From the NCBI RefSeq assembly GCF_018881655.1, contig NZ_JACVPX010000001.1:62001-126000 (forward strand): a stretch of 64,000 nucleotides of DNA, given 5' to 3'. This DNA comes from Polynucleobacter sp. Tro8-14-1. GTDB taxonomy: Bacteria > Pseudomonadota > Gammaproteobacteria > Burkholderiales > Burkholderiaceae. The notes under the pieces were generated by a model that worked only from the letters and a program-made list of their open reading frames with translations, was not told the origin of the DNA and made no database searches. This document shows, piece by piece, positions 1 through 64,000 of this stretch (the first letter of the stretch is position 1; each line of letters opens with the position of its first letter). Position numbers and translations under genes: made by a program.

Positions 1-1502
1 ATTTGCTCTTCTCATTCATCAGCCTATTGGCTGGTGGCACGATGGCTTTGGGTATTCGCCTGGAATTATTCCAGCCTGGTTTGCAATTCTTCCGCCCTGA
101 GTTCTTTAATCAGCTAACAACTATGCATGGCTTGGTAATGGTATTCGGTGCGATCATGCCGGCATTCGTTGGTTTCGCTAACTGGATGGTGCCTTTGCAA
201 ATTGGTGCATCCGATATGGCATTTGCTCGTATGAACAACTTTAGCTTCTGGATTCTTCCAGTGGCTGCAACCTTGTTATTGAGCTCATTCCTTGTCCCTG
301 GTGGTGCTCCAGCAGGCGGTTGGACTATGTATGCTCCGCTGACCTCACAAATGGGTCCTGGCATGGACATGGCAATTTTTGCCCTCCACTTATTGGGCGC
401 TTCTTCCATTATGGGTTCGATCAATATCATCGTGACCATCTTGAATATGCGCGCTCCGGGCATGACTTTGATGAAGATGCCAATGTTCTGCTGGACTTGG
501 TTGATTACTGCTTATTTGTTGATTGCTGTGATGCCTGTACTGGCTGGTGCGATCACGATGACTTTGACTGATCGTCACTTTGGCACTTCATTCTTCTCTG
601 CAGTTGGCGGTGGCGACCCAATCATGTTCCAGCATATTTTCTGGTTCTTTGGTCACCCAGAGGTTTACATCATGATTCTTCCAGCATTTGGAATCGTGAG
701 TGAAATTATTCCTGCTTTCTCCAGAAAAACATTGTTTGGTTACAGCTCAATGGTTTATGCAACCGCATCTATTGCGATCTTGTCATTCATCGTTTGGGCT
801 CACCACATGTTTGCAACTGGTATGCCTGTTACTGGCCAGCTGTTCTTCATGTACGCAACTATGTTGATCGCTGTTCCAACTGGTGTAAAGATTTTTAACT
901 GGGTAGCAACAATGTGGAAAGGTTCGATGACTTTCGAAACTCCAATGTTGTGGGCTATTGGTTTCATCTTCGTATTTACGATGGGTGGCTTTACTGGTTT
1001 GATCTTAGCAATGGCGCCAATTGATATCGGTTTGCAAGATACCTACTATGTTGTGGCTCACTTCCACTATGTACTGGTAGCAGGTTCATTGTTTGCCATG
1101 TTCGCCGGTTTCTACTACTGGTGCCCCAAGTGGACAGGTCGCATGGCTAGTGAAACTCGCGGCAAGATCCACTTCTGGACTTCCATGATTTTCTTTAACA
1201 TCACATTCTTCCCGATGCATTTCTTGGGTTTAGCTGGTATGCCACGTCGCTATGCCGACTATCCAACCCAGTTTGCTGATTTCAATTTAATCGCTTCGAT
1301 CGGTGCATTGGGCTTTGGCTTGTCGCAGGTCTATTTCTTGTTCTTCGTCGTGCTTCCTGCATACCGCGGCCAAGGTGAAAAAGCACCAATGAAGCCATGG
1401 GATGGAGCTAAAGGCTTGGAGTGGATTATTCCTTCTCCAGCACCGCATCATACTTTTGAAACTCCACCTAGTGCTGAGCAAATGCATGAAGCCGGAATTT
1501 AA
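1..1502 (+). CDS. ctaD: cytochrome c oxidase subunit I (5' end outside window)
   Basis: This is the catalytic subunit of an aa3-type cytochrome c oxidase in the inner membrane; it reduces O2 to water and pumps protons. The first complete codon is at base 3 and the true start lies upstream: about 30 to 40 residues of the usual ~535 are missing, so the apparent TTG start is not real. Heme and copper ligands are all visible (visible-frame numbering): H42 in HGLVMVFG for heme a, H218 and Y222 in GHPEVY (the CuB His-Tyr pair), H267-H268 for CuB, and H353/H355 in HFHYV for hemes a3 and a. Many hydrophobic membrane segments follow in the expected order. It heads a cluster of oxidase assembly genes on the same strand. 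Identification is certain. Confidence 0.98.
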   Translation, partial: LLFSFISLLAGGTMALGIRLELFQPGLQFFRPEFFNQLTTMHGLVMVFGAIMPAFVGFANWMVPLQIGASDMAFARMNNFSFWILPVAATLLLSSFLVPGGAPAGGWTMYAPLTSQMGPGMDMAIFALHLLGASSIMGSINIIVTILNMRAPGMTLMKMPMFCWTWLITAYLLIAVMPVLAGAITMTLTDRHFGTSFFSAVGGGDPIMFQHIFWFFGHPEVYIMILPAFGIVSEIIPAFSRKTLFGYSSMVYATASIAILSFIVWAHHMFATGMPVTGQLFFMYATMLIAVPTGVKIFNWVATMWKGSMTFETPMLWAIGFIFVFTMGGFTGLILAMAPIDIGLQDTYYVVAHFHYVLVAGSLFAMFAGFYYWCPKWTGRMASETRGKIHFWTSMIFFNITFFPMHFLGLAGMPRRYADYPTQFADFNLIASIGALGFGLSQVYFLFFVVLPAYRGQGEKAPMKPWDGAKGLEWIIPSPAPHHTFETPPSAEQMHEAGI

Positions 1503-1617
1503 TTCATCAGAGAAACAAGCCCTTGCTGCGAAAAATCGCAGGATGGGCTTCATTCTTTTGAGTGTGTCACTGATATTTTTTATTGGTATTGTGATTAAAC
1601 GGAGTATGTTGGGTTAA
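1486..1617 (+). CDS. cytochrome oxidase small assembly protein (43 aa)
   Basis: A 43-residue single-pass membrane protein with a short charged N-terminus (MKPEFNSSEKQALAAKNRR) and one hydrophobic segment of about 17 residues near the C-terminus. The ATG at 1486 overlaps the end of ctaD by 17 bases in another frame, which suggests translational coupling. In Burkholderiales a tiny protein of this type sits between ctaD and ctaG and is annotated as a small oxidase assembly protein. The call rests on that position, size and topology, not on a catalytic motif. An upstream TTG at 1402 in the same frame would add 28 residues translated out of ctaD coding sequence and is unlikely. Confidence 0.7.
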   Translation: MKPEFNSSEKQALAAKNRRMGFILLSVSLIFFIGIVIKRSMLG

Positions 1618-1624
1618 TCCCGCA

Positions 1625-2215
1625 ATGACGATGGTTTCAACTCAATCACTAAATCGCCAGATTTTATTAAAGCTCTTAATTGCAGCGGTAATGATGTTTG
1701 GATTTGGTTACGCACTAGTCCCAATGTATAAAGCCTTGTGTGAAGCTACCGGGATTAATGTTGTAACGAGCAAAAATGACTATGGCGTTAGAGCTTTCAG
1801 CCCAAATAGGGTTGGTAATACCCAGGTTAACTATGCTCGCACGGTGATGGTTGAGTTTGACTCCAATAGCCGTGGCCCGTTTACTTTCAAACCCGTAAAG
1901 AATTTTTTAGAAGTGCATCCTGGTGAAATGACTGAGATTGTTTATGAAGTCACCAATAATCAGAATCGCCAAGTGCGAGCACAGGCAATACCAAGTTATG
2001 CGCCTAAAAGCGCAACAGAATTTTTTATAAAGTTAGAATGTTTCTGTTTTCAAGAGCAGACATTAGCGGCAAATGAGACAAAAAAGATGCCGGTAGTTTT
2101 TGTGATCGATGCGGGTCTCCCGGAAGATGTGAAAACCATTACTTTGTCGTATACCTTCTTTGACTTGGGTGTTGGTGGCACACCAGCTGCCCCCAAATCA
2201 AGGGTTGCTTCTTGA
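1625..2215 (+). CDS. ctaG: cytochrome c oxidase assembly protein CtaG/Cox11
   Basis: Copper chaperone that delivers copper to the CuB site of subunit I on the periplasmic side of the inner membrane. The 196-residue product has one N-terminal transmembrane helix (about residues 13-33) followed by a periplasmic beta-rich domain. The copper-binding CFCF motif is present (C139, C141), and C39 lies just after the membrane segment, as in the family. Length is typical. It follows the 43-aa small protein by 7 bases. The start could be the ATG at 1625 or the one at 1631; nothing in the sequence decides. Function is firmly inferred from motif and cluster. Confidence 0.96.
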   Translation: MTMVSTQSLNRQILLKLLIAAVMMFGFGYALVPMYKALCEATGINVVTSKNDYGVRAFSPNRVGNTQVNYARTVMVEFDSNSRGPFTFKPVKNFLEVHPGEMTEIVYEVTNNQNRQVRAQAIPSYAPKSATEFFIKLECFCFQEQTLAANETKKMPVVFVIDAGLPEDVKTITLSYTFFDLGVGGTPAAPKSRVAS

Positions 2216-2406
2216 AAAAGAAAAGTAGTTTTATGCAATCTATGAAAGCCGTGATGTGGGGTTTTCTGGGGGTGCGTAAGAAGTCAGGTTTGCAGGAAGA
2301 TGTTGCTTCATTGAGTTTTGTACACATTATCATTGCTGGAGTTGTTGGCGCCTTGATCTTTATGGGTGCTCTCCTGTTGATAGTGAATGCAGTTGTGTCC
2401 CATTGA
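2212..2406 (+). CDS. DUF2970 family small membrane protein
   Basis: A 64-residue protein with a basic, amphipathic N-terminal half and one transmembrane helix near the C-terminus (about residues 38-60). It resembles the DUF2970 proteins that sit between ctaG and ctaE in betaproteobacteria; their function is not established. The TTG at 2212 overlaps the ctaG stop and has AAGGG a few bases upstream. An in-frame ATG at 2233 would give 57 residues. The position implies a role in oxidase biogenesis or stability, but this is inference from neighbours. Confidence 0.75.
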   Translation: MKKKSSFMQSMKAVMWGFLGVRKKSGLQEDVASLSFVHIIIAGVVGALIFMGALLLIVNAVVSH

Positions 2407-2435
2407 TTATTTTTTGATTGAATAGAGAGAATAAG

Positions 2436-3290
2436 ATGTCATCCAATTCAACCCCATACTATTTCGTCCCTGGACTATCTAGGCATCCTGCCATGGCCGC
2501 CGCCGGCTTAATTGCATTTGGCGCTGGTATGTCTGGCTGGGTAAATCACACTTCTTGGGGCGGTGCCCTAAGTTTAGTTGGTGTGGCATGGGTTCTATTT
2601 GTGCTCTATCACTGGTTCGGCGATACGATTGCTGAGTCGAATGCTGGCAAGAATGGTATCAACGTTGATATTTCTTATCGCTGGTCAATGGCTTGGTTCA
2701 TCTTCTCTGAAATCATGTTCTTCGGCGCATTCTTTGCGGCCCTCTTTTACGCACGCAATATTGCAATGCCTTGGATGGGTGACGTTACGAGCAAATTACT
2801 TTGGCCTAATTTCCAGGCTGTCTGGCCAAATGATGGCCCTGCTGGATTGGTTGAGAAGTTCACCACTATGGGCCCATGGCCGATTCCAACCATCAACACA
2901 TTATTGTTATTGAGCTCTGGCGTGACGATTACTATTGCTCACCATGCATTGGTAGCGAACCATATGAAGAAGGCCATTATTGGCTTGGCTGCAACTGTTG
3001 GCCTAGGCTTCATCTTCTTGTGCTTCCAGGCTTTTGAGTATTACCACGCTTACCATGAGCTCAATTTGAAGCTCACATCAGGTATCTACGGTTCTACATT
3101 CTTTATGTTGACTGGATTCCATGGTTTCCACGTATTCCTTGGGGGCACTATGCTGGCCATCGTATTGCGCCGTATGATTCGTGGCGACTTTACTGCTAAA
3201 CACCACTTTGCTTTTGAAGGCGCTGCTTGGTACTGGCACTTCGTTGACGTAGTCTGGCTTGGCTTGTACATCGCTGTTTACTGGATGTAA
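2436..3290 (+). CDS. ctaE: cytochrome c oxidase subunit III
   Basis: Non-catalytic core subunit of the aa3 oxidase, 284 residues with seven predicted membrane helices. Family hallmarks are visible: YYFVPGLSRHP at the start, a SEIMFFGAFFAALFYAR segment containing the conserved glutamate, and the C-terminal GAAWYWHFVDVVWL motif. The ATG at 2436 is preceded by an AGAGAGA ribosome-binding stretch and is preferred over a TTG at 2418. It is the last gene of the first oxidase transcription block, because a strong hairpin terminator follows at 3302. Confidence 0.97.
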   Translation: MSSNSTPYYFVPGLSRHPAMAAAGLIAFGAGMSGWVNHTSWGGALSLVGVAWVLFVLYHWFGDTIAESNAGKNGINVDISYRWSMAWFIFSEIMFFGAFFAALFYARNIAMPWMGDVTSKLLWPNFQAVWPNDGPAGLVEKFTTMGPWPIPTINTLLLLSSGVTITIAHHALVANHMKKAIIGLAATVGLGFIFLCFQAFEYYHAYHELNLKLTSGIYGSTFFMLTGFHGFHVFLGGTMLAIVLRRMIRGDFTAKHHFAFEGAAWYWHFVDVVWLGLYIAVYWM

Positions 3291-3301
3291 GTTGAATAAA
3301 A

Positions 3302-3325
3302 AATCGGGGCTTTAAAGCCCCGATT
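3302..3325 (+). terminator. Rho-independent terminator after ctaE
   Basis: A perfect inverted repeat, AATCGGGGCTTT/AAAGCCCCGATT, is followed by TGTTTT on the + strand and preceded by A-rich sequence. It separates ctaE from the convergent gene at 3358-3570, so it can act in both directions. Confidence 0.88.
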
Positions 3326-3357
3326 TGTTTTAGTACTCTTGTCTTGTGCAGTAACGG

Positions 3358-3570
3358 TTAGTTTGTTCCCACCCTGATACCAGTAGCCTCAATGAGGCCA
3401 AAGTAGTGGGCTAGCAGAATTCCTAAAAATAGCGCGACGGACAAGCCAATGCGAAGCATCAGTGAATGAACCATGCGGGAGCTATTTCCCCTATCTTTCA
3501 TCATGTAATACAAAGCCGATCCTAAGCTAAAAACAATCATTAGTAGGACAATAGGAATAATCCACTTCAT
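3358..3570 (-). CDS. twin transmembrane protein (DUF2909-like)
   Basis: A 70-residue protein made almost entirely of two transmembrane helices (about residues 3-23 and 39-62), separated by a short charged loop with KDRGNSSR. Proteins of this type, often called twin transmembrane protein, occur in oxidase clusters of Burkholderiales, usually on the strand opposite to ctaE and SURF1, as here. No catalytic residues are visible and its role is unknown. It is divergent from the SURF1 gene with only 14 bases between the starts, so the two must share a compact promoter region. Confidence 0.75.
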   Translation of the reverse strand: MKWIIPIVLLMIVFSLGSALYYMMKDRGNSSRMVHSLMLRIGLSVALFLGILLAHYFGLIEATGIRVGTN

Positions 3571-3584
3571 CTCAAATCCCTCAA

Positions 3585-4373
3585 TTGAATAAGCTGTTTT
3601 TTGCCCTCGTTGCCAAGCGCATAGTCGCTACTTTATCAGCCTTGCTGGTGATTGCGATCGGCTGTGGTGCTGGGGTCTGGCAACTGAGTAGGGCTAATAC
3701 CAAAATTGCCTTGGCAGCGAATTTACAGGCTCGCCAACAAATGCCCATATTAAGTGCCAATGCAACACCATGGACTTTGGGAGAGGCTAGTGAGCGCCGT
3801 ATGATTGCTCGTGGGCGATATGTTCCCGAGGCAGCAGTTTGGCTGGATAACAGGCCAAGACCTATTCCTCCTGCTGGTAGCGCCACTGCACAGTCCGGCT
3901 TTTACCTGATGATGCCTTTGAGGCTGGAAGGGAAAGATGAGGTTCTTTGGGTGAATCGGGGTTGGGCGCCGCGCAACAATGAAAATCGCGAAACCCTCCC
4001 ACCCGTGCAAACCCCAAATACAGTAGTCAATATTGAAGGCGTTGTATTTGCTCATCCCGGGAAAGTCTATGAGCTTGGGAGCGGCAAGATTTCTGCCGAT
4101 GTAAACAAACCAAGAATTGAACAAAATTTTGATTTAACAGCTGAAGGCAAGTTACATGGTTGGAGTCAAGCGCCCTTTATCTTGCGTGAGATTGAGGTTG
4201 GCATAGAGGATGGCTTAATCCGCGATTGGGCGCCTCTGACAAGTGGGGTCGATCGCCATTATGCTTATGCATTCCAGTGGTTTGCTTTGGCTTTTGCTGG
4301 ATTTTTATTTTGGTTGCTAAGTGGCCTGCGGCAATATAAACGACAGGGATTAGTGAATGGGGATCAAGAGTGA
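3585..4373 (+). CDS. SURF1 family cytochrome oxidase assembly protein
   Basis: Inner membrane assembly factor (SURF1/Shy1 family) that helps insert heme a into subunit I. The 262-residue product has the family topology: an N-terminal transmembrane helix (about residues 10-30), a large periplasmic domain with GRYVPE, VWLDNRP and VNRGW blocks, and a C-terminal helix after the HYAYAFQWFALA motif. The start is a TTG at 3585 with no good ribosome-binding site; no ATG lies nearby in frame, so this is the best choice given the family N-terminus. The 3' end overlaps the next gene by 4 bases. Confidence 0.93.
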   Translation: MNKLFFALVAKRIVATLSALLVIAIGCGAGVWQLSRANTKIALAANLQARQQMPILSANATPWTLGEASERRMIARGRYVPEAAVWLDNRPRPIPPAGSATAQSGFYLMMPLRLEGKDEVLWVNRGWAPRNNENRETLPPVQTPNTVVNIEGVVFAHPGKVYELGSGKISADVNKPRIEQNFDLTAEGKLHGWSQAPFILREIEVGIEDGLIRDWAPLTSGVDRHYAYAFQWFALAFAGFLFWLLSGLRQYKRQGLVNGDQE

Positions 4374-5026
4374 GTGATAAAGAGTTATTAATTCCGGCTT
4401 CACAGGTGGATGCATCTGCGATTAATGCGCGTACGCGTCGTGGCCGTATTCAGATGTTGTTCTTATTGCTTGCCTGTGCCTCACCAGTTCTCGCTTCTTA
4501 CTTTGCTTATTACGTGATTAAACCTGAAGGTGGAAAAACCAATTTCGGAACACTCGTATATCCAGCGCAAGAGTTCAATACGGCGTGGCTTGATGCCCCC
4601 CTCCAGGGTAAATGGACTCTCTTAGTTGCGCGTCCAGCTGGCGAATGCCACATCAAAGATGAGAAATGTATTGAAGCTTTATTTCTCATGCGCCAAACCA
4701 AAGTTGCCATGGGTAGAGAAAGCGAACGCTTGCAGTTGATCTGGGTGAATACAGATGGCAAGCCTGTTGACCCTGAGGTCCTCAAGATTTATGACGAAAA
4801 GACGGCGGGGCTTAAGGTACTTACATTGCCCTCCGACCCAAAGCAAAGGGCTGACTTTGAGACTTGGTTAAATAAAGAAGGTGTAGGACAGGAAATTCAG
4901 TTGATTGATCCAAGTCCTGCCAAGATGATGTATTTCCCAGTGACAAATTCTCCTAAAGAATTTTCTAGCATGAAGAAGGACTTGGAAAAGCTTCTGAAGT
5001 TAAATCACAAGGGCGAGAATTTGTAA
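4370..5026 (+). CDS. membrane-anchored thioredoxin-fold protein of the oxidase cluster
   Basis: A 218-residue protein with a cytoplasmic N-terminus rich in Arg, one transmembrane helix (about residues 28-50) and a periplasmic domain. That domain reads like a divergent SCO/thioredoxin fold: a beta strand (WTLLVARPAG), a C-x6-C pair (C94, C101), then LMRQ and a strand LQLIWVNTDG. The usual CxxxC copper site of SCO proteins is absent. Such genes are conserved between SURF1 and ctaA in Burkholderiales and annotated only as oxidase-associated. The GTG start overlaps the SURF1 stop and the stop shares a base with the ctaA start, so it is translated as part of this operon. A copper or thiol role is inference. 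Confidence 0.75.
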   Translation: MSDKELLIPASQVDASAINARTRRGRIQMLFLLLACASPVLASYFAYYVIKPEGGKTNFGTLVYPAQEFNTAWLDAPLQGKWTLLVARPAGECHIKDEKCIEALFLMRQTKVAMGRESERLQLIWVNTDGKPVDPEVLKIYDEKTAGLKVLTLPSDPKQRADFETWLNKEGVGQEIQLIDPSPAKMMYFPVTNSPKEFSSMKKDLEKLLKLNHKGENL

Positions 5027-6147
5027 TGCCCAGTTTCATTTTATTTCTGGAGTTGGCAGCCATCGCTATTATTTTTGCTGGCCTACCGCTCTTCTTCATT
5101 TGGAAAAAACCTGGCTATAGCTTGTTGCAAAAACTCAATTGGGTCTTGGTCTTCATGACCTTTGATCTAATTGTATTTGGCGCATTTACACGCCTCACTG
5201 ACTCTGGGCTGGGCTGCCCTGATTGGCCTGGATGCTACGGTACTTCCAATCCTTTTCATGCGCTAACGGATATACAGCAAGCTGAGAGCGCTTGGCCTAC
5301 CGGGCCAGTCACAACTATTAAAGCCTGGATTGAGATGATTCATCGCTACTTAGCCATGACAGTAGGTACATTGATTTTGGTACAAGTGGCTATTGCATTT
5401 TCTAAGCTGAAGTCCTTGGGAAAAAATCCTTTGCTCGGCAGCTTGGGCTTGCTCTTATTGGTCTGCATTCAAGGCGCCTTTGGTGCTTGGACTGTCACCC
5501 TGAAGTTGCAGCCAATCATTGTTACAACACACCTGATGTTGGCCTTAGTCTTGTTGGCTTGCTTAACGGCGTATGCGCAGCAGTCATGGGAGGACAGGTC
5601 CTCTACAATTCGCACCATTCGGGTCCGGCCGCTTTCTGCGCAACTCCTCACCCTTTCCTTTATTGTTTTATTCATCCAGGTTTTCCTAGGTGCATGGGTG
5701 AGTACTAATTACGCAGTACTAGCCTGTCCTGATTTCCCAACCTGTTTGGGAAGTGCTTGGCCTGAGACGAATTGGAGTGAGGGCTTTACTCTCTGGCGTC
5801 AATTGGGGCTCAATGCTCAGGGAGAATTTATCTCTCCAGAGGCCTTGCAAACAATCCACTGGGCACATCGCCTTTTTGCCGTGATGGTATTGGTCGTGCT
5901 TGGTACTTTGGGCTGGAGTGCTCTTGCGCTGGCAACCCCAGTGCTATCAGGCCTTAGTCAAGTGGCCAAGCTATTGCTAGGAGTGCTTTTATTACAAGTC
6001 ATCACTGGTATTTCTAATGTGGTGTTTCAGTGGCCGTTATTGGCGGCTTTATTACACACTGCCGGCTCTGCGGCTTTGGTATTCTGTTTGGTCAGAATGA
6101 GTTATTGGGCTTCTTGGAAGCCTTTCATTCAAAAGAAGATGGCGTAA
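5026..6147 (+). CDS. ctaA: heme A synthase (CtaA/Cox15)
   Basis: Inner membrane enzyme that oxidises the C8 methyl of heme O to a formyl group to make heme A for the aa3 oxidase. The 373-residue protein has about eight helices in two four-helix halves. Each half carries the signature [21 protein letters not shown] (first) and [10 protein letters not shown] (second) with paired cysteines, and the heme-ligand histidines appear in EMIHRYLA and IHWAHRLFA. The longer, cysteine-containing form is typical of proteobacteria. It lies 2 bases upstream of ctaB, which makes its substrate heme O. Confidence 0.96.
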
Positions 6148-6149
6148 AT

Positions 6150-7043
6150 ATGAGTGACTCTAAAACAAGCGCACCAGTGGCTATGCCACGTTGGCGTCAA
6201 TATTGGGTTTTAACTAAACCCAGAGTGACTCAGCTCGCTGTTTTTTGTGCAGTGATTGGTATGTTCTTAGCGACGCCTGGCATGGTTCCGTATCCAGTGC
6301 TATTTGGTGGCGTTGTTGGTATCTGGCTTTTGGCTGGCGCTGCATTTGCAGTGAACTGTTTGATTGAGCAAGCTGTTGATGCCAAGATGAAGCGCACTGC
6401 TTGGCGTCCATCAGCCACCGGCGAAGTCACACCTTTTCACATTATTATTTTCTCAATTGTTCTGGGTTCACTCGGAATGATTATTTTGTGGAATTTTTGT
6501 AACCCATTAACGATGTGGTTAACACTTGCTACCTTTGTTGGTTATGCAGTGATTTACACCTGGTTACTAAAACCTGCCACGCCACAGAATATTGTGATTG
6601 GCGGTTTATCCGGTGCGATGCCACCGGCCTTGGGCTGGGCTGCAGTGACTAACACCCTTTCTGCAGAAGCCTGGCTTTTGGTTCTGATTATTTTTGTGTG
6701 GACCCCACCACATTTCTGGGCACTGGCTTTGTATCGTCGTGATGACTACGTTCAATCGGGTTTACCAATGCTGCCAGTGACTCATGGCGAGCGTTTCACA
6801 CTTCTGAATATTGTTCTCTACACTCTTATATTGATTGCAGCTACGATGCTGCCATATATCTATGGCATGAGCGGTATGGTGTATTTAGTTTCGGCAATCG
6901 TCCTAGGCTTAATGTTCCTGGCCTATGTCATCGCCTTATTTATTTCCTATAGTGATGCTTTAGCCAAAAAGACCTTCCGCTTTTCTATTACCTATCTTTC
7001 GCTACTCTTTGCAGCGCTTTTGATAGACCATTATTTCCTCTGA
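6150..7043 (+). CDS. ctaB: protoheme IX farnesyltransferase (heme O synthase)
   Basis: Integral membrane prenyltransferase (UbiA superfamily; CyoE/CtaB) that joins farnesyl diphosphate to heme B to form heme O. The 297-residue protein has the two Asp-rich motifs of the family, [19 protein letters not shown] and [18 protein letters not shown], and about nine helices. The ATG at 6150 lies 2 bases after the ctaA stop; an upstream in-frame extension from 6030 is read out of ctaA coding sequence. ctaA and ctaB together complete heme A synthesis for the oxidase encoded upstream. Confidence 0.97.
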
Positions 7044-7050
7044 GAGTCAT

Positions 7051-7635
7051 ATGAATTTTCTGCGCATTTGCTTTTTAGCAATTCTTTGTTTCGTATTGAC
7101 TGCTTGCAGCCCAAAACCAGAGTTTAAAAATATTGATATCACTGGCAGCACCGCTTTCGGAAAAGACTTTAGTTTGGTAGATCCTGATGGCAAGGTGAGA
7201 ACCTTGGCGGACTTTAAGGGAAAAGTAGTGGTGATGTTTTTTGGGTATACCCAGTGCCCTGATGTTTGCCCGACCACCTTAACTGAAATGCAGCAAGTTA
7301 TGACGCTCTTGGGGTCTCAGTCCGATAAGGTGCAAGTACTTTTTGTCACTGTAGATCCTGAGCGCGATACTGCAGAGATTCTCAAGCAGTATGTCCCTGC
7401 CTTTGATCCTCGTTTCTTGGGTTTGCGTCCCGCAGATGAGGCAGCTTTGGAGAAGGTGACGAAAGACTTCAAGATTTATTACAAGAAGGTTCCAGGATCT
7501 AAGCCAGGCTCTTACACCATGGATCACACAGCGGGTAGCTATGCATTTGATCCTGAGGGTCATCTACGTTTGTATATCAAGCACGCTCAAGGTCCAGAGA
7601 CCTTGGCGCATGACTTGAAAGAATTGCTTAAGTAA
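7051..7635 (+). CDS. SCO1/SenC family copper chaperone lipoprotein
   Basis: Copper-binding thioredoxin-fold protein that loads the CuA site of oxidase subunit II. A 19-residue lipoprotein signal ends in the lipobox LTAC (C19), so the mature protein should be anchored to a membrane facing the periplasm. The copper site is complete: CPDVC (C69, C73) and H159 in TMDHTAG. The 194-residue length is typical. It ends the oxidase assembly cluster and converges with rpoH across a strong bidirectional hairpin. Confidence 0.95.
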   Translation: MNFLRICFLAILCFVLTACSPKPEFKNIDITGSTAFGKDFSLVDPDGKVRTLADFKGKVVVMFFGYTQCPDVCPTTLTEMQQVMTLLGSQSDKVQVLFVTVDPERDTAEILKQYVPAFDPRFLGLRPADEAALEKVTKDFKIYYKKVPGSKPGSYTMDHTAGSYAFDPEGHLRLYIKHAQGPETLAHDLKELLK

Positions 7636-7643
7636 GAGAATTA

Positions 7644-7670
7644 AAGAAGTTTGCTGCCTGCAAACTTCTT
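7644..7670. terminator. bidirectional terminator between SCO gene and rpoH
   Basis: A perfect 11-bp stem (AAGAAGTTTGC/GCAAACTTCTT) with a TGCCT loop sits between the convergent stop codons of the SCO gene (7635) and rpoH (7677). The T runs on either side are short, so efficiency is uncertain. Confidence 0.75.
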
Positions 7671-7676
7671 GCTTGA

Positions 7677-8600
7677 TTAAGCTGCTTGCAACAGGCCGCG
7701 CATCTTTTTGAGAGCGGCCGTTTCAATTTGACGAACACGCTCTGCTGAGATGCCATATTCGCTAGCAAGATCATGCAACGTCTTAGCGCCATTACCTTCG
7801 GCATCCATGGCCAACCAACGAGATTGCACAATATTGCGACTACGCTCATCTAAGGCCATCAGTGCTTGGTCTAGCTTCGGGCCTTGCAAGGCATCTGCTT
7901 CAGCGCTAGCAATGCGAGCGGTAGGCTCCTGAGAGTTATCCGCTAGCCATTGAATAGGGGCGTAAGCAGATTCATCATCGCTGTCATCGCCTTCTAGAGC
8001 GACATCTCCACCAGCAAGGCGCATTTCCATTTCTTTAACATCGGAACCTTTGACATCAAGTGCTTTGGCCAAGGCTTCAACTTCGCTCGGAGTAAGCGCA
8101 CTTAATGTAGGTTTATTGCTGCGTAAGTTAAAGAATAGTTTGCGTTGTGCTTTGGTAGTTGCAGTTTTTACTAAGCGCCAATTCTTAAGAATGTACTCAT
8201 GAATCTCTGCTTTGATCCAATGGATTGCATACGACACTAAACGTGCACCATTGTTTGGGTCATAGCGTTTAACGGCTTTCATCAAGCCAATATTGCCTTC
8301 TTGAATTAAGTCAGCATGCGGGATTCCATAGCCAAGATATTGGCGAGCAACAGAAACTACTAGGCGTAAATGAGAGAGCACTAAAGTTTTAGCGGCATCG
8401 ACATTTTCAGTACGACGAAATTCCTGCGCAAGATGTAATTCTTCTGCAGCACTAAGCATTGGCACGCGATTAACGTACGAAATATATGAGTCGAGAGTGC
8501 CAACCCCAAGAGTTGGCAGCATCGGAAATGCAGACGCCGACGCAGTCTGCGCGACTGGCAGCGTTTGCAAATTCGGTTTGTCGGATTTCTTTTGAACCAT
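7677..8600 (-). CDS. rpoH: RNA polymerase sigma-32 factor (heat shock)
   Basis: Heat-shock sigma factor that directs RNA polymerase to chaperone and protease promoters. The 307-residue product has sigma region 1.2/2 (YISYVNRVPMLSAAEE; DLIQEGNIGLMKAVKRYDP), the RpoH-specific box QRKLFFNLR (about residues 147-155), and a C-terminal region 4 helix-turn-helix (LHDLASEYGISAERVRQIE). The N-terminal ~25 residues are low-complexity. It lies 93 bases downstream of ftsY on the same strand, but without the ftsEX genes that separate the two in E. coli. A perfect CIRCE operator overlies a sigma-70-like promoter just upstream, so HrcA repression is likely in addition to any post-transcriptional control. 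Confidence 0.97.
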   Translation of the reverse strand: MVQKKSDKPNLQTLPVAQTASASAFPMLPTLGVGTLDSYISYVNRVPMLSAAEELHLAQEFRRTENVDAAKTLVLSHLRLVVSVARQYLGYGIPHADLIQEGNIGLMKAVKRYDPNNGARLVSYAIHWIKAEIHEYILKNWRLVKTATTKAQRKLFFNLRSNKPTLSALTPSEVEALAKALDVKGSDVKEMEMRLAGGDVALEGDDSDDESAYAPIQWLADNSQEPTARIASAEADALQGPKLDQALMALDERSRNIVQSRWLAMDAEGNGAKTLHDLASEYGISAERVRQIETAALKKMRGLLQAA

Positions 8601-8624
8601 TTTTTCTTATAAATATGATGTATT

Positions 8625-8654
8625 AGTAGAAGTCTATTTTAGCACTCTTGTCAA
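8625..8654 (-). promoter_or_regulatory. putative sigma-70 promoter of rpoH
   Basis: Reading the minus strand, a perfect -35 box TTGACA (8654-8649) is followed after 18 bases by TCTACT (8630-8625; 4 of 6 matches to TATAAT). A start site near 8618 would give a leader of about 18 nt before the rpoH ATG. The -35 box lies inside the CIRCE spacer, so repressor binding would block polymerase. The -10 box is the weaker part of this call. Confidence 0.6.
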
Positions 8655-8665
8655 GAGAGTGCTAA
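8639..8665. promoter_or_regulatory. CIRCE operator (HrcA binding site) upstream of rpoH
   Basis: TTAGCACTC-N9-GAGTGCTAA is present with no mismatch to the CIRCE consensus. It lies 39-65 bases upstream of the rpoH start codon. HrcA is the heat-sensitive repressor that binds this element, classically at groESL and dnaK; hrcA itself is not in this window. The chance of an exact 18-base dyad match here by accident is negligible. Confidence 0.95.
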
Positions 8666-8693
8666 TGGTTTTAATGACCTCTAAGCTATTGAA

Positions 8694-9584
8694 TTAATTG
8701 AATAATTCAGATGAATATTGTTCTGCTGTGAAGGGGGCTAAATCTTCAATCCCTTCGCCCTTGCCTAGGGCTAGAACAGCGGGTTTTGGGCCATCTTGTA
8801 GGGTGTGGGCTAGGGCGCAGATCACGCCGCCCTTAGCGGTGCCATCAAGCTTGGTAACAATGATTCCAGTGAGGCCAAGGGCGGCATGGAAGGCCTTTAC
8901 CTGGCTCAAGCCGTTCTGTCCGGTATTGCCATCCAAAACAAGCAGGGTGTGGTGAGGCGCCCCAGGTAGCGCTTTACCAATGACACGTTTGACTTTCTTA
9001 AGCTCTTCCATGAGGTTGTCTTGGGTAGCAAGACGCCCTGCAGTGTCAATGATGAGAATATCGTTCTTACGAGAGATGGCAGCATGAATGGCGTCGTGTG
9101 CAACGGCTGCTGCATCACCACCTTCTTGAGTAATAACGTCAACCTGGTTGCGTCCACCCCACTCCTGAAGCTGGTTACGTGCCGCAGCTCTAAAGGTATC
9201 GCCAGCAGCCAAAAGAACTGACTTACCTTGAGACTGAAAGAGTCGGCAGAGTTTACCAATGGTCGTAGTCTTACCTGCTCCATTTACCCCTACAACCAAC
9301 CACACCTCTGGGGTGTTAGGCTTATCACTTGTAAATAGTGGGTTTGGCGAAGGTTCAATAGCAGTTAATAGGGTGCTGACTTCTTGAATGAGAAGAGCTT
9401 GTAACTCCTCTGGGCTAGAAGCCTTTTCAGACTTTGCTGCTTTACGTAGTTTGGTGATGAGTTGTTCGGTCGTAGGTAGACCCACATCACTTTGAATGAG
9501 TGATTCTTCTAAAGTTTCAAACCAAGATTCATCAATCTTGCTTGATTTAAAAAGGGATCCGAGGGTTTTACGTAAGCCGAACAT
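8694..9584 (-). CDS. ftsY: signal recognition particle receptor FtsY
   Basis: SRP receptor GTPase that docks ribosome-nascent chain complexes at the inner membrane for co-translational insertion. The 296-residue protein comprises only the N (four-helix) and G domains: the P-loop GVNGAGKT (residues 99-106), DTAGR for the G3 motif and TKLDG for G4 are all present. The long acidic, membrane-binding A domain of E. coli FtsY (about 200 residues) is absent; MFGLRKTLGSLF is a likely short amphipathic targeting helix. It is divergent from the M16 peptidase gene at 9648. Confidence 0.97.
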   Translation of the reverse strand: MFGLRKTLGSLFKSSKIDESWFETLEESLIQSDVGLPTTEQLITKLRKAAKSEKASSPEELQALLIQEVSTLLTAIEPSPNPLFTSDKPNTPEVWLVVGVNGAGKTTTIGKLCRLFQSQGKSVLLAAGDTFRAAARNQLQEWGGRNQVDVITQEGGDAAAVAHDAIHAAISRKNDILIIDTAGRLATQDNLMEELKKVKRVIGKALPGAPHHTLLVLDGNTGQNGLSQVKAFHAALGLTGIIVTKLDGTAKGGVICALAHTLQDGPKPAVLALGKGEGIEDLAPFTAEQYSSELFN

Positions 9585-9647
9585 AATCGATACAATTTAA
9601 ACCTTGCATCTTATCAATTTAATTCTAGGGATATGGTGATTTAGCAG

Positions 9648-11012
9648 ATGCTTTCCAATTTACTTCGAATTTCCTTTTTATTCTTTGTATTTAGTCAACT
9701 TACTTGGGCTGCTGGTCCTGATTCAGAGGATACGCATGAGTATCAGTTGAGCAATGGCCTCAAATTGATTGTCAGGGAAGATCATCGTGCGCCAACGGTA
9801 GCTCATATGGCTTGGTATCGTGCTGGATCAATGGATGAGGTCAATGGGAAGACGGGCGTTGCACACGTGCTTGAACACATGATGTTTAAGGGTACCGACA
9901 AAGTGAAGGCAGGCGAATTTTCTCGCTTGGTAGCCGCGGTCGGTGGGCGCGAGAATGCATTTACCTCGCGCGATTACACCGCTTATTTTCAGCAAGTTGA
10001 AAAATCAAAATTAGAAGACGTGATCAAGCTTGAAGCGGATCGTATGTCTAACCTCAATTTTGATGATGCAGAATTCTTAAAAGAAATTCAGGTCATCATG
10101 GAAGAGCGCCGTTTACGAACAGAAGACAATCCTAGTAGTTTGCTCAACGAATCATTAATGGCAACTGCTTATATGAGCTCCCCATATCGCCATCCGGTCA
10201 TTGGTTGGATGAATGACTTAGAGAATATGAAAGCATCCGATGCGCGAGATTGGTATCGCAGTTGGTATAAGCCAAACAATGCAACCGTAGTCATCAGCGG
10301 TGATGTGGATGCTAAAAAAGTGTTGAATATGGCAGAGAGGTATTACGGCGCTGCCGCTGCCCATGAGTTACCAGTGCGTAAGCCACAAATTGAGTCGCCT
10401 CAAAAAGGGATTAAGCAGGTTCAGGTAAAGGCGCCAGCTGATAGCGCTCAATTGGCCATGGCTTGGAAGGTGCCCCGTCTCGAGCCTGGCAAGCTGGATG
10501 ACCCCGAGCCATATGCCTTAGAGCTTCTGACAGCAGTGCTGGATGGCTATGACAATGCCCGCTTAAATCGCACTCTCGTTAAGCAGGAAAAAGTAGTGAA
10601 TGATGTGGGTGTTGGCTACGACATGATTTCTCGTGGGCCAGAACTATTCTTAATTAGCGCCACGATGGCTAAAGGAAAAACAGTCGATCAGGCTCAGGTA
10701 AGCATCCGCAAGGCGCTTGACGAATTAAAGCAAAAAGGGATTCTGGAGTCTGAACTCAAGAGAATTAAGGTACGCATTCTGTCTGAGCAAATCTATAAGC
10801 GCGACTCTATCTTTGGTCAAGCAATGGAAATTGGTAGTACAGAGATGGCAGGATTTTCTTGGAAGGACATCGATTACATGCTAGAGAAAATGCAAACCAT
10901 TACACCTGAGCAAGTGCAGGCAGTCGCAAAAAAATATCTGGTTGATGAGGGTTTGACGATTGCGGTATTGGATCCTCAGGCGCGTCAAACTGCAGGTAAG
11001 GAGAGCAAGTGA
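9648..11012 (+). CDS. M16 family zinc peptidase, catalytic subunit
   Basis: Exported pitrilysin-type metallopeptidase of 454 residues. An N-terminal signal peptide (about residues 1-21, ending TWAAG) points to the periplasm. The inverted zinc motif HVLEH (H73, E76, H77) is intact, and the third ligand is a glutamate in VIMEERR near residue 152. Two M16 domains (about residues 30-180 and 190-390) fit a bacterial processing-peptidase-like subunit. It is translationally coupled to a second M16 gene that lacks the zinc motif, so the two probably form a heterodimer. The substrate is unknown; peptide clean-up in the periplasm is a guess. Confidence 0.92.
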   Translation: MLSNLLRISFLFFVFSQLTWAAGPDSEDTHEYQLSNGLKLIVREDHRAPTVAHMAWYRAGSMDEVNGKTGVAHVLEHMMFKGTDKVKAGEFSRLVAAVGGRENAFTSRDYTAYFQQVEKSKLEDVIKLEADRMSNLNFDDAEFLKEIQVIMEERRLRTEDNPSSLLNESLMATAYMSSPYRHPVIGWMNDLENMKASDARDWYRSWYKPNNATVVISGDVDAKKVLNMAERYYGAAAAHELPVRKPQIESPQKGIKQVQVKAPADSAQLAMAWKVPRLEPGKLDDPEPYALELLTAVLDGYDNARLNRTLVKQEKVVNDVGVGYDMISRGPELFLISATMAKGKTVDQAQVSIRKALDELKQKGILESELKRIKVRILSEQIYKRDSIFGQAMEIGSTEMAGFSWKDIDYMLEKMQTITPEQVQAVAKKYLVDEGLTIAVLDPQARQTAGKESK

Positions 11013-12349
11013 TGAATGTCTTCGTTAAGAGTATTTCAGTTTGTCTCTTTACTTTTTGCTTGTTTAGTAACGCGCACGCCATCTTGCCGATTGAGAAGTT
11101 AGATTCTTATAAGGGCGCCAAGGCATATTTAGTGCAAACCAAAGCGCTGCCGATGGTAGACATTGAAGTGAGCATTGATGCGGGCGATCGCTATGACCCG
11201 GCTGGCAAAAGTGGCCTAGCCGATATGGTTGCCGGCCTGATGAATTATGGGGTGAAGAGCGAAAAAGGGGTTCTCACTGAAGCTCAAATAGCTGATGAAA
11301 TCGCTGATCTAGGAGCCAATATTGGCTTGTCTGTGAGCGGCGAGCGAGCAATCTTGCGCATTCGCAGTTTGAGTCGAAAAGACTTGCGCGATAGAGCGGT
11401 ACAACTAGCCGCTGCTATGTTGAGCGCGCCGACTTACGATTCAAAAATTGTTGAGCGTGAGAAACAAAGAACGATAACGAGTTTGCTTGAGGCGGAAACT
11501 AAGCCCGAGTTTGTTCTCGAACGTCGTTTTAAAAAATCAGTGTATGGAAACTATCCCCTAGCTGATTCGCCAACAGTGAAATCAGTTGCTGCTGTAAGTG
11601 TGAATGACTTAGTGCAATTTCATAAGCAGTTTTATCGCGGTGACCGCATGATTGTGAGTATTGTTGGCGATATTGATCGCGCTCAAGCAGAAGAAATCGT
11701 CAAAGCTTTGTTAAAGCAGATTCCTGCTTCAGGTCAGCCCATCGCAAAGTTGCCTGAACTCGAGCGCTCTCCCGTAGAGCCTCTGGCGCAAAGAGAAATT
11801 CAAATTCCTTTTGACTCTCAGCAGGCTCACATTGCTATGGGGATGACGGCGGTTGCTCGCAACAACCCTGATTACTTCCCCTTACTGGTTGGTAACTATG
11901 TTTTAGGCGGGGGCGGTTTTGTCTCTCGCTTGATGGCTGAGGTGCGTGAGAAGCGCGGTCTGGCATACAGCGTGTTTAGTTACTTTATTCCTGGAAAAGA
12001 GAATGGCATTTTTCAAGCGGGTCTACAAACCAAGAGTGATCAGGCTGCGCTGGCTTTAGAGGTGATGAGTTCTACCACTGCTCAATTTATCGCCGATGGA
12101 CCTACTCCATCTGAGCTTGTGGCTGCTAAAGCAAACTTAGTGAATGGTTACCCGCTGCGGATTGATAACAATCGTAAGTTGTTGGATAACGTCTCTTCAA
12201 TTGCATGGAATGACCTGCCGCTCGATACGATGGATGTATGGACTAAGCAAGTTGAGGCGGTAACTTTAGAGCAGGTAAATGCTGCATTCAAAAAATATCT
12301 TGCAATGGATCGTATGAAGATTGTTGTATTGGGAGCAAAAAATAAATAA
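11012..12349 (+). CDS. M16 family peptidase, non-catalytic partner
   Basis: A 445-residue M16-fold protein with a signal peptide (about residues 1-23, ending SNAHA). The region aligned with the zinc motif reads SGLADMVAGLMNYG, so HxxEH is missing and the protein cannot bind catalytic zinc in the usual way. The C-terminal M16 domain has the conserved GGGGFVSRLMAEVREKRGLAYSV stretch that contacts substrate in partner subunits. The ATG at 11012 shares a base with the TGA of the catalytic gene; a GTG three bases upstream is the alternative. Together they resemble the alpha/beta pairs of mitochondrial-type processing peptidases. Confidence 0.9.
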   Translation: MNVFVKSISVCLFTFCLFSNAHAILPIEKLDSYKGAKAYLVQTKALPMVDIEVSIDAGDRYDPAGKSGLADMVAGLMNYGVKSEKGVLTEAQIADEIADLGANIGLSVSGERAILRIRSLSRKDLRDRAVQLAAAMLSAPTYDSKIVEREKQRTITSLLEAETKPEFVLERRFKKSVYGNYPLADSPTVKSVAAVSVNDLVQFHKQFYRGDRMIVSIVGDIDRAQAEEIVKALLKQIPASGQPIAKLPELERSPVEPLAQREIQIPFDSQQAHIAMGMTAVARNNPDYFPLLVGNYVLGGGGFVSRLMAEVREKRGLAYSVFSYFIPGKENGIFQAGLQTKSDQAALALEVMSSTTAQFIADGPTPSELVAAKANLVNGYPLRIDNNRKLLDNVSSIAWNDLPLDTMDVWTKQVEAVTLEQVNAAFKKYLAMDRMKIVVLGAKNK

Positions 12350-12968
12350 GCTCAATAAAGCAAACAAGCTTCTAAAGACTGAGCCGCCGAAGAAGGTGCG
12401 GATTATTGGCGGCAACTGGAGAAGCCGTTTGCTAACGGTTTTGGATCTTCCTGGCCTACGCCCTACAACTGATCGTATTCGGGAAACGCTATTTAATTGG
12501 CTAGGACAAGATTTAACAGGTTTACGATGCCTAGATCTTTTTGCCGGTACCGGTGCTTTGGGTTTTGAGGCCGCATCAAGAGGTGCTGCATTAGTAGTAT
12601 TACTTGAGAAAGAAAAAAGGGCTTGCGCAAACTTAACGGCCAATTTTGCTTTATTGCAGTCTTCGCCGGCCGCCGGCCTCGTAAAAATTTTGCAACGAGA
12701 TAGCCTTGAGTTTCTGAAGCAGCAGGCAGATCGTTCCAGCAATTTAATTTTTATTGATCCACCATTTCAGGATTCGGGCTTATTAGATCGCGCCGTTATC
12801 CAGGCAGCTAGGGTGTGTGATGACTCTGCAGGCGGTGGTATTTATGTGGAATTTCCCTCTAGTCGTCCACGCGAGGAGGTAGAGGCCCTACTACCGGACT
12901 GGCATTGTGGAAAATACTTAGAGGCTGGACAGGTAAAAGCTTGTCTATTTCGGAGTGGAAGAGGCTAA
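12321..12968 (+). CDS. rsmD: 16S rRNA (guanine966-N2)-methyltransferase RsmD
   Basis: SAM-dependent methyltransferase that methylates G966 of 16S rRNA. Visible motifs are VRIIGGNWRSR with the LRPTTDRIRETLFNWL motif near the N-terminus, the SAM loop DLFAGTGALGFEA, and the catalytic IDPPF. The start is uncertain: the reading frame begins with TTG codons at 12321/12324 inside the 3' end of the M16 gene, while a GTG at 12396 directly before RIIGGNW would give a family-like N-terminus but has no well-placed ribosome-binding site. coaD follows, which is the usual rsmD-coaD pair. Confidence 0.92.
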   Translation: MLYWEQKINKLNKANKLLKTEPPKKVRIIGGNWRSRLLTVLDLPGLRPTTDRIRETLFNWLGQDLTGLRCLDLFAGTGALGFEAASRGAALVVLLEKEKRACANLTANFALLQSSPAAGLVKILQRDSLEFLKQQADRSSNLIFIDPPFQDSGLLDRAVIQAARVCDDSAGGGIYVEFPSSRPREEVEALLPDWHCGKYLEAGQVKACLFRSGRG

Positions 12969-13004
12969 ACTCTTGCCTGTAGCCGATAAAGCCTTAGGAA
13001 CGTT

Positions 13005-13502
13005 ATGACAGTTGCCGTATACCCTGGAACATTTGATCCATTTACTCGTGGTCACGAGGACTTGGTTCGCCGCGCATCGAGCATTTTTACGGAGTTGATT
13101 GTGGGTGTTGCCGACAGTCGCAGCAAACGTCCATTCTTCAATTTAGAAGAGCGCATTGCTATCGCTAAGGAAGTGCTTGGCCACTATCCGAATGTAAAAG
13201 TCGTTGGCTTTACTGGCTTATTAAAAGATTTTGCACGCGAGCATCAAGCGCGCGTGATCGTACGGGGTTTACGCGCCGTATCCGATTTTGAATACGAGTT
13301 CCAAATGGCAGGTATGAATCGTTACCTGCTTCCTGATGTCGAAACGCTGTTCTTAACCCCATCCGATCAGTATCAATTTATCTCAGGCACTTTCGTACGT
13401 GAGATTGCTTCAATGGGTGGTGATGTGAGTAAGTTTGTTTTTCCATCAGTGGAAAAATGGCTCGTCAGGAAAATTGCTTCAGGTACTCAGAATAAAGAGT
13501 GA
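13005..13502 (+). CDS. coaD: phosphopantetheine adenylyltransferase
   Basis: Penultimate enzyme of coenzyme A synthesis: ATP + 4'-phosphopantetheine to dephospho-CoA. The 165-residue protein has the nucleotidyltransferase motif ([16 protein letters not shown], with the T/HxGH site), [12 protein letters not shown], and the C-terminal [16 protein letters not shown] block that binds ATP. Length is that of the hexameric bacterial enzyme. It pairs with rsmD upstream as in most proteobacteria. Confidence 0.98.
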
Positions 13503-13524
13503 CCAAATGAAATTTGGCGAGTAA

Positions 13525-13794
<270 letters not shown>

Positions 13795-13815
13795 CTGAGC
13801 AGCTTAGTTCAGTAC

Positions 13816-14406
13816 TTAGCCCTTGGAATGCAACTCCATCATGGCGGTTTGAGTGTCGCCTTTTAAAAAGAGCGGCAAAATTTGCAGACCATTTTCAATG
13901 CTGGCATCAATGAGTTTTTGCTCGGCTAATTGAGGTCTACGTAATACATAATCTGCAACATCCATAGGACGTCCATCACCAGCTACATCTCTAGGGTGGC
14001 CAATGCCTAAGCGTAAGCGCCAATAATCTGGGGTACTTAAATGCGCTTGGATATCTTTCAAGCCATTGTGGCCGCCAGTGCCGCCACCTAACTTCAGGCG
14101 TGCAGTACCAGGCTTTAAATCCAGTTCATCTTGCACCACCAAAATATCTGCAGGAGTGATTTTGTGAAAGCGGCATAGCGCGCCAACTGATTGCCCACTT
14201 AGGTTCATGTAAGTGCTTGGCTTGAGTAAGTAAAGATCTTCGCCTTCCCATTTGGCTTTGGCTACTTTGCCATGAAAGCGTTTTTCAGATTCAAAACGAG
14301 TGCTTAGTTGTTTTGCCATTGCGTCAACAAACCAGAAGCCAGCATTGTGCCGATCTTCTTCATGCTCATCTCCAGGGTTGCCCAGGCCAACAATTAATTT
14401 AGTCAT
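13816..14406 (-). CDS. pth: peptidyl-tRNA hydrolase
   Basis: Releases tRNA from prematurely dissociated peptidyl-tRNA. The 196-residue protein begins KLIVGLGNPGDEHEEDRHNAGFW, containing the catalytic His of the RHNAGF motif, and carries KPSTYMNLSGQSV, QDELDLKPG and GGGTGGHNGLKDI, all family signatures. It lies downstream of rplY on the same strand, an arrangement common in proteobacteria, with a hairpin terminator in the gap so that expression is probably partly uncoupled. Confidence 0.98.
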   Translation of the reverse strand: MTKLIVGLGNPGDEHEEDRHNAGFWFVDAMAKQLSTRFESEKRFHGKVAKAKWEGEDLYLLKPSTYMNLSGQSVGALCRFHKITPADILVVQDELDLKPGTARLKLGGGTGGHNGLKDIQAHLSTPDYWRLRLGIGHPRDVAGDGRPMDVADYVLRRPQLAEQKLIDASIENGLQILPLFLKGDTQTAMMELHSKG

Positions 14407-14463
14407 GCTGAGAGTTTAAAGATATAAAAGCATTTCGCCAAAAAAGAATGAAAACTGGGGGCA

Positions 14464-14491
14464 ATAAAAAAGGCCCGCTTGCGCAGGCCTT
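14464..14491 (-). terminator. Rho-independent terminator after rplY
   Basis: On the minus strand AAGGCC-N10-GGCCTT is followed by a run of T (plus-strand AAAAA at 14466-14470). It sits between the rplY stop (14518) and the pth start (14406). Confidence 0.85.
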
Positions 14492-14517
14492 CTTGTACAA
14501 GCGATTGAGCTAAGTAA

Positions 14518-15162
14518 TTAAGCTTTATCCTTTGGCGCTTCAGCTGCAGGGGCAGCCGCTGCTGGTGCAGCAGGCGCATCTGTAGGCTCAGCAGCTTTAA
14601 CTGCTGGGATACGTGCGTTAGCAAGTACTGGGTTCTCTTGCTCAACATGTAATACCAAAGTAACGCCTTTTGGCAATGCGATGTCTTTAGCATGAATACC
14701 ATGACCAACTTCAATCTTCGCCAAGTCCACTTCAATGAACTCTGGCAAGTCTGCTGGCAAGCAAGAAACTTCAATTTCAGTAAGGATGTGGCTAATAACG
14801 GCACCTTGCAATTTCACAGCAGCTGAAGTGTCAGCATTAGTGAAGTGCAATGGAACGCGCATATGAACTTTCTCAGACGCGGATACGCGCTGGAAGTCAA
14901 TGTGCAATACCAATGGCTTGAATGGATGCATTTGGTAATCGCGCAACAACACTTTTTGTGTCTTACCGCTAATTTCCAAATCCAAAATGGATGAGTGAAA
15001 TGCTTCCTTGCGGAGAGCATGGAACAACGCGTTATGGTCTAACTCGATGACCAAGGCTGGATCTTTACTACCGTAAACGATTCCCGGAGTTTTTCCGGAA
15101 TTGCGCAGACGGCGGCTCGCACCCGTTCCCTGTACGCTTCTTTCAAAGGCAACTACTTTCAT
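14518..15162 (-). CDS. rplY: 50S ribosomal protein L25 (Ctc form)
   Basis: 5S rRNA-binding ribosomal protein in its long, two-domain Ctc/TL5 form. The 214-residue product has the N-terminal L25 domain (about residues 1-95: [20 protein letters not shown], then [15 protein letters not shown]) and a C-terminal beta domain (about 100-185), then an Ala/Pro/Lys-rich tail. prs lies 136 bases upstream on the same strand, as in most Burkholderiales. The name comes from clear L25 motifs. Confidence 0.97.
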
Positions 15163-15298
15163 GATGATTTTCCTAGTTAAGGTTAATTTCCGTTCGCGAC
15201 CAAACAGAAAAGCCTTCGATTATATCGTGGGAAAGGGTGTTTTTGCCTGCAAAAGGCTTAAAACTGCCAAAAACCAGGGTAAAACGGTGATTTTTGGC

Positions 15299-16264
15299 TT
15301 ATTCAGCAAACATCGACATCACTGAATCACCTTTGCTAATGCGGGAAAGGGTTTCAGCGAGGATCGGAGCAACGCTCAATTGGCGAATTTTGGATACTTT
15401 CATGGCCTCTGCGGTCAAGGGAATGGTGTCAGTAACAACCAACTCATCCAATTCAGAAGCAGCAATACGAGCTACAGCACCGCCTGAGAGCACGGCGTGA
15501 GTACAGTAAGCGGTAACGCCCTTAGCACCACGCTCTTTAAGCGCTTCAGCGGCTTTACAGAGGGTTCCGCCGGTATCGATGATGTCATCCATGATGACGC
15601 AATGGCGGCCTTCTACTTCGCCAATAAGGTGCATTACTTCAGATACGTTTGCTTTAGGGCGGCGTTTATCAATAATCGCCAAATCAGTGCCCAATTGCTT
15701 AGCCATTGCACGGGCTCGAACCACACCACCAATGTCTGGAGACACGATGATCAGATCTTTTTTAGTTTTCTGCGCTTCTAAGTCAGCCAAAAGGACTGGA
15801 GAGGCATAAATGTTATCTACTGGGATATCAAAGAAACCCTGAATTTGGTCGGCATGCAGATCCATGGTCAAAACACGCTCAATGCCAGCTACTGACTGAA
15901 GCATGTTGGCCACAATGCGAGCGGAAATAGCTACGCGAGCAGAGCGAGGGCGGCGGTCTTGACGGGCATAACCGAAGTAAGGAATCACTGCGGTTATACG
16001 GCTTGCAGATGCTCGTTTCAGAGCATCAATCATGATCATGAGTTCCATCAAGCTGTCATTAGTAGGTGCGCAGGTTGATTGGATTACCACGACATTTTTG
16101 CCGCGGACGTTCTCTTGAATTTCTACTTGAATCTCGCCATCAGAGAATCGGCCAACAAAGGCTTTTCCCATTGGGAGTTTGAGTTCTTTGGCTACAGCCT
16201 CAGCCAAAACGGGATTTGCGTTGCCTGTGAAAAGAGTCAATAAATCTGCGTTTGTGGAGGACAT
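15299..16264 (-). CDS. prs: ribose-phosphate pyrophosphokinase
   Basis: Makes PRPP from ribose 5-phosphate and ATP for nucleotide, His and Trp synthesis. The 321-residue protein has the class I signatures: the N-terminal [17 protein letters not shown] stretch, the RQDRR flexible loop, the metal-binding [16 protein letters not shown] region and the PRPP-binding [13 protein letters not shown] loop. tRNA-Gln lies 54 bases upstream on the same strand, so prs is probably read in the same transcript as ispE and the tRNA. Confidence 0.98.
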
Positions 16265-16318
16265 AGTCTTATGGGTTTTGTGGGGTCAAAAGGTTATCTT
16301 TATCGTTTCTACAGTACT

Positions 16319-16395
16319 TGGCAGGGGAAGAAGGATTCGAACCTTCGCATGCTGGAATCAAAATCCAGTGCCTTAACCAGCTTGGCGATTCCCCT
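16319..16395 (-). tRNA. tRNA-Gln (anticodon TTG)
   Basis: A complete 77-nt cloverleaf on the minus strand. The acceptor stem is AGGGGAA/TTCCCCT, the discriminator base is G, and CCA is encoded. The anticodon arm is CTGGA-TTTTGAT-TCCAG with TTG at the anticodon, and the T arm reads GAAGG-TTCGAAT-CCTTC. The 5' end lies 5 bases after the ispE stop and the 3' end 54 bases before prs, so the tRNA must be cut out of a longer transcript. Confidence 0.97.
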
Positions 16396-16400
16396 ACAGG

Positions 16401-17279
16401 TCAATCTGAAGAAATCAAATTGTAAGCGGGATTTTTATTTAGCCCCCGAACAACCCGACCTACCCACCCTTCAGGAAGATTTTGCAGAAGATTTTCTAGT
16501 TTTGCGGTATCAGTCTTAGGGTCTAAGACTGCAAAAACGCTACTTCCAGAGCCAGACATTCGGGGCTGTGAGCCCGGTACTGCCTGGGTAATCCAATCCA
16601 AAGCTTGCTTCACTTCTGGGCAAATCCGCATCGCTACGGCCTGACAATCATTTGATTGATACAACAATGGCGATGCAAGAAAGCCATCAATTGTAATCTG
16701 AGCGTGATCTCGGGTCAATTCCGGGTCTTGAAAAATGCTTACGGTTGCGATGCCCTGATTGGGAAATATCACCAAAAAATCAGGGGTTTGGAGGGAAATT
16801 TCTTGAATTTTCTCCCCAATGCCTTCAACAAAGGCATTTTGACCAAAAATGAAGAAGGGGACATCGGCACCGAGCTGAAGCCCAAGGTTGCAAAGTATTT
16901 CTTTGGAGAGATTGAGATTCCAAAGGGCGTTAAGACCAATCAATGTAGTTGCTGCGTCAGAGGAACCACCCCCCATACCTGCACCCATCGGGATTTCTTT
17001 GTGAAGATTAATTTCAACACCAGCCTCAATCTTGCAAAATTCTTTTAGTAAATTAGCTGCGCGAACTACCAAATCTTGCTCGGGCGGAACTCCGGGAATG
17101 GGATTAATGCGGCGCACTTCATTTTCAGCAATGCTTTTTAAGTGGATGGTGTCACACCAGTCAATCAGTTGAAAGACGGATTGGAGTAAGTGATAACCAT
17201 CTGCTCTACGTCCGACGATGTGTAAAAAAAGATTGAGCTTAGCCGGCGAACGAAGAAATAAAGAATCGGATTTCGCCAT
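16401..17279 (-). CDS. ispE: 4-diphosphocytidyl-2-C-methyl-D-erythritol kinase
   Basis: GHMP-family kinase of the MEP isoprenoid pathway; it phosphorylates the 2-hydroxyl of CDP-ME. The 292-residue protein has the SPAKLNLFLHIVGRRADGYH N-terminal substrate motif, the ATP-binding glycine loop PMGAGMGGGSSDAAT and the C-terminal MSGSGSSVFAV motif. It lies 11 bases after the TPR-LolB fusion gene and 5 bases before tRNA-Gln, matching the lolB-ispE-tRNA-prs order of many proteobacteria. Confidence 0.97.
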   Translation of the reverse strand: MAKSDSLFLRSPAKLNLFLHIVGRRADGYHLLQSVFQLIDWCDTIHLKSIAENEVRRINPIPGVPPEQDLVVRAANLLKEFCKIEAGVEINLHKEIPMGAGMGGGSSDAATTLIGLNALWNLNLSKEILCNLGLQLGADVPFFIFGQNAFVEGIGEKIQEISLQTPDFLVIFPNQGIATVSIFQDPELTRDHAQITIDGFLASPLLYQSNDCQAVAMRICPEVKQALDWITQAVPGSQPRMSGSGSSVFAVLDPKTDTAKLENLLQNLPEGWVGRVVRGLNKNPAYNLISSD

Positions 17280-17290
17280 TATTATTTTGC

Positions 17291-18778
17291 TTAGTCATTC
17301 GGGCGGTCAAACACGAGACGTATATCAATCGAGCCGATATTCGAGGTACGTGTCATCGTGAGCTTTTCGAGGCGATTGGTATTGCTCCAGGTATATACCA
17401 AGTCCCAGCCATCCTGACTAATTTTGCTTACTTGACCATTTGCATCTCTATCAACACTTGCCTCGCTTCCAGGACGCACTTCGCCTCTTAACCAGTTTGA
17501 TAATCCGCGCGCTGGTAGTGGTAGGCCTAATGTGTTTTGCAATAAGGTGTCTGCATCAACTGCAGTAACTACTTTGCCATCACTTTCGAGTGTGGCTTCA
17601 CCCGGCGTAATAGTAATTTTTGCAATCGAGCCACCCATGGGATTGCGTATTTCTAAAACATCCTTTAATGCTTCTTGGGACAAGGTAAAACCACCAGAGC
17701 CACCTTGGTTTTGTGACTCAGTTAAGCCGATGACTTTGACGGCAAAGCGCCCATCCCATGAGTTCTTAGATGCTTGGTCATCCGTTGCCCAGTCTGGCTT
17801 TAGGCGTTGCAAAGTTTCTTTCAGGGTTGGATTATTAGCGTCTATTTTTTGTCCCTGGCGCCACATCTCTTCAGCTTCCGCACGGCGATTCATGACCCAT
17901 AACACTTCACCAGTATGAGCCGCAATATCCGCTTCTGGTTTCATAGCAAATGCTTGTTGTAATTGTTCTAATGCAAGGGTATTTTTACCTAGACGAAAAT
18001 TGACCCAGCCCAAGCTGTCCAAAATAAAACTATCTTTTGGAGACAGCTGATGCGCTTTACTGATGAGCGCATATGCTTCAGGTAACTTCATATTGCGGTC
18101 GGCTAAAGAATAGCCAAGGGCATTAAGAGAATTTACATCGTTTGGGTTCTTGCGCAAAATGTCACGCAGTGTTTTTTCCATCACATCTATATGACCTACT
18201 TTTTCAGCAGACATGGCATAGGTATAAAGTAGGCCTGGATCTTTGAGTGGAATCTTGACGGTAGATGCGATTTCATAAAAAGCGCGTAAAGCATCCGACT
18301 CATCTTTCGCTTTAGCAAGCAATGCTTGTAATTGCAAAAGAGTATTTTCTTGTTCCGCGGGAGTTTGTTGGCGCAATAAAGTAATTGCTGGCTTGACAGC
18401 ATCAGACCAGCGATTACTTAAGATCAATAGCGTTACCAGGACTTCTTTAGGTTTGGTATCCGAAGCTGGAGAGAGTTCATCCCAAGTTTTTGCTGCTTGC
18501 ATAGCTAAATCTGGGGATCCTCCAGCAATTGCAATTTCCATGGCTCTTTGGGCTAGCCTGGGGTCCTGGTATTGGCGCGCCATCTCCAGATAGGTGTTGT
18601 AAGCCAAGCCAGCCTCACCCCGCTGAAGGGCGATTTCGGAGGCGAGCACCTCAAACACCGCTTCGCCAGTTTGCAATCCATTTGCCTGGGTTTGGGCATG
18701 GGCTGATGAAATGACTCCACCAGTGAGGGCCGCCAGGAATAAACCCTTTAAAAGAGGTTTCAGTGTGAATTTACTCAT
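17291..18778 (-). CDS. TPR protein fused to a LolB domain
   Basis: A single 495-residue reading frame with two parts. Residues 1-29 are a signal peptide with an AHA-Q cleavage site. Residues about 35-330 are helical TPR repeats (for example NDVNSLNALGYSLADRN and DSFILDSLGWVNFRLG). From about residue 340 a LolB domain begins: WDGRFAV, LEIRNPMGGSIAKITI, then DADTLLQNTLGLPLPARGLSNWL and QDGWDLVY match the outer-membrane lipoprotein acceptor fold. In related genomes a TPR gene and lolB are separate neighbours before ispE. There is no cysteine in the protein, hence no lipobox, so this LolB cannot be a lipoprotein. The ATG at 18778 is preferred to a GTG six bases upstream. Confidence 0.88.
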   Translation of the reverse strand: MSKFTLKPLLKGLFLAALTGGVISSAHAQTQANGLQTGEAVFEVLASEIALQRGEAGLAYNTYLEMARQYQDPRLAQRAMEIAIAGGSPDLAMQAAKTWDELSPASDTKPKEVLVTLLILSNRWSDAVKPAITLLRQQTPAEQENTLLQLQALLAKAKDESDALRAFYEIASTVKIPLKDPGLLYTYAMSAEKVGHIDVMEKTLRDILRKNPNDVNSLNALGYSLADRNMKLPEAYALISKAHQLSPKDSFILDSLGWVNFRLGKNTLALEQLQQAFAMKPEADIAAHTGEVLWVMNRRAEAEEMWRQGQKIDANNPTLKETLQRLKPDWATDDQASKNSWDGRFAVKVIGLTESQNQGGSGGFTLSQEALKDVLEIRNPMGGSIAKITITPGEATLESDGKVVTAVDADTLLQNTLGLPLPARGLSNWLRGEVRPGSEASVDRDANGQVSKISQDGWDLVYTWSNTNRLEKLTMTRTSNIGSIDIRLVFDRPND

Positions 18779-18813
18779 AAGCACATTCTAATCCGCGAAT
18801 CTACAATCCATTT

Positions 18814-19650
18814 ATGCCAGAACTTCCAGAAGTAGAAGTCACCCGATTAGGAATCGCCCCCCATCTGGAGGGGCGCAAGGTCAGCGCCGTCAAGATTATT
18901 GATGGACGCTTGCGTTGGCCAGTGCCCGCCAACCTCTCTAAAAGCTTGCCTGGGCAAACAGTGCATGCCATTGAGAGGCGTGGGAAGTATCTTTTATTAG
19001 AAATGGATACGGGCTACTTGCTGATTCATTTGGGGATGACGGGAACTTTGCGTGTACTCCCAGGTTCGGACCCCCCCAAGATTCATGATCGCGTGACGCT
19101 AGAGTTCGGTAAGTTCAGCTTGCGTTTGCATGACCCACGAAAATTTGGTGCCGTTTTATGGCATCCCAAATCAAAAGGTCCCATTGAAGCATTTGCGCTT
19201 TTGCAAAAGTTAGGCGTTGAGCCATTTTCTCCGGAGTTTGCGGGTGAGCTGGGCGCGGATATTTTGTATCAAAAATCCCGCAAACGCAGTGTTGCTGTGA
19301 AGCAGTTTCTTTTGGCAGGGCAAGCGGTTGTCGGTGTTGGCAATATTTATTGTTCTGAAAGTTTATTTGAGGCGGGTATTCATCCAGCTAAAGCTGCAGG
19401 AAAGCTCACACGTCCGCAATGTTCTCGTTTGGCTGAAGCGGTGAGATTGATTTTGAAAAAAGCTATTGCAGCTGGCGGTAGTAGTTTGAAAGATTTTGTA
19501 AATAGCGATGGTGATCCTGGGCACTTTATGGTCCAAACCAAGGTCTATGACCGCAAAGGCTTGCCATGTAAGGTGTGTAAGTCGCCTATTAGGCAGATAG
19601 TGCAGGGCCAGCGCTCCACTTATTTTTGTACTCAATGTCAAAAACGCTGA
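18814..19650 (+). CDS. mutM: formamidopyrimidine-DNA glycosylase
   Basis: Base-excision glycosylase/lyase that removes 8-oxoguanine and FaPy from DNA. The 278-residue protein begins with the catalytic proline and glutamate (PELPEVEV after Met), has VGNIYCSESLFEAGI of the helix-two-turn-helix motif, and ends with a zinc finger (CKVC and CTQC). It is divergent from the TPR-LolB gene with 35 bases between the starts, and overlaps mutY by 16 bases: two partners of the GO repair system in one operon. Confidence 0.98.
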   Translation: MPELPEVEVTRLGIAPHLEGRKVSAVKIIDGRLRWPVPANLSKSLPGQTVHAIERRGKYLLLEMDTGYLLIHLGMTGTLRVLPGSDPPKIHDRVTLEFGKFSLRLHDPRKFGAVLWHPKSKGPIEAFALLQKLGVEPFSPEFAGELGADILYQKSRKRSVAVKQFLLAGQAVVGVGNIYCSESLFEAGIHPAKAAGKLTRPQCSRLAEAVRLILKKAIAAGGSSLKDFVNSDGDPGHFMVQTKVYDRKGLPCKVCKSPIRQIVQGQRSTYFCTQCQKR

Positions 19651-20780
19651 TCAACACATTTGCATCAAAGCTTGTTGCTTGGCATGCGATCAGTGGGCGC
19701 TCAGGTTTGCCTTGGCAAGGTAATCGAGACCCTTATGCAGTGTGGGTTTCAGAAATCATGTTGCAACAAACTCAAGTGGCTACGGTCCTTGAGCGCTACC
19801 CACGTTTTATGAAACGCTTTCCAACGGTTAAAAAATTAGCCGCTGCTGATATCGACGAGGTATTGGCTGAGTGGGCGGGATTAGGGTATTACTCGCGCGC
19901 GAGAAATCTACATGTTTGCGCAAAGCAGGTCATGACAGAGTTCGGCGGCAAGTTCCCAAGTGACCCCATTTTGCTTGAGCAATTAAAAGGGATTGGGCGA
20001 TCTACAGCTGGCGCAATCGCTGCATTTGCTTTTCATGAGCGAGCACCTATTTTGGATGCGAATGTGAAACGCATTCTGGCACGTTTATTTGCGATTGAAG
20101 GCGCGATACAAGATAAGAAGATCAACGATCGACTGTGGGATTTAGCAATAGATTTACTACCAACTAAGCCTACAGATATGCCGGTCTATACCCAGGCACT
20201 GATGGACTTTGGCGCTACTTGGTGTACGTCACGCAAACCAGTATGTTTAGGGTTAGAAAAAAAATGCCCATTCGCAAAAGACTGCCAAGCCAATTTAAGC
20301 GGTCAAGTCCTTTTGCTTCCACAAAAAACCAAGAAGACCAAATCCCCAGAATTTGATTGCAATATGTTGTTGATGCGTTCGGCTAACTCCATCCTCTTGC
20401 AAAAGCGCCCGAGTAATGCCATTTGGGGTGGTCTATGGTCTTTGCCTGAAGGACCGTGGACCCCTAGGGTAGCTCGTGCAAAAGTTGTTGAGATAAGCCC
20501 ACAGGAATTATTGGCAGCTACATTGCCCGAAGAAAAATCGGCAGCACTTACAAAAGCTTGTAAAGCCATAAATCAGGCCGAAGAAATTAAGCATGTCTTT
20601 ACGCACCGCAAATTGTGGATGCAGATATGGCAGGTAAGCGCTCCAAAAGAGTTGGTCTTTTTAAATCCAGATCTGAAGTGGGTCCCCTTGGCTCAGCTAG
20701 GGCGCCATGGCTTGCCGCAGCCGATTAAGCTTTTGCTGCAGGGATTGAATCTAGTTCGCGGTGACGATCTAAAAAATTAA
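19635..20780 (+). CDS. mutY: A/G-specific adenine glycosylase
   Basis: Removes adenine mispaired with 8-oxoguanine. The 381-residue protein has the helix-hairpin-helix motif LKGIGRSTAGAIAAFAF, the catalytic Asp in ILDANVKR, the MLQQTQV helix, and the 4Fe-4S loop (cysteines in CTSRKPVC, then KKC and KDC). A C-terminal MutT-like domain (about residues 235-375) recognises the oxidised base. The ATG at 19635 overlaps mutM. The 3' end overlaps the convergent rapZ gene by 56 bases. Confidence 0.97.
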   Translation: MSKTLINTFASKLVAWHAISGRSGLPWQGNRDPYAVWVSEIMLQQTQVATVLERYPRFMKRFPTVKKLAAADIDEVLAEWAGLGYYSRARNLHVCAKQVMTEFGGKFPSDPILLEQLKGIGRSTAGAIAAFAFHERAPILDANVKRILARLFAIEGAIQDKKINDRLWDLAIDLLPTKPTDMPVYTQALMDFGATWCTSRKPVCLGLEKKCPFAKDCQANLSGQVLLLPQKTKKTKSPEFDCNMLLMRSANSILLQKRPSNAIWGGLWSLPEGPWTPRVARAKVVEISPQELLAATLPEEKSAALTKACKAINQAEEIKHVFTHRKLWMQIWQVSAPKELVFLNPDLKWVPLAQLGRHGLPQPIKLLLQGLNLVRGDDLKN

Positions 20781-21615
20781 GCTGCAAGTCCATGAGGTCT
20801 TTTTGGGCGCGGAAGTGTTCGCTCAAGCGGCCTACGAGATAGACAGAGCGATGTTGGCCGCCAGTACAACCAATGGCAACCGTCAAATAACTGCGACCAT
20901 CAGCAATGTAATGGGGCAACCACTTGTTAATGAATTGGGTGATGTCGGATTCCATGCTCCTGACTTCTGGAATTTTTTCCAGAAATTCCTTAACGGGCTT
21001 GTCGTTGCCGGTCAGTGGTCTGAGTGCGTTGTCATAGTGGGGGTTTGGTAGACAACGCACATCAAAAACTAAGTCCGCTTCGCTGGGCACGCCCTTTTTA
21101 AAACCAAATGACTCAAAAACTACTGTGAGACCTACCGGTTTGTCTTTGAGGAGATCTTGAATCCAGGAACGCAATGCATGAGCAGGTAGGTTGCTGGTAT
21201 CGATGCTGTGCGCTTGGGCACGTAAGGGCTCGAGCAAATTACGCTCTTTATCAATTGCCTCAATCAGAGTTGCCGATTGAGATTGTTTGCCATTAGTAGA
21301 TAAGGGGTGGCGACGACGGGTTTCTGAAAAGCGTTGCACCAAAGTATTGGTATCGGCATTCAGGAATACCACTCTGACCTGATGATTTTTGCGTAGGTTC
21401 TCGAGAATGGACGGCAAGTTTGCAATAGATTGTCCGCGACGAGCATCTATGGCGACCGCAACTTGTTCGCACTTTTCTTTTTCAAGAGTGGAGATGAGGT
21501 TTTCGAGAAGTGAGACGGGAAGATTGTCTACGCAGTCATAGCCAGCATCTTCAAAAGCCCTCAGGGCTACTGATTTACCTGAGCCTGATATTCCGGTAAT
21601 CAGATTGATCTGCAT
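20725..21615 (-). CDS. rapZ: RNase adapter protein RapZ (YvcJ family)
   Basis: P-loop protein of the RapZ/YvcJ family; in enterics RapZ guides RNase E to the GlmZ small RNA. The 296-residue protein has a Walker A motif GISGSGKS at residues 8-15, DNLPVSLLE, and the C-terminal VAIGCTGGQHRSVYL motif with conserved cysteine and histidine. It directly follows hprK (3-base gap). Whether a GlmZ-like target exists here cannot be seen. Its C-terminal codons are antisense to the end of mutY. Confidence 0.95.
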   Translation of the reverse strand: MQINLITGISGSGKSVALRAFEDAGYDCVDNLPVSLLENLISTLEKEKCEQVAVAIDARRGQSIANLPSILENLRKNHQVRVVFLNADTNTLVQRFSETRRRHPLSTNGKQSQSATLIEAIDKERNLLEPLRAQAHSIDTSNLPAHALRSWIQDLLKDKPVGLTVVFESFGFKKGVPSEADLVFDVRCLPNPHYDNALRPLTGNDKPVKEFLEKIPEVRSMESDITQFINKWLPHYIADGRSYLTVAIGCTGGQHRSVYLVGRLSEHFRAQKDLMDLQLNFLDRHRELDSIPAAKA

Positions 21616-21618
21616 AGC

Positions 21619-22605
21619 TTAGAGTAGGCGTCCTTGGGACTTTGATGACTCTGACTCCGCATTCATCTGAATACGTTGACGCTCGATAAATTCTTTTAAG
21701 GTATCGATACCGCGCAATTGCAAAATGGTATTGCGTACAGCAGCTTCAACTAGTACGGCTAAGTTGCGACCTGCAGCCACCTGAATTTTGACCGTACGAA
21801 TGGGGATGCCTAGTACGTCGATATGCTGGGCCTCAAGGGGTAGACGCTCAAATTCGCCATCGGTTCTGCGAACGAGCTGAACAATCAGGCGTAGTTTTAA
21901 TTTACGACGCACTGCTGTTTCACCAAAGATCGTCCGAATATCGAGCAATCCCAGTCCACGTACCTCAAGTAGGTTGCGCAAGATGACGGGGCAGCGACCC
22001 TCAATGTAATCAGGTCCAAGACGTGCAAAGTCAACTGCATCATCGGCTACCAATCCATGTCCACGAGAAATAAGTTCGAGGCCTAATTCACTTTTACCTA
22101 GGCCAGATTCGCCAGTAAGAAGTACACCCAAGCCCAGAATGTCCATGAAGACACCATGCATGGTGATTTGAGGGGCACCAATTTTGGTTAAGTAAGTGCG
22201 TAAATGATCAATCACTTCCGCAGCAGAAATGGCGGTGGTGAATAGCGGTGTTGAGGAGCGCTGGCAGAATAGTTGCAAGTCTGGATCCGCACTCTTACCA
22301 TCAGCCACAATGACACAAGGAGGCATCTTGGAGATCAAACTGGCAATTTGCTCTTGCCTTTGTTTTGGCTCCAGAGCTGCGTGATATTCAACCTCTTGCT
22401 CGCCGAAGATTTGAATACGGCTTGGGTGAATAAGATTTAAGTGACCTACTAAGTCGGAGCTGGCTGCAGCTATTTTTACAGCTTCTGGAGGGAAGGTGCG
22501 GTCGGCACCTTCAAGACCGCCAATCCAAGACAACTTTAATTCTGAAACATTGTCATCAAAAATCTGCTGAGCAGTTACTCCTTCTAGGAGTAATGGCTGA
22601 GTCAT
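21619..22605 (-). CDS. hprK: HPr kinase/phosphorylase
   Basis: Phosphorylates or dephosphorylates a serine of HPr-type phosphocarriers. The 328-residue protein has an N-terminal DRTGG-like domain, then the P-loop [19 protein letters not shown], and the C-terminal signature [16 protein letters not shown]. The ATG at 22605 overlaps the ptsN stop by 4 bases (ATGA). Its partner phosphocarrier is not in this window. In proteobacteria this enzyme belongs to the regulatory nitrogen-type PTS rather than sugar uptake. Confidence 0.96.
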
Positions 22606-23063
22606 TTTGCTGTACCCCAGTGTTGTAAGAGTTCGCAAACCTTTAAGGGGTCTGCAGTAGACGATAAGGTCTCGCGAGCATCTGCATCCGACAGCAACTG
22701 AGCAATCGAAGACAAAATTTCTAAATGTTGTTGGGTGGCTTTTTCTGGGACTAGCAAGAAAATCAAGATGGAAACCGCTTCACCATCCGGAGCTGCAAAC
22801 TCAATAGGGTTTTGCAGTCTCATAAAAGCGGCACTTGGCTGCTTTAGGCCTTTCACACGTCCGTGAGGGATGGCTACACCAGCGCCGAGGGCGGTAGAGC
22901 CTAAATCTTCACGAGCATTGAGGAACTCTATAACGGAGTTTGCTGCTATTCCTGTTTGTTTAGAAAATAGTTCTCCAGCGGCTGCAAATGCATCAGCCCT
23001 GCTTGTGGCGAGGATATCTAATGCAATGCAGTCGGGAGTAAAAAGATTGGTCAGGGCATTCAT
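22602..23063 (-). CDS. ptsN: nitrogen-regulatory PTS protein EIIA-Ntr
   Basis: EIIA-type regulatory phosphoprotein of 153 residues. The phosphorylated histidine is H67 in [11 protein letters not shown], and the LGSTALGAG and [17 protein letters not shown] blocks are typical. It is coupled by a 4-base overlap to hprK and lies 33 bases after hpf. In most proteobacteria ptsN sits next to rpoN; here rpoN is missing, so its usual regulatory link is absent from this locus. Confidence 0.96.
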
Positions 23064-23096
23064 GTGAATTGATTATAGGTGTCCTGACGTACTAGA

Positions 23097-23420
23097 TCAC
23101 TCAAAATGCTTTTCGTGGTGATGATCTTGAATCTTTTCTTTGTGTTTGACAACTTGACGCTCTAACTTATCAACCACTGCATCCATAGCGTGATAGAGGT
23201 CAGCATTGTGTGCTTCAGCGAACAGATCTTTCCCTTTAAGGTGAATGGTGATCTCGGCGCTTTGACGCAGGTCCTTCTCTTTGGCTTTATCTACTACCAG
23301 GAAGGCAGACGCATCAATGACGTGATCGAAGTGCTTACGAATTTTGGTTAGACCCGCCTCAAGATGAGAGCGCATGGCAGGGGTAACTTCCACGTGACGG
23401 CTATTAATTTTCAAATTCAT
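23097..23420 (-). CDS. hpf: ribosome hibernation promoting factor (short form)
   Basis: Small beta-alpha-beta protein that binds the 30S subunit and stabilises inactive ribosomes in stationary phase. The 107-residue product is the short form, with NLKINSRHVEVTPAMRSHLE at the N-terminus, and HNADLYHAMDAVVDKLERQVVKHKEK, then a His-rich tail. A good AAAGGAG ribosome-binding site precedes the ATG. In most proteobacteria this gene follows rpoN; here it follows lptB after 193 bases. Confidence 0.95.
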   Translation of the reverse strand: MNLKINSRHVEVTPAMRSHLEAGLTKIRKHFDHVIDASAFLVVDKAKEKDLRQSAEITIHLKGKDLFAEAHNADLYHAMDAVVDKLERQVVKHKEKIQDHHHEKHFE

Positions 23421-23613
23421 TAGCGACTCCTTTTATAGATGCTATAGATGCGTGCGCATAGTCATGCCCGGGGTGCGCAGCAAGCCCCTGAAATTTTTTG
23501 TGCTGTTTTTTTTGGAAAATAAACCATGAGCCTCCAGCGTATCAGCGAATTTGCCGAAAACCAAGAGGGAAGTGCAATTTTTATTACTTTAAAAGCAGGA
23601 AGCCTTGTTTGAC

Positions 23614-24381
23614 TTACATCCGGAAGTTTTCGCCCAGATAGACTCTGCGGACGGCATCGTTCTGAATAATCTGATCAGGCTTACCTTCAGCCAATACGCT
23701 ACCTTCGCTGATGATGTAGGCGTGGTCACAGATGCCCAGGGTTTCGCGGACGTTGTGGTCGGTAATTAGTACCCCAATTTGGCGGTCCCGCAGGAAGCGC
23801 ACAATGCGCTGGATTTCCCCAACAGCAATAGGGTCAACACCAGCAAAGGGCTCATCTAGCAGGATAAATTTTGGCTGGGAAGCTAGCGCTCTCGCAATTT
23901 CTACCCGCCTACGTTCACCACCCGATAGGGAGAGGGCTGGGTTATTGCGCAGATGACTGATTTGGAGTTCGCCTAAGAGCTCATCAAGGCGGTTAGCAAT
24001 TTCGGCCTTAGTAAGGGGTTTGCCGCCTTGAGCTTGAAGCTCTAAGACTGCCTGAATATTTTCAGCTACGTTGAGCTTTCTAAATACAGAGGCTTCTTGT
24101 GGCAAATAGGAGAGACCCATTCGAGCGCGCTCATGAATCGGTAAATGCGTAATATCTGCGCCATCTAAAACGATATTTCCACCATCGAGTGGGACTAGTC
24201 CAACAATCATGTAGAACGAAGTTGTTTTGCCTGCTCCATTTGGGCCGAGTAGTCCTACCACTTCCCCACATCTAACTTGTACGGATACATCACGAACCAC
24301 GGTTCTTGAGCCATACCGTTTTTGTAGGTTATGGGCGCTTAGTGTGGGCGCATTATCGATGTGGGCTAAATCCGCTGTCAT
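23614..24381 (-). CDS. lptB: LPS export ABC transporter ATP-binding protein
   Basis: ATPase of the LptB2FGC complex that extracts lipopolysaccharide from the inner membrane. The 255-residue protein carries Walker A GPNGAGKT, the Q-loop ([12 protein letters not shown]), signature LSGGERRR, Walker [13 protein letters not shown] and the H-loop ITDHNVRET. It overlaps lptA by 4 bases and closes the lptC-lptA-lptB set. A short Asp/Ala-rich N-terminal extension of about 10 residues precedes the ABC domain. Confidence 0.98.
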
Positions 24382-24941
24382 TTCTCTAGGGTTGCTTTTC
24401 GTCTTGGTGAAAGGATGGCTCTTGCTAAGGGCAGATCATCCGGTTTTGCATCTTTAGGAGGTGTGACATGATAGTACTGCTTTACATCATCGTACTCAAT
24501 TTTCCAGCCCTTTAATTGATCAAGCATTTGCATATTGAGCAAGCGCTTCAAGCTGGCATCGCCTGTCAACGTCAGAAATTCTGTCTTGGCATCATAGGTA
24601 ACCTGGGCGCCGCGTCCTTGCATGAACTCATCCGCAAGACCTTCGCGACGTTGTCTAAAGCTTGCAACCGTTTCCGGAGTACCCACGACATCGACAAACT
24701 CATAACCCTGAGGATCCACTTCAATGTGGCCATCCTCACCAGTAACAATAATGCTGCCTTTGATCAGTAGCACCTGACCATTGAGGTCATAGATTTGCTT
24801 AACGTCGTTTACAGAAACTTTTTCTGCTTCCAGAATGACTGGTTTGTCTTGGTCTGCTTTTTCTGCGAACGACAAAGATGCAAGGGAGAGCCCAAAGCTT
24901 AGGAGCGCAAGGCGAACCAATAAAATTTTCATTGACACCAT
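24378..24941 (-). CDS. lptA: LPS transport periplasmic protein LptA
   Basis: Periplasmic bridge protein (OstA fold) that passes LPS from LptC to LptD. The 187-residue product has a signal peptide ([14 protein letters not shown]... to about residue 26, ending SFA) and the beta-jellyroll motifs [21 protein letters not shown] and [21 protein letters not shown]. The ATG at 24941 begins one base after the lptC stop and has GGAG upstream; ATG 24932 is the alternative. A longer in-frame extension lies within lptC and is not real. Confidence 0.94.
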
Positions 24942-24942
24942 T

Positions 24943-25584
24943 TTATTGGTGGCTCCGTGGGGCGCGCTCAATACGTCCTTTAACTTGGCCGCTGAGCACC
25001 ATACTTTGTTCGACGTTGTTAAACACACCACCTTCAGTGGAATTCATAATCGACATGCCCTGCTCAAGGGTAATTGGCCGATCGGTTTCAATAATGTCAT
25101 CGTTAATGAGCACTTTGAAGTAGCTTGAGCTGGCCAACATTCTTAAAGTTGCTGGCTGTGATGCAGTCGCTTCTTGAGCTGGGCGAAAGATGCTGGCGTT
25201 ATCGTATAAATCAAGGATGGTGAGATCACCATCGAGATGTCCGGTATCCGACTTCACGGTTACAGGCGCTTTCTCAGCCTGGAACAGGCGCATGCGCGGT
25301 GTCAGGATATCGATAGAGGCATCGTCATCATAGTGTGTGACTTTGACGCCCAACACTCTGTATTTAGTATTGCCCAATTCATTAAGAGCGGATAGTGCAC
25401 CATCTTTGATGGTGTAGTCAGGCTCATGCAGGCGCACGCGTTCTAAAGGAGATTTTTCTGGCGGAGTATTTTTTTCGACCAGCCAAAAAGTAGCCAGCGT
25501 GAGTGCCCCCATCAAAATCAAGGGCAGCAGGCGCAACAGAGCGCGACCGATGCCCACTTTAATTTGCTGAGGCTTTAACTGCAT
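24943..25584 (-). CDS. lptC: LPS export protein LptC
   Basis: Bitopic inner membrane protein that receives LPS from LptBFG and hands it to LptA. The 213-residue protein has one N-terminal transmembrane helix (about residues 15-35) and a periplasmic LptC domain with the YTIKDGALSALNELGNTKYRV and DIIETDRPITLEQGMSIM stretches. It sits between kdsC and lptA, the usual order. Confidence 0.93.
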   Translation of the reverse strand: MQLKPQQIKVGIGRALLRLLPLILMGALTLATFWLVEKNTPPEKSPLERVRLHEPDYTIKDGALSALNELGNTKYRVLGVKVTHYDDDASIDILTPRMRLFQAEKAPVTVKSDTGHLDGDLTILDLYDNASIFRPAQEATASQPATLRMLASSSYFKVLINDDIIETDRPITLEQGMSIMNSTEGGVFNNVEQSMVLSGQVKGRIERAPRSHQ

Positions 25585-25587
25585 TGC

Positions 25588-26160
25588 TTAGTTACGAGCC
25601 TTAAGAAGTAATTCTTCATAGCGATTCTGTGCTTTAAGAATCAGGTCGCATACTTCACGTACCGCACTATTACCGCCATTGCGTGTCGTCACCAAGTGGG
25701 AAAATTCTTGGACAGCTTCATGACCTTGTGCCGGGCAAATTCGAAAGCCTGCATTTTTCATCATTTGCATGTCTGGCCAATCGTCACCCATAACAGCGCA
25801 GTCAGCCGCAGTCAGCCCCAGAGATTGAAGAACTTCTTTCAGGGCAATAGCTTTGTTTTCAACACCCATGTGAACATGTTTAATACCAAGCTCTTCACAG
25901 CGTGCCAAAACCATTTTAGAATTTCTGCCGGTAATGATGGCAGTCGGAATGCCGCATTGCTCTAATAATTTGATGCCTAAGCCATCTTGAATATCAAAGG
26001 CCTTTAAAGATTCTTTGCCATCAGAACCAATCCAAACTTGTCCATTTGTTAATACGCCATCAACATCCAATACCAAAAGCCTCACTTTGCCTGCGCGCTC
26101 CCAGGCCTGTGGGTATTGAGCTAGAGGGTTGGTCTTGTGAGTATTGAAAGCACTAGGCAT
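25588..26160 (-). CDS. kdsC: 3-deoxy-D-manno-octulosonate 8-phosphate phosphatase
   Basis: HAD-superfamily C0-type phosphatase that makes free Kdo for LPS. The 190-residue protein has the nucleophile motif LLVLDVDGVLTNG, TAIITGRNSK (motif 2) and MGDDWPDMQMMKNAG (motif 4). No cap domain is present, as expected for this tetrameric family. It lies 28 bases after kdsD, whose product supplies the arabinose 5-phosphate for the pathway. Confidence 0.96.
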   Translation of the reverse strand: MPSAFNTHKTNPLAQYPQAWERAGKVRLLVLDVDGVLTNGQVWIGSDGKESLKAFDIQDGLGIKLLEQCGIPTAIITGRNSKMVLARCEELGIKHVHMGVENKAIALKEVLQSLGLTAADCAVMGDDWPDMQMMKNAGFRICPAQGHEAVQEFSHLVTTRNGGNSAVREVCDLILKAQNRYEELLLKARN

Positions 26161-26188
26161 GAAAGGGAAACTCGATTACGAATGGAAA

Positions 26189-27181
26189 TTAAATGACTTT
26201 GGCTGCAAATAAATCATGTAGATTTAATGCGCCCAACAAATGACCTTGGTTATCTGTCACCACTAAATGATTGATGCGATGTTTCTCCATCATCTCGATC
26301 GCTTCTTCAGCAAGTAACTCTGCTGGAATGGTACGAGGATCGGCAGTGGTCGCACTCTTCAGTTTGATGCCGCCAAGGTCGGTAGTTTTTTCCAAAAGGC
26401 GACGCAAGTCACCGTCAGTCAATATACCAAATACTTTGTTGTTGGCATCTAGGATAACCACCATACCCATGCGCTTCGAGGTCATCTCTAACAAGGCATC
26501 TTGTAGAGACGCATCAATGGAGATCTTAGGCGTGTCTGCAAGGCTACGCATTACTTCGCTGACATGTATTAATTGCTTGCGACCTAGTCTGCCACCAGGA
26601 TGAGAGCGAATAAAGTCTTCAGCTTTAAAGCCGCGTGCATCTAGTAAGGCAACAGCTAGTGCATCGCCCATGGCTAGTGCAGCAGTAGTGCTAGTTGTAG
26701 GCGCCAGATTCAATGGACACGCCTCTTTTTCAACACTGGTATCTAAATGCGCGTCTGCCAATTTGGCAAGAGAGGAATTTGGAGCGCCAGTGAGAGCGAT
26801 AAGTTTTGCGCCAGTGCGTTTTACGATTGGCACGATAGTCAAAAGCTCATCTGTCTCGCCGGAATTAGAAAGGGCGACAAAAACATCATCTCTAGTAACC
26901 ATGCCTAAGTCTCCGTGGCTGGCTTCAGCGGGATGAACAAAAAATGCCGGGGATCCTGTGGAGGCAAAGGTAGCGGCAATTTTGCGGGCAATATGACCTG
27001 ATTTGCCGATTCCAGAAACTACGATTCTGCCTTTGCAGCCATGTAAAAGCTCAACCGCCAGGACGAGGGCATCAGCATTAGCGCCCTCAAGGCGATCACG
27101 CATAGTTTGCAGTGCAGCAGCCTCAATAGTGAGGGTGTCGCGCGCAAGCTTTAGGGTACGTTCACGAGTCTTAGCTATCAT
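26189..27181 (-). CDS. kdsD: D-arabinose 5-phosphate isomerase
   Basis: Converts ribulose 5-phosphate to arabinose 5-phosphate, the first step of Kdo synthesis. The 330-residue protein has an N-terminal SIS domain (about residues 45-180: VVSGIGKSGHIARKIAATFASTG, then HPAEASHGDLGMV with the active-site His) and two C-terminal CBS domains (about 215-330). The ATG at 27181 follows a TTG in frame. It is the first gene of the LPS operon and is divergent from the Kef antiporter gene with 11 bases between the starts. Confidence 0.96.
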   Translation of the reverse strand: MIAKTRERTLKLARDTLTIEAAALQTMRDRLEGANADALVLAVELLHGCKGRIVVSGIGKSGHIARKIAATFASTGSPAFFVHPAEASHGDLGMVTRDDVFVALSNSGETDELLTIVPIVKRTGAKLIALTGAPNSSLAKLADAHLDTSVEKEACPLNLAPTTSTTAALAMGDALAVALLDARGFKAEDFIRSHPGGRLGRKQLIHVSEVMRSLADTPKISIDASLQDALLEMTSKRMGMVVILDANNKVFGILTDGDLRRLLEKTTDLGGIKLKSATTADPRTIPAELLAEEAIEMMEKHRINHLVVTDNQGHLLGALNLHDLFAAKVI

Positions 27182-27192
27182 CAAGTAAGTAT

Positions 27193-29175
27193 ATGCCGTC
27201 AGTCCTTCAATTAACCCTCATTCTCCTGGCCTCGGGTGTGGCCGGAGTGGTTATTTTCCGCTATTTTGGCTTACCCCCCATTTTGGGCTATTTGGCCATT
27301 GGCGTGCTGATTGGGCCTAATGCCCTGGGCTTGGCGAATGATTCAGCCACAGTGAAGTATTTGGCTGAATTTGGCGTGGTTTTCTTGATGTTCTCGATTG
27401 GCTTGGAATTCAACCTGCATAAATTAAGGGCAATGCGATCGATCGTATTTGGCCTTGGTGGCAGCCAAGTCATTCTAACAATGCTTTTAGCAATCCCAGC
27501 CAGTTTGCTAATGAATTGGATTTATCCCATCTCTTGGCATGCTGCGATCGCCTTAGGTGGTGCGCTGGCAATGTCATCAACTGCAATTGTGACCAAGCTG
27601 ATTTCTGATCGCGCTGAATTAGAGACAGAGCATGGTCGCAATGTCGTGGGTATTTTGTTATTCCAGGATTTAGCAGTGGTCTTCCTGTTGATCCTATTAC
27701 CATCGCTCGGGAAAAATCCTTCCGATTTGTTCGTTGCGTTAACTGCAGCGTCTATCAAAATCACCATCGCCTTGGTATTGATTTTCTTCATTGGCCAAAG
27801 CTTGATGAGCCATTGGTTTAAGTTGGTTGCTAAGTTGCGCTCACAAGAGTTGTTCATGCTCAATCTGTTGTTGATTGTTTTGGGTATGGCGGCGCTTACC
27901 GAGCACTTTGGTTTGTCGCTAGCGCTTGGTGCGTTCTTAGCTGGCATGTTGATTTCTGAAACGCCTTACCGCCATCAAGTGGAAGAGGATATCAAGCCGT
28001 TTCGCGATGTTTTGCTCGGCCTCTTCTTTGTGACGATTGGCATGTTGCTCGATTTCAACGTCATTCGTGAGCAGTGGATATTGGTTTTGGTTTTACTCGT
28101 TGGCCCACTCATCTTCAAGTTTGGCCTTATTGCTTTGCTATCACGGAGCTTTGGCTCTAGTCCTGGCATCTCCATTAGAACGGGCTTGTGCTTAGCTCAA
28201 GCAGGTGAATTCGGCTTTGTTTTGCTCAATCAAATTGATGGCCTGGATCTAATTGATCCCACCTTGAGTCAAGCAGTATTGGCAGCGATGTTGATCTCCA
28301 TGTTCTGCGCACCATTCCTCATTGAATATAGCGATCGCATTGCGATGCGTTTTGCCAGTAACGAATGGTTGCTGCAATCGCTTGCATTAACTCGTGTTGC
28401 TTCCAAGAGTGTTCGTAATGAAAACCATGTGGTCATTTGTGGCTTCGGTCGTTCAGGTCAAAGTTTGGCCCGCATGCTTGATCAAGAAAAAATTCCATAC
28501 ATTGCCTTGGATTTAGATCCTGATCGCGTTAAAGAAGCTGCGGCTGCTGGCGACAATGTAGTTTATGGCGACGCTAGTCGTGAAAACTATTTAGTAGCTG
28601 CTGGCCTTTCAAGGGCAAAGGCGGTCGTGATTACTTATGCCGATACCGCAGCAAGTATGCGAGTCTTGCGTCAGGTAGAGCGCTTACGTCCTGGTATGAC
28701 GGTATTGGTGCGTACTAGAGATGATGCGGATATCGCCAAGTTGCAGGCAGCTGGAGCTACTGAGGTCGTGCCCGAACTCATTGAAGGTAGCTTAATGATC
28801 GCCTCCCATGTTCTATTGATCATGGGTGTGCCAATGCGTAAGGTAGTGAGACGCATCACAACAGCAAGGGAAGAGCGCTACAGCCTATTGAGGGGCTACT
28901 TCCGCGGATCTGCGGACGATGACTTTGGCTCCAATGAATCTTGGCGTTTACATGCCATTACGCTGCTGCCCCAGTCAAAAGCGATTGGTAAAGCTTTAGG
29001 CGAGCTTGACCTAGAGAAAGAAGGCGTCAATGTTCAGGCAGTACGTCGCAAGGGTCGAAACGCAGATTATGTGAAGTTGGACCCCATTCCGGATCTCAAG
29101 CTTGAGGCCAACGACATTTTGGTGATCTCAGGCAATTCAGAGGCAACCGATTTGGCTGAAGCTAAATTACTCTGA
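27193..29175 (+). CDS. Kef-type monovalent cation:proton antiporter
   Basis: CPA2-family antiporter (KefB/KefC/YbaL type) of 660 residues. About 12 membrane helices fill residues 1-380, including the VFLMFSIGLEFNLHKLRAM and LFQDLAVV stretches. An RCK/TrkA-N domain follows (about 412-530, VVICGFGRSGQSLARML nucleotide-binding loop), then a TrkA-C domain (about 575-655). It probably exchanges K+ or Na+ for H+ under control of a bound nucleotide or ligand; specificity cannot be told from sequence. The upstream LPS operon is divergent, not functionally linked. Confidence 0.93.
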   Translation: MPSVLQLTLILLASGVAGVVIFRYFGLPPILGYLAIGVLIGPNALGLANDSATVKYLAEFGVVFLMFSIGLEFNLHKLRAMRSIVFGLGGSQVILTMLLAIPASLLMNWIYPISWHAAIALGGALAMSSTAIVTKLISDRAELETEHGRNVVGILLFQDLAVVFLLILLPSLGKNPSDLFVALTAASIKITIALVLIFFIGQSLMSHWFKLVAKLRSQELFMLNLLLIVLGMAALTEHFGLSLALGAFLAGMLISETPYRHQVEEDIKPFRDVLLGLFFVTIGMLLDFNVIREQWILVLVLLVGPLIFKFGLIALLSRSFGSSPGISIRTGLCLAQAGEFGFVLLNQIDGLDLIDPTLSQAVLAAMLISMFCAPFLIEYSDRIAMRFASNEWLLQSLALTRVASKSVRNENHVVICGFGRSGQSLARMLDQEKIPYIALDLDPDRVKEAAAAGDNVVYGDASRENYLVAAGLSRAKAVVITYADTAASMRVLRQVERLRPGMTVLVRTRDDADIAKLQAAGATEVVPELIEGSLMIASHVLLIMGVPMRKVVRRITTAREERYSLLRGYFRGSADDDFGSNESWRLHAITLLPQSKAIGKALGELDLEKEGVNVQAVRRKGRNADYVKLDPIPDLKLEANDILVISGNSEATDLAEAKLL

Positions 29176-29187
29176 GATCAATCTAAT

Positions 29188-29204
29188 AGCGCTGCGCGCT
29201 TTTA
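29188..29204. terminator. weak hairpin between antiporter gene and uvrA
   Basis: A 5-bp stem AGCGC-TGC-GCGCT followed by TTTT on the + strand lies in the 34-base gap between convergent genes. It is short, so termination is only possible. Confidence 0.45.
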
Positions 29205-29209
29205 TTGCT

Positions 29210-32110
29210 TTACTTACTTTTCTTTTTACCGGCTACAGGAGTAGGCGCTTTGCGAGTTAGCAATGGTGCTAAGTAATGACCTGTAAAACTCAATTCATTT
29301 TTCGCGACGTCTTCTGGTGTGCCGGTAGCAATGATTTGCCCACCACCGGCGCCGCCCTTAGGCCCTAAGTCAATAATCCAATCCGCAGTCTTAATCACAT
29401 CAAGGTTGTGCTCAATGATGACAATCGTATTGCCTTGTTTCTTGAGTGTTTGAATCACAGTTAGCAACAACTGAATATCGTGGAAATGCAAACCAGTAGT
29501 TGGCTCGTCCAAGATGTATAGGGTTCTTCCGGTGTCACGCTTGGAGAGTTCAAGAGAGAGTTTTACGCGTTGTGCTTCACCGCCGGATAAAGTAGTTGCA
29601 CTTTGTCCAAGCTTCACATAGCCCAGGCCTACGTCCAGCAATGTTTTGAGTTTGCGCTTAACAACGGGTACCGCTTCAAAGAACTCATGGGCTTGTTCGA
29701 TTGTCATCGAGAGTACTTCATGAATATTCTTACCCTTGTAGCGAATATCTAAAGTCTCACGGTTGTAGCGCTTGCCGTGACAAACGTCACAAGGAACATA
29801 GACATCTGGTAGGAAGTGCATCTCTACTTTGAGGACGCCATCACCCTCACAAGAATCACAGCGACCGCCCTTCACGTTAAAGGAGAAGCGACCTGCTTCA
29901 TAGCCCCGTTCACGTGATGCAGGAACGCCTGCGAAGAGTTCTCTAATCGGGGTAAATAGTCCCGTGTAGGTAGCAGGGTTAGAGCGCGGCGTTCTACCAA
30001 TCGGGGATTGGTCAACACTAATGACTTTATCGAAATGCTCTAGACCCTTCATTGCATCGTGTGCTGCAGGCTCTGCATTAGAACCATAGAGGTGTTGAGC
30101 AACAGCATGATGCAGGGTGTCATTAATTAAGGTGGATTTACCAGAGCCTGATACACCAGTCACGCAAGTTAACAAACCAACGGGGATTTTTGCATGAACA
30201 GATTGCAAGTTATTGCCGCGCGCACCAATGATTTCTAAAAAGCGATCATTTACAGGAATACGTTTTTCTGGAACCGCAATTGCTTCACGGCCGGCAAGGT
30301 AGGCACCAGTTAAGGAATTCGGGTTTGCTTCTACTTCGGCAGGTGTGCCTTGAGCTACTACTTCGCCACCATGAACGCCAGCACCAGGACCGATATCAAT
30401 AACCCAGTCAGAGGCGCGAATCATATCTTCATCATGCTCAACAACTAAAACACTATTACCTAAATCACGCAGGTGCTTCAGGGTGCCAATCAGGCGATCG
30501 TTATCGCGTTGATGCAGGCCAATAGAGGGTTCATCCAATACATACATTACCCCTGTTAGGCCAGAGCCAATCTGACTTGCCAGGCGAATACGCTGGGCTT
30601 CTCCACCAGAAAGAGTATCAGCACTGCGCTCGAGGGAAAGGTAATCTAGGCCTACGTCATTTAAGAAGCGTAAACGTGCGCCAATCTCTTTGACGATCTT
30701 GTCAGCGATTTCTCGTTTAGCGCCTTTGAGTTCCAGTGTTTCAAAATATTCTTTGGCCTCTTTGAGTGGTAGGGCACTAATTTCATAGATGGCACGCGAT
30801 TGTTTCTTCTCACCCACTTTGACAAAGCGCGCTTCTTTGCGCAAACGGCTGCCGTTACATTCTGGGCAGGTTTGAACATTTTGATAGCGTGATAATTCTT
30901 CACGAACTGTCATGGAATCGGTTTCGCGATAGCGTCTTTCAAAGTTGGCAACAATGCCTTCGAAAGCATGTTCGCGAATGCTGTTCTTGCCACGCTCATT
31001 GATGTACTCGAAAGGAATGGTGACATCACCAGATCCCAAGAGAATCAGATCTTGCTGCTTTTTGTTGAGCGTCTCAAATGGCTTCTCCACATCAAAGCCG
31101 CCATGCTTAGCCAGGGTCTGAAGGAGTTTGAAGTAGAACTGATTGCGGCGATCCCAGCCTTTAATAGCGCCTGAAGCGAGCGATAAATCAGGGTGCGCAA
31201 CGATACGCTTAGGGTCAAAGAAAGACTGGTGACCTAGGCCATCACATGACGGGCAGGCGCCCATCGGGTTATTAAAGGAGAAGAGGCGCGGCTCTAATTC
31301 TTGTAAGGAGTATGAGCAAACTGGGCAAGCAAACTTGCTGGAGAAAATCATCTCCTTGCCGGTGTCCATGTCGACGATCATGGCTTTGCCATCCGCCAAA
31401 CGTAAGGCTGTTTCAAAAGATTCTGCAAGACGTTGCTGAATATCAGGGCGCACTTTAATGCGATCTACTACTACTTCAATAGAGTGCTTATCGTTCTTTT
31501 TGAGAGTTGGTAATTGATCCACTTCAAAAATCTCGGCTTTCGCTACGTTTGCTGTACCACCACCAGAGCGCACACGGAAGCGCACAAAGCCTTGTGCCTG
31601 CAGGTCTTGAAAGAGATCAACGAATTCACCTTTGCGCTCGCTCACGACGGGAGCCAAAATCATCAACTTCGTATCTTCAGGCATCGAGAGTACGGTATCG
31701 ACCATTTGAGAAACACTTTGTGCTTCTAAAGGTAGATCATGGTCTGGGCAATGCGGCGTGCCTGCGCGGGCAAATAACAAACGCAAGTAATCATGAATTT
31801 CGGTGACGGTACCAACGGTCGAGCGGGGATTGTGGCTAGTGGCTTTTTGTTCAATCGATATCGCTGGAGACAGCCCTTCAATCGTATCGACATCTGGCTT
31901 TTCCATGAGTTGCAAAAACTGGCGGGCATAAGCTGAGAGAGATTCTACGTAGCGGCGTTGGCCTTCTGCATAAAGAGTGTCAAAAGCCAATGAGCTTTTG
32001 CCTGAGCCAGATAAGCCAGTAAGGACGACGAGTTTCTCTCTAGGGATGTCTAGATTGATGTTTTTGAGGTTGTGGGTGCGGGCACCGCGGATCTTGATTT
32101 CGTTATTCAT
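29210..32110 (-). CDS. uvrA: excinuclease ABC subunit A
   Basis: Damage-recognition ATPase of nucleotide excision repair. The 966-residue protein has two ABC modules: Walker [20 protein letters not shown] near the N-terminus and [17 protein letters not shown] in the second half, with two LSGGEAQR signatures. Both zinc sites are visible (CPVC with CPSC, and CDSC with CDVC). Length is at the upper end of the usual 940-970 range. No LexA box is evident in the short 37-base gap to the divergent MFS gene. Confidence 0.98.
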
Positions 32111-32147
32111 GATTTTTTAGCGTAACTTGTTAATATAGCTCTTTCCC

Positions 32148-33332
32148 ATGAATCCTTCTGAACTTCGCTCCACTCTGGCCTTAGCAGGCATCTTTGGCCT
32201 CCGTATGCTGGGCCTATTCTTGCTATTGCCCATCTTTAGCCTCCATGCGCGTGGCTTGCCGGGTGGTGAGCACGCACTTTGGGTCGGTTTGACTCTCGGA
32301 ATCTTTAATATTATTCAGGCCTGTTTTTACATCCCTTTAGGCCGTTTATCGGACCGAATTGGGCGTAAACCCGTTGTTTTATGGGGTCTATCCCTGTTTG
32401 TGGCCGGAGCCTTAATTTGTGCTGCCAAAGATGATTTGCTCTGGATTGCGATTGGCCGGGGGGTCATGGGTGCTGGTGCCGTCTCAGCAGCGATTTCTGC
32501 CTGGGTAGCAGATTTGACTCGCGAGCAGGTGCGCACTCGAGCTATGGCATTGGTTGGCGGCAGTATTGCCCTCTCGTTTGCTTTGTCTTTAGTGATTGCC
32601 GCCCCGATTTATCGAGCGATTAGTCTGAGTGGAATTTTTATCGTTCTAGCAGTCTTGGGTGTGATTGCGATGTTTGTCACTTATTACGTTTTGCCAACGA
32701 GTGCGCCTGAAGCAAAAGTTCAACAGGCTTCATTGAAAGAAGTTTTCTTTCGTCCGGACTTGATGCGCTTGAATCTCGGTGTATTTGTATTACATGCAAC
32801 TCAAGTTGCGATGTTCTTAGTAGTCCCTAGATTGTTAGTGCGGGCGGGATTACCGCTTTCTTCACACTGGGAAATTTATCTTCCTGTAGTGCTACTGTCA
32901 TTTGTCTTCATGGCACCCGCAATTATTTATGGTGAAAAGAAGCAGAAGTTAAGAACCATTTTGTTAGTCGCAATTGTTTTGTTGCTGGTTGCAGAATTGA
33001 TTTTTACGCAAGCCAATTCAGTGTTGACGATTGCAACTGCATTGCTGGTTTATTTTGTAGGCTTCAATCTGCTCGAAGCCTTACAGCCTTCTTTGGTGTC
33101 TCGTTTTGCTAAAGAATCCAAGGGCACTGCATTAGGCGTTTACAACACTACGCAATCGATTGGCCTGTTCTCAGGAGCAGTTATTGGTGGCTATTTGATG
33201 GATAGCCATGGTGATTTATCGGTCTTTGCCATGGGCGCAGCACTCTTGGTTTGCTGGCTTATAATTGCTTGGTCGATGGGTGAAATGCCAACGAGAGCAA
33301 CAGATTCTAAGGATGTAAGCACAACGACATAA
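32148..33332 (+). CDS. MFS transporter (YajR-like)
   Basis: Major facilitator of 394 residues with 12 predicted helices. Motif A, GRLSDRIGRKPVVLWGL, lies between helices 2 and 3 (about residues 65-81), and the motif C-like GVMGAGAVSAAISAW region points to a drug:H+ antiporter-type exporter. It resembles YajR but lacks that protein's C-terminal soluble domain. The gene stands between uvrA and ssb, a position conserved in Burkholderiales. Substrate is unknown. Confidence 0.9.
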   Translation: MNPSELRSTLALAGIFGLRMLGLFLLLPIFSLHARGLPGGEHALWVGLTLGIFNIIQACFYIPLGRLSDRIGRKPVVLWGLSLFVAGALICAAKDDLLWIAIGRGVMGAGAVSAAISAWVADLTREQVRTRAMALVGGSIALSFALSLVIAAPIYRAISLSGIFIVLAVLGVIAMFVTYYVLPTSAPEAKVQQASLKEVFFRPDLMRLNLGVFVLHATQVAMFLVVPRLLVRAGLPLSSHWEIYLPVVLLSFVFMAPAIIYGEKKQKLRTILLVAIVLLLVAELIFTQANSVLTIATALLVYFVGFNLLEALQPSLVSRFAKESKGTALGVYNTTQSIGLFSGAVIGGYLMDSHGDLSVFAMGAALLVCWLIIAWSMGEMPTRATDSKDVSTTT

Positions 33333-33413
33333 CCGCAGCTTCATTGATTAAATTAAAGCGAGCAGTTTATTTTTTAGCAGTAATAACAGTAGTATTTTTC
33401 TTCGGGAGACAAC

Positions 33414-33869
33414 ATGGCTTCGGTAAATAAGGTCATCATCGTAGGTAACGTAGGACGTGATCCAGAGACGCGTTACATGCCAAGCGGCGACGCAGTGACA
33501 AACATCTCAGTAGCAACATCTGATCGCTACAAAGACAAACAAACTAACGAAATGAAAGAAACCACAGAATGGCACCGTGTTGCATTCTTTGGCAAGCTTG
33601 CAGAAATCGCTGGTCAGTACCTCAAAAAAGGTTCACAGGTTTATGTTGAAGGTCGTTTGCGTACACGCAAATGGACTGACGCTAGTGGCCAAGAAAAGTA
33701 TTCCACAGAAATCGTTGCAGAAACAATGCAAATGCTTGGTGGCAAGCCAGTAGGCGGAAGCGGTGATGGCGGCGAGAGCTACAGCCGTTCAAAGCCGGCT
33801 GAGCACTCTGCCCCAGCACCATCAAACGCTGCATCATTAGGTGCAATGGACGACGACATTCCGTTTTAA
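33414..33869 (+). CDS. ssb: single-stranded DNA-binding protein
   Basis: Tetrameric ssDNA-binding protein of replication, repair and recombination. The 151-residue protein has the OB fold (about residues 1-110: [50 protein letters not shown]), a Gly/Ser-rich linker and the acidic tip DDDIPF that recruits partner proteins. A GGGAGA ribosome-binding site precedes the ATG. It is followed by a strong hairpin terminator. Confidence 0.98.
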
Positions 33870-33914
33870 GTATTACTAAAAACTCGCTAGTCATAAGCTG
33901 GTGAGTTGAATAGC

Positions 33915-33950
33915 AAAAACCCCTTCTAGGATTACCTACAAGGGGTTTTT
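33915..33950. terminator. bidirectional terminator between ssb and queF
   Basis: An 11-bp perfect stem AAAAACCCCTT/AAGGGGTTTTT with a 14-base loop gives T runs on both strands between convergent ssb and queF. Confidence 0.88.
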
Positions 33951-33972
33951 ATTTGCCTGCATTTCAATAAAT

Positions 33973-34800
33973 TTACTGTCTTGCGTGCCGAATGTTATCT
34001 GGCCAGGGTGAGTTGTGATCTGTGCGGAAAGGATTGATATCTAAGCCGCCGCGTCGTGTGTAGCGCGCATATACAGATAGCTTCTCCGGTTTGCACTGAC
34101 GCTTGATGTCAGTAAAGATCGTTTCCACACAATGTTCGTGGAACTCGCCTAACTGTCTAAAGCCAATGAGGTAGCGCAATAAACCCTCTTCAAGGATCGG
34201 CCTGCCTTGGTAACGAATTTGCACGCTCGCCCAGTCTGGTTGACCGGTCACTGGGCAATTAGACTTAAGAAGGTGCGAGACAAGACACTGCTCTATTGGA
34301 CCAAACGATTCATTGACGCCGAGTAGGCCTGGGTCTGCGGGTAGGTTTGGATCTACTTCAATATCTAATCTGTCCATCAAAATGCCACCCATTTCTTGCA
34401 TCCCTTTTTTGGAGACTGCTTCTGTTGGGTTGATGCGGGTGGTGACCTTGCTGCCAGCGACTGCAGATAAGTCGGTAATGAGTCGCTCTTTAACTTCATT
34501 CTCATCCTCAAAGCGTGCGCTGTTAAGGCTGTTGAGATAAAGCTTGAATGACTTGGACTCAATCATGTTCGGTGAGTCTGCAGGAATCTGAAACTCTGCC
34601 AAAGCAATTTGCGGCTTACCCTTTTGATTGAGCCAGCTGAGTTCAAAGGCGTTCCAAATATCAACACCAACAAAGGGTAGAGCTTGATCTTCTTTAAAAC
34701 CCAACTTCTTTCTATTCTCAGATCTGGGGATGGGAAACAACACACTCGGATCATATTGATCTGGATATTGCGTTGATTGCCCGAGGGGTAAGGTTGCCAT
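33973..34800 (-). CDS. queF: NADPH-dependent 7-cyano-7-deazaguanine reductase
   Basis: Reduces preQ0 to preQ1 in queuosine synthesis. The 275-residue protein is the long, tandem-domain type: the NADPH motif ESKSFKLYLNS is in the first half and the catalytic cysteine in LLKSNCPVTGQPDW in the second. The ATG at 34800 (MATLPLGQ) fits the family N-terminus; an in-frame extension upstream to 34905 runs through the previous gene's end and is rejected. It is the last gene of the ilvA-nucleotidase-queF block. Confidence 0.96.
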   Translation of the reverse strand: MATLPLGQSTQYPDQYDPSVLFPIPRSENRKKLGFKEDQALPFVGVDIWNAFELSWLNQKGKPQIALAEFQIPADSPNMIESKSFKLYLNSLNSARFEDENEVKERLITDLSAVAGSKVTTRINPTEAVSKKGMQEMGGILMDRLDIEVDPNLPADPGLLGVNESFGPIEQCLVSHLLKSNCPVTGQPDWASVQIRYQGRPILEEGLLRYLIGFRQLGEFHEHCVETIFTDIKRQCKPEKLSVYARYTRRGGLDINPFRTDHNSPWPDNIRHARQ

Positions 34801-34813
34801 TACAGTATTTCGC

Positions 34814-35722
34814 TTACTTCTTAGGTTTATTGGATACGCCAGATACCACGTGGCCTGTAGGTGCAACAGAGGCTGCTGATTGGCAATGACCAGTTTGATC
34901 ATCAAAGAAAAAGTCTGGTTCGAATTCTCGTAAGAACTCGCTCTTCGAGAGGCCGCCTAAGAACATCGCTTCATCTACATCAATGCCCCACGCCATCAGT
35001 GTACGAATAGCTCGTTCATGGGCAGGTGCAGAGCGTGCTGTAACTAATGCTGTCCGAATGCGCATACCGTTTTCACTAGTGGAGCGTTGCAGTCTGTGTA
35101 GGGCTTCTAGCAAAGGTTTGAATGGGCCGGGAGGCAAGGGAATATCGACCTTCTTACTTTCGTGATCCACAAAGGCTTCAAGACCTTTTTTCTGGAAGAC
35201 TTGTTCGGCTTCATCGGAGAAAAGAACTGCGTCTCCGTCAAACGCGATGCGGATTTCATTAGGATGGGACTCGGCGGTTTTACTAGACTCTGGATACACG
35301 CGAGCGGCAGGAAAGCCTGCATCAATCGTTGCTCGCACATCATCTTCATTTGCAGACAAGAAGAGATTGGCATGTAGAGAGCGCAAGTAATGATACGGAG
35401 GCCTACCTCTTGTAAATACGCCACGCTCAAGATGTAGACCATGATGCTCGGCTGAACGGAATACACGCAGACCGCTGACCGGATCGTTGCGAGAAAGAAT
35501 GACTACTTCGACACGTTGCTCACCCTCATCATTAAAAGCGAGGAGTTTCTTGACTAAGGGGAATGCTACCCCTTTTTGAGCGGCCTCACTGAGGCGCTCT
35601 AACTGCAACTTCATATAAGCGCTGTCATCGGTTGACTCGAAGATGCGATTTTCTTCCTCGAAATCAAACAGGGCGCGCGAAGAGATCGCGACGACGAGTT
35701 TTCCGGTGAGTGTGTATGACAT
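34814..35722 (-). CDS. cytosolic 5'-nucleotidase (PF06189 type)
   Basis: A 302-residue HAD-like protein of the cytosolic 5'-nucleotidase I family, which hydrolyses nucleoside monophosphates. Visible features are VVAISSRALFDFEEEN at the N-terminus, ILSRNDPVSGLRVF, the RIAFDGDAVLFSDEAEQVF acidic motif and DVDEAMFLGG near the end, then DFFFDDQTGHC. It lies between ilvA (12-base gap) and queF (13-base gap), which suggests one operon without an obvious shared pathway. The exact substrate is not deducible. Confidence 0.85.
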   Translation of the reverse strand: MSYTLTGKLVVAISSRALFDFEEENRIFESTDDSAYMKLQLERLSEAAQKGVAFPLVKKLLAFNDEGEQRVEVVILSRNDPVSGLRVFRSAEHHGLHLERGVFTRGRPPYHYLRSLHANLFLSANEDDVRATIDAGFPAARVYPESSKTAESHPNEIRIAFDGDAVLFSDEAEQVFQKKGLEAFVDHESKKVDIPLPPGPFKPLLEALHRLQRSTSENGMRIRTALVTARSAPAHERAIRTLMAWGIDVDEAMFLGGLSKSEFLREFEPDFFFDDQTGHCQSAASVAPTGHVVSGVSNKPKK

Positions 35723-35734
35723 TTGAGATTGGGC

Positions 35735-37255
35735 TTATTTCAGGAACAGGCGATAGGCGGGATTGTTAGTCTCATCCCAGTGTGGATAGCCTAGGGTTGC
35801 CAAGAAGCTTTGGAATTTCTTCTGCTCATTTTTCGGTACTTGAATACCAATCAGAATGCGGCCATAGTCGGCTCCGTGATTGCGATAGTGGAACAAACTG
35901 ATATTCCAGTTAGGGGCCATGCTGGTTAAGAACTTCATCAAAGCACCTGGGCGCTCTGGGAACTCAAAGCGATAGAGCAATTCATCTTTAGCCAGTGCAG
36001 AATGCCCGCCAACCATATGACGTAAATGCGATTTTGCTAGCTCATCATGCGTGAGATCAATCGTTGCAAACTTGGCTTTGCGGAAATGCTTTGCAATCGC
36101 TTCGCTGTCACCGGATTTTTGTGTGCTGATGCCAACAAAAATATGGGCTTCACTTTGATCGCCAATACGATAGTTAAATTCAGTCACGTTACGTTTGCCG
36201 AGTAATTCGCAGAAGCGTTTAAAGGAGCCACGTTCTTCAGGAATAGTGACTGCAAATACCGCTTCGCGGAACTCACCAACGTCTGCGCGCTCAGCCACAA
36301 AGCGTAGGCGACTAAAGTTCATGTTGGCCCCGCAAGCCACAGCCACTAAGGTTTTCTTCTTGATACGTTTTTTCTCGACATACTTCTTCATGCCCGCAAT
36401 GGCGAGTGCGCCAGCGGGCTCAAGAATACTGCGAGTGTCGGTAAACACATCATTAATAGCTGCACAGATTTCATCTGTGTCGACTGTGACGATTTCGTCT
36501 ACTACTTTTTTGCAAATACGGAATGTTTCTTTGCCAACCAATTTCACGGCAGTGCCATCTGAGAACAAACCGACGTCTTTCATCTCAATACGTTTATTTG
36601 CTTTGAGCGATTGATTCATGGCATCGGAGTCAGAAGCTTGAACACCAATCACTTTTGTTTTTGGGCTAACAGCTTTGATGTATTCACCAATGCCAGAAAT
36701 TAAACCGCCGCCGCCAATAGCAACAAATACCGCATCGATCGGTTTTTCATATTGAGTAAAAATTTCGTGGGCAATCGTTCCTTGACCTGCGATGACATCG
36801 GGATCATCAAAAGGGTGGACAAAAGTTAAGCCCCGTTTTTTGCCGAGAATCTCAGAATGTTTAAAGGCATCGCTATAGGATTCACCATGAAGGATGATTT
36901 CTACCCAAGATCCGCCTCTGACCTTGACTGCATCTATTTTGACGCTAGGGGTCGTGACCGGCATCACGATGACGGCTTTGCACTTCATTTTGGCGGCAGA
37001 TAGGGCTACACCCTGGGCATGATTGCCTGCAGAAGCTGTAATAACCCCGCGTTTTAGGGCTTCTGGGGGTAAATGGGCCATTTTGTTGTAGGCGCCACGG
37101 AGTTTGAAGGAGAAAACCGGCTGGTTATCTTCTCTTTTAAGTAAGACCTGGTTGCCCAAACGCTTGGTCAGTTCTGGGGCGAGCTGAAGTTCGGTTTCTC
37201 TGGCTACGTCATAGACGCGAGCCGATAAAATTTTCTTTAAATAGTTCGTTGCCAT
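35735..37255 (-). CDS. ilvA: threonine ammonia-lyase, biosynthetic
   Basis: PLP enzyme that deaminates threonine to 2-oxobutyrate, the first step of isoleucine synthesis. The 506-residue protein has the PLP lysine in FSFKLRGAYNKM, the serine loop SAGNHAQG, the phosphate-binding IGGGGLISG, and two C-terminal ACT-like domains (about residues 325-500) that bind isoleucine and valine for feedback control. Length is that of the allosteric biosynthetic form, not the catabolic TdcB type. Confidence 0.97.
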   Translation of the reverse strand: MATNYLKKILSARVYDVARETELQLAPELTKRLGNQVLLKREDNQPVFSFKLRGAYNKMAHLPPEALKRGVITASAGNHAQGVALSAAKMKCKAVIVMPVTTPSVKIDAVKVRGGSWVEIILHGESYSDAFKHSEILGKKRGLTFVHPFDDPDVIAGQGTIAHEIFTQYEKPIDAVFVAIGGGGLISGIGEYIKAVSPKTKVIGVQASDSDAMNQSLKANKRIEMKDVGLFSDGTAVKLVGKETFRICKKVVDEIVTVDTDEICAAINDVFTDTRSILEPAGALAIAGMKKYVEKKRIKKKTLVAVACGANMNFSRLRFVAERADVGEFREAVFAVTIPEERGSFKRFCELLGKRNVTEFNYRIGDQSEAHIFVGISTQKSGDSEAIAKHFRKAKFATIDLTHDELAKSHLRHMVGGHSALAKDELLYRFEFPERPGALMKFLTSMAPNWNISLFHYRNHGADYGRILIGIQVPKNEQKKFQSFLATLGYPHWDETNNPAYRLFLK

Positions 37256-37389
37256 CCGATGAGCGTACCACGGATGGCTCCTAAGCCCTTAGATTTGCAA
37301 GGGTTTATCCCTTTGGGGAGCAACTTTCTCGGAATCCTGCCACTATCAGGTTCACTCAATTAAAATGCTTATTTATCAAATATGTCGCT

Positions 37390-40300
37390 ATGAACGCACC
37401 ATTAGCTTTGAACCAGTTGTTGGATGCTGAGGCGGGCTCCCCCCGTCTTCGCGAAATTCCCTACAACTACACCTCCTTTTCTGATCGAGAGATTGTGATT
37501 CGCCTATTGGGCGAGGAGTCATGGCGTGTTCTCAACAACTTGCGTGGCGTTCGCCGTACAGGTCGTTCCGCCCGCATGTTGTTTGAAATTCTGGGCGATA
37601 TTTGGGTGGTTCAGCGCAACCCGTTCTTGCAAGATGATTTGCTGGATAGTCCCAATCGCCGCAAACAATTAATTGATGCACTCTGGCATCGCTTGGGCGA
37701 AGTCAAGAAGCGCAATAGTGGTGATTCTGCTGACCAAGTAGAAATTCTATTAAGTGCCGCTTATCGCGCAATCGAAAATTTCGAAAACGGATTTAAAGAA
37801 GTTGAAGTCATTCGTAAGCGTGCTCGTAAGGAGTTAGGTCGTCATACTGCTGCAGACAATATTTGCTTTGATGGTGTGTCTCGTGCTGCTCACGTTACCG
37901 ATGCAACAGACTGGCGCGTGGAGTTTCCACTCGTTGTTCTAAAGCCGGATTACGAATCTGAAATTCCTGGTTTAGTGAAAGCTTGTATTGAATTAGGGCT
38001 GACCATTATTCCTCGTGGAGGTGGTACTGGTTATACCGGTGGCGCTATTCCGCTGTATGCAATGTCGGCAGTGATTAACACTGAAAAGTTACAAGATATT
38101 GGCGGCGTAAAAGCTAAAAAACTACCAGGCTTAGATCGTGAAGTATCTACCATCTTTACTGGCGCAGGCGTTGTGACCCGTCGCGTATCTGATGCTGCAG
38201 AGCATGCTGGTCTTGTGTTTGCAGTTGATCCTACTTCTGCCGATGCAAGCTGCATTGGCGGCAATATTGCCATGAATGCGGGTGGTAAGAAAGCGGTTCT
38301 TTGGGGAACTGCTTTAGATAATCTGGCTAGCTGGCGCATGGTGGATCCGCAAGGCAATTGGTTGGATATCGAGCGTCTTGAACACAATATGGGCAAGATC
38401 CATGATGTGGCAACTGTCCGCTTTCAGCTCACTTGGTCTGATGGCAATAGCGAGCCGGGTCAGCGCATTCTAAAAACAGAATTATTAGAAGTTGAAGGCA
38501 GACGTTTCCGCAAAGAAGGTTTAGGTAAAGACGTTACTGATAAATTTTTATCAGGTTTACCTGGTGTGCAAAAAGAAGGTTGTGATGGTTTGATTACTAG
38601 CGCAACTTGGGTATTGCATCGCATGCCTAAATTCATGCGCACGGTTTGCTTGGAGTTTTTTGGTCAAGCGCGAGAAGCGATCCCCAGTATTGTGGAGATC
38701 AAAGCATACTTAGATGGCTTAAGCAAGCAAGGTGGCCCAATCTTGGCCGGCCTAGAGCATTTGGACGATCGCTATTTAAGAGCGGTGGGTTATTCAACTA
38801 AATCAAAGCGCAATAGCTTGCCGAAGATGGTATTGATTGGCGATATTGCTGGCGATGATGAAGAAGCCGTTGCTGCAGCTACTAGTGAGGTAGTGCGGAT
38901 GGCGAACTTACGTGTTGGCGAAGGCTTTGTTGCAGTCAGCGCTGAGGCTCGTAAGAAGTTCTGGCTCGATCGTGCCCGCACAGCTGCGATTGCCCGTCAT
39001 ACCAATGCTTTCAAGATTAATGAAGACGTCGTGATTCCTTTGCCGCGTATGGGTGAGTACACCGACGGTATCGATCGCATCAATATTGAGCTCTCTCTCA
39101 AGAACAAGTTGCAAGTACTCGATGGTCTTGAGACTTTCTTGAAAAAGAGCGCATTACCGCTAGGTAAGAGTGATGCTGAGTATGAGATCCCTACAGCAGA
39201 AATCTTGGGAGATCGTGTTCAGCAAGCCCTAGAGCTTATTGCCAAGGTCCGTGGGCGTTGGGCTGAGTGGCTCATTGAGATGGACTCTTATTTTCCGCGA
39301 CTGCAGGATTACAGTCTGCGCGCTTCATGGAAAGAGGAAGTGCGCTCAGAGTTGCGCATCATCTTTGGTGGTTTGGCATTTGAGCCGATTCTGGCCGAGC
39401 TAGAAGCAATTCACAAAAACGTGTTGCGTAAGCGCGTATTCGTCGCGTTGCACATGCATGCTGGCGATGGCAACGTTCATACCAATATCCCGGTGAACTC
39501 GGATGACTACGAGATGTTGCAAGATGCGCATCGCGCCGTAGATCGGATCATGAAATTAGCCCGCTCATTAGACGGTGTGATTTCCGGTGAGCATGGTATT
39601 GGTATTACTAAATTAGAGTATTTAACAGAAGCTGAACTCAAAGATTTCCGCAGCTATAAGAATCGCGTTGATCCAGAAGGCCGCTTTAATAAAGGCAAGT
39701 TGATGCCACATGCTGATCTGAGCATGGCCTACACGCCTAGCTTTGGTTTGATGGGCCATGAGTCAATCATCATGCAGCAAAGCGATATTGGTGCTATTGC
39801 TGATAGCGTAAAAGATTGTTTACGTTGCGGCAAATGTAAACCTGTTTGCTCGACCCATGTACCTCGTGCAAACTTGCTCTATAGCCCACGCGACAAAATC
39901 CTCGCAACATCACTATTGATTGAAGCCTTCCTATATGAAGAGCAAACTCGACGTGGTGTTTCGATTCGCCATTGGGAAATGTTTGATGATGTCGCAGCGC
40001 ATTGCACGGTTTGCCATAAGTGCTTAACTCCATGCCCGGTCAATATCGACTTTGGTGATGTGACCATGAACATGCGTAATCTCTTGCGCAAGATGGGGCA
40101 GCAGCGCTTTAATCCTGGCACAGCAGCATCCATGTTCTTCTTGAATGCCACCAGCCCAGAATCGATTAATCTTGCTCGCAAGACGATGATCGGTTGGGGT
40201 TATAAGTTGCAACGCCTGGGTAATGATGTCTTACGCAAGTTTGCGAAAAAACAAACTGCCCATCCGCCTGCAACAGTAGGAAAGCCGAGCGTTAAAGAGC

Positions 40301-41229
40301 AGGTGATCTTTTTTGTAAATAAGAAGATGCCTGGCAATCTACCCAAGAAAACGGCGCGTGCTTTGTTGGACATTGAGGATGCGAACTACGTTCCAATTAT
40401 TCGTGATCCTAAGACAACTTCTGCAGATACTGAGGCGGTGTTCTACTTCCCGGGTTGCGGATCTGAGCGCTTGTTCTCTCAGGTTGGTTTGGCTACTCAG
40501 GCGATGTTGTGGAATGTAGGTGTTCAAACGGTTCTGCCACCAGGCTATCTCTGTTGCGGCTACCCACAGCGTGGTAATGGCGACTTTGATAAAGCAGAGA
40601 AGATGATCACGGATAACCGTGTGTTATTCCATCGTGTTGCCAATACCCTCAATTACTTGGATATCAAGACCGTGGTTGTTTCTTGTGGCACTTGTTATGA
40701 CCAGTTAGCTGGCTACCAGTTCGAACAGATTTTCCCTGGCTGCCGCATTATTGATATTCATGAGTTCTTGGCAGAGAAGGGCGTTAAGCTCTCTGGCGTA
40801 ACGGGTGTGAAGTATATGTATCACGATCCTTGCCACTCTCCAATGAAGTTACAAGACCCTTTGAAGACGGTGAATGAGTTAATTCAACTCGAAGATGGTA
40901 AGGCGATTGCGAAGAATGATCGTTGCTGCGGTGAATCTGGCACATTAGCCGTCACACGTCCTGATATTTCTACTCAAGTGCGTTTCCGCAAACAGATTGA
41001 GATGGAAAAAGCGGCGACTGAATTGCGCAAAGATGATTTCACTGGCGAAGTCAAAGTGTTAACTAGTTGCCCATCATGCTTACAAGGCTTGACACGTTTT
41101 GATGCGGATAGCGACACTACAGCCGATTACATCGTTGTTGAAATGGCTCAGAAGCTACTTGGTAAAGACTGGATGCAGGACTATGTAGCCAAGGCTAACC
41201 AAGGTGGCATTGAGAGGGTCCTCGTTTAA
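37390..41229 (+). CDS. large FAD-linked oxidoreductase with Fe-S and CCG domains (DUF3683)
   Basis: A 1279-residue multidomain flavoprotein. Residues 1 to about 150 match the DUF3683-type N-terminal region of Burkholderiales. A PCMH FAD-binding domain follows (about 175-350, with [16 protein letters not shown]), then an FAD-oxidase C-terminal domain (about 480-790; [14 protein letters not shown] and SGEHGIG). Next come two 4Fe-4S motifs ([11 protein letters not shown] and [11 protein letters not shown]) and two CCG cysteine-rich domains (PGCGSE with CCGYPQ; HDPCHSP with CCGESG). It looks like a fusion of a Dld/GlcD-type 2-hydroxyacid dehydrogenase with GlcF/GlpC-type electron-transfer modules. 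The substrate, probably D-lactate or another 2-hydroxyacid, is inferred. Confidence 0.9.
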
Positions 41230-41627
41230 TGATTCCAAGTAATATCGTTGTGCATCAGCAATCCAAGGTCTTGGAACTCTCTTACGAGGGCGGCAAGATT
41301 TATCGCCTGCCGTTTGAGTTGTTGAGGGTTTTATCTCCTTCCGCCGAAGTTCAGGGCCATGGGCCTGGGCAGGAAACATTACAGACGGGCAAGCGTGATG
41401 TTTTGATTGCCAACATTGAACCCGTTGGGCACTATGCACTCAAGCCTAGCTTTTCTGATGGGCACGACTCTGGCTTGTTTACCTGGGATTATTTATTGTT
41501 TCTGTGTGAGAACCAGGAGCAGTTATGGAAAGAGCATTTAGATAAATTGGCCGCCGCTGGCTTAGACCGCGATACACCGATGACACAAGCAGGCAGTGCA
41601 TCAGGCCATTCTTGTGGAAGTCACTAA
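41229..41627 (+). CDS. DUF971 domain protein
   Basis: A 132-residue protein of the DUF971 / gamma-butyrobetaine hydroxylase N-terminal-like family: [31 protein letters not shown] and the C-terminal [15 protein letters not shown]. The family's zinc-binding domain appears in Fe-S cluster and hydroxylase proteins; its role alone is unknown. The ATG overlaps the preceding stop (TAATG) and the stop overlaps ubiE in the same way, so it is translated in a coupled series. Confidence 0.85.
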
Positions 41628-42370
41628 TGAGTAAAACGCACTTCGGGTATCAAAGTGTTGATGAAGCTGAAAAAGCCGGCAAGGTTGCCGAGGTTTTTCA
41701 TTCGGTAGCCAGCAAGTACGACGTCATGAATGACCTGATGTCATTCGGGCTGCATCGGGTTTGGAAAAAAGTGACGATTGCTCGTGCAAATGTTCGTCCT
41801 GGCCAAAAGATTTTGGACATTGCTGGCGGTACTGGCGATCTCGCCGCGGCTTTCGCAAAAGCGGCTGATTGGGGACGCAACCCAGATGCTCAAGTTTGGT
41901 TAAGTGATATCAATGCTTCTATGTTGGGTGTGGGGCGTGACCGCCTATTGGATCGCGGTATGGCTTTGCCTTGCGTTCAGTTTGATGCCGAAAAAATTCC
42001 TTTTCCGAATAATCATTTTGACGTGGTGACCGTTGCCTTTGGTTTGCGTAACATGACACATAAAGAGATGGCTTTAGGTGAAATGTGCCGTGTGATCAAA
42101 CCTGGTGGCCGTGTTTTGGTATTGGAGTTCTCTAAGCCTGATGCCTTTTTGCAACCCGTATATGACACTTATTCATTTAAGGTTTTGCCTTGGTTGGGTG
42201 AGAAGATTGCACAAGATTCAGAAAGCTATCGCTATTTAGCTGAATCGATTCGCATGCATCCCGATGCAGAAACCCTTAAAGAAATGATGTTGGGGGTTGG
42301 TTTTGATGAAGTGGAAACCCACAGGATGACTGGGGGTATCGTTGCCTTACATATTGGTATTAAATACTAA
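41627..42370 (+). CDS. ubiE: ubiquinone/menaquinone C-methyltransferase
   Basis: SAM-dependent C-methyltransferase of ubiquinone synthesis. The 247-residue protein has [15 protein letters not shown], the SAM loop [29 protein letters not shown] and [12 protein letters not shown], all UbiE signatures. The ATG at 41627 overlaps the DUF971 stop; a TTG at 41612 is unnecessary. It opens a run of ubiquinone genes (ubiE, ubiJ, ubiB). Confidence 0.97.
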
Positions 42371-42378
42371 TAGTCGTA

Positions 42379-42402
42379 TAGTTTTTAAAGTCTTAAAAAC
42401 TA
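42379..42402. repeat. perfect AT-rich inverted repeat before the Tim44-like gene
   Basis: TAGTTTTTAA-AGTC-TTAAAAACTA is a perfect 10-bp dyad in the 70-base gap after ubiE. There is no GC core or T tail, so it is a poor terminator; an operator or a promoter-associated dyad is possible. No known site matches. Confidence 0.5.
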
Positions 42403-42440
42403 AAGAAGTTGAGTAGTTATCAGAAGGGGTAAATCTAAAA

Positions 42441-43349
42441 ATGAATAAACATTTTTTTAAAGCAGTTCTCTTGAGCTTTACTTTGATCATTGCAATGGTT
42501 GGTCAGGTTGATGCTGCTCGCTTAGGTGGCGGAAGAAGTCTTGGACGCGCGCCAAGTGCACCAATGCAACGTCAGACTGCTCCTGTGCAAAAGCCAGTTC
42601 AGCAAGCACAGCCGACTTCCCCAGCCCCCGCCCCTCAAGCACCTGCGCCTAGTCGTTTTGGTGGCATGGGTGGTATTTTGGGTGGCTTAGCTGCGGGCCT
42701 GGGAATTGGTTACCTCTTATCGCATTTTGGTTTAGGTGAAGCAGCCTCTTCATTAATTACTGGTTTGCTGATCGCAATGTTGGCTGGCTTTGTCATTATG
42801 TTTGTGATTCGTAGATTATTGCCAGCGATGTCTGGTGCTGGTCAAAACTCAAATGCGCCATCACAAGGCATGCAGCGCAATAGCGTTGAGATGCCCAGAC
42901 AAGAACCTGCATTCACTCCTGCTGCAAATGCATTCGGTGGGGTGAGTGCAGAGCCTGAGGTATTTCAGTCAACTTTGCCCCCTGGTTTCGATCAGCAAAC
43001 ATTTTTGGAAAATGCAAAACAATATTTTGTCACTTTGCAAAAAGCTTGGGACCAAGGTGATCTTGCATCCTTACGTGAATTTACAACTCCCGATATGTTT
43101 GCCACGATTCAGCAAGATTTAGCTGGTAGAACTGATGGCAGTAATCAAACAGATGTCGTGACTATTAATGCTCAGCTCTTAGGGGTTGAGACGGCAGATG
43201 CCCATTATTTCTGTAGCGTTCAGTTCAGCGGCATGATTCGTGAGCAGCAGGGAGCTCCAGCGAGCGACTTCTCCGAAATCTGGAATTTAAGCAAGCCTGT
43301 GGAAGGTCCTGGCGGCTGGGTACTGGCGGGTATTTCCCAGTTGGTTTAA
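42441..43349 (+). CDS. Tim44-like domain membrane protein
   Basis: A 302-residue protein with a signal or anchor at residues 1-25 (ends VDAAR), a Pro/Gln-rich stretch (about 38-70), a Gly-rich segment, one or two transmembrane helices (about 75-130), a linker, and a C-terminal Tim44-like domain (about 190-300; FLENAKQYFVTLQKAWDQGDLASLREFTTPDMF). Tim44-like proteins occur widely in Burkholderiales without a settled function. It is placed between ubiE and ubiJ and ends at a clear terminator, so it is likely a separate unit in a ubiquinone gene region. Confidence 0.85.
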   Translation: MNKHFFKAVLLSFTLIIAMVGQVDAARLGGGRSLGRAPSAPMQRQTAPVQKPVQQAQPTSPAPAPQAPAPSRFGGMGGILGGLAAGLGIGYLLSHFGLGEAASSLITGLLIAMLAGFVIMFVIRRLLPAMSGAGQNSNAPSQGMQRNSVEMPRQEPAFTPAANAFGGVSAEPEVFQSTLPPGFDQQTFLENAKQYFVTLQKAWDQGDLASLREFTTPDMFATIQQDLAGRTDGSNQTDVVTINAQLLGVETADAHYFCSVQFSGMIREQQGAPASDFSEIWNLSKPVEGPGGWVLAGISQLV

Positions 43350-43370
43350 GCTTTAGGTACTTTCCGTCGG

Positions 43371-43396
43371 AAAACCCGCACTAGTGCGGGTTTTTT
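43371..43396 (+). terminator. Rho-independent terminator after the Tim44-like gene
   Basis: Stem AAAACCCGCA/TGCGGGTTTT with a CTAG loop, followed by six T. It lies 22 bases after the stop codon and just before ubiJ. Confidence 0.92.
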
Positions 43397-43402
43397 ACAC
43401 TC

Positions 43403-44023
43403 ATGAACAGACATTTTTCGACTACCCATACGATTGCTTCTGGCGCAGCCTGCCGGGGGATTAATCACGTATTGGGTAGCGAGCCTTGGGCGTCTGCTGA
43501 ATTGGCTCGTCATGCCAACAAAACAATCTTGTTACAACTTCCGCTAGGTAATCTGTGTTTTGAGATCAAGTCAGATGGTTTATTGGCTAACTTAAAAGAG
43601 ATTGAGGCACCTTCGCTCACTTTGGAGGTTTCTGCCAAGGCATTGAGCGACTTGGCGGGCAGTACTGGCTCTTTGCGAGAGCAAGCTTTCAAAGCAGTCA
43701 AAATTACTGGTGATGCAGACTTAGCCCAATTATTGGGTCGTCTTGCAGGACAGTTGCGCTGGGAATACGAGGAAGATTTAGCTCGTCTGATTGGAGATGC
43801 ACCTGCAAACTTTGCCGTAAGGCAGGGTAAAAAGTTTGTGTCTGCCACACGTTCTGCTGCAAGCGATTTGCTGGACAATGTAGTGGAGTATGTCAGCGAA
43901 GAAAAGAAAGTGCTTTTAAATAAACGAGACTTTATGGTTCTTAAATCCGAATTAAGTGATTTGCGCGAGTCTGTAGATCGTATGGAAAAACGTATTCAAC
44001 TTCTAGAGCAAAAGGCTAAATAA
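43403..44023 (+). CDS. ubiJ: ubiquinone biosynthesis accessory factor UbiJ
   Basis: Lipid-binding SCP2-fold accessory protein of the ubiquinone synthesis complex. The 206-residue protein has an SCP2-like N-terminal domain (about residues 20-120, LCFEIKSDGLL and LTLEVSAKALSDL with GDADLAQLLGRLAGQLRWEYEEDLARLIGD) and a C-terminal coiled coil (about 165-205, LSDLRESVDRMEKRIQLLE). It is directly followed by ubiB (3-base gap), the usual ubiE-ubiJ-ubiB set. Confidence 0.92.
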   Translation: MNRHFSTTHTIASGAACRGINHVLGSEPWASAELARHANKTILLQLPLGNLCFEIKSDGLLANLKEIEAPSLTLEVSAKALSDLAGSTGSLREQAFKAVKITGDADLAQLLGRLAGQLRWEYEEDLARLIGDAPANFAVRQGKKFVSATRSAASDLLDNVVEYVSEEKKVLLNKRDFMVLKSELSDLRESVDRMEKRIQLLEQKAK

Positions 44024-44026
44024 ATC

Positions 44027-45613
44027 GTGCGTCGAATTGCTCGTCTCTTTTTCATTTTCTTTACCGCATGGCGTTATGGTTTATTGCCACTGCTTCGCGA
44101 TCTTCTAAAGCCGGGCATTCGTCGCGGATTCTTAACAGTGCTTTGCTGGATGTCTCCTGGCAGTCATTTACCTAGAGGTGAGCGTATTCGATTGACGCTA
44201 GAGGCACTAGGCCCTATTTTTGTGAAATTTGGTCAAGTACTTTCTACACGTCGCGATTTATTGCCAGAAGATATCGCTAATGAGTTGGCTAAATTACAAG
44301 ATCAGGTACCACCATTCTCAAACGAAGAATCTCGTCGCTTGATTGAAGCGGATCTAGGTCAACCAATTGAAGAAGTGTTTATTAGCTTTGATGCAACACC
44401 TGTCGCTAGTGCCTCAGTGGCACAGGTGCACTTCGGAGTCTTGCGTGGCACAGATAAGCATCCTGAATGGGAGGGTCGTTCAGTAGCCATCAAGGTCTTG
44501 CGCCCCGGTATTTTGCCGGTGATTGAGGGTGATTTGGCTTTGATGTACGACTTAGCTAAAGTGATTGAAAAAAGCTCCGAAGATGGCCGCCGTTTAAAAC
44601 CGCGTGAGAACGTTTCGGAGTTCGATACTTATTTGCATGATGAGCTTGATCTCATGCGCGAAGCCGCTAATGCGAGTCAGCTACGTAGGCAATTTGCGGA
44701 TTCGAATAAGTTAATGATTCCCGAGATGTATTGGGATTTATGTCACACCAATGTGATTGTCATGGAGAGAATGTATGGCATCTCAATTGGTAAAACGGCA
44801 GCACTCAGAGAGGCGGGCGTTGACTTTAAGAAGTTGGCTTCAGATGGCGTAGAGATATTCTTTACTCAAGTGTTTGAGTATGGGTTCTTCCATGCAGATA
44901 TGCATCCCGGCAACATTATGATTAGCTTAGAGCCAGAAACATTTGGCCGTTTCATTTCTCTAGATTTTGGAATTGTTGGTGCATTAAGCGAATCTGACAA
45001 AAATTATTTAGCCTTGAATTTTCTGGCATTCTTTAATCGCGATTACCGCCGAGTTGCTGAGTTACATATTGAATCGGGTTGGGTTCCGGCGAATACCCGC
45101 GTTGAAGAATTAGAGGGTGCGGTACGTTCAGTTTGCGAACCGTATTTCGATCGCCCTCTGAAAGAAATTTCCTTGGGCATCGTGCTCATGCGCCTGTTCC
45201 AAACTTCACGTCGCTTTAAGGTAGAAATTCAGCCGCAACTCACTTTGCTACAAAAAACCCTCTTGAATGTCGAGGGTCTGGCTCGTCAACTGGATCCCGA
45301 CCTGGATCTTTGGAAAACGGCTAAGCCGATTCTGGAAAAATGGGTAAGCAAGCAGTTGGGTTGGCGTGGTCTCATTGATGGCATCAAGGAAGAGGCGCCT
45401 ACTTGGGCCAAAATTCTGCCAACATTGCCCCGTTTGATTGCGGATAGCCTAGCGCAGGCCCGTTCCCCCATCAAAGACCAAAATGGCGAATTAGAGGTCT
45501 TAAAGGCCCTTTTATTGCAAGAAAGACGTACACATCGCCTTTTGGCAGGCGCTTTACTCTTTGCTGGCGGGTTTTTGGCTGGAATTTTGATCATCAGCCT
45601 AGGCATTTATTAG
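44027..45613 (+). CDS. ubiB: ubiquinone biosynthesis protein UbiB (atypical kinase)
   Basis: ADCK/UbiB-family protein kinase-like ATPase required for ubiquinone synthesis. The 528-residue protein has the KxGQ motif in [16 protein letters not shown], the Ala-rich nucleotide loop ASASVAQVH, the ExD motif [16 protein letters not shown], the DFG-like SLDFGIVG and [12 protein letters not shown]-terminal transmembrane helix (about 500-525) anchors it. The start is GTG at 44027, three bases after the ubiJ stop. Confidence 0.97.
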
Positions 45614-45628
45614 TCTCTCGCTGATTGG

Positions 45629-45660
45629 CTGCTAACCCGCTAAAATAGCGGGTTAGGCAG
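45629..45660 (+). promoter_or_regulatory. strong hairpin abutting the DUF502 gene start
   Basis: CTGC-TAACCCGCTA-AAA-TAGCGGGTTA-G-GCAG forms a near-perfect stem of 14 pairs with one bulged G. Its 3' arm includes the only AGG near the ATG at 45666, so it could hide the ribosome-binding site. There is no T tail, so it is not a normal terminator for ubiB. Confidence 0.55.
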
Positions 45661-45665
45661 AACAC

Positions 45666-46319
45666 ATGAAAAAATACTTTATCGCTGGCATCCTCGTTTG
45701 GGCACCCTTGTCGATCACCATTTGGGTGATTGCTTGGGGCTTGGGCCTGCTCGATGGTGTTTTTGGTTCTGTAATGCACGCCATTATTATTGTTCTCCCT
45801 GAGGATGCCGCTAGAGATTTGCAGCATTTCCGCGACCTCCCGGGTGTTGGAATACTGATTGTGATTGTGGTCATCCTTCTCACTGGATTGACCGCAATTA
45901 ATTTTGCCGGACAGTGGTGGTTAAAAGTTTGGGATAAATTTGTTAATCGCATACCGATTGTTCGTTCCATTTATTCCAGCGTTCAGCAAGTCTCATCCAC
46001 TTTATTTTCTGGAAGTGGGCAAGCTTTTAGCAAAGCCTTGCTGATTCGATATCCCCATGCGGATTCTTGGGCGATTGCTTTTCAAACTGGCATTCCCGCA
46101 AGAGAAGTAACTGCCAAATTGGGTGAAGATTACGTCAACGTATTTTTGCCTACAACCCCAAATCCAACCTCTGGTTTTTTCATGATCGTGCCACGTGCAC
46201 AAACGATTGAATTAGAGATGAGTGTGGAAGAGGCTCTGAAACATATTGTTTCAATGGGCTCTGTTCCCCCCAATAGTTCTAGTGGTTTAACTGCATCCCA
46301 GTTGCCACACCATTTTTGA
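45666..46319 (+). CDS. DUF502 family membrane protein
   Basis: A 217-residue protein with two transmembrane helices (about residues 5-27 and 57-80) and a C-terminal soluble part. Family features include FIAGILVWAPLSITIWVI, PGVGILIVIVVILLTG, VRSIYSSVQQVSSTLF and VFLPTTPNPTSGFFMIVP. The function of DUF502 proteins in bacteria is not established. It lies between ubiB and aspS as in other betaproteobacteria. A hairpin overlaps its ribosome-binding region. Confidence 0.9.
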   Translation: MKKYFIAGILVWAPLSITIWVIAWGLGLLDGVFGSVMHAIIIVLPEDAARDLQHFRDLPGVGILIVIVVILLTGLTAINFAGQWWLKVWDKFVNRIPIVRSIYSSVQQVSSTLFSGSGQAFSKALLIRYPHADSWAIAFQTGIPAREVTAKLGEDYVNVFLPTTPNPTSGFFMIVPRAQTIELEMSVEEALKHIVSMGSVPPNSSSGLTASQLPHHF

Positions 46320-46335
46320 TTTATAGGAAATTGTT

Positions 46336-48135
46336 ATGTCAATGCGAAGCCATACCTGCGGCCAGGTAACCGATTCACTGATTGGTCAAGAAGTCACTCT
46401 TGCTGGATGGGTTAATCGCCGTCGTGACCACGGAGGCGTGATCTTTATTGACTTGCGTGACCGCGAAGGTTTTGTACAGGTTGTTTGCGATCCTGATCGC
46501 CCAGAAATGTTTGCTCTTGCTGAGCAAGTTCGTAGCGAGTTCTGTATACAGATTAAAGGTCTTGTACGTGCACGTCCTGCCGGCACTGAGAACACGGATT
46601 TAGTTAGTGGAAAAGTAGAGATCCTCTGCCATAGCTTGGTGATTCTGAATGCTTCTGTAACTCCGCCGTTCCAGATTGATGATGAGAATTTGTCAGAGAC
46701 CACTCGATTAACTCATCGCGTATTGGATTTGCGTCGCCCACAAATGCAAAAGAATTTACGGTTGCGTTACAACGTGGCGATGGAGTGTCGTCGTTATTTA
46801 GATGATGCTGGCTTTATCGATATCGAAACACCGATGTTAACTAAGAGCACCCCAGAAGGCGCGCGTGATTATTTGGTGCCTTCCCGTGTTCATGATGGCC
46901 AGTTCTTTGCGCTGCCACAGTCTCCACAGTTATTCAAACAGTTGTTAATGGTCGCTGGCTTTGATCGCTACTATCAAATTACCAAGTGTTTCCGTGACGA
47001 AGACTTGCGTGCGGATCGTCAACCTGAATTTACTCAGATCGACTGTGAAACTGCTTTCTTGAGTGAGTTAGAAATTCGTGATTTGTTTGAAAACATGATT
47101 CGACATATTTTCAAGAAGACGATGAATGTTGAGTTGCCTAATCCATTCCCAACCATGCCTTACTCTGAAGGTATGGCGCGTTTTGGCTCTGATAAGCCAG
47201 ATTTGCGTGTGAACTTTGAATTCACTGAATTGACTGATTTAATGAAAGACGTTGATTTCAAGGTGTTCTCAGGTGCCGCTAACCAAGTGGGTGGACGAGT
47301 GGTGGGCTTATGCGTGCCTGGTGGTGCTGAAATTAGCCGTAGCGAAATTGATGACTACACCCAGTTCGTCAGTATCTACGGCGCTAAAGGCTTGGCTTGG
47401 ATCAAGGTCAATTCCGTTGCTGAAGGCCGCAATGGCTTGCAGTCACCAATCGTGAAGAATTTGCATGATGCGGCGATCGAAGGCATCTTGAAGCGCACGG
47501 GTGCAAAAGATGGCGACATTATTTTCTTTGGTGCCGATAAAGAAAAAGTAGTAAACGATGCGATTGGTAATTTACGTTTACGTATTGGTCAGTCCGCTTG
47601 GGGTAAAGCGCATGGTCTCTTTACCGAAGGTTGGAAGCCGTTGTGGGTAGTTGATTTCCCAATGTTTGACTACGATGAAGGCGAAGCCCGTTGGGTTGCC
47701 TGCCATCATCCGTTTACCAGTCCTAAAGATGAGCACATGAAGCATCTGGAGTCTGATCCAGGTAAGTGCTTGGCTAAAGCGTATGACATGGTGTTGAACG
47801 GTAGTGAAATTGGTGGCGGCTCAGTCCGTATTCACCAAGAGGCTGTTCAAAGCCAGGTATTCCGTGCATTGAAAATTGATGCAGAAGAAGCGCAAGCGAA
47901 GTTTGGCTTTTTGTTAGATGCACTTCAGTATGGCGCGCCTCCTCACGGCGGTATTGCGTTCGGCCTGGATCGCATCGTAACGATGATGACTGGTGCAGAA
48001 TCCATTCGTGATGTGATTGCTTTCCCTAAAACACAACGTGCGCAGTGCTTGTTAACTCAGGCCCCAAGCCCAGTAGACGAGCGTCAACTGCGTGAGTTGC
48101 ATATCCGTTTGCGTCAAGCTACCCCTGCCGCATAA
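46336..48135 (+). CDS. aspS: aspartate-tRNA ligase
   Basis: Class IIb aminoacyl-tRNA synthetase of the bacterial type, 599 residues. The N-terminal OB anticodon-binding domain (about 1-105: [26 protein letters not shown]), motif 2 ([19 protein letters not shown]), the GAD insertion domain (about 280-420) and motif 3 ([15 protein letters not shown]) are all present. Whether it charges only tRNA-Asp or also tRNA-Asn cannot be settled by eye. It is followed by nudB. Confidence 0.97.
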
Positions 48136-48156
48136 AGCAACTTCAGTAATACCATC

Positions 48157-48600
48157 TTGAAAATCCCTATTTCGGTTTTAGTCGTTATCTACAGATCGAA
48201 TAGGGATGTTTTATTGATAGAGCGTGCTGACCGCTCTGGCTTTTGGCAATCTGTCACTGGTAGTCTTGATGCTCTCGATGAGGATCTGGCTTTAGCAGCT
48301 ACGCGAGAAGTATTTGAAGAGACGGGGATTGCGGTGGTGCGCCTACCAAAAGAGGCGTTGCAAAACCTGCATCATCACATCGAGTATGAAATCTATCCTG
48401 AGTGGCGATTTCGTTATGCCCCAGGTGTTACCCGAAATATCGAACATTGGTTTGCGCTAGAAGTTCCGGATAGCACTTCAATCACACTTGCCCCAAGGGA
48501 GCATGTTGCATATGAGTGGCTCCCTTATGAAGAGGCCGCTAAGAAATGTTTTTCTCGCAGCAATGGCGAGGCTATTTTGAAATTATTTTCTGCGAACTAA
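48157..48600 (+). CDS. nudB: dihydroneopterin triphosphate diphosphatase
   Basis: Nudix hydrolase that removes pyrophosphate from dihydroneopterin triphosphate in folate synthesis. The 147-residue protein has the Nudix box GSLDALDEDLALAATREVFEETGI (about residues 36-58) and the VLVVIYRSNRDVLLIERADRSGFWQSVTG lead-in that marks NudB. The likely start is TTG at 48157, 21 bases after aspS; the aspS-nudB pairing is common and supports the assignment over other Nudix types. Confidence 0.9.
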   Translation: MKIPISVLVVIYRSNRDVLLIERADRSGFWQSVTGSLDALDEDLALAATREVFEETGIAVVRLPKEALQNLHHHIEYEIYPEWRFRYAPGVTRNIEHWFALEVPDSTSITLAPREHVAYEWLPYEEAAKKCFSRSNGEAILKLFSAN

Positions 48601-48637
48601 GCCGAGTCAAATAGCCAATTAGGAATAAGATAGAGCG

Positions 48638-50461
48638 ATGAGACATTCATCAGGACATCATCACGGTAGCGCAGATTCAAAAACACCAGGGCGCGGTGAT
48701 TGGCGCGTCATTCGTGATCTCCTCCCTTATCTTCTGGAGTATCGCTTTCGGGTAATTATTGCCCTGAGCTGTTTAATAGCTGCCAAGGTCGTTAATCTCG
48801 GCATTCCAATTGTGATGAAAGAGTTAATTGACTCTTTGGATATCAAAGCAAGTTCTCCCCAAGCCCTTTTGGCTGTTCCCTTGGGAATTATTCTGGCCTA
48901 CGGCTTATTAAGAATTTCCGCATCCTTGTTTACAGAGTTGCGTGAAGCTTTATTTGCCAAGGTTACCCAGAATGCAGTTCGTAAAGTGGCGCTTCAGGTA
49001 TTTGAGCATTTGCATTCATTGGCGCTGAGCTTTCATCTAGCCCGTCAGACGGGTGGCGTGAGTCGAGATATCGAGCGCGGTACACGTGGTATTCAGTCAC
49101 TGATTTCTTACTCGCTCTATAGCATCTTGCCAACAGTAATTGAGTTTTGTTTGGTGTTGGGCTACCTTGCCTATTCATACGATATTTGGTTTGCTGCAAT
49201 TACATTTATAGCCTTAGTCCTCTATATTATTTTTACGGTGATGGTTACTGAGTGGCGTACCCATTACCGCCGCACTATGAATGATATGGATTCAAAGGCC
49301 AATCAAAAAGCCATTGACTCGCTCTTGAATTTTGAAACAGTGAAGTATTTTGGTAACGAGGCCTTTGAGGCCAGGCGTTACGATGAAAACTTGCTGCGCT
49401 ATCAATCTGCAGCAGTGAAGTCACAAAAGACCTTAGCCGTATTAAATCTTGGCCAGCAGATCATTATTGCTACCGGCTTAATGTTGATTCTGTGGCGCGC
49501 TACTGTCGGCGTTGTCAATGGCACGATGACTTTGGGCGATCTGGTGCTGGTAAATACCTTGATGATTCAGCTCTATATTCCGCTTAATTTCTTGGGGGTC
49601 ATATATCGTGAAATTAAGCAGTCATTAACGGATATGGATCGGATGTTCTCATTGCTGAATACCGATAAAGAGATTGCTGATTCTCCAGATGCAAGGCCGC
49701 TACAAGTTCATGACCAGGGACATGGCCCAGACGTTAGGTTTGAGCATGTGTCGTTTCACTATGATGCCAAGCGTGAAATTCTGCGTGATGTCAGCTTCAA
49801 TATTCCTGCTGGAACCATTACGGCGGTAGTGGGTCAAAGTGGCGCAGGTAAAAGTACTCTCGCCAGATTACTATTCCGTTTTTATGATGTGCAGTCAGGA
49901 GAAATTCTGATTGCAGGGCAGAATATTCAAGATGTGACACAGGCTAGCTTGCGTAAAGCAATCGGCATCGTTCCGCAAGATACCGTTTTATTCAATGACA
50001 CGATTGGTTACAACATTGCCTATGGCGATCCTTCAGCAACGATTGAAGAGGTGCAAGAGGCGGCTAGGGCAGCTCAAATCGATAGCTTTATTAAGCGCTT
50101 GCCAGAGGGGTATGACACACAGGTTGGCGAGAGAGGTTTGAAGCTTTCTGGGGGTGAGAAACAACGCGTAGCGATTGCGCGAACACTCCTCAAAAAACCG
50201 GCTATGTTGATTTTTGATGAAGCAACTTCAGCTCTAGATTCCAAAACAGAACGCGCTTTTCAGGAAGAGCTGCTCAGTTTGGCCAAGAACCGGACAACCC
50301 TCATTATTGCTCATCGTCTTTCAACTATTATTCATGCCGATCAAATTTTAGTGATGGACCGTGGTCAGATTGTGGAGCGAGGAACTCACGAAGAGTTGCT
50401 TGCAGCTCAAGGAAGGTACGCGGAGATGTGGCAGATGCAAGAGCGTGCCACGGTTGATTAG
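48638..50461 (+). CDS. Atm1/HMT-type ABC exporter (fused permease and ATPase)
   Basis: Half-transporter of 607 residues in the ABCB7/Atm1 group. A His-rich N-terminus (HSSGHHHGS) may touch metals. Six transmembrane helices (about 25-325) precede an ATPase domain with Walker A GQSGAGKST, signature LSGGEKQR, Walker B MLIFDEATSALD and the H-loop IIAHRLST. The FNFETVKYFGNE stretch is typical of Atm1-like proteins that export glutathione-linked Fe-S or heavy-metal compounds. It works as a homodimer; the substrate is inferred only. Confidence 0.9.
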   Translation: MRHSSGHHHGSADSKTPGRGDWRVIRDLLPYLLEYRFRVIIALSCLIAAKVVNLGIPIVMKELIDSLDIKASSPQALLAVPLGIILAYGLLRISASLFTELREALFAKVTQNAVRKVALQVFEHLHSLALSFHLARQTGGVSRDIERGTRGIQSLISYSLYSILPTVIEFCLVLGYLAYSYDIWFAAITFIALVLYIIFTVMVTEWRTHYRRTMNDMDSKANQKAIDSLLNFETVKYFGNEAFEARRYDENLLRYQSAAVKSQKTLAVLNLGQQIIIATGLMLILWRATVGVVNGTMTLGDLVLVNTLMIQLYIPLNFLGVIYREIKQSLTDMDRMFSLLNTDKEIADSPDARPLQVHDQGHGPDVRFEHVSFHYDAKREILRDVSFNIPAGTITAVVGQSGAGKSTLARLLFRFYDVQSGEILIAGQNIQDVTQASLRKAIGIVPQDTVLFNDTIGYNIAYGDPSATIEEVQEAARAAQIDSFIKRLPEGYDTQVGERGLKLSGGEKQRVAIARTLLKKPAMLIFDEATSALDSKTERAFQEELLSLAKNRTTLIIAHRLSTIIHADQILVMDRGQIVERGTHEELLAAQGRYAEMWQMQERATVD

Positions 50462-50470
50462 AATAGCTGG

Positions 50471-51823
50471 ATGACTCAAAACAGTTCTTTTCCCTCTATG
50501 GCAACAAGTAAAGAAGCAATTCTTAAAAATGCTTTTTCTGCTGCAGTAGCGGTTGCTGATCCACAGGTCATTGTTCCCCAGTTCTTAGCAAAGATATTTC
50601 CAGTTGGGCAAGAGCCTAAGGGTAAATGTTTGGTAGTAGGTGCAGGTAAGGCTAGCGCTTCGATGGCTAGTGCATTAGAAGCTTATGCCAAATCCCATTG
50701 GCCACAGGTGAAGTTAGAGGGCGTTGTGCTGACGCGTTATGGTCACGGCTCACCAACCTCCTTCATCAAGATCGTAGAGGCTGGCCATCCAGTGCCCGAT
50801 CAAGCTGGCATGGATGGAGCTAAAGAAATTTTTGCCTTAACCAATCAATTGGAAAAGGGCGACGTATTGATCGCCTTAGTCTCTGGTGGTGGATCAAGCC
50901 TTCTTACCCTGCCGCAAGAAGGTATCTCGATTGATGATATGCGCAAGACCACTAAAGCGCTCTTGCGTAGTGGTGCACCTATTGAAGAAATGAATGTGGT
51001 GCGTAAACATTTATCTGCAATCTTGGGTGGCAATTTAGCTAGAGTAGCTATCGCCCGTGGCGCACGAGTCGAGGCTTTATTAATTTCTGATGTCACAGGC
51101 GACTCACCAGCCGATATTGCTAGCGGCCCGTGTGCTGCAGACTACTCAACCTATTTAGATGCACTCAACATCTTGCAAAAATATGATTTAGATGATTCGG
51201 TTATCCCTGGATCAGTATTGAATCATCTCAAACAAGGTTTGGCTGGTGAAAAGCCAGAGACTCTGAAAGATTCTGATTTAATCTCCGCTCAAGTGGCCAA
51301 TCATGTGATTGCAACTGCTTATAAAAGTTTAGAGGCTGCTGCTGACTATGTGAGCACGCAGGGTTATGAACCCATTGTTTTGGGGGACACTATTACTGGT
51401 GAGGCGCAAGAAGTTGGTGTGGAGCAGGCTGCGTTAGCTCGTGACTATATGGCTAAGGGAATTGATAGTCCGCTTGCCCTCATTTCAGGGGGTGAATGTA
51501 CTGTGACGATTCCAGCAGACGTAAAAGGCCGTGGCGGTCGTTGCAGTGAATATCTACTCTCACTTTTAGCTGCTAGCTCTGATTTGCCAAGAATAGCTGC
51601 TTTGGCTGCGGATACCGATGGCATTGATGGTAGCGAAAAGAACGCCGGTGCCTGGTTTGATAGCGCCGTGCGCCAATCTAGCCAGACTGCAGGTCTGGTT
51701 CCAGAGAAATTCTTATCAGCACATGATTGCTATGGCTTCTTTGCAGAATTAGACGCTTTAGTGGAAACTGGCCCTACACTTACTAACGTGAATGATTTCC
51801 GCATTATCTTGCTCGATAAATAA
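50471..51823 (+). CDS. glycerate 2-kinase (MOFRL family)
   Basis: Type II glycerate kinase (GckA/TtuD-like) that phosphorylates D-glycerate. The 450-residue protein has an N-terminal DUF4147 domain ([42 protein letters not shown]) and a C-terminal MOFRL domain ([28 protein letters not shown] and [17 protein letters not shown]). The gene lies 9 bases after the ABC exporter and 1 base before pyrC. Position of phosphorylation is assigned by family, not by motif. Confidence 0.92.
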
Positions 51824-51824
51824 T

Positions 51825-52883
51825 ATGTCTAATAGCCCTACACAAATTCAACTGATTCAGCCGGACGATTGGCATTTGCACATTCGTGATGGTGAAGTAA
51901 TGAAAGATGTGTTGGCAGACACTGCGCGTCAATTTGCGCGTGCGATCATCATGCCCAATCTCAAACCACCAGTAACTACTGTGGATTTGGCTAAGGCCTA
52001 TCAATCTCGCATTGAATCGAATTTAAAGTCTCTGGGTGTCAGTGACTTCACGCCTTTGATGACTTTGTATCTCACTGACAATACTTCTGCAGATGAGGTT
52101 CGTAAGGCCAAGGCTGCAGGCATTGTAGGTTTTAAGTTATATCCAGCAGGTGCAACGACGAATAGTGACGCCGGTGTCAGTGATCTTAAACATTGCCATG
52201 CGGCATTAGAAGCGATGCAAGCTGTTGGTATGCCGCTCTTAGTGCATGGTGAAGTAACCAGCTCTGAAATCGATATCTTTGATCGTGAAGCGGTATTCAT
52301 TGATACGGTTTTAGAGCCTCTTCGTAAAAAATTTCCTGAGCTCAAGATTGTGTTTGAGCACATCACTACCAAGCAAGCAGCCCACTATGTGCGTGATGCA
52401 GCAACGGGTGGAAAGAATACGATTGCAGCCACGATTACTCCGCAGCATCTACTCATGAATCGCAATGCTATTTTTGCTGGTGGCATTCGTCCACACAATT
52501 ATTGTTTACCTGTGCTTAAGCGCGAAGAACATCGCGTTGCACTTTTAGAGGCTGCGTCCAGCGGTAACTCTCGTTTCTTCTTGGGTACGGATAGTGCGCC
52601 TCATGCTAAGGACGTCAAGGAGGCAGCTTGTGGTTGCGCGGGTTGTTACAGCGCCTTTAATGCTTTAGGTTTATATGCAGAAGCATTTGAGAGTGTTGGT
52701 AAGTTAGACCGGTTAGAAGGCTTTGCTAGTTTCTTTGGCCCTGATTTTTATTCTCTGCCACGCAATAGCAAAAAAATTACTCTGGTAAAGCAAGCGCAAA
52801 GCATCCCTGCTGAATTGCCATTAGGCGACACCACCATTGTCCCTTTGCGTGCTGGCGAAACCATCGCCTGGTCACTCGTTTAA
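51825..52883 (+). CDS. pyrC: dihydroorotase
   Basis: Zinc amidohydrolase that cyclises carbamoyl-aspartate in pyrimidine synthesis. The 352-residue protein is the short PyrC type: the metal-binding [11 protein letters not shown] with HxH, the carboxylated lysine in [21 protein letters not shown], and the second-shell motif [13 protein letters not shown]. The ATG at 51825 follows the glycerate kinase stop by one base. RNase P RNA follows downstream. Confidence 0.96.
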
Positions 52884-52940
52884 AAAACACAAATCATTAC
52901 TTTCTTAGCCAAATTGGCCTGACTGCGTTAGACTGCAGGC

Positions 52941-53247
52941 GCAGAGTCAATTGGGCAATCGCCGCCTCTTTATTGAGGGGGAGGAAAGTCCGGACTCCAT
53001 AGGGAAGGGTGATGGCTAACGGCCATCCACGGCGACGTGAGGAATAGGGCCACAGAGACGAGCGTATTTAGTTACGGTGAAACGCGGTAACCTCCACCTG
53101 GAGCAATCCCAAGTAAGCAGGCGATGAGGCGTCCCGCTGAGTCTGCGGGTAGGGAGCTTGAGCCGTCAGGTAACTGCCGGCCTAGAGGAATGATTGCCCC
53201 TAGATGCAAATCTAGGCGACAGAATCCGGCTTATCGATTGACTCTGC
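52941..53247 (+). ncRNA. rnpB: RNase P RNA (type A)
   Basis: Catalytic RNA that trims tRNA 5' ends. The ends pair as P1 (GCAGAGTCAAT with ATTGACTCTGC). Hallmarks in order are GAGGGGGAGGAAAGTCCGGACTCC near the start (CR-I region), ACAGAGACGAGC, GGTGAAACGCGGTAACCTCCACCTGGAGCAATCCC, GGGTAGGGAGCTTGAGCC, and the 3' ACAGAATCCGGCTTAT conserved block. Length (about 307 nt) is on the short side. The 3' end stops 3 bases from the convergent osmC-type gene, with no obvious terminator in between. Confidence 0.97.
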
Positions 53248-53249
53248 AC

Positions 53250-53672
53250 TTATTCCGCAATGATTTCGACGCTGTAGGTCAGTTCTGCAGTTTTAGCCAA
53301 CATAGTCGTAGCCGAGCAATATTTTTCATGTGAGAGCTTTACGGCGCGATCTACCTTTGCCTGATCTAGGTCTTTTCCTTTGACCGTAAAGTGCAAATTA
53401 ATCTTAGTAAAGACTTTCGGGTCTTCTGAAGCCCTCTCAGCCTGGAGGGCCACTTCACAGCCGGTAATGGCTTGGCGGGCCCTCTGTAGGATTAAAACCA
53501 CATCAAATGCAGAGCATCCGCCTGCACCCACTAAAAGCAGCTCCATTGGCCTTGGAGCGAGGTTTTTGCCACCAGCTTCAGGGGCACCATCCATGTTTAC
53601 GAGGTGGCCACTGCCAGTTTCTGCAGAAAAAGCCATCCCGCCATTACCCAACCAACTTACTCGACATTCCAT
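53250..53672 (-). CDS. OsmC family protein
   Basis: A 140-residue OsmC/YhfA-fold protein, a family of thiol-dependent peroxidases and stress proteins. Visible are GAGGCSAFDVVLIL with the first active-site cysteine (C53) and HEKYCSATTML with the second (C119). These two cysteines support a peroxidase-type activity, though YhfA-like members have no defined substrate. Upstream is a 409-base gap holding an FNR-type site that could also act on this gene. Confidence 0.9.
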   Translation of the reverse strand: MECRVSWLGNGGMAFSAETGSGHLVNMDGAPEAGGKNLAPRPMELLLVGAGGCSAFDVVLILQRARQAITGCEVALQAERASEDPKVFTKINLHFTVKGKDLDQAKVDRAVKLSHEKYCSATTMLAKTAELTYSVEIIAE

Positions 53673-53741
53673 TATTAGTGACCCCTAACTTACTAAATTA
53701 ATCAATATTATCAATAGTTTACCTATTTTATGGGAAATCAA

Positions 53742-53757
53742 GTTGCTGCACAGCAAC
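53742..53757. repeat. short inverted repeat upstream of FNR-type site
   Basis: GTTGCTG-CA-CAGCAAC is a 7-bp dyad, 70 bases upstream of the osmC-type start and 10 bases before the FNR-like box. No U run follows on the + strand, so it is not a + strand terminator. It could be an operator for either flanking promoter. Confidence 0.4.
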
Positions 53758-53766
53758 ATAAAAAAA

Positions 53767-53780
53767 TTGATTTTGATCAA
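53767..53780. promoter_or_regulatory. FNR/CRP-type binding site (TTGAT-N4-ATCAA)
   Basis: TTGAT-TTTG-ATCAA is an exact match to the FNR/Anr consensus dyad. Its centre (53773.5) lies 103 bases upstream of the osmC-type ATG and about 47 bases upstream of the inferred + strand start near 53821. That distance is between the usual class II (-41.5) and class I (-61.5) spacings. The site is preceded by six A. Which FNR/CRP-family protein binds is not known from this window. Confidence 0.8.
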
Positions 53781-53785
53781 TATTC

Positions 53786-53814
53786 TTGCGTCGCACCATG
53801 CATATGGATACAAT
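53786..53814 (+). promoter_or_regulatory. putative sigma-70 promoter of the intergenic transcript
   Basis: TTGCGT (53786-53791) and TACAAT (53809-53814, 5 of 6 to consensus) are separated by 17 bases on the + strand, just downstream of the FNR-like box. The weak -35 box is what would be expected of an activator-dependent promoter. A start near 53821 is predicted. Confidence 0.55.
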
Positions 53815-53820
53815 AACCAT

Positions 53821-53922
53821 ATTGGTAGTCAGTCTTGTATAAGACTGCGACTTACCTCCCAGTGTCTCCTCCACCCAAACATAGGTGGATTCCAACCCAG
53901 GACTCGTTCCTGGGTTTTTTTT
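53821..53922 (+). ncRNA. candidate FNR-controlled small RNA (about 100 nt)
   Basis: No open reading frame of note lies here, but the sequence has the parts of a bacterial small RNA. A first hairpin (53824-53856) has the 7-bp core CAGTCTT-GTAT-AAGACTG extended by GGTA/TACC. A C/U-rich single-stranded stretch (53857-53872) ends in CTCCTCC, complementary to Shine-Dalgarno sequences. A second hairpin TCCACC/GGTGGA (53870-53889) follows, and then a strong terminator with eight T. Promoter and FNR-type site are upstream. The alternative is a terminated leader of rplM-rpsI. No RNA family is recognised by eye. Confidence 0.6.
53894..53922 (+). terminator. Rho-independent terminator upstream of rplM
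   Basis: Stem AACCCAGGA/TCCTGGGTT with a CTCGT loop and a run of eight T. No + strand protein gene ends before it: the nearest upstream + strand gene is rnpB, 650 bases away. It therefore implies a transcript that starts within the 53673-53890 interval. Confidence 0.9.
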
Positions 53923-53946
53923 AGGTTACAATTCAAGGCTTTACTG

Positions 53947-53972
53947 AATTACCGAGCCGGTCAGCGGTAATT
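53947..53972 (+). promoter_or_regulatory. hairpin in the rplM upstream leader
   Basis: AATTACCG-N10-CGGTAATT is a perfect 8-bp inverted repeat 110 bases upstream of the rplM start, in the gap between the terminator at 53922 and the ATG. In E. coli the rplM leader binds L13 for autoregulation; a similar role here is conjecture. The remaining leader (53973-54081) contains GCAG/CTGC and TTGCA/TGCAA short pairs but nothing else I recognise. Confidence 0.4.
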
Positions 53973-54081
53973 TGTTGTACCAAGTAAATTGCAGAATCTG
54001 CGAGCTTGCAAACATAAGCAGGGCCAAGGTGGATGTAATTTGGTTGGGGTAATTTTTTTGACTATAACAATTTTAGAAATC

Positions 54082-54510
54082 ATGAAAACTTTTTCTGCAA
54101 AATCCCATGAGGTAGTGCATGAATGGTTCGTGATTGACGCTACGGACAAAGTCCTCGGTCGTGTCGCCAGTGAAGTGGCACTCCGTCTACGCGGCAAGCA
54201 CAAGCCTGAATACACCCCACACGTTGATACTGGCGACTTTATCGTTGTCATCAATTCATCTAAGCTCCGTGTCACAGGCACAAAAGGCTTGAACAAAATT
54301 TATTACCGTCACAGCGGATACCCAGGTGGTATTAGCTCGACCAACTTCGACAAGATGCAAGACCGTTTCCCAGGTCGCGCTTTGGAGAAGGCTGTGAAGG
54401 GTATGTTGCCAAAAGGCCCACTAGGCTATGCCATGATCAAGAAATTGAAAGTTTATGGCGACGCTAATCATCCGCACACGGCTCAACAGCCTAAAGCGTT
54501 AGAGATTTAA
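54082..54510 (+). CDS. rplM: 50S ribosomal protein L13
   Basis: Early-assembly large-subunit protein of 142 residues. Family signatures are [19 protein letters not shown] near the N-terminus, [30 protein letters not shown] and the C-terminal [19 protein letters not shown] with HPHTAQQP. The ATG at 54082 gives the family start (MKTFSAK); the in-frame stretch upstream to 53989 is leader. rpsI follows 9 bases downstream, the universal bacterial pair. Confidence 0.98.
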
Positions 54511-54519
54511 GGAACCCAA

Positions 54520-54921
54520 ATGGCTATTAATTACGGAAATTGGAATTACGGTACTGGTCGTCGCAAGAGTTCTGTGGCGCGTGTATTCATTAAATCTGGC
54601 AAGGGCGAAATCATTGTTAATGGTAAGCCTATCGATGCCTATTTTGCTCGTGAAACATCACGCATGATCGCTCGTCAGCCTTTGGCTCTCACAGCCCACT
54701 TAACGACCTTTGATATCAAAGTAAACGTTTCTGGTGGCGGTGAAACTGGCCAAGCTGGTGCAGTTCGTCACGGCGTTACTCGTGCATTAATCGACTACGA
54801 CAACGCCTTGAAGCCAGCCCTGTCTAAAGCAGGTTTGGTAACTCGCGATGCTCGTGAAGTTGAGCGTAAAAAAGTTGGTCTGCACGGCGCGCGTCGTCGT
54901 AAGCAGTTCAGCAAGCGCTAA
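54520..54921 (+). CDS. rpsI: 30S ribosomal protein S9
   Basis: Small-subunit protein whose C-terminal tail reaches the P-site tRNA. The 133-residue protein has [20 protein letters not shown] at the N-terminus, the [20 protein letters not shown] central motif, and the basic tail ending RRRKQFSKR. The C-terminal arginine that contacts the tRNA anticodon loop is present. A hairpin terminator follows at 54949. Confidence 0.98.
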
Positions 54922-54948
54922 TTCTTTCAGTCGCTCAAGTTTTATCGA

Positions 54949-54974
54949 AAGGGTCGCGCAAGCGGCCCTTTTTG
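54949..54974 (+). terminator. Rho-independent terminator after rpsI
   Basis: Stem AAGGGTCGC/GCGGCCCTT (one G-U pair) with a GCAA loop and TTTTTG tail, 28 bases after the rpsI stop. Confidence 0.92.
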
Positions 54975-55041
54975 TTTCTACAATTGAGGTATTCAGAAGT
55001 TTTAAAAGAAACTTCTCATGATCGGTATTTTGGAGAATGGC

Positions 55042-56100
55042 ATGATTAAAGTTGGCATCGTAGGTGGCACTGGATATACCGGAGTGGAATTGTTGCGTTT
55101 ATTGGCGCAGCATCCTGAGGTAGAGCTCACTGCAATTACTTCTCGCACAGAAGCTGGCATGCCAGTGGCTGAGATGTTTCCATCTTTGCGTGGCCGTGTT
55201 GCTCTCAAATTTACGACGCCAGATGAAGCCAAGCTGAATGAATGTGATGTGGTGTTCTTCGCAACTCCACATGGCGTTGCAATGGCACAAGCAAAAGAAT
55301 TGCTCGCTAACAATGTGAAGATTTTGGATCTTGCCGCAGACTTTCGTTTGAAGGATATTAAAGAATTTGCAAAGTGGTACGGCATGGAGCACACCTGCCC
55401 AGAAATTTTGGCTGAGGCTGTTTATGGTTTGGCAGAGATTAATCGTGAGGCCATTAAGAAAGCGCGCATAGTTGGTTTGGCGGGTTGCTATCCAACATCA
55501 GTGCAGCTAGGTCTAGCGCCTTTGCTGTCACCTAAATCGACTGGCGGCAAACACCTTATCGATGGCACGCATATTATTTCTGACTCAAAGTCAGGCACTT
55601 CTGGTGCTGGCCGGAAAGCTGAGATCGGTACACTATTGTCTGAAGCAAGTGATAACTTCAAGGCCTATAGCGTGAAGGGGCATCGCCATTTACCGGAAAT
55701 CGAACAGGGCCTGAAGGCAATCGCTGGCCATGATCAGATCGGTTTGACTTTCGTACCGCATTTAACGCCGATGATTAGAGGAATTCATTCGACTTTGTAT
55801 GTCCGGTTGACTGAGGCTGGTAAAGATGTGGATTACCAAAAGCTTTATGAGAATTTCTATAAAGATGAGCCATTTGTCGATGTCATGCCAGCAGGCAGTC
55901 ATCCAGAGACGCGTTCTGTACGGGGTAGCAACGGTATTCGGATTGCGATCCACCGTCCAGGCGGCGGTGATACTTTAGTTATTTTGGTAGTTGAGGACAA
56001 TTTGGTGAAGGGCGCTTCAGGCCAAGGTGTGCAGTGTATGAACCTGATGTTTGGGTTACCAGAGACTATGGGCCTTACCCAGATCGCTGTTTCCCCATAA
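55042..56100 (+). CDS. argC: N-acetyl-gamma-glutamyl-phosphate reductase
   Basis: NADPH-dependent reductase of arginine synthesis. The 352-residue protein starts [20 protein letters not shown] (dinucleotide-binding loop) and has the catalytic cysteine in [19 protein letters not shown] and the [11 protein letters not shown]is motif. The ATG at 55042 has GGAG upstream (TTTTGGAGAATGGC) and is preferred to ATG 55018. It is the long, type 1 form. erpA is downstream. Confidence 0.97.
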
Positions 56101-56168
56101 TGACCCTTCAGCAAACTGGGCATTAAAAGCCTAAAATAAGAAATTGCCTTTTGAATTAGGAGTAAATC

Positions 56169-56543
56169 ATGACCGAATTAGCTACACAACCTGCACAAGA
56201 TTTAGCCGAGCCGCCAACCCCATTGGTGTTCACGGATAGCGCTGCTACGAAAGTGGCGGACTTGATTGCTGAAGAAGGCAATCCAGAATTGAAGCTGCGC
56301 GTATTCGTTCAAGGTGGCGGTTGCTCAGGATTTCAGTATGGCTTCACATTTGATGATGCTGTGAATGAAGATGACACTCTCTTTGAAAAGAATGGCGTTA
56401 CTTTGTTGGTAGATTCAATGAGCTTCCAATATTTGGTTGGCGCTGAGATTGACTATAAAGAAGACATCAACGGATCACAGTTTGTGATTAAGAATCCAAA
56501 TGCGCAAACTACTTGTGGATGCGGATCTTCTTTCTCTGCTTAA
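56169..56543 (+). CDS. erpA: iron-sulfur cluster insertion protein ErpA
   Basis: A-type Fe-S carrier that delivers clusters to apoproteins such as those of isoprenoid synthesis. The 124-residue protein has the three conserved cysteines: [14 protein letters not shown] and the C-terminal [11 protein letters not shown] pair. A leader of about 18 residues is Ala/Pro-rich. An AGGAG ribosome-binding site precedes the ATG. argC ends 68 bases upstream. Confidence 0.96.
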
Positions 56544-56552
56544 ATAAAAACG

Positions 56553-56575
56553 AACTTAATTAATATTTAATTAAG
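56553..56575. repeat. AT-rich inverted repeat between erpA and anmK
   Basis: CTTAATTAA-TAT-TTAATTAAG is a perfect 9-bp dyad between the convergent erpA and anmK genes. It has no GC core, so it is a weak terminator at best. Confidence 0.4.
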
Positions 56576-56583
56576 CAGCGAAG

Positions 56584-57711
56584 TTAAGCTGGGTAACAAG
56601 CACCTAGAATTCTAGGACCCTTCGCTCCCGTAACGGCTGGCAAATTTGCTGGCCGTTTTTCTTTATGAGCCCACGCTAGCCATGCAAAAGCAAGGCCTTC
56701 CACAAGTTGCGGATCAATTCCTGCGGATTCACTCGTAGTAATTTCTAATGGCTTTTTGAAGAAATTCTGCGACTTCACTTTGAATAAATTCATCAAAGCA
56801 TTATTTTTAGCGCCGCCTCCACAGACAATCAGCTTCTGGGTTTGCGGGGCATAACGGGCTAAAGCTTCGAGGGCGGAGTACGCTGTCAAATGTAGCAAGG
56901 TCGCTTGCACATCTTCACAAAGATAATTTGCACCACTCAATTTTTCTTGCGCCCAAGCAAGATGAAAGTCGTCTCTACCAGTGCTCTTGGGCGGAACTTT
57001 TGCAAAGAAAGAATCAGACAGCATTTTTGCAAGCAGTTCTTCATTCACTTTTCCCTGCAATGCCCAATTACCATTTTCATCATAGGCATTACCTTGATGT
57101 TCGTGTATCCAGGCGTCCATCAGCATATTGCCTGGACCACAATCAAAACCAGTTACTTCGCCATTCTTAGGAAGTAAGGTGAGATTAGCGATGCCACCGA
57201 TATTGAGAATGGCTAAATTTTTATCTTCTACAAATTGCTGCGCATGAAAGGCTGGTACTAATGGAGCGCCATGTCCACCAGCAGCTAAATCACGACTTCT
57301 AAAGTCAGCAACAACATCAATGCCAGTCTTTTCTGCCAAGAGAGCGGGATTCAGTGTTTGATGTGTATAAGCCATATCACCTAGATGAGGTTGGTGGCGA
57401 ATAGTCTGACCATGTGCGCCGATGGCGGCGATATCAGAAGGCTTTAGATTTGCTTTTTGGAGCAGCTGGCCAATGGCTTCTGCATATGCCAGGGCCAAGG
57501 CATTGCCAGCCTGTTTTTCTCGGTGAAGCTCATTTGGGCCAGGGCTTTGAAGCTCGGATAGGGTCTTGCGGAGCTCCGCTGAGAAAGGGGCGCTAATGGC
57601 GTCTAGCGCACTAGCTTCCCCATTAGCCCCTATCTTCGCTAGAACAGCATCTATCCCATCCAGGCTGGTGCCAGACATTAGGCCGATATAGAGGGAATGG
57701 AGTTTGTTCAT
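56584..57711 (-). CDS. anmK: anhydro-N-acetylmuramic acid kinase
   Basis: Phosphorylates anhydroMurNAc during peptidoglycan recycling, giving MurNAc-6-P. The 375-residue protein has the family N-terminus YIGLMSGTSLDGIDAV, the IGAHGQTIRHQP and VADFRSRDLAAGGHGAPLVP blocks, the NIGGIANLTLLP motif, and DCGPGNMLMDAW. It is divergent from tyrS with 76 bases between the starts; the pairing anmK-tyrS is frequent in proteobacteria. Confidence 0.97.
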   Translation of the reverse strand: MNKLHSLYIGLMSGTSLDGIDAVLAKIGANGEASALDAISAPFSAELRKTLSELQSPGPNELHREKQAGNALALAYAEAIGQLLQKANLKPSDIAAIGAHGQTIRHQPHLGDMAYTHQTLNPALLAEKTGIDVVADFRSRDLAAGGHGAPLVPAFHAQQFVEDKNLAILNIGGIANLTLLPKNGEVTGFDCGPGNMLMDAWIHEHQGNAYDENGNWALQGKVNEELLAKMLSDSFFAKVPPKSTGRDDFHLAWAQEKLSGANYLCEDVQATLLHLTAYSALEALARYAPQTQKLIVCGGGAKNNALMNLFKVKSQNFFKKPLEITTSESAGIDPQLVEGLAFAWLAWAHKEKRPANLPAVTGAKGPRILGACYPA

Positions 57712-57787
57712 TTAGCTCTCAGGAATGCGACAATTATGCTTTAGCAATTTAACTACTAATTTAACTGAATCAGCAATCCGAATCAGC

Positions 57788-59020
57788 ATGACGGCTAAAC
57801 CAGAACAAAAATATCCTTTGACCCCTGAAGTCTTTGCGGCGCTCGAAGTCACCAAACGTGGCTGCGATGAGCTATTGGTTGAGGCAGACTGGGTTCAGAA
57901 ACTGGCTCGTAGCCAAGCTACCAAGACTCCACTCAGGATTAAATTAGGTTTAGATCCTACGGCTCCTGATATTCATCTGGGTCATACCGTTGTTTTGAAC
58001 AAGTTGCGCCAGTTACAAGACTTAGGTCATACCGTAATTTTCTTGATCGGTGATTTCACTAGCATGATTGGTGATCCATCGGGTCGTAACGCTACCCGCC
58101 CTCCATTGACCGCAGAAGAAATCGCAGTCAATGCAGAGACTTACTATCGTCAAGCGAGTATGGTGCTCGATCCTTCTAAAACCGAAGTGCGTTACAACAG
58201 CGAGTGGTGTGATCCTTTGGGCGCGCGCGGCATGATTCAGTTGGCTGCTAAACATACTGTTGCTCGTATGCTCGAGCGTGATGACTTTACGAAGCGCTAT
58301 CGCAATGGTGTGCCTATTTCGATTCATGAGTTTTTATATCCACTCATGCAAGGCTATGACTCCGTTGCACTGAAGAGTGATTTAGAGCTTGGTGGTACGG
58401 ACCAGAAGTTCAATCTTCTAGTTGGTCGTGAACTCCAACGTGAGTATGGCCAAGAGCCTCAATGTATTTTGACGATGCCACTACTCGTTGGTCTTGATGG
58501 TGTTGAGAAGATGAGTAAGTCTAAAGGCAATTACATTGGTATCAGCGAGCCTGCTGGCGATATGTTTGGCAAGCTCTTGAGCATTTCGGATGATTTGATG
58601 TGGGACTACTTCACATTACTGTCATTCCGTCCAATGGCTGAGATTGATTTGATGAAGCAAGAGGTTGCTGCTGGCAGAAACCCAAAAGACTGCAAAGTAC
58701 TGCTCGCACAAGAAATCGTGGCACGCTTCCACTCGCAAGCTGCAGCAGAAAAAGCCTTAGAGGACTTTAATCACCGCGCTAAAGGTGGCGTACCTGACGA
58801 CATTCCAGAAGTAAATCTTTCTGGGGCGCCTATGGCAATCGCCAATCTTTTGAAGGCTGCAGGTCTTGCTCCATCTACATCTGAAGCGATGCGCAATATT
58901 GAGCAAAACGGCGTAAAGATTGATGGTGTAACCGTTGCTGATAAGCAATTAAAGGTTGAAGCTGGAACTTACGTAGTGCAGGTTGGTAAGCGTAAGTTCG
59001 CCAAAGTAACGCTAGCTTAA
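57788..59020 (+). CDS. tyrS: tyrosine-tRNA ligase
   Basis: Class I aminoacyl-tRNA synthetase of 410 residues. The HIGH signature appears as HLGHT (about residue 57), the KMSKS loop as [11 protein letters not shown], and a C-terminal S4 RNA-binding domain (about 345-405) ends the protein. The ATG at 57788 (MTAKPEQK) is chosen; the upstream frame to 57725 is intergenic. The stop codon overlaps the convergent ruvB stop by 4 bases. Confidence 0.97.
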
Positions 59021-60087
59021 ATATCCAAGCTAGCACTTCCGCTAGGCGGAGTTAATCCAAAGTGTTCATAGGCTTGACGGGTTGCCACTCGGCCGCGTGA
59101 AGTTCTTTGTAGGTAGCCTTGTTGAATGAGGTAGGGCTCAAGAACATCTTCAATCGTGTCGCGCTCTTCACCGATGGCTGCTGCCAAGTTATCGATACCT
59201 ACCGGGCCACCATCAAACTTGTGCAAGATCGCTTCTAAGAGTTTTCTGTCCATCACATCAAAGCCACTTGGATCCACGTCCAGCATCTTGAGTGCAGCGT
59301 CGGCCATAGCCTTAGTAATGGTGCCGGTGCCCTTTACTTCTGCATAGTCACGTACGCGGCGTAATAGACGGTTAGCAATACGAGGAGTGCCACGAGCACG
59401 CTTTGCAATTTCTACGGAGCCTTCTGGATCGATATCAGCCTTAAGTAAGCTAGCTGAGCGATTAATGATTTTAGTGAGTTCTTCAGTCGTGTAGAACTCG
59501 AGTCTGGCCACAATACCAAAACGATCACGCAATGGATTGGTCAGCATGCCGGCACGAGTAGTTGCGCCGATCAGGGTAAATGGTTTGAGATCAATCTTCA
59601 CGCTGCGCGCTGCAGGGCCTTCGCCGATCATGATATCTAGGCTGTAGTCCTCTAGCGCGGGATACAGAATTTCTTCCACAACTGGAGATAGACGATGAAT
59701 CTCATCAATAAAGAGAACATCGTTTTCTTCTAGATTTGTTAGTAAGGCAGCAAGATCGCCAGGCCTGTCTAGAACAGGGCCGCTCGTTTGGCGCATGTTC
59801 ACACCAAGCTCTCTTGCAATAATGTGAGCAAGAGTTGTTTTACCAAGTCCAGGAGGCCCAAACAAGAGAACGTGGTCTAAGGCTTCTTGGCGCGCTCTCG
59901 TAGCGCTGATGAAAATCTCTAATTGTGCTCTGGCCTTAGTTTGGCCAACATACTCATCGAGTTGTTTAGGGCGAAGGGCTCTTTCAAAGACGGCTTCAGT
60001 ATTGCCTGCTGCACCGCTCACAATGCGGGCATTACCTTCCGGTAAATCTTCAGGAATAGAGCTGAGGTCGTCTGTATGTATTGCCAT
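59017..60087 (-). CDS. ruvB: Holliday junction branch migration helicase RuvB
   Basis: AAA+ motor of the RuvABC resolvasome. The 356-residue protein has Walker [13 protein letters not shown], Walker [13 protein letters not shown], sensor 1 GATTRAGML, the arginine-finger region [14 protein letters not shown], and a C-terminal winged helix. It follows ruvA by 26 bases. The stop codon overlaps that of tyrS on the other strand. Confidence 0.98.
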
Positions 60088-60113
60088 GCTGAGAGTTTAG
60101 TGCCGTTTGACTA

Positions 60114-60695
60114 TTAAGCTTTAGATAGATACTTCAATCCCATACGGATTCCATCGGAAACACTGGTATCGGGCGGGATTTGCTTGAGTGCCAAAAGTGC
60201 TTCTTTTTCTGAATAGCCCAGAGCAAGGAGGGCTTGTAACACTTCACTGCTAGCCTCAATTGCCTGAGGTTTGTCACCTGTAATGCCTAAGTCTGGAGCT
60301 AGCTTGCCTTTGAGCTCTAGGCAGAGACGCTCAGCAGTTTTCTTGCCGATACCAGGCACCTGAGTGAGGCGCCCAGCTTCTTGAAGTGCAATGGCTTGGG
60401 CTAGTTCATTAACACTCATGCCGGAAAGAACTGCGAGTGCTGTGCGTGAGCCGACGCCACTAATCTTGATGAGCTGTCTAAATGCTTCACGCTCAGTTTC
60501 AGTAGCAAAGCCAAAAAGTTGCTGCGCATCTTCGCGAACTTGAAAATGTGTCAATAGGGTAATCTTTTGACCAGCCTGAGGTAGTTGATACAAAGTGCTC
60601 ATAGGCACATCAACCTCATAACCAATACCTTGGCAATCGACTAAAAGGCGAGGAGGGTGAACTGAAACGAGGGTACCTTGAATGCGACCAATCAT
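60114..60695 (-). CDS. ruvA: Holliday junction branch migration protein RuvA
   Basis: Tetrameric Holliday junction-binding protein. The 193-residue protein has the OB fold (about 1-65: [31 protein letters not shown]), helix-hairpin-helix motifs ([17 protein letters not shown] and [15 protein letters not shown]) and a C-terminal three-helix domain that binds RuvB. ruvC lies 29 bases upstream. Confidence 0.98.
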
Positions 60696-60724
60696 GTAGA
60701 GATCTTAACCTGTGATGTGTATTG

Positions 60725-61255
60725 TTACTTGCTACGTTTCTTAGGCGTTAGCTTAGGTGCTAAAGCTGCAGTAATTGCTTTTGGCATCTGCGCATGATGG
60801 GCGGCGCAGATGGCAACGCCTAGTGCATCAGAGGCGTCAGTCCCTGGGGCGCGGCTCAGTCTGAGAAGACGCTTGACCATTTCTTGGACCTGAGGCTTAG
60901 CTGCTCTACCATTACCAACAATGGACTGCTTGACTCTTAAGGCGCTGTACTCAGCTACCGGGAGTTTTTCTGAAACGAGAGCGGCAATAACAGCACCCCG
61001 TGCCTGACCCAACATGAGTGTGGAACGAGGATTGACGTTTAAGAAGACTTCTTCGATCGCAGCAGACTCTGGTCTATAGGTCTCCAGAACTTCCTTAACA
61101 CCGGCATAGAGGGTGCCTAAGCGTTCAGGCAGGCCTTTAGCTGGATCGCCACTTTCAATCGTCCCCGAGGCTACGTAGGTCAGCTTTTGGCCATCGACAT
61201 CGATGACTCCAAAACCAGTAGTCCGTAAACCTGGGTCGATTCCTATCCAGCGCAT
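60725..61255 (-). CDS. ruvC: crossover junction endodeoxyribonuclease RuvC
   Basis: Resolves Holliday junctions by paired nicks. The 176-residue RNase H-fold protein has the acidic residues in [15 protein letters not shown] (D7), [15 protein letters not shown] (E), and near the C-terminus [14 protein letters not shown] (D/D pair). Length is normal. It lies 26 bases after purH, which begins this transcript in the order fis-purH-ruvC-ruvA-ruvB. Confidence 0.98.
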
Positions 61256-61281
61256 GAGTTTGTTTATGGCTTCTTGTTTTC

Positions 61282-62862
61282 TTAGTGACGGAAGTGACGT
61301 GTGCCAGTAAAGATCATGGCGATACCATGCTCATTTGCTGCCGCAATGATTTCATCATCACGCATACTGCCACCTGGCTGAATGGCGCAGCTTGCGCCAC
61401 CATTCACAACGACATCTAAGCCATCACGGAACGGGAAGAAGGCATCGCTTGCTACTGCAGACCCTTTGAGGCTTAAGCCAGCGTTCTCAGCCTTGATGCT
61501 AGCCATGCGCGCAGAGTCTACGCGGCTCATTTGACCGGCACCGATACCAAGAGTCATTCCATTAGCGCAATACACAATGGCATTGGATTTCACAAACTTG
61601 GCTACGCGCCATGCAAACATCATGTCGTGCATTTCGCTTGGGGTTGGCAGACGCTTACTGACAACGCGCATTTCACTTTCGAGAACATTCTTAGCATCAG
61701 GAGATTGCACCAGCAAACCACCGCCAACACGTTTGAAATCAAAGGTATTAAATGCAGTACCCAATGGAATTTCTAGAAGACGTACATTTTGTTTCGCAGC
61801 AAAGATCACTTTAGCTTCATCACTAAAGCTAGGCGCAATCAATACTTCCACGAATTGCTTGGAGATGGCTTCAGCTGCAGTGCCATCGCAAGGCACGTTA
61901 AAGGCAATGATGCCGCCAAAGGCGGAGCTCGGATCGGTTTTGAAGGCTTTTTGATAGGCTTCAAGGGCTGAAGCACCAACAGCTACGCCACAAGGGTTGG
62001 CATGCTTGATTATGACGCAAGCTGCAGCGCCACCGGCATTGCCAGTAAAGCTCTTAACGCATTCCCAGGCAGAATCTGCATCGGCAATATTGTTGTAAGA
62101 AAGTTCTTTCCCTTGCAACTGCTTGTAATTTGCTAATGCGCCATCGACGGGGTAAATATCTTTATAGAACGCTGCAGACTGGTGTGGATTCTCGCCATAA
62201 CGCATCTCTTGTACTTTTTCAAAGGCAAAGTGCAAAGTTTCTGGGTAGGCAGAACGGGCTTTGTGATCAAGATCATCACCTAATGCTGAGAGATAGTTAG
62301 CAATCGCACCATCGTATTGCGCGGTATGTGCAAATACTTTTTTCGCTAAAGCCAAGTTGGTTTTGTAAGAAACGACATTCTTATTGGCCTTCATTTCAGC
62401 CAAGACTGGAGCGTAATCTTCAGGTGAAATCAGCACGGTGACATCTTGGTGATTCTTTGCAGCGGCACGCAACATGGCTGGACCACCGATATCAATGTTT
62501 TCGACCGCATCTTCGAATGAGCAGTTTTCCTTAGTGACTGTTTCATTGAAGGGGTAAAGATTAATCACGAGCATATCAATGGTGTCTATGCCATGCTCTT
62601 TCAGGGCTGCCATATGCTCTGGAAAATCTCTACGAGCTAATAAGCCGCCATGCACCATTGGGTGGAGGGTCTTAACGCGACCATCCAGCATCTCCGGAAA
62701 TTTCGTTAAAGAAGAAACTTCGACAACAGGCAGATTGTTTTCGGCCAAGAGTTTTGCTGTGCCGCCAGTAGAAATGAGCTTAATGCCTTGTTCGTGGAGG
62801 GCTTTAGCAAAAGGCACGATGCCATTTTTATCGGAGACGGAGAGTAGGGCTGTACGGATCAT
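61282..62862 (-). CDS. purH: bifunctional AICAR formyltransferase / IMP cyclohydrolase
   Basis: Last two steps of purine synthesis. The 526-residue protein has an N-terminal IMP cyclohydrolase domain (about 1-190: [40 protein letters not shown]) and a C-terminal AICAR transformylase domain (about 200-526: [13 protein letters not shown], the catalytic [21 protein letters not shown]). The linkage of purH to the fis gene upstream and ruvCAB downstream is standard in betaproteobacteria. Confidence 0.98.
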
Positions 62863-62914
62863 GGTTTTCGGAGCTTAATTTAAAAAATGGCTTTGTTATT
62901 AGTAAAGTTTGCGC

Positions 62915-63154
62915 TTACTTCAGAAGTTGATGTTCAACCAACTTCTTGTGCAGGGTGTTGCGATTAATGCCCAGATACTGCGCTGCCAGTGATTGATTTT
63001 GCTTGGCATGCTGCATCACTAATTCCAGCATTGGTTTTTCAACAACAGCCAATACCATGTCATAGATATCAGTTGGTGCAGTTCCTTTGAGGTCATTCAG
63101 ATAACCCTGCAATTGGGTTTCAATACATTCGGTAATCGGGTGCTTATTGGTCAT
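62915..63154 (-). CDS. fis: Fis family DNA-binding protein
   Basis: Nucleoid-associated DNA-bending protein. The 79-residue product is shorter than E. coli Fis (98) and lacks most of the N-terminal beta hairpin. The C-terminal helix-turn-helix is clear: QNQSLAAQYLGINRNTLHKKLVEHQLL. It lies 57 bases after dusB, the conserved dusB-fis operon, in which dusB is cotranscribed. Confidence 0.95.
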   Translation of the reverse strand: MTNKHPITECIETQLQGYLNDLKGTAPTDIYDMVLAVVEKPMLELVMQHAKQNQSLAAQYLGINRNTLHKKLVEHQLLK

Positions 63155-63211
63155 AACAATCTATCAATGCAAAAACAAAAAAATAAATAAAGAAACTAAA
63201 CTCAGTTAAAG

Positions 63212-64000
63212 CTATGCCGCTTCCAAAAATAACAAGCGGTCAGAATGGGATTTCATTTCGTCAAAATAATCATTGACCATTTGCAGTTGGGTTTTGCAAT
63301 CGTCGGCAGTATTCATACGCTGGCGGAAGGCATGGGAGTCACGCAACCCTTTGCAGTACCAGCCAATATGCTTACGAGCAGTACGCAGGCCAATATGCTC
63401 ACCATAAAACTCGTAGTGGTCTAAGAGGTGTGCATTCATGATGCCCTGAATCTCATTGATCTCAGGGGTCGGAAGCTTGCCGCCGGTTTCAAGATAGTGG
63501 TTGATTTCACGGAAGATCCAAGGACGGCCTTGAGCGGCTCGTCCAATCATGATGGCATTGGCACCAGTGAGCTTTAAAACTTGCTCCGCCTTTTCTGGGC
63601 TGGTGATATCGCCATTAGCCACAACCGGAATGCGCACACTATTTTTGACTGCGGTAATCGTTTCGTACTCTGCTTCACCGTGATACAGGTCTGCTCTCGT
63701 ACGGCCATGGACCGTCAGCATGGAGATGCCGGATTTTTCTGCAAGACGCGCTATCTCAATAGCATTCTTATGTTCGCGATCCCAGCCCGTACGAATTTTC
63801 AAAGTCACTGGTACTGCATCTGGTCCGATACCAACGGCATTCACAACTGCTTCTAGAATTTGCTGGACCAAAGGCTCATCACGCAATAGGGCGGAACCAG
63901 CGGCAACATTGCATACTTTCTTTGCGGGACACCCCATATTGATATCGATAATCTGGGCGCCGTGATCTACGTTGATTTTTGCCGCTGCCGCCATCATTGC
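63212..64000 (-). CDS. dusB: tRNA-dihydrouridine synthase B (5' end outside window)
   Basis: FMN-dependent enzyme that reduces uridine to dihydrouridine in tRNA. Only the C-terminal ~262 residues are visible; the start lies beyond the right edge, so the apparent first Met is internal. The catalytic cysteine is in DINMGCPAKKVCNVAAGSAL, then LKIRTGWD, the HGRTRADLYHGEAEYE motif, VVANGDI and MIGRAAQGRPW, all Dus hallmarks. The association with fis makes DusB the best subfamily call. Confidence 0.95.
   Translation of the reverse strand, partial: AMMAAAAKINVDHGAQIIDINMGCPAKKVCNVAAGSALLRDEPLVQQILEAVVNAVGIGPDAVPVTLKIRTGWDREHKNAIEIARLAEKSGISMLTVHGRTRADLYHGEAEYETITAVKNSVRIPVVANGDITSPEKAEQVLKLTGANAIMIGRAAQGRPWIFREINHYLETGGKLPTPEINEIQGIMNAHLLDHYEFYGEHIGLRTARKHIGWYCKGLRDSHAFRQRMNTADDCKTQLQMVNDYFDEMKSHSDRLLFLEAA

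Follow-up and report, generated by a model that had tools for sequence, protein, structure and literature searches.

Positions 53821-53923 of the window, by which we mean the whole stretch of 64,000 nucleotides analysed here, encode on the + strand a real small RNA of the already known family RF02278. We propose, with a probability of roughly 0.75, that this sRNA is controlled by PhaR through two operators and released by PHB, that its CU-rich loops act on ribosome-binding sites, and that an FNR-type site provides an extra input in part of the genus. The putative PhaR/PhbF-type site, which had not been named in the original prediction of an FNR-activated small RNA, is the best-conserved non-basal promoter site across lineages, and the predicted PhaR input is better supported than the FNR input. 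The features of the region are as follows (window coordinates):

53250..53672, - strand: OsmC-family gene, divergent neighbour (PF02566, 72.6 bits; NF008009, 155.1 bits, above cut-off)
53744..53756, + strand: upstream PhaR/PhbF-type site, reading TGCTGCACAGCAA, which matches TG[N]TGC[N]3GCAA exactly and has its core centred on 53751
53767..53780, no strand assigned: FNR-type box TTGATTTTGATCAA, exact TTGAT-N4-ATCAA form
53786..53814, + strand: promoter TTGCGT-N17-TACAAT (-35 at 53786-53791, -10 at 53809-53814)
53786..53798, - strand: PhaR/PhbF-type site, which matches TG[N]TGC[N]3GCAA exactly, has its core centred on 53791 and overlaps the -35
53821..53923, + strand: predicted small RNA of about 103 nt, its start placed 7 nt past the -10
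53824..53856, + strand: 5' hairpin, belonging to this part of the genus
53855..53872, + strand: CU-rich stretch CCTCCC...CTCCTCC, anti-Shine-Dalgarno-like
53863..53923, + strand: Rfam RF02278 match (model 1-64 of 64, 52.8 bits, gathering 50)
53870..53889, + strand: middle hairpin in the fold of 53821-53923
53894..53922, + strand: intrinsic terminator (9-bp stem 53894-53916, eight T 53915-53922)
53927..53932, + strand: TACAAT just past the terminator, perhaps the -10 of rplM's own promoter
54082..54510, + strand: rplM (ribosomal protein L13; TIGR01066, 194.7 bits)

The segment 53863-53923 is a member of RF02278 by its covariance model, which it matches over the full length and above the gathering score, and the fold of 53821-53923 reaches -35.3 kcal/mol (z -4.6), a value equalled by none of 200 shuffles. 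Kimelman et al. 2012 is said to be the founding paper of this family. RF02278 bears the name 'Betaproteobacteria toxic small RNA' and covers double-hairpin RNAs of Burkholderia (PMC5688073, PMC4603805). The original prediction had described a small RNA with two hairpins and an eight-T terminator behind the promoter TTGCGT-N17-TACAAT, and each of these elements is confirmed; it had further stated that no + strand protein gene ends at this terminator and that the RNA shows no identity to FnrS or AniS, in agreement with our results, as no credible gene of this kind occurs among the listed open reading frames and the four Rfam matches at E<=1 include neither sRNA. The Rfam search supported the reading as an sRNA and revealed the known family, which had been missed. 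A match to anti-hemB (RF02837) was rejected, as it scores 33.8 bits, below the cut-off of 49.5, and overlaps the RF02278 match. The alphaR8/MmgR family is absent among the window's Rfam matches at E<=1, and the only alphaproteobacterial family matched for the window was ar14 (17.7 bits, cut-off 58.8). A plasmid search with 53690-54000 returned no match.

Conservation of the RNA was followed in an alignment of 52 same-genus loci, selected for the presence of TTGA-N6-TCAA. CTCCTCC is conserved at 1.00. The original prediction had suggested a test for covarying stems; in the 5' hairpin, two-sided changes were few, such as those of pair 53826-53854 (CG in 6 of the 52 loci). Covariation as proof of this hairpin was rejected, since its positions are mostly constant or changed on one side, and the inner pairs 53831-53846 and 53832-53845 are disrupted in 15/52 and 16/52 loci, respectively. 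In the basal promoter, TA[C/G]AAT is near-invariant across the same alignment, including the key bases of the -10. The -10 TACAAT agrees with the consensus in 5/6 positions; the -35 TTGCGT is weak, sharing 3/6 positions with TTGACA, which is why the promoter is missing from a generic scan.

The weak -35 coincides with a candidate operator. In Herbaspirillum, TG[N]TGC[N]3GCAA is the consensus of phb promoters and was footprinted at that of phbF (PMC3206438). On the + strand, 53786-53798 reads TTGCGTCGCACCA, the reverse complement of this consensus. The centres of this site and of the one at 53744-53756 are 40 bp apart, with the FNR box between the two sites. The genome carries phaR (TIGR01848) and five Phasin_2 matches, four of them above cut-off, and TGC-N3-GCA sites precede phaR and three of the five phasin-family genes. 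As many as 59 exact sites occur genome-wide, and shuffles give 1.74 per 64 kb; this total is close to the chance number, without excess, so a single site means little by itself, and the total was rejected as support. Two exact sites less than 100 bp apart were found at only three places in the genome, namely two phasin promoters and the RNA promoter, against an expected 0.15, in a test devised once the pair in the window had been noticed. Two exact sites within 220 nt occur in 14 of the 76 listed primary same-genus loci, so the upstream site is kept in a minority. Phasin mRNAs were rejected as targets of the RNA, their duplexes taking unremarkable ranks (13-40 of 42); that of phaR ranks 20.

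The conservation of the site was assessed in two samples. The first consists of 150 listed RF02278 records, 84 from the same genus (76 primary and 8 second or weak copies) and 66 others. In 58 of the 84 same-genus copies, an exact site lies no more than 130 nt upstream, as compared with 0/84 downstream and 0.1 in shuffles. Across the 52-locus alignment, conservation is 0.98-1.00 for TTGC and GCA, and 0.54, 0.92 and 0.73 for the middle bases. In 11 of the 76 primary same-genus loci, no site within one mismatch was found in 220 nt, and 10 of these 11 genomes have phaR. In phaR-bearing members of other families in the listed order sample, the exact form is found upstream in 9/50 and downstream in 5/50, and is therefore non-discriminating by itself; with up to one mismatch the counts are 27/50 and 11/50. 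In listed members of other families lacking phaR, exact sites were found upstream in 0/16 and sites with up to one mismatch in 2/16.

The second, independent sample of named genomes contains at least 120 RF02278 loci, 115 of them with full flanks, and here the core TGCN3GCA is present upstream in 77/115 and downstream in 13/115. A blind search for 3+3 words in 114 named loci, from which the probable chance match L271 had been dropped, placed GCACAA first by P value (61 vs 1) and TGC-N3-GCA second (77 vs 13 of 114), the latter having the highest count among the 25 words shown. Both the core and the -10 were found in 61 of the 76 listed same-genus and 65 of the 115 named loci; the distance from the end of the core to the -10 is 13-14 nt in 56/61 and 41/65 of these, respectively. 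In Dechloromonas agitata, two exact TTGTGC-N3-GCACAA sites were found, one on the RNA between osmC and rplM and one on a phasin gene (PF09361); in Azonexus hydrophilus, the sole exact site found is on the RF02278 RNA. Two related Bordetella loci read TTGCATCGCACAA and TTGCAACGCACAA. No good site at the -35 was found in Burkholderia L258, L278, L325, L364 and L367 or in Cupriavidus L280 and L337. As a separate observation, an ATTTCGYARTGCARAT-like element before the -35 replaces a clear PhaR-type palindrome in Burkholderia L258, L278, L325 and L367, and such an element also occurs in Cupriavidus L266 and L280.

The original prediction had placed FNR at 53767-53780 as the factor switching the RNA on at low oxygen, in the manner of FnrS and AniS; TGC-N3-GCA would then be no more than an unusual -35 region. 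The box itself was read correctly and is the single exact one in the window, with a chance expectation of 0.20 and at least one in 19 of 100 shuffles, and by itself it is thus just mildly unusual. Conservation adds to its weight: TTGA-N6-TCAA is kept in 52 of the 76 listed primary same-genus loci, reads TTGATTTTGGTCAA in 42 of these 52 and usually begins 19 nt ahead of the -35 site; the letters TTGA and TCAA are constant in the alignment by construction, as the 52 loci were picked for them. A search for a gene of the FNR/CRP family, suggested with the original prediction, did reveal an FNR-type gene in the genome (NF008365, 236.9 bits, cut-off 228), with a cysteine cluster and an E..SR recognition helix. 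The box and a strong FNR match co-occur (44/58 vs 8/18, Fisher 0.019); the absence of FNR was set by hand in 20 genomes, some of them incomplete, as a best PF13545 E above 1e-14. Genome-wide, 25 exact boxes were found as compared with 2 for the reversed pattern, a poor control, since reversed patterns, here and for PhbF-type sites, have altered dinucleotide use.

Against this stand several findings. The box centre at 53773.5 lies at about -47 from the predicted start and not at the standard -41.5, a weakness which the original prediction had correctly recognised; in E. coli, ndh is repressed from a site near -50. The box is also kept in five complete or nearly complete genomes that lack a strong FNR match: other Crp/Fnr-type matches occur in G014 and G047, only weak ones in G018 and G030, and in G016 no PF13545 match was found at E<=0.001. 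Outside the genus, the box was found, at other distances, in just 1/66 listed order records and 1/115 named loci (of at least 120), and is thus nearly absent from other lineages. The GCA half-site, moreover, is not known as a sigma-70 element. FNR as the main switch is for these reasons a tentative reading that we consider rather unlikely. FNR control as such is plausible, and FNR or a related protein is likely to be a lineage-specific extra input, of either sign, added to the proposed control by PhaR. Two further observations concern such regulators in this genome. A second Crp/Fnr-family gene (L092, G000 C20:53821), adjoining genes that look transposase-like by eye, has an E..SR-like recognition helix and could likewise recognise the box. 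At a further place, likely under FNR control, two exact FNR-type boxes (L098 and L099, G000 C6:162404 and 162476) stand 72 bp apart between genes that by eye resemble hemN and ompW.

The distribution of the site was also compared with the presence of phaR, in statistics that ignore shared descent. Counted per genome in the order sample, the S. meliloti motif YGCRNYGCR was found in 19/25 genomes with phaR and 0/11 without (P 2e-5), the one-mismatch pattern in 19/25 and 2/11 (P 0.002), and the core in 18/25 and 3/11 (P 0.025). In the named sample, phaR was searched in the genomes of 89 of the at least 120 loci (86 with full flanks; L300-L329 and L366 were left out), and the S. meliloti motif was present in 60/75 loci with phaR and 4/11 without (P 0.005), and the core in 50/75 and 3/11 (P 0.019). 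Differences in this sample were not significant for the one-mismatch pattern (39/75 vs 3/11, P 0.20) and the exact pattern (14/75 vs 2/11, P 1.0); L271 is counted here among the 11 loci without phaR, as it is among the 115. The protein bound to TGC-N3-GCA cannot be named from sequence alone, and phaR was not found for the core-bearing L355, L359 and L365, all metagenome-assembled. It is nevertheless improbable that the site belongs to another regulator with PhaR-like specificity, given that phaR and phasin genes of this genome, as well as a phasin gene in Dechloromonas, are preceded by sites of the same type. A different near-palindrome, of the type ATTAGANAATNCTAAT, is often shared around the -10 by RF02278 promoters of genomes in which phaR was not found (L255, L262, L284, L296, L353, L359, G104, G118, G123, G124, G132, G134, G136 and G139) and is also found in one copy of the phaR-bearing G121; it is perhaps the site of another regulator.

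RF02278 RNAs are widespread in the relatives, with a match at E<=0.001 in 117/150 and above the cut-off in 80/150, and none was found in 14 control genomes. The + strand neighbours of the sRNA are rplM and rpsI. By a translated-motif test, rplM follows in 75 of the 76 listed primary same-genus loci, the exception (G074) having just 164 nt of downstream sequence; in the named loci, rplM lies downstream in 56/102 and osmC upstream in 51/102. In Dechloromonas agitata and Azonexus hydrophilus, the gene order is a COQ7-like gene, osmC, the RNA, rplM and rpsI, with COQ7 and OsmC confirmed by Pfam in D. agitata alone and the other genes assigned from translations. The main alternative of the original prediction, in which the transcript would be the 5' end of the rplM mRNA and the terminator a regulated attenuator, agrees with this linkage in the genus and is hardly credible, because RF02278 copies are also located elsewhere (with eight in genome G145 and nine in G097), published accounts treat the homologues as small RNAs in their own right (PMC5688073, PMC11722255), and TACAA, TATAA or TAGAA follows within 16 nt of the RNA in 76/76 listed primary same-genus loci, like the TACAAT past the terminator here.

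Several side observations were made on the surroundings and on further copies. An RNase P RNA (RF00010, 240.9 bits) at 52943-53249 of the window ends one base short of the convergent osmC. Weak RF02278-like copies of about 30 bits occur at other sites in six same-genus genomes (L160-L163, L166, L167), four of which (G006, G027, G029 and G042) also have a primary copy. In G112, a weak RF02278-like RNA (L153, about 1374-1460; 33.1 bits, below cut-off) with a terminator resembling that of the window lies directly 3' of a phasin gene (955-1356) that is divergent to phaR.

The control by PhaR proposed here would operate as follows. A basal sigma-70-type promoter would have its -35 covered by one PhaR/PhbF-type operator, the other lying 40 bp upstream. 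As long as PHB stores are low, PhaR, by analogy with its behaviour elsewhere, would occupy the promoter and block synthesis of the RNA; when PHB granules form, they would take up PhaR, as in other species, and the RNA would be made. PhaR is described as a repressor taken up by PHB granules in R. eutropha (PMC11332829), and such uptake has been hypothesised for Herbaspirillum (PMC3206438). The RNA would probably act with Hfq, perhaps after trimming of its 5' end near 53863, and its CU-rich single strands, judging from the homologues in Burkholderia and Bordetella, would cover the ribosome-binding sites of transport and catabolic genes, reducing uptake under carbon surplus. In part of the genus, oxygen or redox state may feed in through an FNR/DNR-type protein between the operators, acting as activator, anti-repressor or co-repressor. 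A link between PhaR and FixK2, a regulator of the CRP/FNR type, exists in Bradyrhizobium (PMC10888616), and joint control by carbon store and oxygen would thus have a parallel.

More broadly, we lean towards the view that in betaproteobacteria the sensing of PHB granules has RF02278 as its RNA arm, that PhaR is the repressor of S17, and that the FNR-type box joins oxygen and carbon-store signals in part of the genus. If this is true, PhaR holds anti-Shine-Dalgarno RNAs off until stored polymer frees them, and nutrient uptake is damped. The operator would tie a widespread, toxic and growth-slowing family (117/150 relatives, at least 120 named loci) to carbon storage. It would also offer a testable answer for the control of the B. 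cenocepacia RNAs and for the postulated repressor of S17. No link between PhaR and RF02278 was found in the titles and opening parts of abstracts of the open-access papers listed.

Among the known systems, FnrS of enterics and AniS of Neisseria share with this locus an FNR-type box ahead of an sRNA promoter; they differ in the position of the box, and neither is among the Rfam matches at E<=1. A closer likeness exists with ncS03, ncS05, ncS27 and ncS62 of Burkholderia cenocepacia (PMC5688073, PMC4603805), as the match to the family model is full-length and the two hairpins, CU-rich stretches and terminator are shared. For the Burkholderia RNAs, it is predicted that transport and catabolic genes have their ribosome-binding sites covered by the CU-rich stretches, and growth slows when ncS27 is over-expressed (PMC5688073); growth inhibition upon over-expression in E. 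coli has been reported for the family (PMC5688073, PMC4603805). In glucose medium, ncS03, ncS05 and ncS27 rise 8.0-, 6.9- and 4.3-fold, respectively, and levels also rise in biofilms (PMC5688073). The regulator of their accumulation is called unknown in that paper, which mentions an upstream motif common to three Burkholderia copies (its Fig. S3), apparently without naming a regulator. Herbaspirillum has four such RNAs (Hsnc059/063/086/107; PMC7011215). The RNA in the window differs from those of Burkholderia and Herbaspirillum in its longer predicted 5' end with a hairpin of its own and in its upstream sites.

Another relative is S17 of Bordetella, an Hfq-dependent sRNA whose 190 nt form, S17L, is trimmed by RNase E and which is tied to the Bvg mode (PMC11722255). 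Its promoter, with the -35 TTGCAT, is activator-free in vitro, and repression in vivo has been postulated (PMC11722255). The likeness extends to this -35, to the conserved 5' end of the short form, and to the neighbourhood, S17 lying beside coq7 in Bordetella and the order coq7-osmC-RNA-rplM being found in Dechloromonas. The 190 nt S17L, the RNase E trimming and the Bvg tie set S17 apart, and PMC11722255 apparently makes no link to PhaR. Repression of RF02278 RNAs by PhaR until PHB builds up is the most economical reading, and it fits both the rise of such RNAs in glucose medium and the repressor postulated for S17.

The nearest parallel in regulation is MmgR/alphaR8 of Sinorhizobium, with SisA-D of Caulobacter. 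PhaR of S. meliloti binds the mmgR promoter in EMSA (PMC12542648; PMC8401924), and mmgR is one of the alphaR8 RNAs, which have an anti-Shine-Dalgarno 10-mer in common (PMC12559287). A PhaR-type site in the promoter and an anti-Shine-Dalgarno 10-mer are points of likeness, and the known system has a role in PHB; MmgR differs in being another RNA family by name and in its additional control by NtrC. If the proposed circuit is true, RF02278 would be the betaproteobacterial counterpart of the alphaproteobacterial PhaR-MmgR system, and alpha- and betaproteobacteria would share one circuit logic while using different RNA families for it.
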